From Lachnoanaerobaculum saburreum DSM 3986 (lineage in GTDB: Bacteria; Bacillota; Clostridia; Lachnospirales; Lachnospiraceae): a stretch of 47,822 nt of DNA. Shown piece by piece: positions 1 to 47,822 of this stretch. The first letter of the stretch is position 1. Each line of letters starts with the position of its first letter. The stretch lies in contig NZ_GL622296.1 of NCBI RefSeq assembly GCF_000185385.1, positions 157,245 through 205,066 of the forward strand, given 5' to 3'. The notes beneath the pieces were generated by a model that ran no database searches, had not been told where the DNA came from, and saw nothing but the letters and a program-made list of their open reading frames with translations. A program made the position numbers and the translations under genes.

Positions 1-53
1 TACCTTAAAGATGCTTCTATAATTTCCTGTGGATCCCACTATAGTATGCAATT

Positions 54-97
54 AAAAAACACTGAAACTTGAACCTTTCAAATCTCAGTGTTTTTAT
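54..97 (-). terminator. Rho-independent terminator of the GH13 remnant
   Basis: An 8-bp stem (58-65 with 85-92) is extended by a second inner stem (TTGAA/TTCAA). Read on the minus strand it ends in a run of six T. It lies a few bases beyond the stop codon of the glucosidase fragment at 100-204, so it is the surviving terminator of that lost gene. Confidence 0.8.
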
Positions 98-99
98 AT

Positions 100-204
100 T
101 TAGCCTTCTTTCCTCAACGACACAAACTCATAGGGCGAAAGTGTAAGCCTTCCCTCTTTATACTTTAAGCCGTCATAATTGCCTAAAACTTTTTTAATTG
201 TATA
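100..204 (-). pseudogene. C-terminal remnant of a GH13 alpha-glucosidase
   Basis: On the minus strand an open frame of 34 codons ends at a TAA (100-102) and is closed upstream by another TAA (205-207). The peptide contains LGNYDG followed by LTLSPYEFVSL, which matches the last beta-strand domain of GH13 oligo-1,6-glucosidase and glucan-glucosidase type enzymes, where an LxPYE motif close to the C-terminus is typical. Everything upstream of this tail is missing: the next 200 bases are unrelated AT-rich sequence leading to the XRE gene. The natural terminator is still present downstream. I read it as the 3' stub left by a deletion or replacement. The family call rests on a short match only. Confidence 0.55.
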
Positions 205-422
205 TTATAAACTTGTCAATTCTCAAAAATTTGATTAAAATATATTTATTATCAATATAAATAACTTCAAAGCATTATAATATTAATTGTATTTAATTTA
301 TTCTTCCGGAGTTATTTAACTAACTACGACACCACACTAATACCTAAGATAATCATGTTCTTATACACTACTTATTATATATAACAAGAACTGTAGAATA
401 AACAACAAGGTGATAAATATTT

Positions 423-1130
423 ATGGGTGAAGCAAGCAGAAAAATAGGAAGTCTGATTCGTCAATTCAGACAATCCAAAGCACTGACCATTGAAGAATTG
501 GCTGAAAGAATTAATAAAAGCAGGGCAACTTTGTCAAAATATGAAAAAGGAGATATTGTGTTGGATGTAGATACCCTCTATGATATTTCTGACGCTCTCG
601 GCATTCAAGCGGAGCAACTTTTATACAGAAAAAACAAAGAATTTTCTTTTAACAATAAAAGAATAAATCCCGGTTTTTTCCAAAATATTGAGCAATTCTA
701 TGCATATTTTTATGATGGTCGCAATAAAAAAATAAATCGTTCCGTCATTGACATTATTCGTAATAGCGACGTTAACAGCTATGAAGTTGCTATGTATATG
801 AACTGTTCCGATTTGAATAATTATCATAAATCAGAAAATACCTATTGGGGATTTATGGAGCACTATGATACCATGACTTTACTGGAGGTAACCAACCAGG
901 ATACTCCAACTGAAAAAGCCAGCATACAAATTTTAGCTTCTTTTTTAGATGCCGAAGTTAAATGGGGACTTTGGAACGGAGTTTCCAGCCGTCCTTTAAT
1001 GCCTGTTGCCTTAAAAATGCTTTTTTCAAAAAAGGCTCTTAAAGAGGATAAAGAGCTGGTTCAACTTCTAAAGGTAAGTAAAGAAGATTATCAAAATTTA
1101 AAATACTATAATTTTTTCTGTGTTTTCTAA
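423..1130 (+). CDS. XRE-family transcriptional regulator
   Basis: A cytoplasmic DNA-binding regulator of 235 residues. Residues about 8-63 form a Cro/C1-type helix-turn-helix (IRQFRQSKALTIEEL, then SRATLSKYEKG, the recognition helix region). The remaining 170 residues carry no domain I recognise and may be a ligand or dimer domain. The start is supported by AAGGTGAT at 407-414, eight bases upstream. It is convergent with the C-S lyase and APC permease genes, so a regulatory link to sulphur amino acid uptake and breakdown is possible but only inferred from proximity. The effector is unknown. Confidence 0.85.
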   Translation: MGEASRKIGSLIRQFRQSKALTIEELAERINKSRATLSKYEKGDIVLDVDTLYDISDALGIQAEQLLYRKNKEFSFNNKRINPGFFQNIEQFYAYFYDGRNKKINRSVIDIIRNSDVNSYEVAMYMNCSDLNNYHKSENTYWGFMEHYDTMTLLEVTNQDTPTEKASIQILASFLDAEVKWGLWNGVSSRPLMPVALKMLFSKKALKEDKELVQLLKVSKEDYQNLKYYNFFCVF

Positions 1131-1201
1131 TTTATAGTTTTAAATTTATGCATTCTCTTAGCTCGGTAGCGGAATTTCTCACATACTGTAATTTCCTTAT
1201 A

Positions 1202-1245
1202 CCTCCCTTGCCGTAATATCGGCAGGGGGGATTAAAAATTCCCCC
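1202..1245. other. Two mutually exclusive hairpins between convergent genes
   Basis: The arm at 1202-1213 pairs with 1220-1230 (TTGCCG/CGGCA plus a C-tract/G-tract). The same G-tract (1225-1230) can instead pair with the C-tract at 1241-1245 through GGGGGATT/AATTCCCCC. Neither has a clean T-run on either strand. The position between two convergent stop codons suggests a two-way terminator, but the overlapping pairing is unusual. Confidence 0.45.
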
Positions 1246-1252
1246 TAAAAAA

Positions 1253-2470
1253 TCATATCTTATTTTTATATTCTTCAATGGATTTGCAGATTCTCTCAAG
1301 TCCTGTCTTTATTATTGCTTGTGGCATCGCAAGGTTCAAACGAATATATCCATCCGCATTTCCTACAAAAAGGCTGTTTCCTCCCTCTAAAAGTACTCCT
1401 GCATTATTCGCAAAAAATCCGGGAAGGTCTTTTACATCCGGTAATACAGCTGATAAATCAACCCAAGCCAGATAAGTTGCCTCGGAGATTCCCATTACGG
1501 CCTCCGGAAGATTTGTACTCAGATATTCCTTTACAAACTCAAAATTTTTGTCTAAGTATATTTTTAACTCCTCATGCCATTCACCACCTCGGTCATAAGC
1601 CGCCTTTGCCGCCACAAGAGACATCGGGTTTACCATTCCGAAAAGTTTATCACGATTTTTAAAAATTTCTCTAAGCTGCGGATCCCTTATTATAATATTT
1701 GAAAATGCAAGCCCTGCAAGATTGAAGGTTTTACTTGGTGCCATACATGTAATAAGTTTAGGATAATTATCAAGCACCTTAGCCATCGGGATATGTTGCT
1801 TGCCCTGCCTGATTAAATCACAATGAATCTCATCAGATATAACCCAAAGATTATATTGCATCATAATTTCTCCGCAACGCCTCAGTTCTTCCTCTGTCCA
1901 CATTCTTCCTGTCGGATTATGGGGGTTACACCAAAATACTAATTTACAGGCAGGATCTGCACATTGTTTTTCAAAATTTTCATAGTCCAATACAAATCTG
2001 CCATTTTTATCTTTTTTTAAAGGAGACTGAAGCACTTCCACTCCTGAATACTCTGCCGCATGGAGAAAATAACCATAAGAAGGGGTATTAACAAGTACCT
2101 TCTCATTTTTGGTCAATAAAGTTTCCACCAGTTGATACATTGCCGGTATAATCCCCGGTGAAAAGCAGAGCTCATCTTTAGGAAATGACCACTTATAATG
2201 ATCTTCACACCACTTTTTAAATGACTGATAGTAGCTGTCATCATATACTCCTGTATACCCGAATATTTTTCTGTCGATTCTTTCTCTCAATGCCTCAAGA
2301 ATCGGTGCAGCAACAGCAAATTCCATATCAGCCACCCACATACGCACAAATTCTTCATCTTTATACGGAAATTTCTTTTCAGGCTCCGCATGAAAAATAT
2401 ATCCTCTAAAACCGTCTGTATTCAAACAATTGGTATTTCTCCGATCAATTATTTCATCAAAGTTATACAT
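1253..2470 (-). CDS. PatB/MalY-family PLP-dependent C-S lyase
   Basis: A fold-type I PLP enzyme of 405 residues, the usual length for the MalY/PatB branch, which cleaves the C-S bond of cystathionine or cysteine conjugates to give pyruvate, ammonia and a thiol. The visible active-site signature is complete: NPHNPTGR at 182-189, SDEIHCDL at 212-219 and the PLP lysine K247 in SKTFNLAG. AAGGAGG lies just upstream of the ATG. It is 85 bases downstream of the APC permease on the same strand and probably co-transcribed with it, which suggests import followed by breakdown of a sulphur amino acid such as cystine or cystathionine. Substrate choice is inference; some MalY relatives have acquired regulatory roles. 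Confidence 0.88.
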   Translation of the reverse strand: MYNFDEIIDRRNTNCLNTDGFRGYIFHAEPEKKFPYKDEEFVRMWVADMEFAVAAPILEALRERIDRKIFGYTGVYDDSYYQSFKKWCEDHYKWSFPKDELCFSPGIIPAMYQLVETLLTKNEKVLVNTPSYGYFLHAAEYSGVEVLQSPLKKDKNGRFVLDYENFEKQCADPACKLVFWCNPHNPTGRMWTEEELRRCGEIMMQYNLWVISDEIHCDLIRQGKQHIPMAKVLDNYPKLITCMAPSKTFNLAGLAFSNIIIRDPQLREIFKNRDKLFGMVNPMSLVAAKAAYDRGGEWHEELKIYLDKNFEFVKEYLSTNLPEAVMGISEATYLAWVDLSAVLPDVKDLPGFFANNAGVLLEGGNSLFVGNADGYIRLNLAMPQAIIKTGLERICKSIEEYKNKI

Positions 2471-2555
2471 TTAAACCTCCTTATTCTGCCCAATTATTAA
2501 TATTTCCCGAAACAATACTTGTATGATAATAGGTGTAAAAACAACATCTGCTCTG

Positions 2556-3932
2556 CTATTCCTCAAGTAATGCTTCTTTTACAATTTCTTCTCTGCGCTT
2601 ATCCAGGCTCTCTTTTGAAACAGCTCCCTTTTTCAAAGCAATTGCAGAAAATAGAAGCGGAATCAATATTATAGCGGCAGCTGTAATCATATCATAAATT
2701 GTAAGCCCGCCAAATAATGTGGAAGCTACTATAAGAGCACAGATTCCTCCTAAAATACAGCAAATGTCATATATTACCGCCGGGCACTTTATAGACCTTT
2801 TCTCAAATTGTTTAGGATATTTTCTCGGTATAGTAATACAATACACATTCAAGAATGCATTAATCAGCATACTGGGAATCATCAGCATGGAAATTGCATT
2901 ATTTACGCTCATTCCGGTTAATATGGGAACCAATGCAATAATATAAACTATCAAAAAGCAGTATTTAGGATATCCGTCAGCAGTTTTTTCTTTAAAGATG
3001 GCAGGCAACCATCCATCATCGGCCATATGTGCAATAGGTTCTCTAATCATGGCTAATACAGCAAGAAACGAAGAAACTATTGCGCAAACTCCTCCGCCTA
3101 ACACAAAATAAGCAAACATCCCCTTAGGCATAATTACCGATGCAGTAACTGACAAATTTTGCCCTGCAACCTCATCATATGGAAGGACTCCGGCAGCGGC
3201 AAATGACATCAATCCATATATTATAGAAACCACAACACATGTTATTAAAATACCCATGGGAATTGTTCGCTTAGGATTTTTTGTTATGGGAATAACTCCC
3301 ACCGGCCCCATTGTAGTTCCTTGACATGCCCATCCCATGATTGCAATTGCATTTATAACTCCAAAAAACCCGTTATGAAAAAATCCGCCATCATAACTCA
3401 TATCAAAAAAGTTATTTATATCCACTTTGGGGATTCCAAGTATAACAAAAAGCATTAATGCTCCTATTAAAAATATCGTTGCAGCATTTTGAAATAATGC
3501 AACAATTCTATTTCCTTTAATTGAGAGCAGAAAAAACAAAGTTAATATAGCAGCACTTGTCAGTTTCCCATGTTCACCAAGTACAGGCCAAAGACTGCTA
3601 AGATAACTTGTCAGTCCTAAAGCATATCCGGTAAATCCGAATGCCCAAATCACATTCGTCCAGCCTCCATAGCCGATTAAAATAGGTGGAAGAAGCATAC
3701 CCTTCATGCTGTAGTCTCCTCCATTTACAATAAAGATACCTGAAAGTGCCAGATTATACCAGTAAGCCAACAGCATATAAAATACACATATAACAGTCAT
3801 CGGAAGAATTGAACGACCTGTACTGGCAATAGCTGTGCCCAATGTAATAAAAATTCCTGAACCCACGGCACCGCCAACTCCCAGACCGACAACATTCCAT
3901 AGTCCAATTTTTTTAGAAGTTTCCTTATTCAA
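2556..3932 (-). CDS. APC-superfamily amino acid permease (TTG start)
   Basis: A multi-pass membrane transporter of the amino acid-polyamine-organocation superfamily. The open frame extends to an ATG at 4004, but that start has no ribosome site and adds a polar leader. A TTG at 3932, five bases after TAAGGAGGC, gives 458 residues beginning MNKETSKKIGLWN, the normal APC N-terminus. The first membrane segment carries the GSGIF substrate-binding turn, and about 12 hydrophobic segments follow. It sits upstream of the C-S lyase on the same strand, so a sulphur amino acid substrate is plausible. The substrate cannot be read from the sequence. Confidence 0.85.
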   Translation of the reverse strand: MNKETSKKIGLWNVVGLGVGGAVGSGIFITLGTAIASTGRSILPMTVICVFYMLLAYWYNLALSGIFIVNGGDYSMKGMLLPPILIGYGGWTNVIWAFGFTGYALGLTSYLSSLWPVLGEHGKLTSAAILTLFFLLSIKGNRIVALFQNAATIFLIGALMLFVILGIPKVDINNFFDMSYDGGFFHNGFFGVINAIAIMGWACQGTTMGPVGVIPITKNPKRTIPMGILITCVVVSIIYGLMSFAAAGVLPYDEVAGQNLSVTASVIMPKGMFAYFVLGGGVCAIVSSFLAVLAMIREPIAHMADDGWLPAIFKEKTADGYPKYCFLIVYIIALVPILTGMSVNNAISMLMIPSMLINAFLNVYCITIPRKYPKQFEKRSIKCPAVIYDICCILGGICALIVASTLFGGLTIYDMITAAAIILIPLLFSAIALKKGAVSKESLDKRREEIVKEALLEE

Positions 3933-4387
3933 TTTTGCCTCCTTATGGAAATGAAAAATCATATCTCTAAGAATGTACTGCGCAGCACTCTTTGTAATAA
4001 ACATTATATATGTGAAAAAAACTTATTGCAAAAAGAGTAAAATCTCTTTAAACGAAATTTTTTCTTTAAAAAATTCTTCTCATGAGAAAAAAACTATATT
4101 TTATTAAATAAAATCAAGAAAGACAAAATATCCAGAAACTTATGTAAAAAAATCAATTTATAATAAATAAATATGGCCGCTCAACTCGCAAAGACTATAT
4201 AATCATAGTAACCCTACATGCACATCCAATGTGCACCACCCACGGCAAAAGTGGGGGTATGGGGGCACACTTGAATTCAAGCTGCCTGACGGCAGCAGGA
4301 CTTTCAAAGTAATAAGCTTGTGATATCTAATCAATTCCCTCCTCATTATAGTACAATTCGGCATTTCCCATGCCAACACCGTTTCCC
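3933..4387. other. Gene-poor stretch with a hairpin-rich, less AT-rich island
   Basis: The part up to about 4165 is very AT-rich and holds the upstream region of the permease. From 4200 to 4310 base composition changes and three hairpins follow one another: GCACAT-CCA-ATGTGC at 4220-4234, CCCAC/GTGGG around 4239-4255, and GCTGCC-TGAC-GGCAGC at 4281-4296. A fourth, GGCAT/ATGCC type, lies near 4360-4374. On the minus strand a 43-codon frame (4334 down to 4203, TTG start close to GAGGAGG) crosses the island; its product is Pro/Cys/His-rich and unrecognised, and the ribosome-site spacing is short. It may be a structured RNA, a small mobile-element end, or a peptide gene. I cannot decide. Confidence 0.35.
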
Positions 4388-5586
4388 CTAATTTTTTAAA
4401 ATCATCTCACAAACAAATCCTCCCATCTCCCCCTCATGAAAGGATATTTTCCATTTATGACGGCTTGCCACCTGCTTTACTATTTTTAATCCCAGCCCGT
4501 GATTTCCTTCACTTCTTTCCGTTTCATAACTTTTTTTATTCAGCTTTTTTAAAAGCTCTCTTGAAACTCCCGCTCCATTATCTTCCACACTCAGCACTAT
4601 GGCGTTTTTTTCATTTTTATATAATTTGATTTGAATATTGCAGCCCTTGGGATTATGCTTTATTGAATTATTTAAAAGGTTAATAATTGCCCTTTCTGTA
4701 AAGTCTTCGTTTATTAAGAAGCACTCTTTTTGAAGAGACTCGTCAATATCCAATTCAAAGCTAAAAACATCCTCTTCCAATGCATTTAAAATCTGAGTGA
4801 CACACTTTCTCAGTAATGTACTTATTTGGATATTCTTTTTTTCAAACTTTACACTTCCGTAGTCCAGTTTATTTAAAAAATTTAAATTCTCCACAAGTGT
4901 ACGACATCTTATCCCCTGCTTTTCAATAATTTCAGCCCTTTTTCTTACTTCATAATCTTTGCTTTCTCCCATTATCATTCCGGCATTTCCCAGTATTATA
5001 GCTAAGGGAGTGCGAATATCATGGGAGACTCCGGCAATCCATTACACCCTTCTTCTTCCCTTTGTCTGATTTGCCTTCTGTAAAGTCCCAGGGAAATTAT
5101 AATTAAAAGCACCACATTCCCCAAAATAAGAAACGGTGTCATCTTAATTGACAGCAGCAAAGAATCCTCATAATATTCCAATGTATATTTCCAAATATTT
5201 TTATTCCTATATCCCACCACCAAAAGCCCCGGACTCACTACATAGGTATGTACTTGATAATCATTCAAATAATACCTTGTAAACCTTGCCACATCCTGAA
5301 GTGTATATTCCTTTTCAAGTTCCTTTGGCAGATCTTCACTCCATAAAATATTTCCTGAATTATCCAAAAGCATTGCAAACTCTCCTCTTTCCCTAAGGCT
5401 TTCCACCGCCTCATCTGAGAGCTTATACTTTCCCTCCTCAAATAAAAGATTTTCCATTATATTGACCTTAGGATAATATAATGAAAGAGCGCTTTTATAC
5501 ATAACAATGCCGTAAAGAATTAAATCTATAAATAATAATGCAAATATTGTCATTATTACCAGGATAATTAATCCTAGATTATTCAT
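4388..5586 (-). pseudogene. Sensor histidine kinase, frameshifted and 5'-disrupted
   Basis: Two frames together encode one sensor kinase. The upstream piece (to 5002) has a membrane segment, an extracytoplasmic region of roughly 130 residues and a second membrane segment ending in an arginine-rich linker. The downstream piece carries the HATPase: NLLNNS (N box), VEDNGAG (G1) and NHGLGL (G2). The H-box GVSHDIRTPL is present at about 5000-5030 but only in the downstream frame, directly behind a TAA. One extra base there would rejoin the parts, so this looks like a single-base deletion. The true N-terminus is lost: at 5573 the frame runs into the inverted repeat of the IS1380-family element, which supplies an ATG (5586) and a GGAG (5592-5595). 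No response regulator gene is adjacent. Confidence 0.75.
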
Positions 5587-7215
5587 GGTAACTCCATGAA
5601 AGTGGCTGAAAGACATATTATTACTATATTTTAACTAAATATTGCTTTTCACTTATCAAGTGAATAAAAAAAGAGCGTCCATTTGTGGTAAAATTAAGGT
5701 GCTTTAAACTTAACAAAATCACACAAAGGAGCCCTTTATGAGTATTGTAAACACCTTATCACTTGAAAGCAATAGAAAAATTAAAATTAATTTCGATGGA
5801 GGGGATTTATCCTCCGATGCTGCCTTACTTCTTATAAAAGAATTCGTAAGTAAACTTGGTATTGATAAACTTTTCAGTCAATCATTTAAGACCAATGATT
5901 CTGCATTATTTCGTTATCACACTGATAAAGAAAACCTTTTTCAGATGATATATATGATCATTGCAGGTTATTTTGAAGATGATTCTTCAGATGAACTTAC
6001 AAATGATCCTGTGTTTAAAGCAGTGCTGAATAAAGACACTTTAATCACAACCGACCATTTCAAGATTTTATAATCGAATGGATGAGGATTCTCTGAAACA
6101 GTTCCTTTCTATAAACTAAACCCTTCGAAAGAAAGTTTATAGCATTCAGATGCCGGAAGCTATCATTTTAGATTTGGACTCAACACTTCTTAATGCCTAT
6201 GGCAAACAGGAAGGCAGAGCATTTAACTTCCACTATCAAAGTAACGGTTACCATCTACTTGTTTGCTATGATGGAATCACAGGAGATTTGATTAAAATTC
6301 AGCTTCGCGACGGGACTCAGTATTCAAGCACAGGAGTTGTGGACTTTCTGCAGCCTATACTTGATGAATACCTTGAAGATTTTCCGGAAATTAAACTTTT
6401 ACCTCGTGGAGATAGTGGCTTTGCAACACCAGGTTTATATAAACAGTATGAAGAAAACGGTACCGGCTATGTAATTTGTTTGAAAGAAAATGCTATACTT
6501 CGTGATAAGGCATCATATCTTGTAGATGAAATCACAAAAAACAACAAAGTAGATTATGCTGTTGTTTATGGTGAACTCATGTATCAGGCAAGTCCTTGGC
6601 CTTATGAAAGACGCGCTGTCTGTAAAGTTGAAAAAACTGAAAACCAAATGACTTACATGTATACATTCATTGTTACAAATATGGAGTCATCCCCTGAATA
6701 TCTTATCAAGTTCTATTGCAAAAGAGGCTTGATAGAAAACTTCATAAAGGAAAGTAAAACAGGTTTTGACTTTGCTTCTGTCAGCAGTCATACAAGAATT
6801 GTAAATGCCAACAGGCTTCAACTACATGCACTTGCTTATAACATATTTAATTGGTTTAGACGATTGGCATTATCTGTAAATATGAGAAAACAACGTATTG
6901 ATACTGTTCGTCTAAAACCGCTTAAGATTGCTGCAAAAGTAATTCGTTCAGCAAGGTATGTAACATTCAAGCTGTGTAGCAGTTGCCCATATAAGGATGA
7001 GTTCTATAAGCCCCTATCCAATATCAGCAAGCTATTTATACAGCTTGAATAACAACTAATAATGAACCTTGAGAGCTTAATAACTACTCAAAAACTCTAC
7101 CTAGGGGAAGTCTGCCCATTTTTAGGTGTATTAAGTCAGTTATAGCGTCATGGGTTAAGTTTAAAAATTAATAGCACGGTAATTAATTTAAATATTACAC
7201 CGTGAATAATTCAGG
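5573..7215 (+). mobile_element. IS1380-family insertion sequence, copy 1
   Basis: The ends can be placed by imperfect inverted repeats: left CCTAGATTATTCATGGT at 5573-5589 and right (read inward on the minus strand) CCTGAATTATTCACGGT at 7199-7215, 14 of 17 matching. The 1643-bp length suits the IS1380 family. It contains one transposase gene on the plus strand, now broken. I could not find a convincing target duplication: the left flank ends TTAAT and the right flank begins CTAAG, so the flanks may have been rearranged after insertion. The left end interrupts the histidine kinase gene. Confidence 0.75.
5738..7052 (+). pseudogene. IS1380-family transposase, frameshift plus nonsense
   Basis: The N-terminal third (5738-6073) and the C-terminal two thirds (6150-7052) are in different frames. 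Frame comparison shows the N-terminal reading continues as SQPTISRFYNRMDEDSL in another frame from about 6045, then meets an in-frame TAA near 6114, and reopens with the DDE core DLDSTLLNAYGKQEG. The later acidic positions (PRGDSGFA) and the IENFIKESKTGFDF region are preserved. AAAGGAG precedes the start. Without the two lesions it would be about 437 residues, normal for IS1380 transposases. It is clearly a different lineage from the copy at 8783, roughly 60 percent identical over the N-terminal region by eye. Confidence 0.8.
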
Positions 7216-7280
7216 CTAAGTAAACAATATCAGGTCTTTTAATGGCTTTTTATAGATTTACTAGACCTTGAAATATATAA

Positions 7281-7312
7281 AATAGTGCCTAAAGTATATA
7301 GCACTGTTTTAT
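7281..7312 (-). terminator. Possible weak terminator downstream of the DUF6973-like gene
   Basis: AGTGC at 7284-7288 pairs with GCACT at 7301-7305; on the minus strand it is followed by ATTTTATAT. The stem is only five pairs. The position 70-90 bases beyond the stop of the gene at 7375 is suitable. Confidence 0.35.
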
Positions 7313-7374
7313 ATACAAGACCTTAATGAACACTTAAAACAATTTTAGTATTATAAAATATGCTTATAATAAAT

Positions 7375-8100
7375 CTAATGTAACCAATAAAGACCGGTAG
7401 AAGCATTATTTGTCATAATTCCCTGTACCCTTTGTGCAAAAACCTCATCTTTAGTAAGTAAATCATTCCATTTAACTAAATTTCTATCTTTTTTATTGTT
7501 ATGTAAATCCATTTTCTTATGTGCAACTTTACTATACCCATCTGACTCATTTCCAGAAGTATTCCTGTCTTCAGGTGCAGTTGCATATGCCGCAGCCCAG
7601 CCTTTATTTATTCGTGCAGTCATTAAAGCATTCCAGTATGCATGTCTAAAAGCGTCTGTATTATCACCTAAACCATTATATCCATATAACTCTGCCGTTT
7701 TTGCAACTGCATTGTTTGCCAATTCTTTAGTAATTGCAGCATTTACAGGGTTAGTTGCTATTAATATTTTTTCAGATAAGGTAAGTGCAGTCCATGACTC
7801 ATACCACCCTGCTGGTTGTGCTGTATTACAATACATATCCTCATATTCTTTTAAGATTTGCTCTGGCGATAAATCAGGATTGCTATCTTTTATTTCCTTT
7901 ATTTTATCAACAAAGTCATCATAATCTGCTGGAAAGCCAAGTGCATCAATATCTTCAATAACTGAATATGAATCTCCAACTTGTAATGATTGGTACTCTG
8001 TACTTGTGTTTTCTTCATCAGCATAAATATTATTAGTTATTGGGATTGCAATCATAAAACAACTTAAAGCCGTTACCATAATTTTGCTTATATTTTTCAT
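7375..8100 (-). CDS. Secreted DUF6973-like protein
   Basis: A 241-residue exported protein. The frame opens upstream at 8160, but the ATG at 8100 is preferred: AAAGGA lies upstream and the new N-terminus (MKNISKIMVTALS, then a hydrophobic core ending at YADEE) is a clean Sec signal peptide. The C-terminal half has GDNTDAFRHAYWNALMT followed by a KVAHKKMDLHNNKKDR block, an arrangement of conserved His, Asp and Asn that I associate with DUF6973-type domains of secreted bacterial proteins. Biochemical activity is unknown to me. It follows the lipoprotein gene at 8179-8601 by 78 bases on the same strand. It lies between two IS1380-family elements and may once have been downstream of agrDB; that last point is inference. 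Confidence 0.7.
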   Translation of the reverse strand: MKNISKIMVTALSCFMIAIPITNNIYADEENTSTEYQSLQVGDSYSVIEDIDALGFPADYDDFVDKIKEIKDSNPDLSPEQILKEYEDMYCNTAQPAGWYESWTALTLSEKILIATNPVNAAITKELANNAVAKTAELYGYNGLGDNTDAFRHAYWNALMTARINKGWAAAYATAPEDRNTSGNESDGYSKVAHKKMDLHNNKKDRNLVKWNDLLTKDEVFAQRVQGIMTNNASTGLYWLH

Positions 8101-8178
8101 ATAATCATTATTCCTTTCAATATTAATTTTAAAATTATTATCTAACAAAATATTTATCATAGATAAAATTTGCTTTGT

Positions 8179-8601
8179 CTATAATCTACTTTCTCCATGA
8201 TATACTTCTTCTGCAGTATCACTATTGACATCAACTATTACTTTATCAACATTCTCCTTAAAATTAGGGATATTAACAAATATTTCTGAAGATACTTCAT
8301 CATCGCTGTAAACTGGAATAGCCTTTAAATTAATTTTTAATATACTGTTCTCATATGTTATCACATTTACTTTGAGCTTTGAATAAAAGATAATATCTCC
8401 ATAAGTTCGATAATAAAAATTGTAATTATCACTATTATTTATAATATAATACCTATTATCAATAAGTTGCTTAATATCTACTTCAAATTTATTTTGTTCA
8501 TAATACAAAATAGAACCATTATTTTGTGTTTTTTCACAACCTGATAAATATAAAGCACTTAATAACAAAATTAAAAATAAACTATTCTTATAGAATATCA
8601 T
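8179..8601 (-). CDS. Small lipoprotein of unknown function
   Basis: A protein of 140 residues from the ATG at 8601: MIFYKNSLFLILLLSALYLSGC gives a charged N-region, hydrophobic core and an LSGC lipobox, so it should be lipid-anchored outside the membrane. The rest is Asn/Tyr/Ile-rich and unrecognised. The frame continues upstream to 8697, but those residues are encoded by the terminal repeat of the neighbouring IS element (8618 onward) and are not original. The insertion lies only 16 bases before the ATG and has replaced the normal promoter and ribosome site; no good AGGAGG is left. The gene precedes the DUF6973-like gene and probably formed an operon with it. Confidence 0.6.
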   Translation of the reverse strand: MIFYKNSLFLILLLSALYLSGCEKTQNNGSILYYEQNKFEVDIKQLIDNRYYIINNSDNYNFYYRTYGDIIFYSKLKVNVITYENSILKINLKAIPVYSDDEVSSEIFVNIPNFKENVDKVIVDVNSDTAEEVYHGESRL

Positions 8602-8617
8602 AATTACACCCACTAAT

Positions 8618-9307
8618 CCTAAATTATTCATAGCATAGCTATGTCTGCGGCTGAAAGCCACATAATTACTGCATTTACAAAACTTTCTTACTTTCACCTA
8701 AAAAGTGAATAGAAAAAAGACCTCTTTCTTGGTAAAATTAAGGTGTCAAATCAAAACAATGCCAAGGAAAGGAAGTCCTCTTATGTCAATTTTAAACACT
8801 ATTTCACTTGAAAGCAACAAGAAAATTAAAATAAATTTTAACGGTGGAAATCTCCCTTCTGATGTAGGGCTGCTCCTCATCAAAGAATTTGCTGCAAAGG
8901 TAGGTCTTATAAAGCTTGTGAAAAAGCTCTTCAAAACCAATGACCATACAAACAGCCGTATTCATACAGATTCTGATAACCTTATGCAGATGCTCTACCA
9001 AATTATAGCAGCCTATTTTGAGGATGATTGTGCAGATGAACTGACTAATGACCCGGTATTAACATCTATTTTGGAAAAAGAAGCCTTGGCTTCTCAACCT
9101 ACACTATCTCGTTTTTGGAATAGAATGGACAACGACACTCTTACACAGCTTGATTCTATAAATGCAAAAATGCGTGATATTGTCTATTCTATTAAGGCTC
9201 CGGAGCACATGTTTTTTGACCTTGATTCTACACTGCTTAACACCTACGGCAAGCAGGAAGGCGAAGGTTTTAACTTTCATTATCAGGCTCACGGTTATCA
9301 TCCACTA
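8618..9307 (+). mobile_element. IS1380-family insertion sequence, copy 2, 3'-truncated
   Basis: The left end CCTAAATTATTCATAGC (8618-8634) matches the left end of copy 1 in sequence, and both sit directly after TAAT. The transposase frame then runs in the same orientation but stops matching the family after HGYHPL at about 9307. Beyond that point the sequence is antisense to an agrB N-terminus. The right end and more than half of the transposase are gone, so the junction results from a deletion or recombination that removed IS and agrB sequence together. Confidence 0.7.
8783..9307 (+). pseudogene. IS1380-family transposase, N-terminal fragment
   Basis: The real start is the ATG at 8783, preceded by GGAAAGGAAG; the open frame begins earlier, at 8705, within the IS leader. 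About 175 codons are preserved, up to and including the first catalytic Asp region (FDLDSTLLNTYGKQEG) and NFHYQAHGYHPL. The remaining roughly 260 residues, with the other catalytic positions, are absent. After the junction the frame reads about 25 unrelated residues. It cannot be active. It shares the MSIxNTxSLESNxKIKINF opening with copy 1 but differs at many positions, so the two are separate insertions of related elements. Confidence 0.8.
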
Positions 9308-9415
9308 CAGCTCTTATCATTTGTGTTAATCCAAATGCATAAATTTCCTTATCATCTTCCAGAAAAATATTATTTTCGATCACATATTGTATGATTTTTT
9401 TGATAGCCTTTCCAT
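9308..9415 (-). pseudogene. agrB: agrB, 5' fragment cut by the IS element
   Basis: On the minus strand an ATG (9413-9415) three bases after the agrD stop opens a frame of 36 codons before the IS junction. It contains ERLSKKIIQYVIENNIFLED and then DKEIYAFGL, the N-terminal signature of AgrB, the membrane peptidase that removes the AgrD C-terminal tail and helps cyclise the pheromone. The catalytic His and Cys residues of AgrB lie further downstream and are missing, so this locus cannot make mature peptide unless another AgrB exists in the genome. The tight coupling to agrD supports a former agrD-agrB operon. Confidence 0.75.
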
Positions 9416-9418
9416 AAC

Positions 9419-9562
9419 TTAAAATTTACGCAACTTTTTCACTTTGTCAGGTAACTCAGGCTGATGATAAATAAAAGCACACGCTGAATTTGCATTAAAA
9501 AGTGCAAATACAAATGAGCATAGAGCAATGCCTTTACTTATTAGCAATAAATACTTTTTCAT
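9419..9562 (-). CDS. agrD: AgrD-type cyclic (thio)lactone autoinducer prepeptide
   Basis: A 47-codon gene. The ATG at 9562 follows AAGGAGG (9571-9577) with eight bases between. The product has the three AgrD parts: an amphipathic N-terminal leader (MKKYLLLISKGIALCSFVFA), a central region NSACAFIYHQ, and an acidic, Pro-containing recognition tail QPELPDKVKKLRKF. Family knowledge places the ring between the Cys and the residue four positions later, predicting a CAFIY macrocycle (residues 28-32) with a short N-terminal tail. The stop is followed within three bases by the agrB start. A two-site LytTR box and a -10 element lie upstream. The receptor AgrC and regulator AgrA are encoded 0.6-2.6 kb upstream on the same strand. 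Confidence 0.85.
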   Translation of the reverse strand: MKKYLLLISKGIALCSFVFALFNANSACAFIYHQPELPDKVKKLRKF

Positions 9563-9607
9563 AGTTAAATCCTCCTTTCAATATTCTTTTAATAAGTTAC
9601 GCTTTGG

Positions 9608-9653
9608 ATTATACTAAATAATGATGTACTGTGCGAAAAATGTAATGAACTGT
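9608..9653 (-). promoter_or_regulatory. agrDB promoter with LytTR (AgrA-type) direct repeats
   Basis: Read on the minus strand, ACAGTTCAT (9653-9645) and ACAGTACAT (9632-9624) form two 9-bp direct repeats separated by exactly 12 bases. The first fits the published LytTR-family pattern [TA][AC][CA]GTTN[AG][TG] fully and the second differs at one position. A third, weaker TTCATTACA copy lies 22 bases further upstream. A TATAAT -10 element follows at 9613-9608 without a good -35, as expected for an activator-dependent promoter. The agrD ribosome site starts 31 bases further on. The likely regulator is the LytTR protein encoded at 11468-12190. Confidence 0.75.
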
Positions 9654-9905
9654 ATGGTTATTTGTAATGAAATGCATTTTTTATAAAAATAATAATCCCC
9701 ATACTATAAATATTTTTATTTACACAAAAAGCATTAATATACCGCAAATATCTCCATCCAAATAATGCATCAATGTGAATAAAATGTCTTTCTATGAAAT
9801 AGTTGGGCTGTATGTTGATATAAATATTAAAGGGAAGTAAATTCATAAAAATTCAAAGTTCAAAAAGTTACTATATACCATGATATTCATATATTTATTA
9901 ATAGG
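9654..9905. other. AT-rich spacer between the two agr transcripts
   Basis: Apart from the third LytTR-like half site next to 9654, I see nothing supportable. A 62-codon minus-strand frame (9846-9658) has no ribosome site, lies between a terminator and a promoter, and ends inside the promoter region, so I do not call it. Confidence 0.4.
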
Positions 9906-9928
9906 AAAAAGGGAAGGTTACCCTTCCC
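9906..9928 (-). terminator. Terminator of the agrA-agrC transcript
   Basis: GGGAAGG/CCTTCCC (9912-9918 with 9923-9929, loop TTAC) forms a strong stem that on the minus strand is followed by TTTTTCC. It lies about 45 bases after the stop of the small ORF at 9974-10138 and separates agrAC from the agrDB promoter. Confidence 0.8.
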
Positions 9929-9973
9929 ATATCTTAAACATCATTCTAAAACTTAGGCAAAACTTGACATACT

Positions 9974-10138
9974 CTAATATTCTTTAATTATACCCTCTTT
10001 AGATTTCGGCAATATAGCTACATTTATTTTGTTTGTAAAATCACCTATTCCATTTTCTATAAGCATCACGAACTTTCTGAATGATTCTTGTGTTAATAAA
10101 TTATTTCTCTTGAAAGCCTTTCTCATTGATTTATTCAT
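9974..10138 (-). CDS. Small basic protein downstream of agrC
   Basis: A frame of 54 codons (ATG 10138, TAG 9974-9976) that lies 61 bases after agrC and directly before the strong terminator at 9906-9928. The product begins MNKSMRKAFKRNNLL and is rich in Lys, Arg, Asn and Ile; no signal peptide or family is recognisable. The ribosome site is weak (AAGGAAATC about 30 bases upstream, too far), with a possible TTG start three codons earlier. The placement inside the transcript supports it being real, but coding evidence is modest. Confidence 0.4.
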   Translation of the reverse strand: MNKSMRKAFKRNNLLTQESFRKFVMLIENGIGDFTNKINVAILPKSKEGIIKEY

Positions 10139-10199
10139 TTTATACAATCAATAATTATAATTTGATTTCCTTGGAAATATCCTTTATCTTTTTCTTTTA

Positions 10200-11465
10200 T
10201 CAGCAATATAAAATCACTAAAACTACAAATAGATTATCTTCATAATCTATTTGCATAATGCCATTATATCTTTCTGCTACTTCCCTTACGCTTTCTAATC
10301 CAATGCCATGACCTTGTTTTTCCTTTTTGGTTGTCTGAAGTTTTCCTTGGGATTTGACTATATTTTTATATGAATTTTCTATTTGTAAAATTAGCCTCCC
10401 TTTTTTATATTTCAAATTTATTTTTAATTCTTTTCTATCCGACTCTTTTACAGCTCTGACTGCATTATCCAACAAATTTCCAAGCGCCACTGTCATATCC
10501 ACATCTGATATTTCTAACTTCTTAGGAATACAAACATCAATATATAAATTTATATCATTAATATTTCTCAATTTGTAATTTATAATACTATCCACTACTA
10601 AATTTCCGGATTTACACACTTCTTCTTTTTTATCTATTTTTGATAATAAAGTATCCAAGTAATCTCGGTATGAATCTATTTCTCCTTTTTCATATAACGA
10701 TTTCAACATAAATAAATGATTTTGTATATCATGTCTAATCAAAGAGATATTTTCATTATTGGCTTGTATCATTTTTAGTTGTTGTAAGTATGCTTCATCT
10801 TGCTTTTGTAAAAGAAGCTTTTTATTTTTCTCCTGCATTATGGAAACAACATGGTTATATAATTGAAAACTCACTATATTGATTATAGCAATGGATAGCA
10901 GTACAATTAATATATGCAGTTGTTCAGAGCCTGTTGCTATATTAAGAAATAAAATCATTACAACCAAACTTGCAACCGGTATACTTACAACTCCTATCCA
11001 ATATAGAGGAGATATTTCTCCTGATTTTTTTATATTGAATTTTCTTTCAGAAAGAATCAATGCTACTATATACACCAATACTTTCACACAAATAATAAGA
11101 TAAACAGAATGCAACTCCTGTACTTTAAAAATGAATATCTTTTTATATTCAAACAAAGACATAACCATTATTTCAATACCAAAGATAATCAAATAAACAT
11201 ATACCGTAGCTGTTATATGGCGCTTTAATGTTCCGCTATAATTGAGTGTTATAGCAAAAATACTTATTATGTTAAATGAAAGAAGAACTACTGGAACCGG
11301 AAAGAAAGTAAAAATCAGAACACTCAAAATATAATATATAACATATGACAGTACCTCAACACATTTATAGATGTTTTCTCTTTCAAAAAATATAGATATA
11401 AGTTTAAAAATTGAAAAAGTTCCCAATATGTTACTGACTAAAAATACACTATGTACTAAACTCAC
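10200..11465 (-). CDS. agrC: AgrC-like GHKL sensor histidine kinase
   Basis: A 421-residue membrane receptor kinase with a GTG start. Residues 1-205 are strongly hydrophobic with about six membrane segments, the AgrC sensor pattern. A coiled linker (210-235) leads to the H-box LIRHDIQNHL with the phospho-accepting H245, then the N-box ALGNLLDNAV (N330, N334) and the G-box GHGIGL (385-390) of a HATPase_c_5/GHKL domain. The agrA stop and the agrC GTG are separated by only a couple of bases, so the pair is translationally coupled. The expected ligand is the peptide encoded at 9419-9562. The protein looks intact, so the receiver side of the system could still respond to pheromone from other cells. 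Confidence 0.88.
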   Translation of the reverse strand: MSLVHSVFLVSNILGTFSIFKLISIFFERENIYKCVEVLSYVIYYILSVLIFTFFPVPVVLLSFNIISIFAITLNYSGTLKRHITATVYVYLIIFGIEIMVMSLFEYKKIFIFKVQELHSVYLIICVKVLVYIVALILSERKFNIKKSGEISPLYWIGVVSIPVASLVVMILFLNIATGSEQLHILIVLLSIAIINIVSFQLYNHVVSIMQEKNKKLLLQKQDEAYLQQLKMIQANNENISLIRHDIQNHLFMLKSLYEKGEIDSYRDYLDTLLSKIDKKEEVCKSGNLVVDSIINYKLRNINDINLYIDVCIPKKLEISDVDMTVALGNLLDNAVRAVKESDRKELKINLKYKKGRLILQIENSYKNIVKSQGKLQTTKKEKQGHGIGLESVREVAERYNGIMQIDYEDNLFVVLVILYC

Positions 11466-11467
11466 TA

Positions 11468-12190
11468 TTATAATCCTTTCCTCTCAAACATCATCTGTAA
11501 CTTTCTTATTTCTTTTCTTTTACTCCTGCTTATCGGGATAATATCTCCATTTGACATTATAAGTTCTTCATATTTAAAGCAAGCTATAAGCTCATAATTT
11601 ACAAGATAACTTCTATGTGGATATATGAAAAAATCCGGTAACACTTTACTCAATTCTTGGATATTATCATAAAATGTGTATTGCATTTTGCAACTTACTA
11701 AACTGATTTCTCTGCCTTTACTTTCAAAGTACAATATGTCTTTATATGGCACTTTTACTGTGTTCCTGAGATTTTTAAATTCAAAGATTTTATTTTCCTT
11801 TCCAGAGATTTTAATTGCTAATTTTATGTCATTTAGAAGTTTTGAAACATCAATTGGCTTTTGAAGAAAATGCAAAGGTTGTACATCAAACAGTTGCCTG
11901 TCATAATTATTCTTAGACGAAATATATACTATTTGAGTTATATAATCGTCCATTTCATCTCTAATAATATGCCCTATCTCCACACCATTTATCTTACCTC
12001 CAAGTTCAATATCCAAAAAAATCAAATCATATAGATTCCCTTCCCCTATATCGGATATTAAGGCATCTCCACTATAAAATATATCAACGCTAATATTCTC
12101 ATGTAAAACTCCCTTTGCTTTACTTAAAATAATTTCTTTAAGTTCATCACATGTAGCCTTAATATCATCACAAACAGCAATCTTAAACAT
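11468..12190 (-). CDS. agrA: AgrA-like LytTR response regulator
   Basis: A 240-residue regulator. The frame begins at 12223, but the ATG at 12190 follows GGAG with suitable spacing and starts with the usual MFKIAVCDD. A receiver domain (1-125) has the acidic pair D8-D9, the phospho-acceptor D60 (LIFLDIE) and Lys in LQKP. A C-terminal LytTR DNA-binding domain (about 140-238) carries IYPHRSYLVN and ISRSKRKEI. AgrA-type proteins activate agr transcription by binding paired 9-bp repeats; such a site stands before agrD at 9624-9653. It is the first gene of its transcript, followed by agrC. Confidence 0.9.
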   Translation of the reverse strand: MFKIAVCDDIKATCDELKEIILSKAKGVLHENISVDIFYSGDALISDIGEGNLYDLIFLDIELGGKINGVEIGHIIRDEMDDYITQIVYISSKNNYDRQLFDVQPLHFLQKPIDVSKLLNDIKLAIKISGKENKIFEFKNLRNTVKVPYKDILYFESKGREISLVSCKMQYTFYDNIQELSKVLPDFFIYPHRSYLVNYELIACFKYEELIMSNGDIIPISRSKRKEIRKLQMMFERKGL

Positions 12191-12249
12191 AATAACTCCA
12201 ATTCCGCCGCCAAACCTTGGCACAAAGTTTCTTAAGAATCTTCATACAT

Positions 12250-12278
12250 TATATAGATTATATCACAGCCAAAATCAA
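12250..12278 (-). promoter_or_regulatory. Probable sigma-A promoter of agrAC
   Basis: On the minus strand TTGATT (12278-12273) and TATATA (12255-12250) are separated by 17 bases and lie 60 bases before the agrA start. A second TATAAT is close by at a worse spacing. Confidence 0.45.
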
Positions 12279-12353
12279 TGATATAGATAAACAAATTAAT
12301 TCTCTAATCCTTTGTTAAAAAGTGTTGCAGTACATCAGAATAGCTGTAAAAAT

Positions 12354-12403
12354 AAAAAGTCACAGAATTAGAATTAGGATTTTAATTTATTCTGTGACTT
12401 TTT
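12354..12403. terminator. Strong bidirectional terminator
   Basis: A perfect 15-bp stem (AAAAAGTCACAGAAT at 12354-12368 with its complement at 12389-12403, 20-base loop) has T-runs on both strands and can extend through TAGCTG/CAGCTA. It lies beyond the last gene of the immunity-type ABC operon and also insulates the agrA promoter. Confidence 0.85.
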
Positions 12404-12435
12404 TCAGCTATGTTTACTTGTGTTAGCACTTATTG

Positions 12436-13209
12436 TTATCCCATCCCCTTCGTTGTCTCTTTTTGTTTTGTACTGTCTTTTAAAACAGATGACATTATCT
12501 TATCATAATCCGGCGTATAGAAAATCAATATTGCTGTAACCAATATCATCAACATTAATGATATACAACCAATTGCCGGATTGTAAGCTCCCTGTGCATA
12601 ACTGATAATTCCAAGCCCCGCCGTAACAGGATATACATCTGTCAAATGTCTCCCTGCTGCAAAAATTCCGCAAAGCCCATAAAAGAAAGCCAATCCGACA
12701 CCGACATAAAAACCTCCACGCTTTCTGCTGAAAAATGCAATCAATGGAGAAACCGCAATAAAATTAAAAACGGCTATCAAAGAAATTTGAATACATGAAA
12801 CTCCGATTACCTCAGACCCCATTTCTTTACAAGAAAGAAAAAACTTTGCTGCTGCCAGTGTACAGATAAAGCTGAATAATCCAAGTATTGCAGATATTAC
12901 TCCTACACAGATCATCTTGGCAAGCAGTAATCTGCGCATAGAAACAGGAACTGTCATGATATTTTTCAATGTATCATCTGTGTATTCATGGTCAATCATA
13001 TACCCTCCAATCAATGTGATTGAAAAAGGAAAGGAAATACTAAAATTATTCCAGATTACACTATTAAAAAATTCGTTATAGGAGAGAGTTTTTACACCTT
13101 CAAAATTTTGAAATACAGATATAACAACAGCAAAGATAACAGCCACAATACCAATCCACATAATATTGTATCTCTTCAGTTTAATAAATTCACAGCCGAT
13201 AAGATTCAT
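12436..13209 (-). CDS. Lantibiotic-immunity-type ABC permease, second subunit
   Basis: A membrane subunit of about 257 residues with six hydrophobic segments, of the ABC-2/LanE-LanG (MutE/MutG, EpiE/EpiG) type. It begins MNLIGCEFIKLKRYN, the same opening pattern as its partner. An ATG nine bases earlier (13218) is only one base from GGAGG and is a poor start; the one used here has ten bases of spacing. With the ATPase and the other permease it would form a transporter that moves antimicrobial peptides out of the membrane. No lantibiotic structural or modification gene is in the window, so self-immunity is not shown and resistance to foreign peptides is more likely. Confidence 0.8.
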   Translation of the reverse strand: MNLIGCEFIKLKRYNIMWIGIVAVIFAVVISVFQNFEGVKTLSYNEFFNSVIWNNFSISFPFSITLIGGYMIDHEYTDDTLKNIMTVPVSMRRLLLAKMICVGVISAILGLFSFICTLAAAKFFLSCKEMGSEVIGVSCIQISLIAVFNFIAVSPLIAFFSRKRGGFYVGVGLAFFYGLCGIFAAGRHLTDVYPVTAGLGIISYAQGAYNPAIGCISLMLMILVTAILIFYTPDYDKIMSSVLKDSTKQKETTKGMG

Positions 13210-13223
13210 TATTTTCATACCTC

Positions 13224-13988
13224 CTATATTTCTGTACGTTTATAACTGAACAGGGACAGTAGAGTAAAGGCAATTCCATATGCAACCAGAAGCCCGAAAG
13301 CAACCGGTGTTGATAATGTGTATGGAAGTATATAGGAAAGTGCTTGCTCCACAGGAACGATACCCAAATACCACTTGCCTGTAATACAAATCGGTAAAGC
13401 GAATGTGAGCCTATCTAACACCGATCCTCTGCCTATTGTCTGCACCGTCACAAATCCAAGTACAGCATAAATTAATACAATAATGATTGAGAAAACTTTA
13501 CTTTTATTGCAAACAATTATAATCGCTATAACCGGTACGGTAGCCAAAAAAACAAAAATTCCAAGCCCTATTGAAACTGAAAATAAAAACGGAACATCTG
13601 ATATTTTACCAATAATCAGACCTCCGATAAGTGAAGCTGCATAAGCCGCCAATGTATATATTAATGACAAAAGAAACAATACCGTAAGTTTAGTTAAAAA
13701 GATATTTGTCTTTGATACCGGAATGACCAGCAGATTTTTTAAAGTATCACTGTCCTGTTCCATAGAAAAAAGTATGATTGCAACGATTCCAAGCACACAT
13801 GGCAAAAACAGAATATCATCAAACATTACAACAGCCCGAAACAGCTGAATAAATGACTGCCCGTCTTTTGCCATAGCAATAATCAAAGGAGTCGGAAATA
13901 AACAGGCCGCAGCTATGGTAAGCTTAATAAATCTCTTCCGTCTCAATTTTTTAAATTCACATCCCACAAGTTTAAGCAATTCCCTCAC
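13224..13988 (-). CDS. Lantibiotic-immunity-type ABC permease, first subunit
   Basis: A membrane protein of about 254 residues with six hydrophobic stretches and a cytoplasmic N-terminal LKLVGCEFKKLRRKRF, typical of MutE/EpiE-family permeases. The start is uncertain: a GTG at 13988 sits directly on its G-rich ribosome site, while a TTG at 13979 has better spacing and gives an N-terminus aligned with the sister permease. It overlaps the ATPase stop by 8-17 bases, which indicates translational coupling, and is followed after a five-base gap by the second permease frame. Confidence 0.8.
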   Translation of the reverse strand: MRELLKLVGCEFKKLRRKRFIKLTIAAACLFPTPLIIAMAKDGQSFIQLFRAVVMFDDILFLPCVLGIVAIILFSMEQDSDTLKNLLVIPVSKTNIFLTKLTVLFLLSLIYTLAAYAASLIGGLIIGKISDVPFLFSVSIGLGIFVFLATVPVIAIIIVCNKSKVFSIIIVLIYAVLGFVTVQTIGRGSVLDRLTFALPICITGKWYLGIVPVEQALSYILPYTLSTPVAFGLLVAYGIAFTLLSLFSYKRTEI

Positions 13989-14895
13989 CCCCTGTTACAC
14001 GTTTAAAATAATCTTCCAGTGTCTCCTCACAAGTATGGGCTTCGGACACCTCCAATCCGGTTTCTACATATGCGGCAACAATTTTTCCCACGGGTAAATC
14101 AAGGTTATACAGGTTGAGATTGTGATCGTCATGAACAAGAAAATGTGTCTCATTAAATGTTTTTTCCAAAACCATTGCGGCTTGTGCCGAATCCGAAACA
14201 GTGAAATGAATGTGGCGACTGCTCTTTTGTTCAAGTTCTGCAAAAGTTTCTTCTTCCAGCAGTACGCCACGGTCTATGATACCGATATCATCCGCAAGCA
14301 AGGCGATTTCCGAAAGGATATGGCTGGAAAGCAGAATTGTCTTACCCCTCTTGTTGCAAAGTTCTCTGATGAATTTCCGTACCTCAGCAATCCCGATTGG
14401 ATCAAGCCCGTTGATCGGCTCGTCCAGTATCAAAAGCTCCGGATCATGCATGACTGCAAGTGCAATTGCAAGACGCTGTTTCATTCCCAGTGAGTATTGA
14501 GAAAACAACTTTTTATCTTTATACGGCAGGCCGACTAAATTCAGTGCATCCTGAATAGAGTGGTTGTTGGGAACACCACGCAGTATTGCAAAAATACTCA
14601 GGTTTTCTGTCCCGGTCAGATTCGGATAAAATCCGGGAGACTCGATCATGCTTCCTATACGTGGAAGCACTTTATTTTCATTACCATGCAGAGGCTCTCC
14701 CCATAACAGGACTTCCCCAATAGTAGGTTTTGTCAGACCCAAAAGCATTTTCATTGTGGTTGTTTTACCCGCACCGTTTCTGCCTAAAAGACCGTAAACC
14801 CGTCCTTTTTTCACATGAATATTCAAATCGGCCACGCTTTTTTGTGTGCCGTACTGTTTTGTCAAATGTCTTGTTTCAATAATATATAGGCTCAT
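13972..14895 (-). CDS. ABC transporter ATPase (bacitracin/lantibiotic resistance type)
   Basis: A 307-residue ATPase. The frame extends to 14976, but the ATG at 14895 is preceded by AAAGGAGG with eight bases and starts MSLYIIETRHLTKQYG as usual for the LanF/BcrA group. Walker A is GRNGAGKTT (38-46), the signature is YSLGMKQRL (about 134-142) and Walker B LLILDEP (154-160). The C-terminal 80 residues after the nucleotide domain are of the BcrA type. It heads a three-gene operon with two permeases and lies directly downstream of the two-component system at 14999-16617, which probably induces it when peptide antibiotics are present. Confidence 0.88.
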   Translation of the reverse strand: MSLYIIETRHLTKQYGTQKSVADLNIHVKKGRVYGLLGRNGAGKTTTMKMLLGLTKPTIGEVLLWGEPLHGNENKVLPRIGSMIESPGFYPNLTGTENLSIFAILRGVPNNHSIQDALNLVGLPYKDKKLFSQYSLGMKQRLAIALAVMHDPELLILDEPINGLDPIGIAEVRKFIRELCNKRGKTILLSSHILSEIALLADDIGIIDRGVLLEEETFAELEQKSSRHIHFTVSDSAQAAMVLEKTFNETHFLVHDDHNLNLYNLDLPVGKIVAAYVETGLEVSEAHTCEETLEDYFKRVTGGEGIA

Positions 14896-14922
14896 ACAAA
14901 AAACCTCCTTTGTATTACTCAT

Positions 14923-14952
14923 ATTGTAGCATGCCAACCTTGCATTAACCTT
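14923..14952 (-). promoter_or_regulatory. Promoter of the ABC operon with AAGGTT direct repeats
   Basis: On the minus strand AAGGTT occurs twice with an 11-base period (14952-14947 and 14941-14936), the spacing expected for tandem binding of an OmpR-type regulator, directly upstream of TACAAT (14928-14923) as -10. The adjacent OmpR-family regulator is the obvious candidate. Binding is inferred from layout only. Confidence 0.5.
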
Positions 14953-14960
14953 ACAATTTA

Positions 14961-14987
14961 AAAAACAGCCGGCCACATAGCCGACTG
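14961..14987 (-). terminator. Terminator after the two-component genes
   Basis: CAGCCGGC (14966-14973) pairs with GCCGACTG (14980-14987) with one wobble; on the minus strand it ends in TTTTTT. It separates the kinase gene from the ABC operon promoter. Confidence 0.75.
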
Positions 14988-14998
14988 AATATAATACA

Positions 14999-15916
14999 TT
15001 ATTTTAAAAGAGGCAAGGTCAGAATAAATGTCGTACCTTTCCCCAAGCCGCTTTCAACACATAGCTGCCCTCCCATCTTTTCTGCCAACTGGTACGCAAT
15101 AGACAGACCAAGCCCGCTGCTTTTATTGCTCCTGCTCTTGTCACATTTATAAAGGCGTGAAAAAATATGTTTAAGCTCCTCTTTTCCAATGCCGATGCCG
15201 TTATCTTCTACTGACAATCTCATTACACCCTCATGTTTTGTGAAAAGCACATCTATTCTATCTGCCATGCTGTGTGTAATAACATTTTGCAACAGATTAT
15301 TTATGATCCGCAAGTAACTGTCCTGATTAAGATTAACTGTGACTGCCTGATCCGGTATCTCTATAGAGTATTCGATACCCTGCTCCTCCAAAAGAGGTAT
15401 CCAGTCAATCAGAATATTGCGGGTCAGTTCTGCCGCCTCCACACTTTGTATCTCCATAGCAAATTCATCTGAATTGAGCTTAAACCAATCAAACAAAACA
15501 TCAATATATCCTTTGAGGTCGTAGGCTTTATGTCTTGATATTTCGATGTATTCCTCACGTTCACTACCGGTAACACTGCCTTTATGTACCGCATCCAAAT
15601 ATCCGATCAGTGTTGTCAAAGGTGTCCTCACATCATGTGAAAGGCTTGTCATAAGTTGTTTGTTCATTTCATCTGTCTGCTGAAATACTGCTATTTTGTC
15701 CTCATAAGCTCTTATAATGTCATTGATTTCATATACAAGAGGAGAAAGCAGCTGACCGGGATAGGCAAGAATGCGGCGGTTTCCGTTTCCGTTTCTCACA
15801 TCAAGCAAAGCTTTTGAAATCTCCCCAATTTGCTGTCGTTCCCTGTGCAGAATAAGTACGGAATAAATAATGACAAGCATGGTAACGAATGTAAGAACAA
15901 TTATTAAAACTTCCAT
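14999..15916 (-). CDS. Sensor histidine kinase of the ABC-linked two-component system
   Basis: A kinase of about 305 residues with one N-terminal membrane helix, almost no extracellular region, a HisKA domain with SLSHDVRTPL (phospho-His at residue 94 from this ATG) and a HATPase with NNLLQN, VEDNGIGIG and SSGLGLSIA. A GTG at 15928 overlaps the regulator stop by four bases but sits directly on the AAGGAGG; the ATG at 15916 is used here and the choice is uncertain. Kinases with this minimal sensor and an adjacent LanFEG-type transporter usually respond to cell-envelope peptides. The phosphotransfer partner is the regulator encoded immediately upstream. Confidence 0.85.
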   Translation of the reverse strand: MEVLIIVLTFVTMLVIIYSVLILHRERQQIGEISKALLDVRNGNGNRRILAYPGQLLSPLVYEINDIIRAYEDKIAVFQQTDEMNKQLMTSLSHDVRTPLTTLIGYLDAVHKGSVTGSEREEYIEISRHKAYDLKGYIDVLFDWFKLNSDEFAMEIQSVEAAELTRNILIDWIPLLEEQGIEYSIEIPDQAVTVNLNQDSYLRIINNLLQNVITHSMADRIDVLFTKHEGVMRLSVEDNGIGIGKEELKHIFSRLYKCDKSRSNKSSGLGLSIAYQLAEKMGGQLCVESGLGKGTTFILTLPLLK

Positions 15917-15924
15917 AGTAGAGA

Positions 15925-16617
15925 TCACACCTCCTTATTGAAACGGTAGCCGATACCCTTTACCGTCTGTATGTACTTCGGATTTCCGGGATCCGTCTCC
16001 AGCTTCTTACGCAGGCGACTGATAACAGACATGATATTGCTGTCATCATAAACATAAGGTTCACCCCACACTTTTTCATAAATTTGCTGCTTTGTCATAA
16101 TTCGTCCCTGATTTTTTGCACAAAACAAAAGCAAATCAAACTCTTTGGGAGGAAGTTCAAAAGTCCCCTTTTCAGTTGTGAAAGATCTTGTATCAAGGTC
16201 AATAATAAGGCCGTCATAGTTAAGTGTTTTTGCCTCGTTCCCGTTTCGGTTAAACATTGTATAACGCCGAATCAACGAGATAATGCGTGCAAGCAGTTCC
16301 TCCATAACAAATGGTTTTGTCATATAATCATCTGCTCCGTTACGCAGTCCGCGCACTTTTGAAAAGCTGTCATTTTTTGCTGTAAACATCAGAACAGGTA
16401 TGCAACTCTCTTTTCTAATCTGTTCCAATGTGTGAAACCCGTCAAATCCCGGCATCATAACGTCCAAAATAATAAGCTGATATTCATTTGACTTTAGTTT
16501 TTCTAAACCGACCCGTCCAAAGTGGCAACATTCCGCCTCTATACTTTCCTGTAAAACTGTATGCCTAATCAGAGCACACAGTTCACGGTCATCATCAATA
16601 ACCAAAATCCTGTTCAT
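15925..16617 (-). CDS. OmpR-family response regulator
   Basis: A 230-residue regulator with a receiver domain (D9-D10 acidic pair, phospho-acceptor D52 in LDVMMPG, K101 in TKPF) and a winged-helix trans_reg_C domain ending KYIQTVKGIGYRFN. The start has GGAG eight bases upstream. It is the first gene of the two-component transcript and its stop is overlapped by, or next to, the kinase start. The probable target is the AAGGTT repeat pair before the ABC operon (14936-14952). Confidence 0.9.
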   Translation of the reverse strand: MNRILVIDDDRELCALIRHTVLQESIEAECCHFGRVGLEKLKSNEYQLIILDVMMPGFDGFHTLEQIRKESCIPVLMFTAKNDSFSKVRGLRNGADDYMTKPFVMEELLARIISLIRRYTMFNRNGNEAKTLNYDGLIIDLDTRSFTTEKGTFELPPKEFDLLLFCAKNQGRIMTKQQIYEKVWGEPYVYDDSNIMSVISRLRKKLETDPGNPKYIQTVKGIGYRFNKEV

Positions 16618-16884
16618 TCCCTTATCTCCGTCCTTAATTCTATTATATTTTCTGCTCCACCCTCATCTTTTCCGATGTATGTTATTTTTTTACAAGTCCG
16701 TTATTTACATTTTCATAAAACTGTCTATCAATCAAAACCGACGGTGTTACAATTTAACTATACCACAACAATCCCTATGATAAGAAAATGTAAATACTAT
16801 TTTAAATATTTTTTTATTCTAATTTTCCCTCCCCTATTGTACTATAATCGTACTGTTAAAATATCCTGAAAGGATTGATCATAA

Positions 16885-17925
16885 ATGAATTTATTTAAAA
16901 AATTTATATCAGAGAACTGGCTCGGTCTGTTTATATGTTTTATTATTGCTCTACCCTCATGGACTCTTGGTAAGAAGTTTCCGGTGATAGGCGGTCCAAT
17001 GATTGCTATCATTACAGGCATGATTATTGCCCTTTTTTGGAATGATAAGAATGAGGCGGAAAAGGGAATAAAATTCACTTCAAAATATATTTTGCAGACC
17101 GCAGTTGTTTTCTTGGGCTTTGGTCTTAATCTAAATGTTATACTTCAAACCGGCAGGCAGTCATTGCCCATTATTTTATGTACCATATCCACATCATTGA
17201 TTATTGCCTTTATTCTTCACAAAATAATGAGAATATCAGGCAATATATCCACACTTATAGGAGTGGGTTCCTCAATATGCGGCGGTTCCGCCATAGCTGC
17301 CGCTGCTCCTGTGATTGATGCGGATGATGATGAGGTGGCACAGGCAATATCAGTTATTTTCTTTTTTAATGTGCTGGCAGCACTGCTTTTCCCGATATTG
17401 GGAAAAATGATAGGTTTTGATACTTTAACAGGTGAGGCCTTTGGAATCTTTTCCGGTACCGCAATAAATGATACTTCCTCTGTAACTGCTGCCGCTTCTA
17501 CATGGGACAGTATGTGGAATCTTGGTACACAGACTCTTGATAAAGCCGTTACGGTAAAACTGACAAGAACTCTTGCTATTATACCTATAACTTTAGTACT
17601 TGGAATAATAAAATCTCGTACCTCATATGAGGAAGATATGGATTTTGATCTGATGAAATCATTTCCGGTATTTATAATATATTTTATTATTGCATCTGTT
17701 ATTACTACTGTTGCCTTATATATCGGCATACCTTCAAATATCTTTGCTCCATTGAAAGACTTTAGTAAATTCTGCATTATCATGGCAATGGGAGCAATAG
17801 GGCTCAACAGCAATATAATCAAGCTGGTAAAATCAGGCGGAAAGCCTATTATTCTTGGAGGAATATGTTGGATGGGTATTACTTTTGCAAGCCTTATTAT
17901 GCAACATATACTTAAAATATGGTAA
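16885..17925 (+). CDS. YeiH/UPF0324-family membrane protein (putative sulfate exporter family)
   Basis: A 346-residue integral membrane protein with about ten hydrophobic segments. Family hallmarks are visible: IGGPMIAIITGMI near residues 35-47, LGFGLNL, the glycine-rich VGSSICGGSAIAAAAP, and FSGTAINDTSSVTAA. The family is commonly annotated as a sulfate exporter, but function is poorly established. GAAAGGATTG stands before the ATG, and a TATAAT at 16843-16848 may be the promoter -10. It is divergent from the two-component operon and convergent with RloB. Confidence 0.85.
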   Translation: MNLFKKFISENWLGLFICFIIALPSWTLGKKFPVIGGPMIAIITGMIIALFWNDKNEAEKGIKFTSKYILQTAVVFLGFGLNLNVILQTGRQSLPIILCTISTSLIIAFILHKIMRISGNISTLIGVGSSICGGSAIAAAAPVIDADDDEVAQAISVIFFFNVLAALLFPILGKMIGFDTLTGEAFGIFSGTAINDTSSVTAAASTWDSMWNLGTQTLDKAVTVKLTRTLAIIPITLVLGIIKSRTSYEEDMDFDLMKSFPVFIIYFIIASVITTVALYIGIPSNIFAPLKDFSKFCIIMAMGAIGLNSNIIKLVKSGGKPIILGGICWMGITFASLIMQHILKIW

Positions 17926-17994
17926 ACCTCTATTTTCTCATACTTTACTATACCAAAAAATTAAACTGACTCTATCTTAAAAATACCTATGCAA

Positions 17995-18133
17995 CTGTAC
18001 AGTCAAGCAACCTGTTATACTTGACTGTACAGCACCACATTAATTTGATATCGCTTTAATTTGATGAATTAAAGCGATATCAAAAAAAGTCTGTCATGAA
18101 ATTTTTATCATTGAATTGACAGCTTTCTGTCAT
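17995..18133. repeat. Cluster of perfect palindromes downstream of rloB
   Basis: Three separate inverted repeats lie within 140 bases: a 13-bp perfect repeat CTGTACAGTCAAG (17995-18007 with 18020-18032), an 18-bp perfect repeat beginning TTTGATATCGC (18044-18061 with 18067-18084, five-base loop), and CTGTCA/TGACAG/CTGTCA (18091-18096, 18117-18122, 18128-18133), where the middle copy can pair with either neighbour. None has a T-run in the terminator position on either strand. They fill the convergent gap between the YeiH gene and rloB. Confidence 0.7.
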
Positions 18134-18158
18134 TATATACACTTCTACAATGGTGTAT

Positions 18159-18788
18159 TTATGTTCTTTTACTATTTAAAAACTCAACCAGCTCATAGAC
18201 TGTTGTTACCGGATTACTATCCCGACAGATCACAGCAACCTGATCTCCTGTTAATCGCTCCACTCGTTCTTTTGCGTACTGAATAGCTTTCGGCTGATGT
18301 TCCTGCAATTCTTCAAAAACATCCACGCTTTTTCCGTAGTTCTCCAGATACCCTTTATTTTTCAAGATATCACTTACTGTAGAGGAATCTTTCAAATATC
18401 CATTCCGTTTTTCAAAGTGGAGCAAATACCAATATTCAAATGCCGGATTGGAATATGCGATTTTGTACCCATGTTTCTCCGCATAGGAAATTGCGGCTTG
18501 GAGTTCAGAGTCTTTATTATCATCACAATCGAATACACACCAAAGCCGATCTCCATCTTTTGGATAATAGTCAGCTTGAGAAATTAAAGATTTTGCATGT
18601 CTAACCAAATGTTCCGCTGCTTTATGTTTTGACGGAATTGGGATAATATCCACCAGGCAGTTTCGTGAACGAAAATGTTTGAAATAAAGTGTCTCTGTTT
18701 CTTTTCCTTCGCATATGATATAAACAATCGGTCTACGCTTACGCTGCTTCACTTTGTTCGGATCGTACTCTTTTCGCATCTTACTCAT
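18159..18788 (-). CDS. RloB-family protein (TOPRIM-like partner of the ATPase)
   Basis: A 209-residue protein of the RloB type. The N-terminus has IICEGKETE (E27), the usual TOPRIM-like acidic motif, and VFDCDDN (85-91) gives the second Asp cluster; a basic N-terminal tail precedes them. The start codon overlaps the stop of the ATPase gene and follows GGAGGTGACACC, so the two are co-translated. ATPase plus TOPRIM nuclease pairs of this kind (RloA/RloB, and by analogy PARIS AriA/AriB and OLD-type systems) act in anti-phage abortive defence. For RloAB itself the mechanism is not established as far as I know, so defence is inference. Confidence 0.8.
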   Translation of the reverse strand: MSKMRKEYDPNKVKQRKRRPIVYIICEGKETETLYFKHFRSRNCLVDIIPIPSKHKAAEHLVRHAKSLISQADYYPKDGDRLWCVFDCDDNKDSELQAAISYAEKHGYKIAYSNPAFEYWYLLHFEKRNGYLKDSSTVSDILKNKGYLENYGKSVDVFEELQEHQPKAIQYAKERVERLTGDQVAVICRDSNPVTTVYELVEFLNSKRT

Positions 18789-19954
18789 CAGGTGTCACCT
18801 CCGATAAAAGGGATTGCACCAAACCGTCCCCGGAGATAACCTTTGCGTACATTTTCTCCTTTTCTTGGAGAAAATGATGCCAGAGAGTAAAGCTCTGTTG
18901 CACAAGTCCCATCGTTCTTTTCAGCAAACCAAATCTGATCTCTACGGAAGAAATTCAAATCAAGTAGCATTACATCATGTGTTGTAAAAATCAGCTGCGT
19001 TCCCTTTGTATTGATAACCTTATCCTGCACCATTTCAATCAGCCTTCTGGTTAAAAGAGGATGCAGACTATCTTCAATTTCATCAACAACTAAAAGTGTG
19101 CCGTTTTCAAGTGCCTGCAACCACCCGCCAATGCGGGAAAAAAAATGTTGTGTACCGACAGATTCCTGCTCCATTAAAAGCCGAAAGTATTCTGTTGTAC
19201 CATCCTCGTTAATAATTCGATGTGTTGTCATAATAACCGGGATTTCACCGGAAGTATTCTTGATTGTAACATCGGTAATTCCAAGATCCGCAAGCAACAA
19301 TTCTTTTAAGATTTGAGCTTTCTTATCGTCACCACCGGCAATCTGAGCAACGGTTTCTGAGGTAGCAGGTTCTTCATCCATCAGGAATGTCAACTTTTCC
19401 AGAAACCACTGATAAGCATTTTCCGTCTGAGGCAGGTTCCAGTCATTAGATGACACCAGATAGAGCTTATTATCCGGTGTTCGATTGCTTAGAGTTACCT
19501 GTTCATTTACATTTTCCCGGAACTCATACACTCCGTTTTCTCTTGAAAAAATTAATGCTTCACGGCCATTCGGCCGGTGGTAAAGATACTCTTTGTAAAT
19601 CTTCTTTGCATCAAAAGAAAAACCGTATGTGTAACGAACGCCATGAAAAATAAATACCATCTCAAAAGAAGTCGAATCCTTTGTTCCACCAAACGGCTCC
19701 CACGGCAACTTTTGTCCCTTAGAAACTTTTGCCGCATTTCCTACAACCATTTCTTTCATCGTCATCATTGCGTGTAATACATTACTTTTTCCGGCAGCAT
19801 TGGCACCGTAAATTGCAAGTACAGGCAGCAACGCCTTCTTTTCATCCGGACGAAGCAGATATTCTTCAAATGCCTTATCCTTAGAGGCCGCAAAACTGAT
19901 TACTGCACTGCTCTTTATTGACCTGTGATTTTCAACTGTAAACTGAATAAACAT
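18788..19954 (-). CDS. RloA-like AAA15/ABC-type ATPase
   Basis: A 388-residue ATPase of the AAA_15/AAA_21 (SMC-like head, OLD-related) group. Walker A is GANAAGKSN (50-58), a signature-like ESVGTQHFF lies at about 264-272, Walker B LLVVDEIEDSLHP at 287-299 and the switch His in TTHD at 326. There is no long coiled-coil insertion. GGAGG stands nine bases before the ATG. It precedes rloB, the stop of this gene overlapping the rloB ATG. In analogous systems the ATPase senses a phage trigger and controls the TOPRIM effector. The upstream promoter has a palindrome centred on its -10. Confidence 0.83.
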   Translation of the reverse strand: MFIQFTVENHRSIKSSAVISFAASKDKAFEEYLLRPDEKKALLPVLAIYGANAAGKSNVLHAMMTMKEMVVGNAAKVSKGQKLPWEPFGGTKDSTSFEMVFIFHGVRYTYGFSFDAKKIYKEYLYHRPNGREALIFSRENGVYEFRENVNEQVTLSNRTPDNKLYLVSSNDWNLPQTENAYQWFLEKLTFLMDEEPATSETVAQIAGGDDKKAQILKELLLADLGITDVTIKNTSGEIPVIMTTHRIINEDGTTEYFRLLMEQESVGTQHFFSRIGGWLQALENGTLLVVDEIEDSLHPLLTRRLIEMVQDKVINTKGTQLIFTTHDVMLLDLNFFRRDQIWFAEKNDGTCATELYSLASFSPRKGENVRKGYLRGRFGAIPFIGGDT

Positions 19955-19986
19955 AATTGAATACCTCCATTCTCAGTATTCGTATC

Positions 19987-20011
19987 TTTAACCGCTATTA
20001 TAGCGGTTAAA
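19987..20011 (-). promoter_or_regulatory. rloAB promoter with a palindrome over the -10
   Basis: An 11-bp perfect inverted repeat (TTTAACCGCTA, three-base loop, complement) at 19987-20011 contains TATAAT on the minus strand, 33-57 bases before the rloA start. Such a symmetric site over a -10 looks like an operator. No -35 close to consensus is visible. The regulator is unknown; no repressor gene is adjacent. Confidence 0.5.
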
Positions 20012-20351
20012 AACGCTTTGGTTAATATTTATTAATTATTTTTGCAGTTTTTCTTCGGAATTTGCAAATAAATCCTTTCTCAGCTATTTTTCGTAAAATA
20101 TTTATCATACTATAGCCTACCATCTCAGTCTGAACGACTTAGTCAGTGGCCAAGATCGTAAGTAAGATACATCCACCCGTACACCATGTCTTGAATTACA
20201 TTATTTCAAATCCTGCACCTTATCCAACGTCCAAATTTCCGCTTGCGACAATCAGCAATAGTAATTTCAAAATTTTTTGCATGATTATCATTTCATCTCC
20301 GATTCATATTTTTTTACCTCAATTTAGAATTCTTCCACAGTGAAATGCTTT
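20012..20351. other. Non-coding gap upstream of rloAB
   Basis: I find no gene with a ribosome site, no terminator and no repeat. A 65-codon plus-strand frame at 20146-20343 has no Shine-Dalgarno and no recognisable product. The minus strand offers only a hydrophobic 22-residue frame. Confidence 0.4.
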
Positions 20352-21755
20352 TTAAGTATCAATTCTTTTTGTTAATTTTTTTATGATGGATGTGTACTGT
20401 TTTTTCTGTACACTCCTGCCTATCGGTACAGACATTATGCCGGCAGCAACGCCAATGATCCACACATATTTTCGGCTTATGAAAATTGCTATAAGGGCAA
20501 TTGCTATTATAATAATTGACAGGTATACGATTTGAAACCTTACATTTGCTTTGTTTAATTCACTCAATACATCAAATCCCTCAGATACATGTGGAGCTTT
20601 TTCTATAAATTTTGCAGCCCCTTCTGTTCCTATACATGAGCGAAAATCCTTACTGCAATCTTTTGCAGCTATGCTATAAGAGTTATTATTTAAAACTTCC
20701 TGCACGGCAGCACGAATGCCTTTGACAGAATCGTCAGTAAGCATAATCCCCGCTCCGATTTCTATCGTTCTTCTTGCCACTGCCCGCTGTTCACTTGTCT
20801 GTGGATAAAGAACAAGCGGTGTAGCCATATAAAGACTCTCTGAAACACTGTTCATACCGCAGTGAGTGATAAATACATCTGCCTTTGAAAGTATATCCAA
20901 TTGATCAACATATGGGTATACTTGAACATTATCCGGCAATACCCCCAGTACCTCTCGGTCCATAGTATTGCCACATGATATAATAATGTCCGCATTCTGA
21001 TCTTTTAGTGCCTCAATACATCTGCTATAAAAATCCGGTCTGTTATTAATAACCGTTCCCAGAGAAATGTAAATAAGCGGTCTTTTCTTTTCCTTATCAG
21101 GTTCATTTTTTGAAAAAACTGATGGACCGATAAAGGCATAATGTTTTGAAAAGCTCTGTGCATATGGTTGAAAACGTCTTGAAGTATAGACGACTGAATC
21201 TGTATTATTATCACTTTGAACCAAAGATAAGGCGCTTCGAACATGATATCCATACGGCTTTAATTTCTTTAATTCCTTAGATATTTTCGGCAACCCGAAA
21301 ATCATATCCGCCAGTTCTTTCGGTGAATTTTTCATATACTGTGAAGACATTTGATTAAAAGCAAATGTGCTTGTGGATACAACCATCGGTACACCATGTT
21401 TTAATGCATTAAGTTTTCCCCAAAAACAGATAGAGTCCGTATATACAACATCCGGCTTAAATGACAGAAATTCATTATGCAAAAACATATCCATTGCAAG
21501 CGTAGTACGAATACTCTGTATTGTCATTTCAGTGACAGATACATTTTTAAGCTCCGCTTCCTCCCTTTTTGTAAGCTTTGGAAGATAAGAATCACAGGAT
21601 ATAAACTCAGCTCCGGTTGCATCTATTTTACTTTTAAATTCATTAAATGAATAAAACCTGACTGTATTCCCTCTACTGACCAGCTTTGCCGCAACAGGAA
21701 GCATGGGGTTTGTGTGACCATGTGCAGGGATACAGAAAAAAGCTATCCTTTTCAA
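20352..21755 (-). CDS. MGT/UGT-type glycosyltransferase with C-terminal membrane helices
   Basis: A 467-residue GT1-family enzyme related to macrolide and lipid glycosyltransferases (YjiC type). The N-terminal domain opens with FFCIPAHGHTNPMLP (H13 as likely base). The donor-binding half carries ISLGT at 230-234 and the family motif with HCGMNS and PQTSEQ (298-323). After residue 405 it gains a tail with two hydrophobic helices (VYLSIIIIAIALIAIFI and a following glycine/valine-rich one), which is not part of the usual fold and would hold the enzyme at the membrane. The start is a TTG after GGAGGG. A lipid acceptor, such as diacylglycerol, is therefore plausible. Confidence 0.8.
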   Translation of the reverse strand: MKRIAFFCIPAHGHTNPMLPVAAKLVSRGNTVRFYSFNEFKSKIDATGAEFISCDSYLPKLTKREEAELKNVSVTEMTIQSIRTTLAMDMFLHNEFLSFKPDVVYTDSICFWGKLNALKHGVPMVVSTSTFAFNQMSSQYMKNSPKELADMIFGLPKISKELKKLKPYGYHVRSALSLVQSDNNTDSVVYTSRRFQPYAQSFSKHYAFIGPSVFSKNEPDKEKKRPLIYISLGTVINNRPDFYSRCIEALKDQNADIIISCGNTMDREVLGVLPDNVQVYPYVDQLDILSKADVFITHCGMNSVSESLYMATPLVLYPQTSEQRAVARRTIEIGAGIMLTDDSVKGIRAAVQEVLNNNSYSIAAKDCSKDFRSCIGTEGAAKFIEKAPHVSEGFDVLSELNKANVRFQIVYLSIIIIAIALIAIFISRKYVWIIGVAAGIMSVPIGRSVQKKQYTSIIKKLTKRIDT

Positions 21756-21817
21756 TCAGTGTTACCCTCCTTTTCTCCATATGCTATACCGAATAATTAA
21801 TCAAATATTCTGCCATA

Positions 21818-22297
21818 CTAATTACTGCCTTTTTCGGTTTCACCTGTCCAATCCTTAATACCGCCAAACTCATAGACATTGGTATAGCCCATATCGGCCA
21901 GCTTTTGTGATGCCTGTCTGCTGCGGTTTCCGCTTCTACAATATACCAATATCACCTGTTCCAAATCCGGCAATTCCTTCGGCTGTTCAGTTCCTATACT
22001 CTCATTCGGGATTACTATAGCTCCCGGAATATGTCCTTCATTGTATTCTTCCTGACTTCTTACATCCACAATCACATGACCGTCATCATTTGCCATCATC
22101 TTTTTTGCGGTTTCCATGTCAATATGTGTGTATCCGCCTTCCTTCTTAGCGGCATCACTCTTTTTAGCAGTATCTTTTTGACTCTCACTTGATGCAGTAG
22201 ATTCAACTTTTGTACTCTCTACCTTATTTGCTGTACTTGAGCATCCTACTGATGTCAATAAAACTCCCGTTAATATTAAACATGCTATTCTTTTCAT
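21818..22297 (-). CDS. Rhodanese-domain lipoprotein
   Basis: A 159-residue lipoprotein. The signal peptide ends in a VGCS lipobox (C19), then comes a Ser/Thr/Lys-rich spacer (20-52) and a single rhodanese domain (about 57-155) with the active-site loop VYCRSGNRS, C120 being the persulfide cysteine. It is anchored outside the membrane, where it may handle thiosulfate or act in extracytoplasmic sulphur or redox chemistry. It lies 62 bases upstream of the glycosyltransferase on the same strand; no functional link between the two is evident. Confidence 0.87.
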   Translation of the reverse strand: MKRIACLILTGVLLTSVGCSSTANKVESTKVESTASSESQKDTAKKSDAAKKEGGYTHIDMETAKKMMANDDGHVIVDVRSQEEYNEGHIPGAIVIPNESIGTEQPKELPDLEQVILVYCRSGNRSRQASQKLADMGYTNVYEFGGIKDWTGETEKGSN

Positions 22298-22442
22298 ATG
22301 ATATATCCTAACTTCTATAAACCTATTTATTATTTATACAATAATCAGTTTCTCTTAATATTGTATAGAGTGCATTATATCATAAACTCGACTATGTAGT
22401 CATCAATAAAAGAACTTAAACGTAATTCAAATATATCTTAAC

Positions 22443-22475
22443 TTGACAGATTCGTAAGTGTTATACTATAAAATA
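22443..22475 (+). promoter_or_regulatory. Promoter of the Bce-type two-component operon
   Basis: A consensus TTGACA (22443-22448) is followed by TATACT/CTATAA at 13-17 bases, about 30 bases before the regulator ATG. The exact -10 is ambiguous. Confidence 0.55.
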
Positions 22476-22503
22476 TTTCAAAAAATAAAAAAGGATAAAA
22501 AAT

Positions 22504-23190
22504 ATGACATTTAAAATATGTATGATTGAGGATGATTCAGATCTTGCAAATATCGTTAAGGAGTACCTTATCAGATATGATTTTGAGGTCTTTATTTGTG
22601 AAGATTTTAAAAATATAGATAAGTTTATCAAAAAGCACAGCCCTAATTTAATTTTACTTGATATCAATATTCCATACTATGACGGCTTTTACTGGTGTAA
22701 TGAAATCAGAAAAATAACCAAAGTTCCGATTATATTTATGTCTGCAAGAACCGAAGATTATGATCAGGTAAGAGCCATTATGAGTGGTGGAGATGACTAT
22801 GTTACAAAACCTTTTTCATATGAACTCCTGCTTGCAAAGGTGAATTCTCAGCTTAGGAGAGCCTATGGCGAATACTCAGGAGGTGAATCGACACTTGAGC
22901 TTTATGACTGCTCCTTTAATAAGTTGCGCTTTACATTAAAATGTAGAGATAATCAAATAGACCTGGCAAAAAATGAAGCTATCTTAACAGGTATCTTGTT
23001 TGAAAGTTATCCGAATGTGGTAAGCCGTGAAAAGATACTTTCTGAAATCTGGGACAGTGATATGTTTGTGGAAGAAAATACTTTGAATGTAACTGTCAGC
23101 AGGGTGAGAAAAAAGCTTAAAGATCTGGAATCGGGATTAAAGGTAATCACTGTAAGAGGAATGGGATACAAGGTGGAATATGAAGAATAA
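22504..23190 (+). CDS. BceR-like OmpR-family response regulator
   Basis: A 228-residue regulator with a receiver domain (E9-D10-D11, phospho-acceptor D53 in LLDINIP, K102 in TKPF) and a C-terminal winged helix ending VITVRGMGYKVEYEE. AAGGAT stands before the ATG. It is the first gene of a four-gene BceRS-BceAB arrangement. In the family the phosphorylated regulator activates the bceAB promoter through an inverted TNACA-N4-TGTAA box, and such a box is present at 24192-24205. Confidence 0.88.
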   Translation: MTFKICMIEDDSDLANIVKEYLIRYDFEVFICEDFKNIDKFIKKHSPNLILLDINIPYYDGFYWCNEIRKITKVPIIFMSARTEDYDQVRAIMSGGDDYVTKPFSYELLLAKVNSQLRRAYGEYSGGESTLELYDCSFNKLRFTLKCRDNQIDLAKNEAILTGILFESYPNVVSREKILSEIWDSDMFVEENTLNVTVSRVRKKLKDLESGLKVITVRGMGYKVEYEE

Positions 23191-24172
23191 AGATGCTTTA
23201 AAATTATTTTTTTCAGACAACGCCTTTATATGTCTGATTGTATTCCTTACACAATTTTTTTTCTTCGGAATACTGTTTATGGTTAAGGGAATCTGGTTTG
23301 AAGAGATTTTCTATTTTGTATTTTTAGTGTTTTTTATGCTGACTTTATTTATTTTAATCAGATTTTATAAAGTAGGAAGAGTATATGAAAAACTTTTACT
23401 TAAGAGTAAACTTTTAAATGATTATATAATTGAAGAACCCAGGAGTGATTTTGAAAAAAATTATAATCTGATGATTGATGAAATAATAAAAATTAGCAGT
23501 GACAAGGAAATAGCACAAAAACAGGATAAAAAAATACAAAAGCTTATGATATACAGATTTGTTCATCAAATGAAGACACCTCTGTCAGTACTTAAGCTTA
23601 TTTATGAAAATAACGGTGACAAGGATGATTACAAAAGAATAGGCAGAAATATTAATACTTTAGAGTATAATCTCAATCAAATTCTTAATATCTACAAATT
23701 GGATGATTTTAAGAATGATTTTGTATCTGAAAAAGTATTTTTAAAAAATGTATGTAAGGACAGTATCAACGATCTGAAAGACTATTTTATCAGCTCACAA
23801 ATCTATCCTAAACTTGATATAGAAGATGATATTTATGTTTATTCAGACTCCAAATGGCTGAAATTAATTATTCACCAAATCCTAACCAATGCAATAAAAT
23901 ACAGTAACAGTAATCGGAGTGTAAATGTAACAGCAAAGAAAAAAGGCGATAGAGTATATCTGTCAATTATCGATTATGGTATCGGAATAGAAAAGGCTGA
24001 TTTAAAAAGTATTTTCGAATTGTTTTATATAGGGAAAAACGGGCGAAATAATGCCGACTCAAGTGGGATAGGTCTTTATATAGTAAAAAAAGTCAGTGAA
24101 TATTTGGGTCATAAGTTAGAAGTCGAATCTGATATAAATAAAGGTACAACAATAACCGTTATATTTCAATAA
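23180..24172 (+). CDS. BceS-like intramembrane-sensing histidine kinase
   Basis: A 330-residue kinase with two membrane helices (about 16-37 and 42-62) joined by only a few residues, so it has no extracellular sensor; BceS-type kinases instead sense flux through the BceAB transporter. The H-box is FVHQMKTPLS (H129), followed by a HATPase with NAIKYS, IDYGIGI and SSGIGLYI. It overlaps the regulator gene by 11 bases and ends before a terminator that contains the BceR box of the transporter operon. Confidence 0.88.
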   Translation: MKNKDALKLFFSDNAFICLIVFLTQFFFFGILFMVKGIWFEEIFYFVFLVFFMLTLFILIRFYKVGRVYEKLLLKSKLLNDYIIEEPRSDFEKNYNLMIDEIIKISSDKEIAQKQDKKIQKLMIYRFVHQMKTPLSVLKLIYENNGDKDDYKRIGRNINTLEYNLNQILNIYKLDDFKNDFVSEKVFLKNVCKDSINDLKDYFISSQIYPKLDIEDDIYVYSDSKWLKLIIHQILTNAIKYSNSNRSVNVTAKKKGDRVYLSIIDYGIGIEKADLKSIFELFYIGKNGRNNADSSGIGLYIVKKVSEYLGHKLEVESDINKGTTITVIFQ

Positions 24173-24178
24173 AATCTA

Positions 24179-24228
24179 TAATCCGATAACATTACAAAAA
24201 TGTAAGCTTATGTAATGTTACCGGATTT
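24179..24228 (+). terminator. Terminator between bceRS and bceAB
   Basis: AATCCG-TAACATTACA (24180-24196) pairs with TGTAATGTTA-CGGATT (24211-24227) with a single internal mismatch; TTTTTATTTT follows. The left arm and loop contain the putative BceR box. Confidence 0.82.
24192..24205 (+). promoter_or_regulatory. BceR-type operator for the bceAB genes
   Basis: TTACA-AAAA-TGTAA matches exactly the TNACA-N4-TGTAA inverted repeat described for BceR-like regulators. It lies 118 bases before the transporter ATG. A TTGATA at 24245-24250 could be the -35, with only a weak -10 downstream. The site overlaps the terminator hairpin of bceRS, an unusual overlap of functions. Confidence 0.7.
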
Positions 24229-24322
24229 TTATTTTATACTGTCTTTGATAAAATCATTACATACTTGATAAAGACCTTGGAGAGGGTCATTAAAAAATAC
24301 TACAAAAATTTTGGAGTACAAT

Positions 24323-25078
24323 ATGATATTAAAAGTTTCAAATCTTGAGAAAATATATAAGGGTAAGATATCCTTCAAAGCCTTGGAAAATATAAATATG
24401 GAAGTTTCTGAAGGTGAGTTTGTAGCTATAATGGGTCCAAGCGGAAGCGGAAAAAGTACATTTTTAAATACAATATCAACTATTGATAAACCTACTGCCG
24501 GATCTGTTTTAATTGCAGGAAAAAATCCTTATGAGATGAATGCAAAACAGCTTTCGACTTTTAGAAGAAAGGAACTGGGCTTTGTATTTCAGCAGTTTAA
24601 TCTAATCAATACTCTAACGGTAGGAGAAAATATCATACTTCCGCTTACACTTGATAAGGCGGATGTTAAAACAATGAAAACAAAACTGGAAGAAATCAGT
24701 GAACTTCTTGGACTTTCCGATTTACTTCATAAAAGAACCTATGAGATTTCAGGAGGTCAGGCTCAAAGGGTAGCTATAGCAAGGGCTGTAATCAATGAAC
24801 CTTCAATACTGCTTGCAGATGAGCCTACAGGAAATTTGGATTCAAAGGCGGCAAAGGATGTAATGAAGCTTTTTAAAAAACTGAATGAAGCTATGCATGT
24901 AACTATCATTATGGTAACTCATGATCCTAATATTGCATCATATTCAGATAAAACCTATATCATAAAAGACGGCAATATTTATCAGGAAATCATTAACAGA
25001 AATGATAATAAAAATTATAGAAGAGAGATACTGAACACTATGAGTTTGCTTGGAGGTGATGACATTGACATTATTTAA
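24323..25078 (+). CDS. BceA-like ABC transporter ATPase
   Basis: A 251-residue ATPase of the MacB/LolD/BceA group. The frame opens at a TTG (24311), which is really the GGAG ribosome site; the ATG at 24323 is six bases beyond it. Walker A GPSGSGKST (38-46), Q-loop FQQFNL, signature ISGGQAQRVA (141-150), Walker B ILLADEP (161-167) and the H-loop TH are all present. It works with the large permease that follows to free peptide antibiotics (bacitracin, lantibiotics) from their lipid targets. The stop codon overlaps the permease start by 14 bases. Confidence 0.9.
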   Translation: MILKVSNLEKIYKGKISFKALENINMEVSEGEFVAIMGPSGSGKSTFLNTISTIDKPTAGSVLIAGKNPYEMNAKQLSTFRRKELGFVFQQFNLINTLTVGENIILPLTLDKADVKTMKTKLEEISELLGLSDLLHKRTYEISGGQAQRVAIARAVINEPSILLADEPTGNLDSKAAKDVMKLFKKLNEAMHVTIIMVTHDPNIASYSDKTYIIKDGNIYQEIINRNDNKNYRREILNTMSLLGGDDIDII

Positions 25079-26930
25079 TTTTGCATACAATAATATAAAA
25101 AGAGATTTTAAAAATTATTTATACCACTTTTTAAGCTGTGTATTCTCCGTTTTTATCTTCTTCTTATTTTCAACCTTGGCAAAGCACCCGGCATTAAAAA
25201 TAGTGGAGTCCGGAAGTGCTATAGGTATCATATTATTTATGGCAAGTATAGTATCCATGCTTTTTTCTTTTGTGTTGATTTTATATTCTGTCAGCAATTT
25301 TTTAAGAAACAGAAGTAAACAATTTGCAATCCTGAATATTATAGGTGCAAGCAAAGGGCAGTTTAATAAGCTCATCTTTTTTGAAAATATTATAATTTCA
25401 ATATTTGCACTGCTTGTCGGAATAATAACCGGCATTATTTTTTCAAAAATCTTTTTGATGATTGCACAGTCAATGATAAACGGATTAAATTTATATTTTT
25501 ATTTTCCTCTTATTCCGCTACTGCTCACCGTTTTTCTGATGGGAGGATTATTTTTACTTATATCATTGATTTCTCCTGTAATTTTAAGAAAGAAAAGGAT
25601 AATAGACCTTCTAAAAAAGGAGGAACTGGCTGAGAAAAATTATTTTTTACTTTCATTGGCGGCAGTTATAGTTATATTATCTCCTACGATTTACTTCCAT
25701 ATCAAAAAGGAATTTTTTACATTTATTTATATATTGGACTTGCTGTCCTGTATCAGTACCTCTTATTTTATTTTTAATCTTATTTTTAATGTATATAACT
25801 TTTTTATGGAAAAAAGCGGGCGTATTTATGTAAATAATAATTTGATAAAGCTTAGCAATTTTAAGTATAAGGTAAATACAAATATAAAAACCATGGCTGC
25901 TACTATGATTTTGTTTTCCATAATACTTACCGCCTTTGTATATATAGTTGGTGCACCGATGAATGTTACCGAAGATACAGAAAAGATAATGCCCTATTCA
26001 TATATGTACGCAAACTGGGAAGACGAAGCAGAAGGAGAAAGAAAGGCCAAACTGATAGCAGATGAACTTAAATCTGCGGACGGCTTTAAAAAGCTGACCA
26101 TCTCCTATTCCGAGTTGAAAAATAAAGCAAGAACTGTAAGACATATCATTTTATCAAATACTATGTATAATGAGGTGGCAGACTTTTTAAACAGAAAAAA
26201 GATTAATCTCTCTGATAATGAATATTTCCTTGTAGGAGTGGACGGAAAAAGCAAGCCTATATTACCTGATGTTGTAAAAAATGAGATTTCAGGTCATGGT
26301 ATCACAAAGGAAATAGGAACTGATAAAAGAATAATTTCAATGTCAGGATATTTTACAAGTGTTACTGTCATTTCTGATAGAAGCTATGAATCAATATCAT
26401 CCGCCTTGGTTAAAGATAGAATATATGCTTTTACGCAGAGTAATTTGACAAATGGCGGCAGTGAGGATTTGGCAAATATAAAAAAGCTTATAGGATTTGA
26501 AGAGGGAAAAGAAAGCCTGATATCTTATATTTTTTATTATGACATCGAAAATCTGACAAGAAGACTGGTTTCTTATGTGGGAAGTATATTATGTATATCA
26601 TTTTTAATAGGAATAGCAAGTATTATATACTCAAGACTTTATTCTTCTGTAGAAGAAGAGAGCAAAAAATACAGCATAATGATAAAAATGGGACTTAGCA
26701 AAGATGAATTAAAAGATATACTTGCAAGTACATTAAGGTGGCTGTTTATTCTACCTTTTATGACGTCACTTATTATATCATGGATTATTATCAGTATTGT
26801 GAATCAAATGATAGTAACATCATATACCAACTTAACTATAATTTGCAGTTTTATATATCTGCTTACAGAGTTCATTCTATATATGACTATAAAAAGAAAG
26901 TATCAGGAAAAAATATTAAATAATATTTAG
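25065..26930 (+). CDS. BceB-like FtsX-domain ABC permease
   Basis: A permease of 621 residues with the BceB layout: about ten membrane helices in 1+3+... order, two FtsX domains (N-terminal around 55-230, C-terminal from about 510) and a large extracellular loop (about 300-505) between helices 7 and 8, which is the ligand and specificity domain. The start is read as TTG 25065, eight bases after GGAGG (25052-25056); upstream codons overlap the ribosome site. It begins MTLFNFAYNNIKRDFKNY, as usual. It forms the sensing complex with the kinase at 23180. Confidence 0.88.
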   Translation: MTLFNFAYNNIKRDFKNYLYHFLSCVFSVFIFFLFSTLAKHPALKIVESGSAIGIILFMASIVSMLFSFVLILYSVSNFLRNRSKQFAILNIIGASKGQFNKLIFFENIIISIFALLVGIITGIIFSKIFLMIAQSMINGLNLYFYFPLIPLLLTVFLMGGLFLLISLISPVILRKKRIIDLLKKEELAEKNYFLLSLAAVIVILSPTIYFHIKKEFFTFIYILDLLSCISTSYFIFNLIFNVYNFFMEKSGRIYVNNNLIKLSNFKYKVNTNIKTMAATMILFSIILTAFVYIVGAPMNVTEDTEKIMPYSYMYANWEDEAEGERKAKLIADELKSADGFKKLTISYSELKNKARTVRHIILSNTMYNEVADFLNRKKINLSDNEYFLVGVDGKSKPILPDVVKNEISGHGITKEIGTDKRIISMSGYFTSVTVISDRSYESISSALVKDRIYAFTQSNLTNGGSEDLANIKKLIGFEEGKESLISYIFYYDIENLTRRLVSYVGSILCISFLIGIASIIYSRLYSSVEEESKKYSIMIKMGLSKDELKDILASTLRWLFILPFMTSLIISWIIISIVNQMIVTSYTNLTIICSFIYLLTEFILYMTIKRKYQEKILNNI

Positions 26931-26939
26931 ACAAATGTT

Positions 26940-26992
26940 AAAGCACATAGTAAAGAGATTAATCATGTTGCTATGTGCTTTAACTCTTTCTT
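26940..26992. terminator. Terminator after bceB, possibly shared
   Basis: AAAGCACATAG (26940-26950) pairs with CTATGTGCTTT (26971-26981), followed by a T-rich tract on the plus strand and preceded by T-rich sequence on the minus. It can also end the convergent operon at 27002. Confidence 0.8.
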
Positions 26993-27001
26993 TTTTCAGT
27001 A

Positions 27002-27406
27002 TTACTTTAATTCAGAAGCAGCTTTCCCATCCTCTTTTAAAATATCCTCACTTTTTTTGTTCTTTCCCAATGCCGTCATTACACCGGCAATAATACAAAG
27101 TACAATGCCTACTGTCAAATAAATCATTTCAAAATTTCCGCTTGTGCCATATATATCAAGTACTCCTTTATATAACGAACCTACTGTAAGTGTTGCTATA
27201 CCACATTTCCATGATAATTTTGCACTGTCTGAGATTTCTCTTTTTATAAAAATATTTATAAGACTTGGAATAAAAAGCCCTATAAACGGTATCAAGAATG
27301 CAAATACCATAAAATTTGAATATACACCATGTGAGAAATATTCATATATCTGAGAAAATATAAATATAAAAGTGGAAATACCGAAGTAAACAAATAATTT
27401 TTTCAT
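27002..27406 (-). CDS. Small four-helix membrane protein
   Basis: A 134-residue protein with four hydrophobic helices (about 4-22, 28-50, 70-88, 95-115) and a charged cytoplasmic tail. No family is recognised. Its start overlaps the stop of the NAGPA gene, so it is the last gene of the operon 31350-27002 and is translated with it. The context suggests a role in envelope polysaccharide or glycolipid handling, but nothing in the sequence shows an activity. Confidence 0.65.
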   Translation of the reverse strand: MKKLFVYFGISTFIFIFSQIYEYFSHGVYSNFMVFAFLIPFIGLFIPSLINIFIKREISDSAKLSWKCGIATLTVGSLYKGVLDIYGTSGNFEMIYLTVGIVLCIIAGVMTALGKNKKSEDILKEDGKAASELK

Positions 27407-28437
27407 CAGCTCTCACCTCCTATATATATGATATCACTGACTGCCCTTTCCTGATTGGAATGTCCGTTTGTAGTAGGATTATTTATAATTTCCCCTTTAA
27501 ATACCATGGTAGAAGAACCGCCACCGTCCAGGTTATATGCATCCACTACACCAATCTCCTTCATAAAACTTGCAAGCTCATATAGACTAAGTCCTGCACT
27601 CTCACTTGTCCTTCCGTCGGAAACTACAAATACATAGTGATTGTTTCCCAAATATCCGACAGCAGTTCTTGGATTACTTGCCATTGCCATTCCCACCTCT
27701 TCATTTTCACCTACTGAAATCTCACTGTTATTTAAAAGTACAGGTCCAAATGAAAATACCTGCAACGCTCCGGCTTGTAAAAGTTGTTCTGCACTTGTCT
27801 CACTCTCTGAAACAAACTTAAACTCACCGTTTTTTTGTATTACCAGAGCATCTCTGTCTCCGGAAGTATTGCGATACAATTTGCTGTTTCTTATCACATA
27901 TCCGCTCTGTCTTGCTCCATAGTAGTCTCCATTGATTGCCAAAACGGCATTATTTTCATCTGCAATATCTGAAGTTGTATCTGTGATATTTCTTCCATAA
28001 GTATTATTTGCCAATGCGGTTTTTAATGCAGATGCATCCGATACTGTAATATCGGCAACATATATATCACTGTCATAAGCTCTATACTGCTTCAGCGTAA
28101 TACTTGTCTTACTGTCTGAATACTCCCCTATAACGGTTCCTCCTTCAACGGTTTCGGTATCATTTACTGCGCTGCTGCCGGTTTCTTCTGTTTCGGCACT
28201 TACTTCCTTATCTGTAGACTCTGTATCTGTTACAGTACCGTTTCCAAGTTTTTCTTTTATTGCAGCTTCCACACTTTCTTTTATATTTGAAGTTTGTGTA
28301 GTTTCTGCTATTGCATTTATCTCTACACTCTGCATAGGACGCGGTATCACAAATGTATCTAACAGTGCATATGTACTGAAAGAAAATAAAAGCACACCAT
28401 GTAATACTCCAAGTCCTTTTTTATTAAATTTTTTCAT
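27406..28437 (-). CDS. Phosphodiester glycosidase (NAGPA)-family protein
   Basis: A 343-residue exported protein with one N-terminal membrane anchor (about 9-28), a Thr/Ser/Glu-rich spacer (40-100) and a C-terminal NAGPA domain (about 150-340). The domain shows AINGDYYGARQSGYVI, NPRTAVGYLGNN and YNLDGGGSSTMVFKG, the conserved NLDGGGSS being the family hallmark. Family members resemble the enzyme that removes N-acetylglucosamine from phosphodiester links, and bacterial ones probably act on wall or capsule phosphodiesters. It lies between a GT2-GtrA protein and a small membrane protein in one operon. Confidence 0.87.
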   Translation of the reverse strand: MKKFNKKGLGVLHGVLLFSFSTYALLDTFVIPRPMQSVEINAIAETTQTSNIKESVEAAIKEKLGNGTVTDTESTDKEVSAETEETGSSAVNDTETVEGGTVIGEYSDSKTSITLKQYRAYDSDIYVADITVSDASALKTALANNTYGRNITDTTSDIADENNAVLAINGDYYGARQSGYVIRNSKLYRNTSGDRDALVIQKNGEFKFVSESETSAEQLLQAGALQVFSFGPVLLNNSEISVGENEEVGMAMASNPRTAVGYLGNNHYVFVVSDGRTSESAGLSLYELASFMKEIGVVDAYNLDGGGSSTMVFKGEIINNPTTNGHSNQERAVSDIIYIGGES

Positions 28438-28450
28438 ATCTTACTCCATT

Positions 28451-29512
28451 CTATATATTAAACAGTCGCTCCGGTTTTTGCTGCACTTTTGAAAACACAA
28501 GTTTTTTCTGTACCAAATATGATAAAGTAAATAAAATCACCTCTGTAAGTATTTTCGCAATATATGCATTTATCCTAAAGGTCTCCACTATTCCACGAAG
28601 TATAAGGGTATTCATTACAAATATAAATGCGGCTAATCCCAGATACTTCAAATATTCTTTACCTCTTAATCGGCTCTTTTCACCCTCTTCAAATACAAAC
28701 CTCTTATTGATAAAGAAGTTAAAATGTAAAGATATAATTCTGGCAAAAGCATTTGAAAATAAAATATTTCCTGATATAAGCAAGCCGATACTATATACTA
28801 AGAAATCAACAATAAATGAAAGCATTGAACTTCCACAAAACTTTATAATCTGACTGTATATCCTTACGGAGTCCTTTACCGTATCAAAATGGCTTTCTTC
28901 ATTATCATTGATATAAATCGTTTCTATAGGGTATTCTTTTATCTTCATACCTTTCTTTGCAAAGTCCAGCAACATGTTCATTTCATATTCATATCTTTCA
29001 CCGCTTATATTCAGCAACTCCGGTATCAGACTCTTATGAAATACCCTCATTCCTGTCTGAGTATCTTCAATATCCACTCCTGTAGATATTGAAAATACCT
29101 TTTTTGTAATATAATTACCTATCTTTGAACGAATCGGCGAATCCTTTGTTTGTTCTCTTGAGCCTAAAATCAATATATCTTCATTTTCTATGGATTTTTC
29201 AAGTAGATATACGGCATCTTTTAATGAATGTTGTCCGTCCGCATCCAATGTTATCACTACAAAGTCATCTTCTATTTTATTTAAGTAGAAAAGACCTTCT
29301 TTCAAAGCCGCTCCTTTTCCTTGATTTATATAAAATCTGATAATCTTTGCCTTGCTGTTTTTCTCAAGTTGAGAAAAGAGGGGAAGATATTCTTCCCCTG
29401 AGCCGTCATCTACCACTACTACCTCTATTCCTCTTTTTTCCAAGGATTGCACAAAATATATCAAATTTTCATTTGGCTTATATGCCGGTATTAGGGCAAA
29501 TTTTCTCATCAT
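28451..29512 (-). CDS. GT2 glycosyltransferase fused to a GtrA membrane domain
   Basis: A 353-residue protein. Residues 1-220 are a family 2 glycosyltransferase (DPM1-like) with VVDDGSG at 35-41 and TLDADGQHS around 88-96, plus GSREQTKDSPIRS; the last 130 residues form four hydrophobic helices of the GtrA type. Such proteins charge polyprenyl phosphate with a sugar and may help flip it. The start overlaps the stop of the upstream carbohydrate-binding lipoprotein by four bases and the ribosome site is AAAGGAG. It may use the adjacent ATG (second codon). Confidence 0.87.
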   Translation of the reverse strand: MMRKFALIPAYKPNENLIYFVQSLEKRGIEVVVVDDGSGEEYLPLFSQLEKNSKAKIIRFYINQGKGAALKEGLFYLNKIEDDFVVITLDADGQHSLKDAVYLLEKSIENEDILILGSREQTKDSPIRSKIGNYITKKVFSISTGVDIEDTQTGMRVFHKSLIPELLNISGERYEYEMNMLLDFAKKGMKIKEYPIETIYINDNEESHFDTVKDSVRIYSQIIKFCGSSMLSFIVDFLVYSIGLLISGNILFSNAFARIISLHFNFFINKRFVFEEGEKSRLRGKEYLKYLGLAAFIFVMNTLILRGIVETFRINAYIAKILTEVILFTLSYLVQKKLVFSKVQQKPERLFNI

Positions 29513-31350
29513 GTCTCCTTTCCGGAATCATTATCCGAATTTTTATTATTCTTTTGTTTATTCTTTTTCTTCTTTGAATCACCTTCATTTTTGTCATTTT
29601 GATTGTTATCACTTGGATGCTGATTCATCTGTGGGCCGTCTCCCTGTGGCGGCATCGGTGGGCGATTATTATCATTTTCTCCCTGTCCTTTCATCTGTGG
29701 CGGCTGTCCCATTCCACCTTGTTCTCTGTCATTTCCGTTCATCTGCGGCGGCTGTCCACCTTGACCTCTTCCATTGCCATGTGGCGGCTGATTTTGGTTT
29801 CCACCTCCCTGCGGCGGCTGTCCCATTTCGCCTTGTTCTCTGTCATTTCCGTTCATCTGCGGCGGCTGTCCCTGTTGACCTCTTCCATTGCCATGTGGCG
29901 GCTGATTTTGGTTTCCACCTCCCTGCGGCGGCTGTCCCATTCCGCCTTGACGATTTCCAACAGTATTTGAGCCGCTCTTTAGTGTTACAGAATCTTTACT
30001 GTCTCCCACACTTATATTATATTTCTTTCCGCTTTCAAGCTTGTCGCTGCTATAAAGCACTGCATTATAGCTCTGAGTCTGATCGGATGATGAAAATATT
30101 TCATTACCTGATTCATCACTAAGTTTTATAGTACTTCCCTGTGCAGCATTGTTATCAAGATAATATATAATACTTGACTGTGTAGAGTTATTTCCGTTAA
30201 ATCCCTCAAACATACCTGAGTTACCTGTAGCAAGTATACTTCCGCCTGTGATTGTAGCAGTTCCATCATAGTCAACAGGTGCATTACCACCGTCAGACGG
30301 ACCGTCTATAACTATATTTCCTCCTGTGATATTCAAATCTCCGTTTGAGTCTATACCGTCACCACCCGGAATCACCTTTATATTTCCTCCTGAAATATTT
30401 ATAGCATAATTTGCCTGTGTTCCGTCCTCAGTATCTCCTGCTGCATTAATACCGTCATCGCTTGAATTGACTATGACATCTCCACCTTCAATATTTACAG
30501 TTATTCCTTCAAGTCCCTCATTTGAAGCTGCTACATTTATCTTCCCTTCCTTGACAGTAAGTGTATTGTCGGCATGTATTGCATCATCACCTGCATTTAT
30601 ATTTATTTCACCGTTTTCTACAGTTACATCACCTTTAGAATGGAATGCATCCTCCACCGTAGTAACATCGAATTTGCCGTTTCTTACTGTTAAACTTGTC
30701 TTTCCGTTAAGTCCATGGTGCGAAGCTGTAACGGTATAATTTCCGCTGTCTACAGTCAAGCTTGACTTACTGTGGATGGCATCCTCATATCCTCCTTCTA
30801 CAGTCAAACTGCCGCTTCCGCTAAGATTTATATCCGATTCACTGTATATAGCTGCATCATATGCCTTTGTAGAGCTTTCACCTGAACTGTTTTCATCTTC
30901 TGTATTGGCTGCTCTCATATCGCTTACCTTATTGTCAGTACCCTCGGCCAATATAATATTAAGTTTTCCATTCTTTACAACTATCGGTGCATCCTTTGAA
31001 TTTGAAATACTGAAGTTGTTGAAAGTAAAGTTCACATCACCGTCAGTATCTATAATTACCTGACCTTCATCCAGACTGCCGGTAAAATTATAATTTCCCG
31101 CCTTGCTGACAGTTATTACATTTCCTTCACTGCTTATACCGTCACCATTTATACTGACGGAATTATTGTCTATGCTTACAGTGGCGGCACTTACTTCAGT
31201 ACCCTGACTTTTATTGCTTACATTTGCACTGACAGTTGCAGCATCGGCATTTTTTCCTACATTGCTGCAAGCACCTAAGCTAAGCATCAATCCCACTCCT
31301 GCAAGAGACATCACAATTTTCTTATTTGTCTTATTTATATTCTTCTTCAT
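29509..31350 (-). CDS. Carbohydrate-binding (Cthe_2159-like) lipoprotein with Gly/Gln/Pro repeat tail
   Basis: A 613-residue surface protein. The N-terminus is a lipoprotein signal with SLGAC (C28). Residues about 60-410 are a run of short beta-strand repeats (xxSxGDVxxxxG, DAIHS, DGIDSNGD, ITGGN), the parallel beta-helix pattern of the carbohydrate-binding DUF4353/Cthe_2159 family. Residues 465-570 are two 38-residue tandem repeats with GQPPQGGGNQNQPPHG and QPPQMNGNDREQ plus partial copies, and the tail is Lys-rich (KKKKNKQKNNKN). The tail may act as a wall-spanning or polyanion-binding spacer. It heads the operon that continues with the GT2-GtrA and NAGPA proteins. Genomic neighbours of this family in related bacteria often include polyphosphate polymerases, but none is here. 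Confidence 0.85.
   Translation of the reverse strand: MKKNINKTNKKIVMSLAGVGLMLSLGACSNVGKNADAATVSANVSNKSQGTEVSAATVSIDNNSVSINGDGISSEGNVITVSKAGNYNFTGSLDEGQVIIDTDGDVNFTFNNFSISNSKDAPIVVKNGKLNIILAEGTDNKVSDMRAANTEDENSSGESSTKAYDAAIYSESDINLSGSGSLTVEGGYEDAIHSKSSLTVDSGNYTVTASHHGLNGKTSLTVRNGKFDVTTVEDAFHSKGDVTVENGEININAGDDAIHADNTLTVKEGKINVAASNEGLEGITVNIEGGDVIVNSSDDGINAAGDTEDGTQANYAINISGGNIKVIPGGDGIDSNGDLNITGGNIVIDGPSDGGNAPVDYDGTATITGGSILATGNSGMFEGFNGNNSTQSSIIYYLDNNAAQGSTIKLSDESGNEIFSSSDQTQSYNAVLYSSDKLESGKKYNISVGDSKDSVTLKSGSNTVGNRQGGMGQPPQGGGNQNQPPHGNGRGQQGQPPQMNGNDREQGEMGQPPQGGGNQNQPPHGNGRGQGGQPPQMNGNDREQGGMGQPPQMKGQGENDNNRPPMPPQGDGPQMNQHPSDNNQNDKNEGDSKKKKNKQKNNKNSDNDSGKET
29704..29931. repeat. Two 114-bp in-frame tandem repeats
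   Basis: Units 29704-29817 and 29818-29931 are nearly identical; a partial copy precedes and another follows from 29932. They encode the 38-residue Gly/Gln/Pro repeats of the lipoprotein. The period is a multiple of three, so copy-number change would lengthen or shorten the tail without a frameshift. Confidence 0.85.
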
Positions 31351-31479
31351 ATATATACCTCTATATACCTCTTTTTATGTTTTAAAGGTTTGTTTTCCTT
31401 TGATGTGTTAAGGATACAATCTCAAGCTGAAATGAAACTTAAAAAATCCGGATATTCTGTGAACAATCTGTGAAATCAA

Positions 31480-31514
31480 AAAAGCCCTACATACAAATAA
31501 AACTTGTATGTAGG
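31480..31514 (-). terminator. Terminator of the isochorismatase-type gene
   Basis: CCTACATACAA (31486-31496) pairs perfectly with TTGTATGTAGG (31504-31514); on the minus strand it ends in GGGCTTTTTT. Confidence 0.85.
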
Positions 31515-31560
31515 ACATCTAATAGTCAACTGAATTTTACTCAATCAAATCTTATATATA

Positions 31561-32082
31561 TTATTCTATACTCACTTGGCAACTCCTTAGCGTTTCAAGC
31601 GCGGCATTATGCTTTTCTACAGTCACACCTGCACAGCAGGCAGCATCTACAATTATCTTTGTCTCCGGCAAAAATGCTTTTAACAGCAGAGCATTTGAAA
31701 CCACGCATATATCTGTACAAAGTCCGACCAATTCTATTTCTATATCTTCCTTTTTTGCTATCTCCTTTATCTTCTCAGCCAGATCTACACTTCCAAAACT
31801 TGGCTTCTTAAAAATATTCTCAGGATCTATAAGCGGAGCTATCTCCTTATTCAACTCCCAACCTGATGTATGTTCTATACAATGTGATACCGGGAGATTT
31901 TTACCTTCCTGAGTATCAAGATAATTTTCCTTATGTGTGTCCATAGTTACAAATATATCTTTTTTATCATATCCTAAAATCTTTTTCTTAACAGCTTCTA
32001 CAATGCCTACCGCTTCCTTAGTACCAAGACTTCCGTCAATAAAATCATTTTGCATATCTATAACAATCAATATTCTTCTCAT
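31561..32082 (-). CDS. Isochorismatase-family cysteine hydrolase (nicotinamidase-like)
   Basis: A cytoplasmic hydrolase of 173 residues with the full triad of the family: D9 in VIDMQNDF, K93 in IFKKPSFGS and the nucleophile C126 in GLCTDICVVSNA. The metal-site candidates D48 and H50 (VTMDTHKENY) suggest nicotinamidase-like activity, that is, conversion of nicotinamide to nicotinate in NAD salvage. Related amidases have different substrates, so that is family inference. AGGAGG stands before the ATG and a clear terminator follows; it appears monocistronic. Confidence 0.85.
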   Translation of the reverse strand: MRRILIVIDMQNDFIDGSLGTKEAVGIVEAVKKKILGYDKKDIFVTMDTHKENYLDTQEGKNLPVSHCIEHTSGWELNKEIAPLIDPENIFKKPSFGSVDLAEKIKEIAKKEDIEIELVGLCTDICVVSNALLLKAFLPETKIIVDAACCAGVTVEKHNAALETLRSCQVSIE

Positions 32083-32227
32083 AACAGCCTCCTAAAAAAC
32101 TTTATGAAAGTATTATACCACAATTTTTTCAAGCTTGTAGGAAGCTTTCTCACTAAATACTTAAACTCAATACAAAATTTTATCTGTAAATCAGCATATG
32201 GTTACTTTGTATCATATTGAGAATTTG

Positions 32228-32256
32228 TTGATAAATTGTTAAGATTTTGCTATAAT
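32228..32256 (+). promoter_or_regulatory. Near-consensus sigma-A promoter
   Basis: TTGATA (32228-32233), a 17-base spacer and TATAAT (32251-32256). Transcription would start near 32263, which rules out an ATG at 32256 and supports the GTG start at 32304. Confidence 0.82.
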
Positions 32257-32303
32257 TGTCGTCAGTGATACTTCACAATTTATATTTTTCGGAGGAATTA
32301 AAA

Positions 32304-32750
32304 GTGAAAACATTTTTGACAATTCTTATTGTCATACTCGTTATATTGATTGCCGCCTTGGTTGCTCTCTATTTTTTTGGAAGAAAAATGGAGACAAAAC
32401 AGGTAGAGTCACAGGCTGCTATGGAAGCTGCCAAGCAAACGGTTTCAATGCTTATTATAGATAAAAAGAAACTGAAGATAAAAGAATCAGGTTTACCTAA
32501 GATTGTATACGAACAAACGCCTTGGTACCTGAAATGGACAAAAGTCCCCATTGTAAAAGCCAAGGTAGGCCCTAAAATTATGACACTTATGGCGGATGAA
32601 AAGATATTTGCTATGATACCGCTAAAAACAGAAGTAAAAGCTGTGGTAAGCGGTATCTATATCTCAGATATAAAAAGTGTCAAAGGCGGAAAACTGATTA
32701 AGCCCGAGCCAAAGAAAAAAGGCTTCTTTGCAAAATTGTTTAAAAAATAG
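32304..32750 (+). CDS. Single-pass membrane protein of unknown function
   Basis: A 148-residue protein. GTG 32304 follows GGAGG (32291-32295) and lies 41 bases downstream of the predicted transcription start; the longer frame from 32256 would begin inside the -10. One membrane helix (about 4-25) is followed by a basic, coiled segment and a compact C-terminal domain of about 100 residues (VPIVKAKVGPKIMTLM, VKAVVSGIYISDIKSV) ending in KKKGFFAKLFKK, a basic amphipathic tail that could touch the membrane. No family recognised. It stands alone between its own promoter and terminator. Confidence 0.75.
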   Translation: MKTFLTILIVILVILIAALVALYFFGRKMETKQVESQAAMEAAKQTVSMLIIDKKKLKIKESGLPKIVYEQTPWYLKWTKVPIVKAKVGPKIMTLMADEKIFAMIPLKTEVKAVVSGIYISDIKSVKGGKLIKPEPKKKGFFAKLFKK

Positions 32751-32764
32751 TTACTGCAAAAAGA

Positions 32765-32797
32765 CTGTCACATCATTAAATGTGGCAGCCTTTTTTT
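32765..32797 (+). terminator. Terminator of the single-pass membrane protein gene
   Basis: CTGTCACAT (32765-32773) pairs with ATGTGGCAG (32780-32788, one G-T), followed by CCTTTTTTT. Confidence 0.85.
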
Positions 32798-32821
32798 GTT
32801 TTGTACTTATAAATTATATTA

Positions 32822-33028
32822 CTACGTATCAGCATTCATATCAAGACCGACTATTTCTCGTACAAGTTCGCCCGGCGACTTTTGTCCATATTCATTCTCA
32901 TATTCCTCTTTTGTTCCAATCTCTGACCAAAGCACCTCTTCAAATTCTTTTATATCATTTTTACTTAACGGAATTTTTGAAATTCTATTGATTAAAATAC
33001 ATGTTTTGGAACTCTTGTTATTCAGCTT
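32822..33028 (-). pseudogene. hsdR remnant (type I restriction subunit, C-terminal piece)
   Basis: A frame of 68 codons on the minus strand, closed by stops at both ends, contains PLSKNDIKEFEEVLWSEIGT, then KEEYENEYG and GELVREIVGLDMNA. This closely follows a conserved C-terminal stretch of type I restriction endonuclease R subunits (patterns like LExILWxExGTKExYExEYG and LVRxIVGLD). The helicase and nuclease parts upstream are absent and the end is shortened. No hsdM or hsdS remains in the window. It lies just downstream of the zeta-type toxin gene, as if a toxin-antitoxin module had replaced or interrupted a restriction locus. Confidence 0.65.
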
Positions 33029-33074
33029 TTATGTAAGTAAAATAATGTACCATAAAGTATACTTTTCGGTTTTA

Positions 33075-33935
33075 CTATTCCGGATCAGGTAAATCTTCAG
33101 TGTGAACAGCTACTTTACTTTTAGTCTTTTCCTGAATAATAAAATTATTGGATATTTGGTTTACAATATCATTAATTTTATCATTACTAATGTCGAAAAA
33201 CTTTTCTTTAAAAAATCTTTCTTTAACATCTTTAACTGTATTTTTACTTCCGGTTAATTGGTTAAGCCTATAAAAGTCGACTACTAAAGAATCGGTAGAC
33301 TTGAAACCATATTTAGTAATCATATTTTCGATATTTTTTCTTTCATCTAATGGAATTATAGTATCTGCAATTATATTTTTTATCCAATCACAATCTTGCT
33401 TCAGACTTATAATATTAGAGCCATCTAATTGAGCTACCTTCTGTAAATCCCTATATTTAGAGTTATCATATATATATAAATTATCTACCAGTGGTATTAC
33501 TTCCTTTAAATTTGATAAAGAGGTATTATAACGCCTTTCAATATCTTCTTTTGGTATACCATGACCACCTTTATTAACTCTGTCTGCAACTCTTTGAATA
33601 GCTAACTTTGAGCTTTCAAGTCCAATGTAATGTAACTTGATTTTAAAGCCTGACTTTTTTGCATTTAATATATTATTTATGATACTTCTTCCACTTAGTG
33701 TAGTTTCCTGATTGAATGAAATACCTCTTTTTATACAATCTTTAATTAAGCGTACAGCCTCTTTCATTGCTTCAGCTTGATCTTTAGCATTTCTCCAATC
33801 ACCACCATTAGCAACTAATATTTCATCAGAATTAATTCTGACACCTAAGTTATCATGATATATATAGGGCGTATTATATAATGTTGATTTCCCTGAACCG
33901 TTTACACCGGCAAAAATTGTATATGTTGGCTGCAT
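33075..33935 (-). CDS. Zeta-family toxin
   Basis: A kinase-like toxin of 286 residues. The P-loop is GVNGSGKST (10-18), N35-SDE follows, and the conserved substrate-site pair ET of NQETTLSG lies at about 77-78; an ERRYNTSL motif with Arg is near 138-145. Zeta toxins phosphorylate UDP-N-acetylglucosamine or related nucleotide sugars and block wall synthesis. The C-terminal 90 residues are an extra helical region unlike classic short zeta. The start shares a base with the antitoxin stop and has no own strong ribosome site, so it is translationally coupled. No lesion is visible. Confidence 0.85.
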   Translation of the reverse strand: MQPTYTIFAGVNGSGKSTLYNTPYIYHDNLGVRINSDEILVANGGDWRNAKDQAEAMKEAVRLIKDCIKRGISFNQETTLSGRSIINNILNAKKSGFKIKLHYIGLESSKLAIQRVADRVNKGGHGIPKEDIERRYNTSLSNLKEVIPLVDNLYIYDNSKYRDLQKVAQLDGSNIISLKQDCDWIKNIIADTIIPLDERKNIENMITKYGFKSTDSLVVDFYRLNQLTGSKNTVKDVKERFFKEKFFDISNDKINDIVNQISNNFIIQEKTKSKVAVHTEDLPDPE

Positions 33936-34147
33936 TAAAATATACCTTTATCAATTACTTCTCTAAATTGTTGGCTTAAAAATATATTACTAACAGAAGT
34001 AAAAAATTCAATCACATTTTTATCACCAATGGCAGTAAGTATATTATCTATACTTATATCCCATTCCGGGAATTTTTTACACTCTTCATATAATTCAAAT
34101 ATTTTAGAGACCACTTCTTCTTTACTAAGTTTTTTTTCTGTTTCCAT
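33935..34147 (-). CDS. Probable epsilon-like antitoxin of the zeta module
   Basis: A 70-residue, acidic, mostly helical protein that begins METEKKLSKEEVV, with AGGAG six bases before the ATG. It directly precedes and overlaps the zeta-type toxin gene, as expected for an antitoxin. Its sequence does not show a DNA-binding motif, in line with epsilon-type antitoxins that act only by binding the toxin. The family is assigned by position, size and charge rather than by motif. Confidence 0.7.
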   Translation of the reverse strand: METEKKLSKEEVVSKIFELYEECKKFPEWDISIDNILTAIGDKNVIEFFTSVSNIFLSQQFREVIDKGIF

Positions 34148-34193
34148 AAATAACTCCTGTTCTAAAAGATTTTGACAAGGAATAGCTTATAAT

Positions 34194-34304
34194 TTAATTA
34201 TCCTTATGATCATCATGAGTAATAAAAGGATTGTCCATAGTGACTATAAAAGGTATTCCTTGTTCTCTTAATGATTGTCTTAAAAACACATTCACAGCAC
34301 TTGA
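34194..34304 (-). pseudogene. relB/dinJ-type antitoxin remnant
   Basis: A 36-codon minus-strand frame bounded by stops reads SSAVNVFLRQSLREQGIPF followed by IVTMDNPFIT. This is the C-terminal part of the ribbon-helix-helix RelB/DinJ family (typical SAxNxFxRQxxRExGIPF). The N-terminal DNA-binding strand and the start are missing and no relE/yafQ toxin gene follows. A 9-bp inverted repeat CAAGGAATA/TATTCCTTG brackets it (about 34175-34183 and 34251-34259). Confidence 0.65.
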
Positions 34305-34347
34305 TTAAATATAATAGTTGTAAGGCAAGCTGTGACTTATTTCTGAT

Positions 34348-35835
34348 TTACAATGTTTTTATAAACCTGTCAAATGCTTCCTGTCCTTCTTCATCTCTTT
34401 TATATACTCCGGCACACTCAAGTACCTTTACAAATACCTTGCTGATTTCCGCCTGAACAATACTGTGAATATTTTCTTTTTCAAAGTTGTAATTATTTAT
34501 CCACTCATCCACCCAGTCCGCGTGCTTTTGCAACACTTCATTACTGCGTATATCCTTCTTATCAAGTATATACTCCTCAAGCTCTTCCATCTCTCTTTTC
34601 AATCTGGCAGGCAATACGGCAAGTCCCATTACCTCAATCAGACCGATATTTTCTTTCTTGATATGGTGAAGATCCGCTGAAGGATGATATACACCCCATG
34701 GACTCTTTTGTGTAGTGATATTATTTCTAAGTACCAGGTCAAGTTCGTACAGGTCTTTACGCATCCTTGCAATAGGCGTTATAGTGTTATGAGGTATTCC
34801 TTCAGTCTCACTGAATATAAATGCAGACTCATCACTGTAGGTTCTCCAACTTGTCAAAATATGGTCGGCCGCATCTACTATCCTGCCGATATCCTTGCCC
34901 TGAAGTCTGATAACGGACATAGGCCATTTTACAATTCCTGCATTCAAATCCTCATAACCTTTAAGTATAAAAGTCCTGTCATATGGTGCCTTTGCCATTG
35001 CAAATACATATCTTCCACCTTGAAAATGGTCATGACTTAAGATAGACCCTCCCACTACCGGAAGATCGGCATTTGAACCGGCTGTATAATGTGGGAAAAG
35101 CTTCACAAATTCAAGTAATTTCTGAAATACAGCCCTGTCAATCCTCATAGGCTTATGTTCTTTGTTTAAGATAATACAATGCTCATTGTAGTACACATAT
35201 GGCGAATACTGTAAAAAATAATCTTCGCCGTCCAATACTATCGGAATCACTCTAAGATTCTGCCTTGCAGGATGTGAGAAGGTTCCGGCATATCCCTCAT
35301 TTTCCATACACAGTAAGCAACTTGGATATCCTGACTTTTTTGCAGCTCCAGCCTTTGCAATATCTCTCGGATCCTTCTCAGGCTTTGAAAGATTGATAGT
35401 AATATCAATAGGACCGTACTCCGTATCGGTTACCCACTTCTCATCCTTGGCTATGCGATCCGCTCTTATATAGTTTGACCTTTTACTGAGCTTATAAAAA
35501 TAATCAGTTGCAAGTTTACTGTCTACACTGTATATTTCCTTAAATATTCTTCTTACAGTGGACGGCATCGGTGTCAGAAGCCCCATAATCTTAGTGTCAA
35601 AGAGATCTGTTGCAGTCACACTGTCGTCCTCAATAATTTTCTCTTTTACGGCAAAATCACACATATCCTTTAGAATATCTGCAAGCACTCTTTCTTCTTT
35701 GATTTCTTCTTTATCAAATTCCACTTGCTTAAACAAATCCAGTAAATTATTTGTTACAAATACTCTGTCGTCTTCATCCACCAAATGTTCTCTGATACCA
35801 TAAGCCACAAGCTCATTTATAAGTTTGTTAATCAT
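34348..35835 (-). CDS. galT: UDP-glucose--hexose-1-phosphate uridylyltransferase (class II GalT)
   Basis: A 495-residue cytoplasmic enzyme, the normal length of the Firmicute class II GalT, which exchanges UMP between UDP-glucose and galactose-1-phosphate in the Leloir pathway. Visible family segments are MINKLINELVAYGI at the N-terminus, PYVYYNEHCIILN, GGSILSHDHFQGG (the histidine-rich catalytic region) and the C-terminal CAGVYKRDEEGQ. AAGGAGCAGG stands before the ATG. galK and galE are not in the window. The chromate-type transporter genes upstream on the same strand are unrelated. Confidence 0.93.
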   Translation of the reverse strand: MINKLINELVAYGIREHLVDEDDRVFVTNNLLDLFKQVEFDKEEIKEERVLADILKDMCDFAVKEKIIEDDSVTATDLFDTKIMGLLTPMPSTVRRIFKEIYSVDSKLATDYFYKLSKRSNYIRADRIAKDEKWVTDTEYGPIDITINLSKPEKDPRDIAKAGAAKKSGYPSCLLCMENEGYAGTFSHPARQNLRVIPIVLDGEDYFLQYSPYVYYNEHCIILNKEHKPMRIDRAVFQKLLEFVKLFPHYTAGSNADLPVVGGSILSHDHFQGGRYVFAMAKAPYDRTFILKGYEDLNAGIVKWPMSVIRLQGKDIGRIVDAADHILTSWRTYSDESAFIFSETEGIPHNTITPIARMRKDLYELDLVLRNNITTQKSPWGVYHPSADLHHIKKENIGLIEVMGLAVLPARLKREMEELEEYILDKKDIRSNEVLQKHADWVDEWINNYNFEKENIHSIVQAEISKVFVKVLECAGVYKRDEEGQEAFDRFIKTL

Positions 35836-35900
35836 TACCTGCTCCTTAAAATAATCTATATCAAGTTAAAAATTATCTGTTTTTTAGCAATATTTTACTG

Positions 35901-36458
35901 TCAAAATTTTAAAATATTATATACAAGGTTCATTACTCCTGCAAAAGCCATCACAAATATCGGATTCTTATTATACTTTATCAAAAGTACCATGCATACA
36001 ATAAATATAACAACCATATGCAATCTGATACTTTCTATTGTCATCTCATTAAGCCCGAATGCCTGCATCAGTATCTTTACACCTGATATAGCAATCATTG
36101 CAACAACAGCCGGTCGCAAAACCGCCAGTATCGATTGCAGCATTGACAATTTCCTGTACTTCATATACAGCCACGCTATCACAGTCACAAGTATTAAAGC
36201 CGGCAATATACAGCCCAAAGTCGCCGCCACTGCACCGAATACTCCTGCAATCCTTATCCCGACAAATGTAGCCGAATTTATCGCAATAGGTCCCGGTGTC
36301 ATCTGTGATATGGTAATAAGGTCGCCAAACTCCGCCGCACTGAGCCAGTGATGTGTACTTACAACTTCACTCTCTATAAGCGGCATAGCGGCATAACCGC
36401 CTCCAAAGCTGAATGCACCTATCTTAAGAAAGCTTATAAAAAGTTTCAGATAAATCAT
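35901..36458 (-). CDS. CHR-family chromate transporter, second half-size subunit
   Basis: A 185-residue membrane protein with a single CHR domain: GAFSFGGGYAAMPLI near the N-terminus and ISQMTPGPIAINSATFVG, the family signature. The frame opens at 36512, but the ATG at 36458 overlaps the stop of the first subunit (ATGA) and gives a normal CHR start, MIYLKLFISFLKIG. Short-chain CHR proteins work as pairs in which two half proteins with opposite topology replace one long ChrA. Export of chromate or another oxyanion is the family role; the physiological substrate here is unknown. Confidence 0.85.
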   Translation of the reverse strand: MIYLKLFISFLKIGAFSFGGGYAAMPLIESEVVSTHHWLSAAEFGDLITISQMTPGPIAINSATFVGIRIAGVFGAVAATLGCILPALILVTVIAWLYMKYRKLSMLQSILAVLRPAVVAMIAISGVKILMQAFGLNEMTIESIRLHMVVIFIVCMVLLIKYNKNPIFVMAFAGVMNLVYNILKF

Positions 36459-37012
36459 ACGGCCTTCTTTCCGGCCTGTACTAAAGTCTTTATAACGCCT
36501 ATAAAAATACATAACAATATAATGTATATTATATTTATTTTAAAATATAGACTAAGTACAAAAACTGTCGCCATTATAATAGAACTTATTCTGTTTGCCT
36601 TTACAATATCAAAGCCCATCTGAATACTGACTGAAGCTATTACCGCTCCCACGCCTGCCTGCATACCGTCCAAGATATACGCTATAAATCTGTTTTCTCG
36701 AAACAATGTATAAAATACCGATATAATGGATATTATAATAAACGGAGGAATAACGGTTGCAACAGTAGCCACCAATACTCCGATTATACCTGCAAGCTTA
36801 TAGCCCACCACTATTGCACCGTTAACTGCAATAGCTCCGGGAGCGGACTGTGCAATAGCCACCAGGTCAAGCATCTCATCTTCTTCAATCCAATGACATT
36901 CATCTACAAACTTATTCTTCATCAGAGTGACTATCACATATCCTCCGCCAAAGGTGAATGCACTTAGATACAATGTAGATAAAAAGAGATTGATAAGAAC
37001 CTTTTTATTCAT
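36455..37012 (-). CDS. CHR-family chromate transporter, first half-size subunit
   Basis: A 185-residue CHR-domain membrane protein with AFTFGGGYVIVTLM and IAQSAPGAIAVNGAIVVG as the conserved motifs. It overlaps the aldo/keto reductase gene upstream by eight bases and the partner subunit downstream by four, so three genes are coupled. Its sequence differs from the partner enough to be an old duplication. Confidence 0.85.
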   Translation of the reverse strand: MNKKVLINLFLSTLYLSAFTFGGGYVIVTLMKNKFVDECHWIEEDEMLDLVAIAQSAPGAIAVNGAIVVGYKLAGIIGVLVATVATVIPPFIIISIISVFYTLFRENRFIAYILDGMQAGVGAVIASVSIQMGFDIVKANRISSIIMATVFVLSLYFKINIIYIILLCIFIGVIKTLVQAGKKAV

Positions 37013-38003
37013 TGTCCTTCACAACCTTGTCTATTTTCTCTAATTCCTCATCACAAAACTCTATATTCCTTATAGCGGCTATGTTGTCAAGCACCTGCTC
37101 GGCCTTTGATGCACCTATCAGTACAGATGTTACAATATCATCTTTTAATATCCAAGCCAGAGCCATCTGTGCAAGACTTTGATTTCTTGACTTTGCCATT
37201 TCATTCAATTCTCTTATAGCATTTAATTTTTTATCTGTCAGATTATCAGTCTTTAGAAATCTTCCGTCAGTTGCTATTCTGCTGTCACTTGGCACACCGT
37301 TTAAGTATCTGTCTGTAAGAAGTCCCTGTGCAAGAGGACTGAATGAAATGATACCTTTCTTAAGTTTAGCCGCCATATTCTTTAAACCGTTATTTTCAAT
37401 AGTTCTGTCAAATATTGAATATCTGTTTTGATTTATAATAAACGGCACATGGAGTTCCTCCAAAATCTTTGTGGCCTGCTCCAAGGTCTCACCGTCATAG
37501 TTTGACAGACCCACATAAAGTGCCTTACCGCTGTTTACTATCTGTGCCAATGCACCACAGGTTTCTTCAAGCGGTGTGTGCTTATCCATTCTGTGGTGAT
37601 AGAATATATCTACATACTCAAGCCCCATTCTCTTTAGACTTTGGTCAATACTTGCAATAAGATATTTTCTGCTTCCGAAGTCTCCATAAGGACCGTCCCA
37701 CATAGTATAGCCTGCCTTAGTGCTGATAAGTAACTCATCCCTGTACTTTCCCATATCTTCTTTTAGGATAATGCCGAAATTCTTTTCTGCACTTCCCGGA
37801 GCGGGACCGTAGTTGTTGGCAAGGTCAAAATGTGTGATACCGTTGTCAAATGCAGTAAATATGATTTCCTTCATATTTTCAAGATTTGAGTGATCACCGA
37901 AATTGTGCCACAGTCCAAGTGATACAAGCGGCAGCTTAAGTCCGCTGTTTCCACAGTGAGCATATCTCATCTGCTCATATCTGTCTTTACTTGCATAATA
38001 CAT
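37005..38003 (-). CDS. Aldo/keto reductase (YghZ/Kv-beta-like)
   Basis: An NADPH-dependent oxidoreductase of 332 residues with the AKR tetrad: D60 and Y65 in FDLANNYGP, K96 in STKAG and a His in YHHRMD (136-137). PGSAEKNFG and the C-terminal VLIGASKAEQVLDN, which binds the cofactor phosphate, place it near YghZ/GpR-type reductases that reduce small aldehydes such as methylglyoxal or L-glyceraldehyde-3-phosphate. AAAGGAG precedes the ATG. It overlaps the first chromate transporter gene, so an oxyanion or carbonyl stress operon is conceivable. Confidence 0.88.
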   Translation of the reverse strand: MYYASKDRYEQMRYAHCGNSGLKLPLVSLGLWHNFGDHSNLENMKEIIFTAFDNGITHFDLANNYGPAPGSAEKNFGIILKEDMGKYRDELLISTKAGYTMWDGPYGDFGSRKYLIASIDQSLKRMGLEYVDIFYHHRMDKHTPLEETCGALAQIVNSGKALYVGLSNYDGETLEQATKILEELHVPFIINQNRYSIFDRTIENNGLKNMAAKLKKGIISFSPLAQGLLTDRYLNGVPSDSRIATDGRFLKTDNLTDKKLNAIRELNEMAKSRNQSLAQMALAWILKDDIVTSVLIGASKAEQVLDNIAAIRNIEFCDEELEKIDKVVKDNE

Positions 38004-38020
38004 AAAAAACTCCTTTCAAA

Positions 38021-38680
38021 TCAATCTTCAAATTCTTTGAACATCATTATAAAAATATTTATCATAGCCAATGCGGCAAGTAATATAGCCTTTTCAGCCA
38101 TAAACTTCACTGTAAAATATCCTATTGCAGTACCCAGTATAAAAACCGATATACATACATAGTAATATAAACCTTTTTCTATAGCATCTTTATCTCCGGA
38201 CTTTATCCCATGATATAGATTCTGAGTTCCGTTTTTCAGATTACCTGTACACATGGTGGTAGCTATAGCTGTGCCCCTTATCTTCGGAAAGGTGGCAAAC
38301 TGTATTCCCGATATCATAGATATTATGGAATTGGCTACTCTGTTCATTTCCTGCGGCAAAAATCCCACTACTATAAATGCACATATCTCAAGCAATACAA
38401 GTATCTGTCTCCAATGCACCATATTGATTCTTTCTTTTCTATATTTTATCATCTCACATATGCCCACACCTACAGCAAATGATACTATAGGTATCAGATA
38501 ATTGACAGCTTCAAAAAACTTTCCTTCACATACCTTAAGTGCCATCAATATAATATTTCCGGTTTCGGCATTTGCAAAAACCTTTCCACGATTTATATAT
38601 GAATATGCATCCATAAATCCACCTGAAAGTGCCAAAAATATTCCAACCATTATGGACTCCGATATCTGCCATTTCTTCAT
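38021..38680 (-). CDS. DUF1275 (YoaK-family) membrane protein
   Basis: A 219-residue protein with six hydrophobic helices. SGGFMDAYSYINRGKVFANA and the later MCTGNLKN match the conserved DUF1275 pattern (GxxDAxxY, TGN). Function of the family is unknown. It lies 17 bases upstream of the aldo/keto reductase on the same strand and is probably the first gene of that operon. AGAGGAAAG stands before the ATG. Confidence 0.85.
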   Translation of the reverse strand: MKKWQISESIMVGIFLALSGGFMDAYSYINRGKVFANAETGNIILMALKVCEGKFFEAVNYLIPIVSFAVGVGICEMIKYRKERINMVHWRQILVLLEICAFIVVGFLPQEMNRVANSIISMISGIQFATFPKIRGTAIATTMCTGNLKNGTQNLYHGIKSGDKDAIEKGLYYYVCISVFILGTAIGYFTVKFMAEKAILLAALAMINIFIMMFKEFED

Positions 38681-38747
38681 AGTCTTTCTTTCCTCTTTAT
38701 CTATATCACTCTATTTTAGAACAAATTTTACATAAATAAAAGTAATA

Positions 38748-38778
38748 AAAAAGTATAACCCGAAACAGGCTATACTTT
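38748..38778 (-). terminator. Terminator of the last lipoprotein gene of the array
   Basis: AAAGTATAACC (38750-38760) pairs with GGCTATACTTT (38768-38778, one mismatch) and ends in a T-run on the minus strand. Confidence 0.8.
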
Positions 38779-38783
38779 CTTAT

Positions 38784-39524
38784 CTAATTTAAACTTGTAA
38801 ATCCGTCAAGAGCCTTCTGTGCCTTCTCTTCAGAAGTACTGCTGGCTGTAATGATAGCCATAAAGTTTCCAGATTTAATATAAATCTGCTTTCTATATAC
38901 AGTATAATCACCACTTGTATCGGTAGCATTCAGTGAAATAGTCTCTTTGCCGTTAAACTTCGCCTTATCACTTTCCACACTTACATTAACCATACCTGCC
39001 GACTTATACTGCTTTTGCAGCTTGTCTACCACATTTTCAAGCTCAGTCTCATTTTCAAAAGGTGTACCCATCTTCTCAATAACAACATTTACACTGCTTA
39101 CACCTTTACCGTTCTCGCTGGTAGCATATACATCCATATATATACTGCTGTCCGCCTCCTCCTGTGACATACCTGACTGCTTGATAAAAATATCTCTCAT
39201 CTGTGCAATATTGTCTCTGCTTTGCATCTTGTAACCGTTGGCAGTCGCATCAAACTTGATATTGAAGACAGTATTGGTATATACATTATTTTCTTTCCTC
39301 CCTCTGTAATACTGTATATCGTCTTCCGCATGGCTCTCCTCCTTGATAACTGCCGCCTCAGTAGTGGTTTCCTGTGTAGTAGGAGCCTCAGTCGTGGTAG
39401 GTGCAACCGTAGTGGTTTCAGCCACTGTGTCGGTATTTGCCGTACTTTCCTTCTTAGCATCATTGCTACAGGCAGTTATCATCACTGTTAAAAACAATAA
39501 AGGTATAAAAATATTTTTTTTCAT
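38784..39524 (-). CDS. Array lipoprotein 6 (one array domain)
   Basis: A 246-residue lipoprotein. The signal ends in an ITAC lipobox (C19); a long Thr/Glu/Ala-rich spacer follows (20-75). One copy of the array domain fills the rest: NVYTNTVFNIKFDATANGYKM opens it, then KFNGKETISLNATD, YRKQIYIKSGNFMAII and a final KALDGFTSLN. GGAG lies seven bases before the ATG. It is separated from the other array genes by 179 bases and its own terminator follows, so it may be a separate transcript. Function is unknown; it probably binds something at the outer face of the membrane. Confidence 0.75.
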   Translation of the reverse strand: MKKNIFIPLLFLTVMITACSNDAKKESTANTDTVAETTTVAPTTTEAPTTQETTTEAAVIKEESHAEDDIQYYRGRKENNVYTNTVFNIKFDATANGYKMQSRDNIAQMRDIFIKQSGMSQEEADSSIYMDVYATSENGKGVSSVNVVIEKMGTPFENETELENVVDKLQKQYKSAGMVNVSVESDKAKFNGKETISLNATDTSGDYTVYRKQIYIKSGNFMAIITASSTSEEKAQKALDGFTSLN

Positions 39525-39703
39525 ATCAATACTCCATGTAATATACTCTTTTACATATAGTAAAATTTGTATGTGATTACTTTCTGATAAAATATTACAA
39601 CAATATGATTAAAATGTAAATATTTTTTTAACCCAAGCTTGTTTAATTGTTAAGAAAAATAATATATAATTTTAAAATCTGTCTTAAAATACTTTTATTA
39701 ACC

Positions 39704-40372
39704 TTATTTTGCCTTTGTGAACATATTTAAACAGTCAGTTATACCCTGTTCATTTGTATCATTTACAACTACAACTGCCACATGATCACCTGACTTTATA
39801 AAGACCTGTGTATGATACTGTGTCATATCACCTGAATTCAGCTTTGCATTAAGGCATGGAGCATCTTCTCCTAAAAATTTTATTGTAGAGCTTTCTATCT
39901 TCAGGTTTTCCTCACCTACTCCCTCATTGTCCTTCTTTATTGTAGCTACATTTTCATCTATATAAGATTTTATATCTATATTATCTTTTAAAACACCGAA
40001 CATTACAACTCTTGTATAACTGTCATTGTATGCGTACATTTCCAATGTGTCATCATTTGACATCTTCCTCATTTCATTAAATTCTTCCGCACCCGCCATT
40101 ACCATACCGGCAGCCTTGGCATCAAACTTTATATTGAATTCATCATTTGTATACACATCACCGTCAAGTGAGCCCTTTATTTTTGCAGCTTCAGCACTTA
40201 CAGTTTCCTCACTGCTTTCTGAATCAGCCGCACTGCTTGCTTCAGTACTTGTGACACTGCTTTCTACAGTGCTTCCTTTTGTAGTTTCCGCCTTGTTGGC
40301 ACCGCAAGCTGTAAAAAAAAGTGCCGATACCGTCAAAATCCCCGTTGCTATAAGTTTAAAATTTTTTCTCAT
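39704..40372 (-). CDS. Array lipoprotein 5 (one array domain)
   Basis: A 222-residue lipoprotein with an FTAC lipobox, a Ser/Glu/Ala-rich spacer (about 25-65) and one array domain: DVYTNDEFNIKFDAKAAGMVM, a middle TRVVMFGVLKDNID strand pair, IKFLGEDAPCLNAK, YHTQVFIKSGDHVAVVVV and CLNMFTKAK at the end. AGGAGG precedes the ATG. It lies 19 bases after the SseB-like gene and is closest in sequence to the lipoprotein at 41559-42194 (both have SVLFG/VVMFG, FLGEDAPC/FLGKDAPC and YHTQVF). The pair flanks the SseB-like gene and looks like a recent duplication. Confidence 0.75.
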   Translation of the reverse strand: MRKNFKLIATGILTVSALFFTACGANKAETTKGSTVESSVTSTEASSAADSESSEETVSAEAAKIKGSLDGDVYTNDEFNIKFDAKAAGMVMAGAEEFNEMRKMSNDDTLEMYAYNDSYTRVVMFGVLKDNIDIKSYIDENVATIKKDNEGVGEENLKIESSTIKFLGEDAPCLNAKLNSGDMTQYHTQVFIKSGDHVAVVVVNDTNEQGITDCLNMFTKAK

Positions 40373-40391
40373 TTTTCCTCCTGAATCTACT

Positions 40392-41546
40392 TTAACTCTT
40401 TTTATACAGTGGCGTCGGATTCATCTCATCTTTAGCAAAATCCGCCTGTTTTAAGGTCACAAAATCCAGATATACCACTTCTCTTAAAAGGTCTCTGCAA
40501 CTGTTATAAATATCTTTATAATACTTTCTTACATCGCTGTCATCTATATCCGTTATTATAAGATATGACTTTGTACCTGTCTCATCCACTCTAAGCATCA
40601 TATCTATTAAATTTATCTCGCTGTGAGCATTTCCGAATGCGACCAATCTCTTTTTTATAGCCGCTACTTCTTCATTATCAGGCGGATACCCCAAAAAAAT
40701 TTTCTCTCCGCCCTTTGCAACCTTTGTTTCTATTTTGGCATCACCGAACTGACTTTGATATCCGGATGAATTCACTATATTATTGATATTTTCCGAATTC
40801 ATATAGAACGACTGCGGACCGTAAGGATTGATAATAAATCCGCCTTCACCTTTTAAAAATCCCACAATATCGGGAAAGCTTTCAATAATTGTTTCCATTT
40901 TCCAATTTATCGCTCCCATATCCGACCATTTTTTCAAGGCGACCCAGTCTGTAAATACGGGAAGTGCATTTATTCCGCCTTGAAGTTCGATACCGTAGAT
41001 ATCTATCTTTGTATTTTTTTTCAAAACCGTACTGCCGCTTCCTTTAAAATCTTCAGACATTCTCACAGGCAACAGATAATGTGACATTACCATCTCTCTG
41101 AAAAACAGATTTATAAAGTCTTCATCATTATAGTTATTATCATATTCGTATAAAAGACCAAGTATATAAGGATTTTCTACAGCCTTGTTCACATCGGATT
41201 CTATTTGAAAGTCTATATTTGTAATCAAGGCGTATTTAAAATCATCACCCTTATCTATACTTTCAAACCCTATATTTGCATACGCATCCGTAACAGATTC
41301 GCAATCATTGCCTGCACTGTCTATAAGCCTTGCTATCTTTAGATGAGATACTTTTCCATCTTTAAACAGTACGGTAACATCCTCTTTTTTTACAGTACCG
41401 TAAACATCACCTTCAAGCAGTATACTTCCCTCGTCTTTACTGCCCTTTACCAACATGGTAAATCTTCCCTTAACTACTTTGTTTTCTTTATTATAATCAA
41501 CACTTTTTTCGGATAAAAAAGCATCTTTTATCTTATCCCAAAACAT
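40392..41546 (-). CDS. SseB-domain protein embedded in the lipoprotein array
   Basis: A 384-residue protein without signal peptide, so cytoplasmic. The middle (about 135-265) resembles the SseB N-terminal domain, with LPVFTDWVALKKWSD and GFIINPYGP; the last third (about 290-380) resembles the SseB C-terminal domain, with FLGYPPDNEEVAAIKKRL and YLIITDIDDSD. The first 110 residues are extra and unassigned. SseB-like proteins were named for serine sensitivity and often accompany secretion or immunity gene families; a mechanism is not settled. GGAG precedes the ATG; spacing to both flanking lipoprotein genes is 12-19 bases, so all are one operon. It is the only cytoplasmic product of the array. 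Confidence 0.75.
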   Translation of the reverse strand: MFWDKIKDAFLSEKSVDYNKENKVVKGRFTMLVKGSKDEGSILLEGDVYGTVKKEDVTVLFKDGKVSHLKIARLIDSAGNDCESVTDAYANIGFESIDKGDDFKYALITNIDFQIESDVNKAVENPYILGLLYEYDNNYNDEDFINLFFREMVMSHYLLPVRMSEDFKGSGSTVLKKNTKIDIYGIELQGGINALPVFTDWVALKKWSDMGAINWKMETIIESFPDIVGFLKGEGGFIINPYGPQSFYMNSENINNIVNSSGYQSQFGDAKIETKVAKGGEKIFLGYPPDNEEVAAIKKRLVAFGNAHSEINLIDMMLRVDETGTKSYLIITDIDDSDVRKYYKDIYNSCRDLLREVVYLDFVTLKQADFAKDEMNPTPLYKKS

Positions 41547-41558
41547 ATATACTCCGAG

Positions 41559-42194
41559 TTACTGCGCTTTTGTAAAGACGTTCAAACAGTCTTTGATAAC
41601 CTTTTCATCTTTAGCATTTATAACTATAACGGATACATCCTTTCCGGACTCTAAAAATACCTGTGTATGATACTGTGTAACACCGTTTGCAGTCAACTTT
41701 GCATTTATACAAGGAGCATCTTTACCCAAAAATTTTATAGTGGTACTTTCCGCCTTAATATCTCCTGCACCCTCATTATCCTTATTGATTCTTGCTATAT
41801 TTCCGTCAATATAGGCCTTTAAATCCGAAGTTATATTCACAAGTCCGAATAATACCGAGCTGCTGTTTGCAGTATCATGTGCATACATCTTCAATGTATC
41901 ATCATGCGTCTTTTTTTGCATATCGCTAAGATCCTCGGCACTTACCATCTCCATATTTACAGCTTTTGCATCAAACTTTATATTAAATGCCTTATTGGTA
42001 TATACACTGCCGTCATATGTACCGTTCATATCCTCAGTACTTGCACTCTCAGCGGTGCTTTCTACCGTACTTGCGACAGGACTCTCCGTCTTACTTTCAG
42101 CTTTACTCTCAGCCTTGTTACCTTTACAAGCAGTCATGGAAAGAGCAGACAAAACAATAACACCTACCATTATAAATTTAAAATTTTTCTTCAT
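41559..42194 (-). CDS. Array lipoprotein 4 (one array domain)
   Basis: A 211-residue lipoprotein. The frame opens at 42212, but the ATG at 42194 directly follows AGGAGGAAAA and gives MKKNFKFIMVGVIVLSALSM before the MTAC lipobox. After a Ser/Glu-rich spacer one array domain runs from SVYTNKAFNIKFDAKAVNM to CLNVFTKAQ, with IKFLGKDAPCINAK and YHTQVFLESGKDVSVI inside. It is the near twin of the lipoprotein at 39704-40372. Confidence 0.75.
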   Translation of the reverse strand: MKKNFKFIMVGVIVLSALSMTACKGNKAESKAESKTESPVASTVESTAESASTEDMNGTYDGSVYTNKAFNIKFDAKAVNMEMVSAEDLSDMQKKTHDDTLKMYAHDTANSSSVLFGLVNITSDLKAYIDGNIARINKDNEGAGDIKAESTTIKFLGKDAPCINAKLTANGVTQYHTQVFLESGKDVSVIVINAKDEKVIKDCLNVFTKAQ

Positions 42195-42254
42195 TTTTCC
42201 TCCTATATGCAAAATATACTTTTGCTTTAGTATACCACATAAATTTTATTTTAT

Positions 42255-44063
42255 TTACTGATATTGCTGAAATAAATCAAGTCCTTCCTGTGCCGCTTTT
42301 TCATCCTTGCCGCTTGATACTATAATCATCATATAATCATCCTTTACTCTGAAGAGATATTTTTGACACTGTTTTGCAACTGTTGTATCCACATAAATAT
42401 CCAAACATGATAATTCCTTACCGAGAAAATATGCAGTTGATTTCCTTACCTCTGAACTGTTCAGTTGGTCTTTTGAAACTTTACTAAGTTGACTTTCCAT
42501 TACCTCTTTTTGTACGTCCAAATACTCATCCATAGGCATCAACATATCATTTTTTGCCAATGAGACACTGATTCTCTTTGTAGTGTCGTTATTGTCAATC
42601 GCAAACATATCTGTAAATGATTTGCCGTCTTCGATATGATTCTTTACAGCAGCTAAATCCGATTTATCTATGCCGCCATTTCCCATATTTTTAAGCCCTT
42701 CATCACTTACAAATTCCAGATCTGTTTTGCTTATATCAAACTTTATATCAAGCATCTTATTTGAATAAACTTTATCACTTATACTTCCAAGCACAAGCTC
42801 GCCTTCAGAGTCTTTAACCTCGGCTGTATTCTCACTGTCTTTTTTATTTGTATCATCAGATACACTTGTAAACGACTCCAAAACTTTTTTTGCCTCATCC
42901 TTATCTTCACCAAATGAATCAATAACCGCTACATATTTTCCTGACTGTATATAAACTGTGTATCTGTATATCTTTTTACCGCTACCGTCTTTTGACTCAA
43001 CTTCTACACAAGGTACTTCTTTGCCGCAAAATTCCATTTCTGTTTTTTGAGAATTCTTTGTATTCTTATTAACCTTATCTATATAAGCATCTATATCGCT
43101 TTCAATATCATCTATTGAAATACCTATCTTACTTGATGAATCTCCATCCTTAGTTGCATACACAACTACCGGCGCGCCGCCCATTCCGATATATTTCAGC
43201 ATATCTTCTTCAAGGTAAGCTTCTGTGGCACTCTTATATAATTCATCAAATTTATACCCGTTTGACTTTGCGTCAAAGCTTATATCAAATTGCTTATTTA
43301 TATATGTTTCACCTATATACTCGCCCTTTGAAAATTCTATATCCGATTTTGTATCGTTTTTAGTCGACTCATCTAATTTACTGCTATTTACATTGTCATC
43401 AGATCCTGTATATTTTTCAAACATTCCTAAATACTTGTCAATATCCTCTTTCTTATCACCTCTTACATGAATTTCTACGAAATATTCACCTAACTGCTTA
43501 TATAATGTAGAGTCGGCAACCTCTATTCCGTCCTCATCTATGATGATATCCACACTGAGCAGTTTATCTCCCAGAAAATCTCTTGTTGTCTTCTCTACTT
43601 TAGGATCTTTATATTTCTCTTTTTGCTCACCTTTTTGCTTTTTTACCTCATTATCAATATACTTTTCCAAGCCGCTCTTCATTTCATGGTGTATATCCTT
43701 ATATATCTCTACCTCTATATAATTTCCCTTGTTTTTATTATCATGGGCTTCCATATCACCTATATAATAGCCCTTATCAAGTCTGTCATGTACGGCTTCC
43801 ATATCGGATCTTTTTACAACTTTTTTGTCAAGTCTGTTTGTAAATTCCTCTTCAGCTGATACATCCATATCATTTGCATTTCCGTCAAACTTTAACTGAA
43901 GCATTTTACTTGTATACACTCCGTCAACTACTTTACCCAAAGAAATGTCCTCAGCTTTGAATTCACTGACAGTTTCACTTGATTTTTTATCAGCTTTTGC
44001 GCCACATCCCAAAAAGCAAAGTGATAAAACAACAACCATACCCAGTTTAAAACATCTTTTCAT
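42255..44063 (-). CDS. Array lipoprotein 3 (three array domains)
   Basis: A 602-residue lipoprotein (ATG at 44063 after GGAGGAGACT; the upstream TTG is part of the ribosome site). The signal ends in FLGC. Three array domains follow: the first opens at GVYTSKMLQLKFDGNAND, the second at TYINKQFDISFDAKSNGYKF, the third at KVYSNKMLDIKFDISKT. They are separated by Ser/Lys/Asp-rich linkers (around 230-260 and 395-425). Domains 1 and 3 share an extra RSDMEAV/KSDLAAV segment also found in the genes at 44082 and 45516. The domains are strongly diverged, so triplication is old. It lies 42 bases before lipoprotein 4 and six bases after lipoprotein 2. Confidence 0.78.
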   Translation of the reverse strand: MKRCFKLGMVVVLSLCFLGCGAKADKKSSETVSEFKAEDISLGKVVDGVYTSKMLQLKFDGNANDMDVSAEEEFTNRLDKKVVKRSDMEAVHDRLDKGYYIGDMEAHDNKNKGNYIEVEIYKDIHHEMKSGLEKYIDNEVKKQKGEQKEKYKDPKVEKTTRDFLGDKLLSVDIIIDEDGIEVADSTLYKQLGEYFVEIHVRGDKKEDIDKYLGMFEKYTGSDDNVNSSKLDESTKNDTKSDIEFSKGEYIGETYINKQFDISFDAKSNGYKFDELYKSATEAYLEEDMLKYIGMGGAPVVVYATKDGDSSSKIGISIDDIESDIDAYIDKVNKNTKNSQKTEMEFCGKEVPCVEVESKDGSGKKIYRYTVYIQSGKYVAVIDSFGEDKDEAKKVLESFTSVSDDTNKKDSENTAEVKDSEGELVLGSISDKVYSNKMLDIKFDISKTDLEFVSDEGLKNMGNGGIDKSDLAAVKNHIEDGKSFTDMFAIDNNDTTKRISVSLAKNDMLMPMDEYLDVQKEVMESQLSKVSKDQLNSSEVRKSTAYFLGKELSCLDIYVDTTVAKQCQKYLFRVKDDYMMIIVSSGKDEKAAQEGLDLFQQYQ

Positions 44064-44081
44064 AGTCTCCTCCAAATATAT

Positions 44082-45494
44082 TTATTTGTCAATTGTAAAC
44101 ATTTTAAATGCATTTTTTACAAATTCTTCATCACTTCCCATTGCTCCAATGGCTGCTGTATACTCTCCACATGGCATAATAATGTATCTCTCATAGTACT
44201 TGCTTTTATCATCTTTAGTTTCTACCTTACTTATGCAAATTAATTCTTTACCGTTAAAGTTGATTTTTTCTTTTTTATGTTCTACAAATACATTGTCCTT
44301 TTTATCAAAATAGAAATTTTCACCTGCTTCCTCTTTTGATAAGTCCACCTTCTTATCTATCAAAACAAGAACCGCATTGTCAAATGTGACATCATGTGCA
44401 ACCATATCAAGAACTGAATTACCGGCATCAACATAATCTTTTTTATCTTTTTCAGAAACTACCCATGACGGATTTCCAAGAAGTTCAAGGTCATCATTTG
44501 ATGCAAAAACCATATGTTTTCCGGTAATATCTATTTTTATATTCAAAGCACTGTTTGTATACACATTTCCATACGTTACGCCTGCACAAAAATCTCCTGT
44601 TGATACTTTATCTTCTCTACTTTCTTCAACACCGCTTTCTGCGGTACTGCTTTCTTCTGTCGTTTCTTCACTGCTTCCTTTAGTTTCTTTCCTGCTTTCT
44701 TCCTGTCTTTTTCTTCTGTCTCTTCTTTCAGACTTACTTTCTCTTGTTTCATCCTCTTTAGGTGAGTTCTTTGCTTTTTCAAAATCCGACTTATCAGGCT
44801 TTTCAAATATATCCAACAAACTCTGTGCATCATTGGCATCGTATGCGGATACATCTATAGTAACTATATAATCTTCATATTTTAAAAACAGCTGCTTTTC
44901 ATAAAACATCGTATCCCTGACACCGTCATGTTCCCATACCGACTTTATTTCAATACCGGGTATTTTCTTACCTGCAACCTTTCCGTCCGTAAGATTAACA
45001 TATGACTTTTCCATCATGTCAAATTCTTCCTCATCCTCTTTAAACATATCCTCATATTCACGTATTTGGTCAAATATATAATTGTTCAAAGTCTTAGAAT
45101 CCGGAGCCTTTCGTATCGTGATACTGATACTTCTTAGGCCGTCTGTATCACTTGCTCCCATATCGCTGATTACGGCACCGTCCGCTATCTTTTCTTTTAC
45201 CTCATCCATATCGGTTCTGTCATATACTGTGTCGTCATTATCTCCGATAAGACCTTCCTCATAATATATATCCATATTGTGGGACTTAGCGTCAAACTTC
45301 AGATTAAGCATCTTGCTTAGGTACACACCGTCATTGATTTCACCCAAAGAAAACTCAAATTTACCTTTCTTTTTATCTTTCTCATTAACTTCAACAGACA
45401 CACCTTCATTATGTTCTCCACTATTACACCCTACCACCGATAACATAGATACAAGTAATATACCGCTTATAATACCCTTTAAACTTCTTCCCAT
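44082..45494 (-). CDS. Array lipoprotein 2 (two array domains, charged linker)
   Basis: A 470-residue lipoprotein with a VVGC lipobox. Domain one begins GVYLSKMLNLKFDAKSHNM and ends about residue 235; domain two begins NVYTNSALNIKIDITGKHM near 305 and ends FKMFTIDK. Between them lies a very charged Glu/Lys/Arg/Ser linker (about 240-295; RRDRRKRQEESRKE) that would be extended. The second domain has lost part of the consensus (no FLG; NFNGKELICI instead). GGGGAACT precedes the ATG. Confidence 0.78.
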   Translation of the reverse strand: MGRSLKGIISGILLVSMLSVVGCNSGEHNEGVSVEVNEKDKKKGKFEFSLGEINDGVYLSKMLNLKFDAKSHNMDIYYEEGLIGDNDDTVYDRTDMDEVKEKIADGAVISDMGASDTDGLRSISITIRKAPDSKTLNNYIFDQIREYEDMFKEDEEEFDMMEKSYVNLTDGKVAGKKIPGIEIKSVWEHDGVRDTMFYEKQLFLKYEDYIVTIDVSAYDANDAQSLLDIFEKPDKSDFEKAKNSPKEDETRESKSERRDRRKRQEESRKETKGSSEETTEESSTAESGVEESREDKVSTGDFCAGVTYGNVYTNSALNIKIDITGKHMVFASNDDLELLGNPSWVVSEKDKKDYVDAGNSVLDMVAHDVTFDNAVLVLIDKKVDLSKEEAGENFYFDKKDNVFVEHKKEKINFNGKELICISKVETKDDKSKYYERYIIMPCGEYTAAIGAMGSDEEFVKNAFKMFTIDK

Positions 45495-45515
45495 AGTTCC
45501 CCTTTGATATCTTAA

Positions 45516-46152
45516 TTATTCCTCAAGCTTTGTAAACATATCTATGCATTCACTTGCCTTTTCTTCACTTTCTGCATATGATGTTATCTCTGCGACATAA
45601 TTTCCGACTTTTAAAAATACTATCTTTTGATATATAGTCTCTCCGTTTTCAGTTGCACCGACTGTTACATAAGGCATAACTTCACCCAAAAACTCTCCGC
45701 TACCTTTTTGTGTTTCAACTTCCATACCCATACCCTGTATACCCTTTTTTATTCCTACAACAGCTCTATTTGCATAAGTATCTATATCCTTTATATTTTC
45801 TTCCTTCTTTATCATTACACTTACAGATCCTTTTTCACCTTTAGCATACATATCAGAAAATTTTTTACCTGTATCAAGATATTCTTTTACTGCTGTAATA
45901 TCCGATTCTTCTTTTCCTGTATCATAAAAGTTTTTATTTGCCTCTTTTTTACTTACAAATGTCATATTATTTGACTTTGCGTCAAACTTTAATCCGAACA
46001 TCTTATTTGTATATACATCACTGTCTATCTCACCTATTTGGAGTTCAACATCTTCACCGGAAGTTTCCACGCTTTCAGCGGTGCTTTTTGTTTCATTTGA
46101 ATTAGCCTTTGTCTTTGCACTTTCTACTTCTTCCTTATCGTCCAATATGTGA
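45516..46152 (-). pseudogene. Array lipoprotein 1, beheaded by the IS200/IS605 element
   Basis: The frame reads out of the IS right end (residues up to about RLWVVH are element-encoded) into DDKEEVESAKTKANSNETK, a normal post-lipobox spacer, then one full array domain from DVYTNKMFGLKFDAKSNNM to CIDMFTKLEE. The signal peptide, lipobox and promoter are missing, so any product would stay in the cytoplasm. The lost 5' end is not found in the 90 bases beyond the other side of the element, so further rearrangement has occurred. As the promoter-proximal gene of the operon, its interruption may also affect the downstream array genes. Confidence 0.75.
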
Positions 46153-46300
46153 ACTACCCATAGTCTAAAGCCTATGGGCTTCCTGCTTCGCTGACCTCGC
46201 AACCTACTATCTCCACAGGCGTTAATTCGGGCAGTCCCTGCCCTATCATTTTTATTATACTACTTGTCTTAATCCTTCTTCCAATATATTTTTTGCCGCA
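46150..46300 (-). ncRNA. Probable omega RNA (TnpB guide RNA) region
   Basis: In IS605-type elements the 3' end of tnpB plus the right end is transcribed as the guide RNA of TnpB, and the guide begins at the element boundary. Here a GC-richer stretch with two hairpins follows the tnpB stop on the minus strand. The guide would start in the lipoprotein sequence near 46150, reading downstream. Extent inferred by analogy only. Confidence 0.4.
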
Positions 46301-47358
46301 TTGATATCTCTATCATGTTTTGTATTGCAGAAAGGACATATCCAATCTCTTACTTTTAGATCTTTTACATTTTTATTTTTATATCCACAACTAAAACATA
46401 GCTGACTGCTTGCATAAAATCTATCTATCTTAATATAATTTCTACCGTTCCATTTTGACTTATATTCCAGTTGCCTTGTCAGCTCATACCACGATACATC
46501 GTTGATAGATTTCGCTAAATTATAATTTTTTACCATATTTTTTATCTGTAAGTTTTCCGAAACTATCACTTGGTTTTCGTTTATAATTTCGCTTGAAATC
46601 TTATGCAGATAATCTCTTCTTGTATTAGTTATTTTCTCATGGCATAGTGCTATTTGTTTTCTTTTTTTCTGATAGTTCCCACTCCCTTTTATTTTATTTG
46701 CTAATTGTCTTTGCAATTTTACAAGCTTTTTCTCATATTTTTTAATTGTCTTCGGATTTTCATATTTCTTCCCATCTGATGTAATACATAAATCTTTTAT
46801 TCCTAAATCCAATCCTATTTTCCCGTTTATTTTTACAAGTGGACTATGTTCAGTTTCTACAAGAACAGACACATAGTACTTGCCGCTTGGTACCTTAGAT
46901 ATAGTTGCAGCCTTTATCCAACCTGAAAATTTTCTATGTAATTTTATTTTTACCATTTTTAATTTTGGCAGCTTTATTCTTCCTCTATCAAAATCTACCG
47001 TTATATTCCCATTTGTAAAATTGGTTGTATATGATTGACGATTACTGTGCTTACTCTTAAACTTCGGATAACCTGCATGTTCTTTGAAAAACTTTTGATA
47101 AGCACTGTCCATATTATAAATTGCATTTGTTAAAGCAAATTTATCTACTTCTTTTAGCCATTCATAAACTTTTTTCAGTTCTCTATTGCAATAATTATTA
47201 CAATCTGTTTTACTGACAGACTTTTTTTCTTTTTCATAAGCATCTTTTCTGTACGCAAGGGTTTGATTATACACAAAACGACAACAGCCAAATGTCTTTG
47301 CTAACTGTATTTCTTGCTCTTTGTTTGGATAGATCCGATATCTATATGCCTTTAACAT
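46255..47358 (-). CDS. tnpB: TnpB (IS605 OrfB) RNA-guided nuclease
   Basis: A 367-residue TnpB from the ATG at 47358 (a GTG three codons earlier is too close to GGCGGG). All nuclease landmarks are present: RuvC-I D184 in IGLDLGIKD, RuvC-II E268 in VIVSENLQIKNM, a four-cysteine zinc finger (CFSCG and CPFC) and RuvC-III D351 in DRDINAAKN. The N-terminal YRYRIYPNKEQ is standard. No frameshift or stop is seen, so it could still cleave DNA at sites with the element's target motif. It lies eight bases after the broken tnpA frame. Confidence 0.9.
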   Translation of the reverse strand: MLKAYRYRIYPNKEQEIQLAKTFGCCRFVYNQTLAYRKDAYEKEKKSVSKTDCNNYCNRELKKVYEWLKEVDKFALTNAIYNMDSAYQKFFKEHAGYPKFKSKHSNRQSYTTNFTNGNITVDFDRGRIKLPKLKMVKIKLHRKFSGWIKAATISKVPSGKYYVSVLVETEHSPLVKINGKIGLDLGIKDLCITSDGKKYENPKTIKKYEKKLVKLQRQLANKIKGSGNYQKKRKQIALCHEKITNTRRDYLHKISSEIINENQVIVSENLQIKNMVKNYNLAKSINDVSWYELTRQLEYKSKWNGRNYIKIDRFYASSQLCFSCGYKNKNVKDLKVRDWICPFCNTKHDRDINAAKNILEEGLRQVV

Positions 47359-47375
47359 TAAGCTCACCCGCCTTT

Positions 47376-47651
47376 CTACCCTTGATTTTCTATATATTGC
47401 TTTAACATTTCTTCAGAAACATTGCCTTCGCTACAAGCAAAATATCCATCCGTCCAAAATATATGTTCTTTCCAAAAATGATTCTTAAGATATTCTGTAT
47501 GCTTTTTCCATATATGATATGTTGTATAGCTCTTAATTAAATTAACCACTTTACTTATGGATATTGTAGGCTCAGTTTCTATCATATAGTGTATATAGTC
47601 TTTGCCTGTTTCCATATATTTTATGATTATATTACTCTTCCATACTCCCAT
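47376..47651 (-). pseudogene. tnpA: TnpA (IS200 Y1 transposase), N-terminally deleted
   Basis: The 91-codon frame holds only the C-terminal two thirds of a Y1 transposase: KSYTTYHIWKKH, HFWKEHIFWTDGYFACS and the catalytic Tyr (Y86) in QYIENQG. Two lesions are visible. The first 45-50 residues are missing; a GGGAGT-ATG near 47645 in another frame may be the original start, fused out of frame by an internal deletion. In the HUH motif the position expected as DHIH reads DYIH (Y19), so one metal-binding His is lost. The element can move only if a TnpA is supplied elsewhere. Confidence 0.7.
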
Positions 47652-47696
47652 AACGCTAGTTATTGTATCACAAATATCTATTTTTTGCTACCTTAA

Positions 47697-47717
47697 CCCA
47701 CCGTCTACAGTGGTGAG
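47697..47717. repeat. Left-end hairpin of the IS200/IS605 element
   Basis: CCCACC...GGTGAGG around GTCTACAGT forms an imperfect stem-loop just outside the tnpA fragment, in the position where Y1 transposases recognise the left end. A TACAAT (minus strand, about 47668-47663) lies between it and tnpA. Confidence 0.5.
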
Positions 47718-47739
47718 GAATAAATGTTTTATATTTTTA

Positions 47740-47822
47740 TCCCTACTTACCTTTTTTTACTTTCCGGCATTTTATCCACTACTGAGTTCTAAATTATTTG
47801 TGTTGTCCACTTTTTATGGGCG
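47740..47822. other. Unassigned edge sequence, possibly another IS end
   Basis: No coding sequence for the missing lipoprotein signal peptide is present here. The last 32 bases (TGTGTTGTCCACTTTTTATG and following) resemble terminal repeats of some IS elements, and a window edge at an IS is common. I cannot confirm it. Confidence 0.25.

What the first reader, a model, noticed from the sequence alone, without database searches (positions are those of the whole stretch)
9308..12190. An agr quorum-sensing locus with an unlisted agrD gene and an IS-truncated agrB
A 47-codon gene at 9419-9562 has the leader, CAFIY core and QPELPD tail of AgrD. It is followed by an agrB N-terminus of 36 codons that ends at an IS1380-family element, and is preceded by agrC and agrA, both apparently intact. 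The strain would be a receiver that cannot make its own signal from this locus. AgrB and AgrD features are established knowledge; loss of signalling is inference.
Basis: partly seen in the sequence, partly recalled or inferred. Interest (0 to 1): 0.75.

Follow-up and report, generated by a model that had tools for sequence, protein, structure and literature searches.

The report
Decayed agr signalling genes, orphan pheromone
This oral bacterium keeps what look like the receiver and the raw pheromone gene of a cell-to-cell signalling system, but the gene that would make the active signal is dead, and the dead stretch appears to have spread as one piece between related species.

Summary
The agr locus is real: agrA (12190-11468), agrC (11465-10200) and a clear agrD (9562-9419; NCBIfam AgrD 51 bits, cut-off 19). 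No other AgrB was found in the 3.08-Mb assembly. Two readings need correcting. (1) The agrB remnant is not one 36-codon frame: its ATG frame stops after 11 codons and the AgrB-like frame lacks an ATG start. The same break occurs in Lachnoanaerobaculum gingivalis, whose copy runs on past the junction, so it predates the truncation. (2) The IS did not insert into agrB: only its left 690 bp is present, and in L. gingivalis the IS end lies downstream of agrB, so a deletion made the junction. The same junction, 98.7-99.1% identical, lies at other sites in two further species whose mnmA is 92-94% identical: a shared, recently spread segment with an orphan agrD. A 35-bp AgrA-box-like site precedes agrD. 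Of 52 sampled family genomes with AgrD, 50 have AgrB; this one does not. Best reading: a signal-mute strain with a possibly working receiver. Listening is untested.

The parts
11468..12190 (-). agrA: response regulator with LytTR DNA-binding domain
   Evidence: Pfam LytTR and Response_reg; 68-69% identical to AgrA of two relatives
10200..11465 (-). agrC: GHKL-type sensor histidine kinase, open frame, GTG start
   Evidence: Pfam HATPase_c_5; 59% identical to AgrC of G001 with the same start region and 60% to a 5'-shortened ORF of G003
9974..10147 (-). 57-codon ORF of unknown origin
   Evidence: no family above cut-off; outside the window's own DNA only blastn matches at E 0.4 and no tblastn match
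9911..9928 (-). terminator-like hairpin between agrC and the agrD promoter region
   Evidence: 3 found in the region scanned, 1.6 expected from shuffles, so weak
9634..9677 (-). AgrA-box-like direct repeat (two 15-mers, 22 bp start to start, 87% alike); the conserved 35-mer is 9634-9668
   Evidence: binding not tested
9608..9637 (-). promoter-like hexamers (TTCGCA, 18, TATAAT) overlapping the end of the box
   Evidence: consensus match only (43 such sites in the region, 37 expected)
9419..9562 (-). agrD, 47 codons, core SACAFIY, tail HQPELPD
   Evidence: TIGR04223 51 bits
9306..9415 (-). agrB remnant: frame-broken start and about 31 AgrB-like residues, cut at the junction
8619..9308 (+). left 690 bp of an IS1380-family element; right part missing
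   Evidence: NF033539 positions 1-165 of 419; 91% to G000:C1:45852-46529, where the element runs on
8179..8697 (-). 172-codon ORF, probable lipoprotein (LSGC lipobox); its first codons lie in the IS end
   Evidence: lipobox recognised by eye
7375..8160 (-). secreted-looking protein with DUF6973 domain, downstream of the segment
   Evidence: PF22322 72.3 bits; signal peptide by eye
8093..9574 (.). segment shared with G003 and G005 at other genome sites (98.7-99.1% identical)

Best explanation
This is a decaying agr-type quorum-sensing locus of a Lachnoanaerobaculum species. agrA and agrC are open; the only agrD belongs to what is, in L. gingivalis, a second agrD-agrB module. Its agrB lost its reading frame in an ancestor of both copies and, in the window's version, lost all but its start in a deletion that also removed the right part of an IS1380-family element lying downstream. 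The resulting piece (agrD, agrB stub, IS left part, lipoprotein gene) then spread between species. With no AgrB found in the genome, AgrD should stay unprocessed, so the strain is signal-mute. If the receiver works, signal from neighbours would act through the AgrA-box to raise agrD and perhaps the lipoprotein and DUF6973 genes behind it. Shown: gene content, frame break, junction, its sharing between species, no AgrB found. Inferred: deletion history and transfer, muteness, listening, read-through into the cargo genes.
For: AgrD profile match. No AgrB by profile or by a relative's protein, except the stub. Frame break identical in the window, G001, G003 and G005 copies. G001 keeps a longer, broken agrB2 with about 109 bp of the IS left end beyond it. 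Same junction 98.7% identical in G003 and 99.1% in G005, while mnmA is 93.9% and 91.8%. The G005 copy sits where G004, and G001 for at least the roughly 90 bp next to the junction, have uninterrupted sequence. Strict 35-mer box: 6 exact sites in 4 of 6 genomes, five before an agrD and one in G004 where agrD is missing; none with 1-3 mismatches; control 0. Base rate: 50 of 52 AgrD genomes have AgrB.
Against: The assembly is 97.3% complete in 36 contigs, so a missed agrB is not wholly excluded. agrC-agrA is only 70% identical in DNA to L. gingivalis while the agrD side is 98%, so this AgrC and this AgrD may never have been partners. Signalling by AgrC is untested, and another peptidase is not excluded. 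The measure of relatedness rests mainly on one gene, mnmA; two other queries gave 81% (G000-G001) and 90% (G003) or 76% (others). The IS left part alone also occurs at 99% in G003 and 96% in G001 as separate copies, so its similarity by itself proves nothing; the flanks and the junction do.
Confidence: 0.7

Rival explanations
1. Simple IS insertion into a working agrB in this strain, as first read: one recent transposition silenced the signal.
For: IS sequence abuts the agrB stub.
Against: IS right part missing; frame already broken upstream; same break in L. gingivalis without the truncation; same junction in two other species.
Confidence: 0.04
2. Pure relic: agrA and agrC are no longer used either, and the whole locus is on its way out, as in G004 where agrA and agrC are reduced to one short ORF.
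For: G004 relic ORF of 95 codons with an 80-residue AgrC match; G002 and G005 have no AgrC match; the few changes in the shared segment show no clear constraint.
Against: agrA and agrC are open over their full length and similar in length to relatives.
Confidence: 0.22
3. The orphan agrD is a mobile pheromone gene that borrows the host's AgrB in trans; in this strain it has lost its helper.
For: G003 carries the orphan agrD next to relaxase and NikA-like genes and elsewhere an intact AgrB; in G001 an intact AgrB is encoded near the broken one; a distant relative, G059, has ten ORF-RR-AgrD triads without an AgrB beside them.
Against: G005 has the orphan agrD with no AgrB, AgrC or box match; too few changes to show selection.
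Confidence: 0.12
4. Assembly or homopolymer sequencing error produced the frame break or the junction.
For: The break lies at a run of A.
Against: The stretch is identical in four assemblies (G000, G001, G003, G005), and the junction in three.
Confidence: 0.02

Closest known systems
agr2 (agrACDB) of Clostridioides difficile R20291
   Same: A-C-D-B gene order, LytTR regulator, short AgrD of 46 residues (PMC3754575, passages seen)
   Different: There agrB is part of the locus; here no working AgrB was found and agrD belongs to a shared segment
Frameshifted agr operons of Staphylococcus aureus
   Same: Frame breaks in agr genes are common there, over 5% of genomes (PMC8768832, abstract seen)
   Different: That abstract suggests such strains are evolutionarily short-lived; here one frame-broken module is shared by four species
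agr3 genes of phage phiCDHM1
   Same: Partial agr set proposed to move horizontally (PMC3901668, abstract seen)
   Different: The phage carries agrD, agrB and agrC; here agrD travels with a dead agrB and an IS piece
L. gingivalis KCOM 2030 agr locus (G001)
   Same: Has the same second module, 98% identical in DNA
   Different: Also keeps a first module with open agrD and agrB; its agrC-agrA is only 70% identical

Membership tests
agr quorum-sensing system | AgrD propeptide with core Cys and charged tail | tested here: met
   TIGR04223 51 bits, cut-off 19
agr quorum-sensing system | AgrB peptidase present and intact | tested here: not met
   0 matches to PF04647 in the genome at E 0.001; only the stub by protein search
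agr quorum-sensing system | AgrC-type histidine kinase near agrD | tested here: met
   GHKL domain; 59-60% identity to relatives' AgrC
agr quorum-sensing system | AgrA-type LytTR regulator | tested here: met
   Domains; the NCBIfam AgrA equivalog gives 46 bits, far below its cut-off of 400, so not the staphylococcal equivalog
agr quorum-sensing system | AgrA binding repeats at the agr promoter | tested here: inconclusive
   Conserved direct repeat found; binding not tested
agr quorum-sensing system | Secreted cyclic peptide activates AgrC | not testable with these tools
   Needs chemistry and a reporter
IS1380-family insertion sequence | Complete transposase and both ends | tested here: not met
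   117 bits against a cut-off of 180, profile positions 1-165 of 419 only; element runs on in another copy

The most novel reading that the evidence does not exclude
The orphan agrD segment is a transferable pheromone gene that lost its own AgrB because it can use the AgrB of whichever host it enters, adding a second signal or jamming the local one; the window strain is a listener left without a helper.
Probability: 0.12. Interest if true: 0.62.

Novelty: new variant of a known kind. Interest (0 to 1): 0.42.

Why it matters
It gives a natural case, in human oral bacteria, of an agr receiver in a genome where no AgrB was found, and of a broken agr module found in four species rather than in one strain. 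G003, which encodes an AgrD with the same CAFIY core and an intact AgrB, is a natural candidate sender, so listening across species becomes testable.

Tried and rejected
Rejected: IS insertion as the cause. Rejected: a second agrB elsewhere. Led nowhere: plasmid collection, no match; AgrC in genome contigs, 52 stretches matched a pattern, none encoded a relative; box in viral contigs, 0 exact matches; origin of the 57-codon ORF; solved structures for the DUF6973 protein, 0 at E up to 1. Papers: eight searches; Lachnoanaerobaculum with accessory gene regulator gave 0; with quorum sensing 20, none with agr in its title (listing only). Three papers were opened: passages of PMC3754575, abstracts and outlines of PMC3901668 and PMC8768832; the others were seen as listings.

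Cautions. G003's own agrC is frame-broken, in a T-rich place of a draft, so possibly a sequencing error. In some searches the 200 family genomes are taken to be the same set from their matching handles; one search scored at most 15 candidates a genome (16 found, 15 scored for G000; one search scored all 20). The other AgrD+ AgrB- genome of the sample, G068, is 89% complete with its AgrD at base 64 of a contig. G005, outside the sample, also has this AgrD and no AgrB. Labels given by eye or recall, from no call: IS66-like, IS110-like, lipobox, signal peptide, gene name mnmA, AgrA repeats in other species.

Full report
What is there. On the minus strand lie agrA (12190-11468), agrC (11465-10200), a 57-codon ORF of unknown origin, a terminator-like hairpin (9928-9911), an AgrA-box-like repeat (9677-9634), agrD (9562-9419) and an agrB stub (9415 to about 9306). 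AgrD matches the NCBIfam AgrD model at 51 bits against a cut-off of 19; the Pfam staphylococcal AgrD model stays below its cut-off. AgrC and AgrA carry the expected domains and are 59-60% and 68-69% identical to those of two relatives, one of the AgrC rows being a 5'-shortened ORF. The AgrB stub alone is a weak profile match (17.9 bits, cut-off 23), but its DNA is 98% identical to the start of a longer copy in L. gingivalis, which scores as AgrB over its cut-off in spite of stops (31.2 bits).

The genome and its relatives. The window lies in a 3.04-Mb contig of a 3.08-Mb assembly, 97.3% complete, 36 contigs. So the window is taken to be from the oral genus Lachnoanaerobaculum; the species was not determined. 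Of the six genus genomes held, AgrB is found in 2 (G001, G003) and AgrC in 4 (G000, G001, G003 and an 80-residue remnant in G004).

No AgrB found. The AgrB profile finds nothing in the own genome, and an intact relative's AgrB finds only the stub. In 200 genomes of the family, 52 have AgrD, and 50 of these 52 have an AgrB match. The two without are this genome and G068, whose AgrD is at a contig edge of an 89% complete assembly. G005, outside that sample, also has AgrD and no AgrB.

The agrB stub was broken before it was cut. The ATG frame at 9415 ends after 11 codons, and the AgrB-like frame has no ATG at its start, only a GTG further in. The copies in the window, G001, G003 and G005 are identical across this place. 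In L. gingivalis the copy continues past the window's junction, with further stops. So the loss of frame is older than the truncation.

The junction is a deletion, not an insertion. The transposase sequence in the window covers the first 165 of 419 profile positions and stops at the agrB stub; a copy elsewhere in the genome, with a 414-codon ORF, runs on beyond that point. In L. gingivalis about 109 bp of the same IS end lie downstream of the agrB copy, at the same flank. The simplest history is an IS downstream of agrB and two separate deletions; this is inference, and the order of IS arrival and frame break is not known.

The segment is in other species at other sites. Window 7887-9865 is 98.7% identical to G003:C4 and window 8093-9574 is 99.1% identical to G005:C1, both with the same junction. 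mnmA is 93.9% and 91.8% identical between the same genomes. Two further yardsticks: a 2.4-kb query with mnmA and its neighbour gave 81% for G000 against G001, and a gene at window 16.8-17.9 kb is 90% in G003 and 76% in the other four. In G003 the copy lies between IS66-like genes (by eye) and relaxase and NikA-like genes, and the relaxase ORF runs into it. In G005 it lies between a NUDIX gene and a CAP-domain gene; G004 has both genes without the segment, and G001 has the CAP side and about 90 bp of the other side uninterrupted, its NUDIX match lying elsewhere. G005 has no AgrC, AgrB or box match. The IS left part also occurs alone at 99% in G003 and 96% in G001, so the case for transfer rests on the junction and flanks.

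Two modules. L. gingivalis has agrA-agrC-agrD1-agrB1 with an open AgrB, three secreted-looking genes (by eye; one weak DUF5643 match), then the second agrD2-agrB2 module and the lipoprotein and DUF6973 genes. The window's agrD side corresponds to module 2 (98% in DNA), while its agrC-agrA is 70% identical in DNA to L. gingivalis. The window locus is thus a mosaic, and its AgrC and AgrD need not be old partners.

The box. A 35-bp pattern taken from four agrD upstream regions occurs six times, always exactly, in 4 of the 6 genus genomes: five before an agrD and one in G004, where no agrD follows but a lipoprotein gene does. No site with one to three mismatches was listed, and the reversed control gave none. 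This suggests a regulator with a narrow, local target; weaker sites would be missed, and binding was not tested.

How it most likely works. AgrD should stay unprocessed without AgrB, so the strain should be mute. If AgrC still binds a CAFIY-type peptide, signal made by neighbours such as oral taxon 107 (own AgrD core CAFIY, intact AgrB) could raise transcription from the box. Long-term dN/dS of agrA and agrC is 0.11-0.16 against two relatives, with saturated dS, which cannot tell whether they are still used. The changes in agrD and the lipoprotein gene among the shared copies are too few to show constraint or its absence.

Compared with what is known. The A-C-D-B order is that of agr2 of C. 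difficile (passages of PMC3754575). Broken agr operons are common in S. aureus, where the abstract of PMC8768832 suggests they are evolutionarily short-lived. A partial agr set on a phage is known (abstract of PMC3901668). What is less usual here is that one broken module with an open agrD is found in four species, and that an AgrD-bearing genome lacks a detectable AgrB.

Noticed in passing
G059 loci L093-L104, L105, L106: A distant family member has 13 AgrD matches. In 10 of 13 a response-regulator-like ORF and a further ORF lie just upstream on the same strand, with no AgrB match on those contigs; LytTR regulators were confirmed in the 6 tested and GHKL kinases in the 2 tested. It has two AgrB genes: L105 with no AgrD seen by eye among ATG ORFs, L106 beside a weak AgrD (17.2 bits, cut-off 19).
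   Followed up: partly
L019 6436-9131: In oral taxon 107 the agrD-agrB genes are followed by a radical SAM/SPASM protein and a 45-residue Cys- and Gly-rich peptide (thiocillin-family RiPP model 21.9 bits, cut-off 25): a possible agr-linked RiPP cluster.
   Followed up: partly
L020 5494-5781: G004 has a 95-codon ORF that joins about 20 residues like the AgrA start (by eye) to an AgrC-like end, with the box kept before a lipoprotein gene.
   Followed up: partly
window 5570-7220: A second IS1380-family element whose transposase is split into two ORFs (5738-6073 and 6150-7052).
   Followed up: no
window 12251-12297: A 47-bp stretch, 91% identical to L021 4433-4479, which lies in ORFs that look IS110-like by eye, just upstream of agrA; possible IS remnant at the other edge of the locus.
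   Followed up: no
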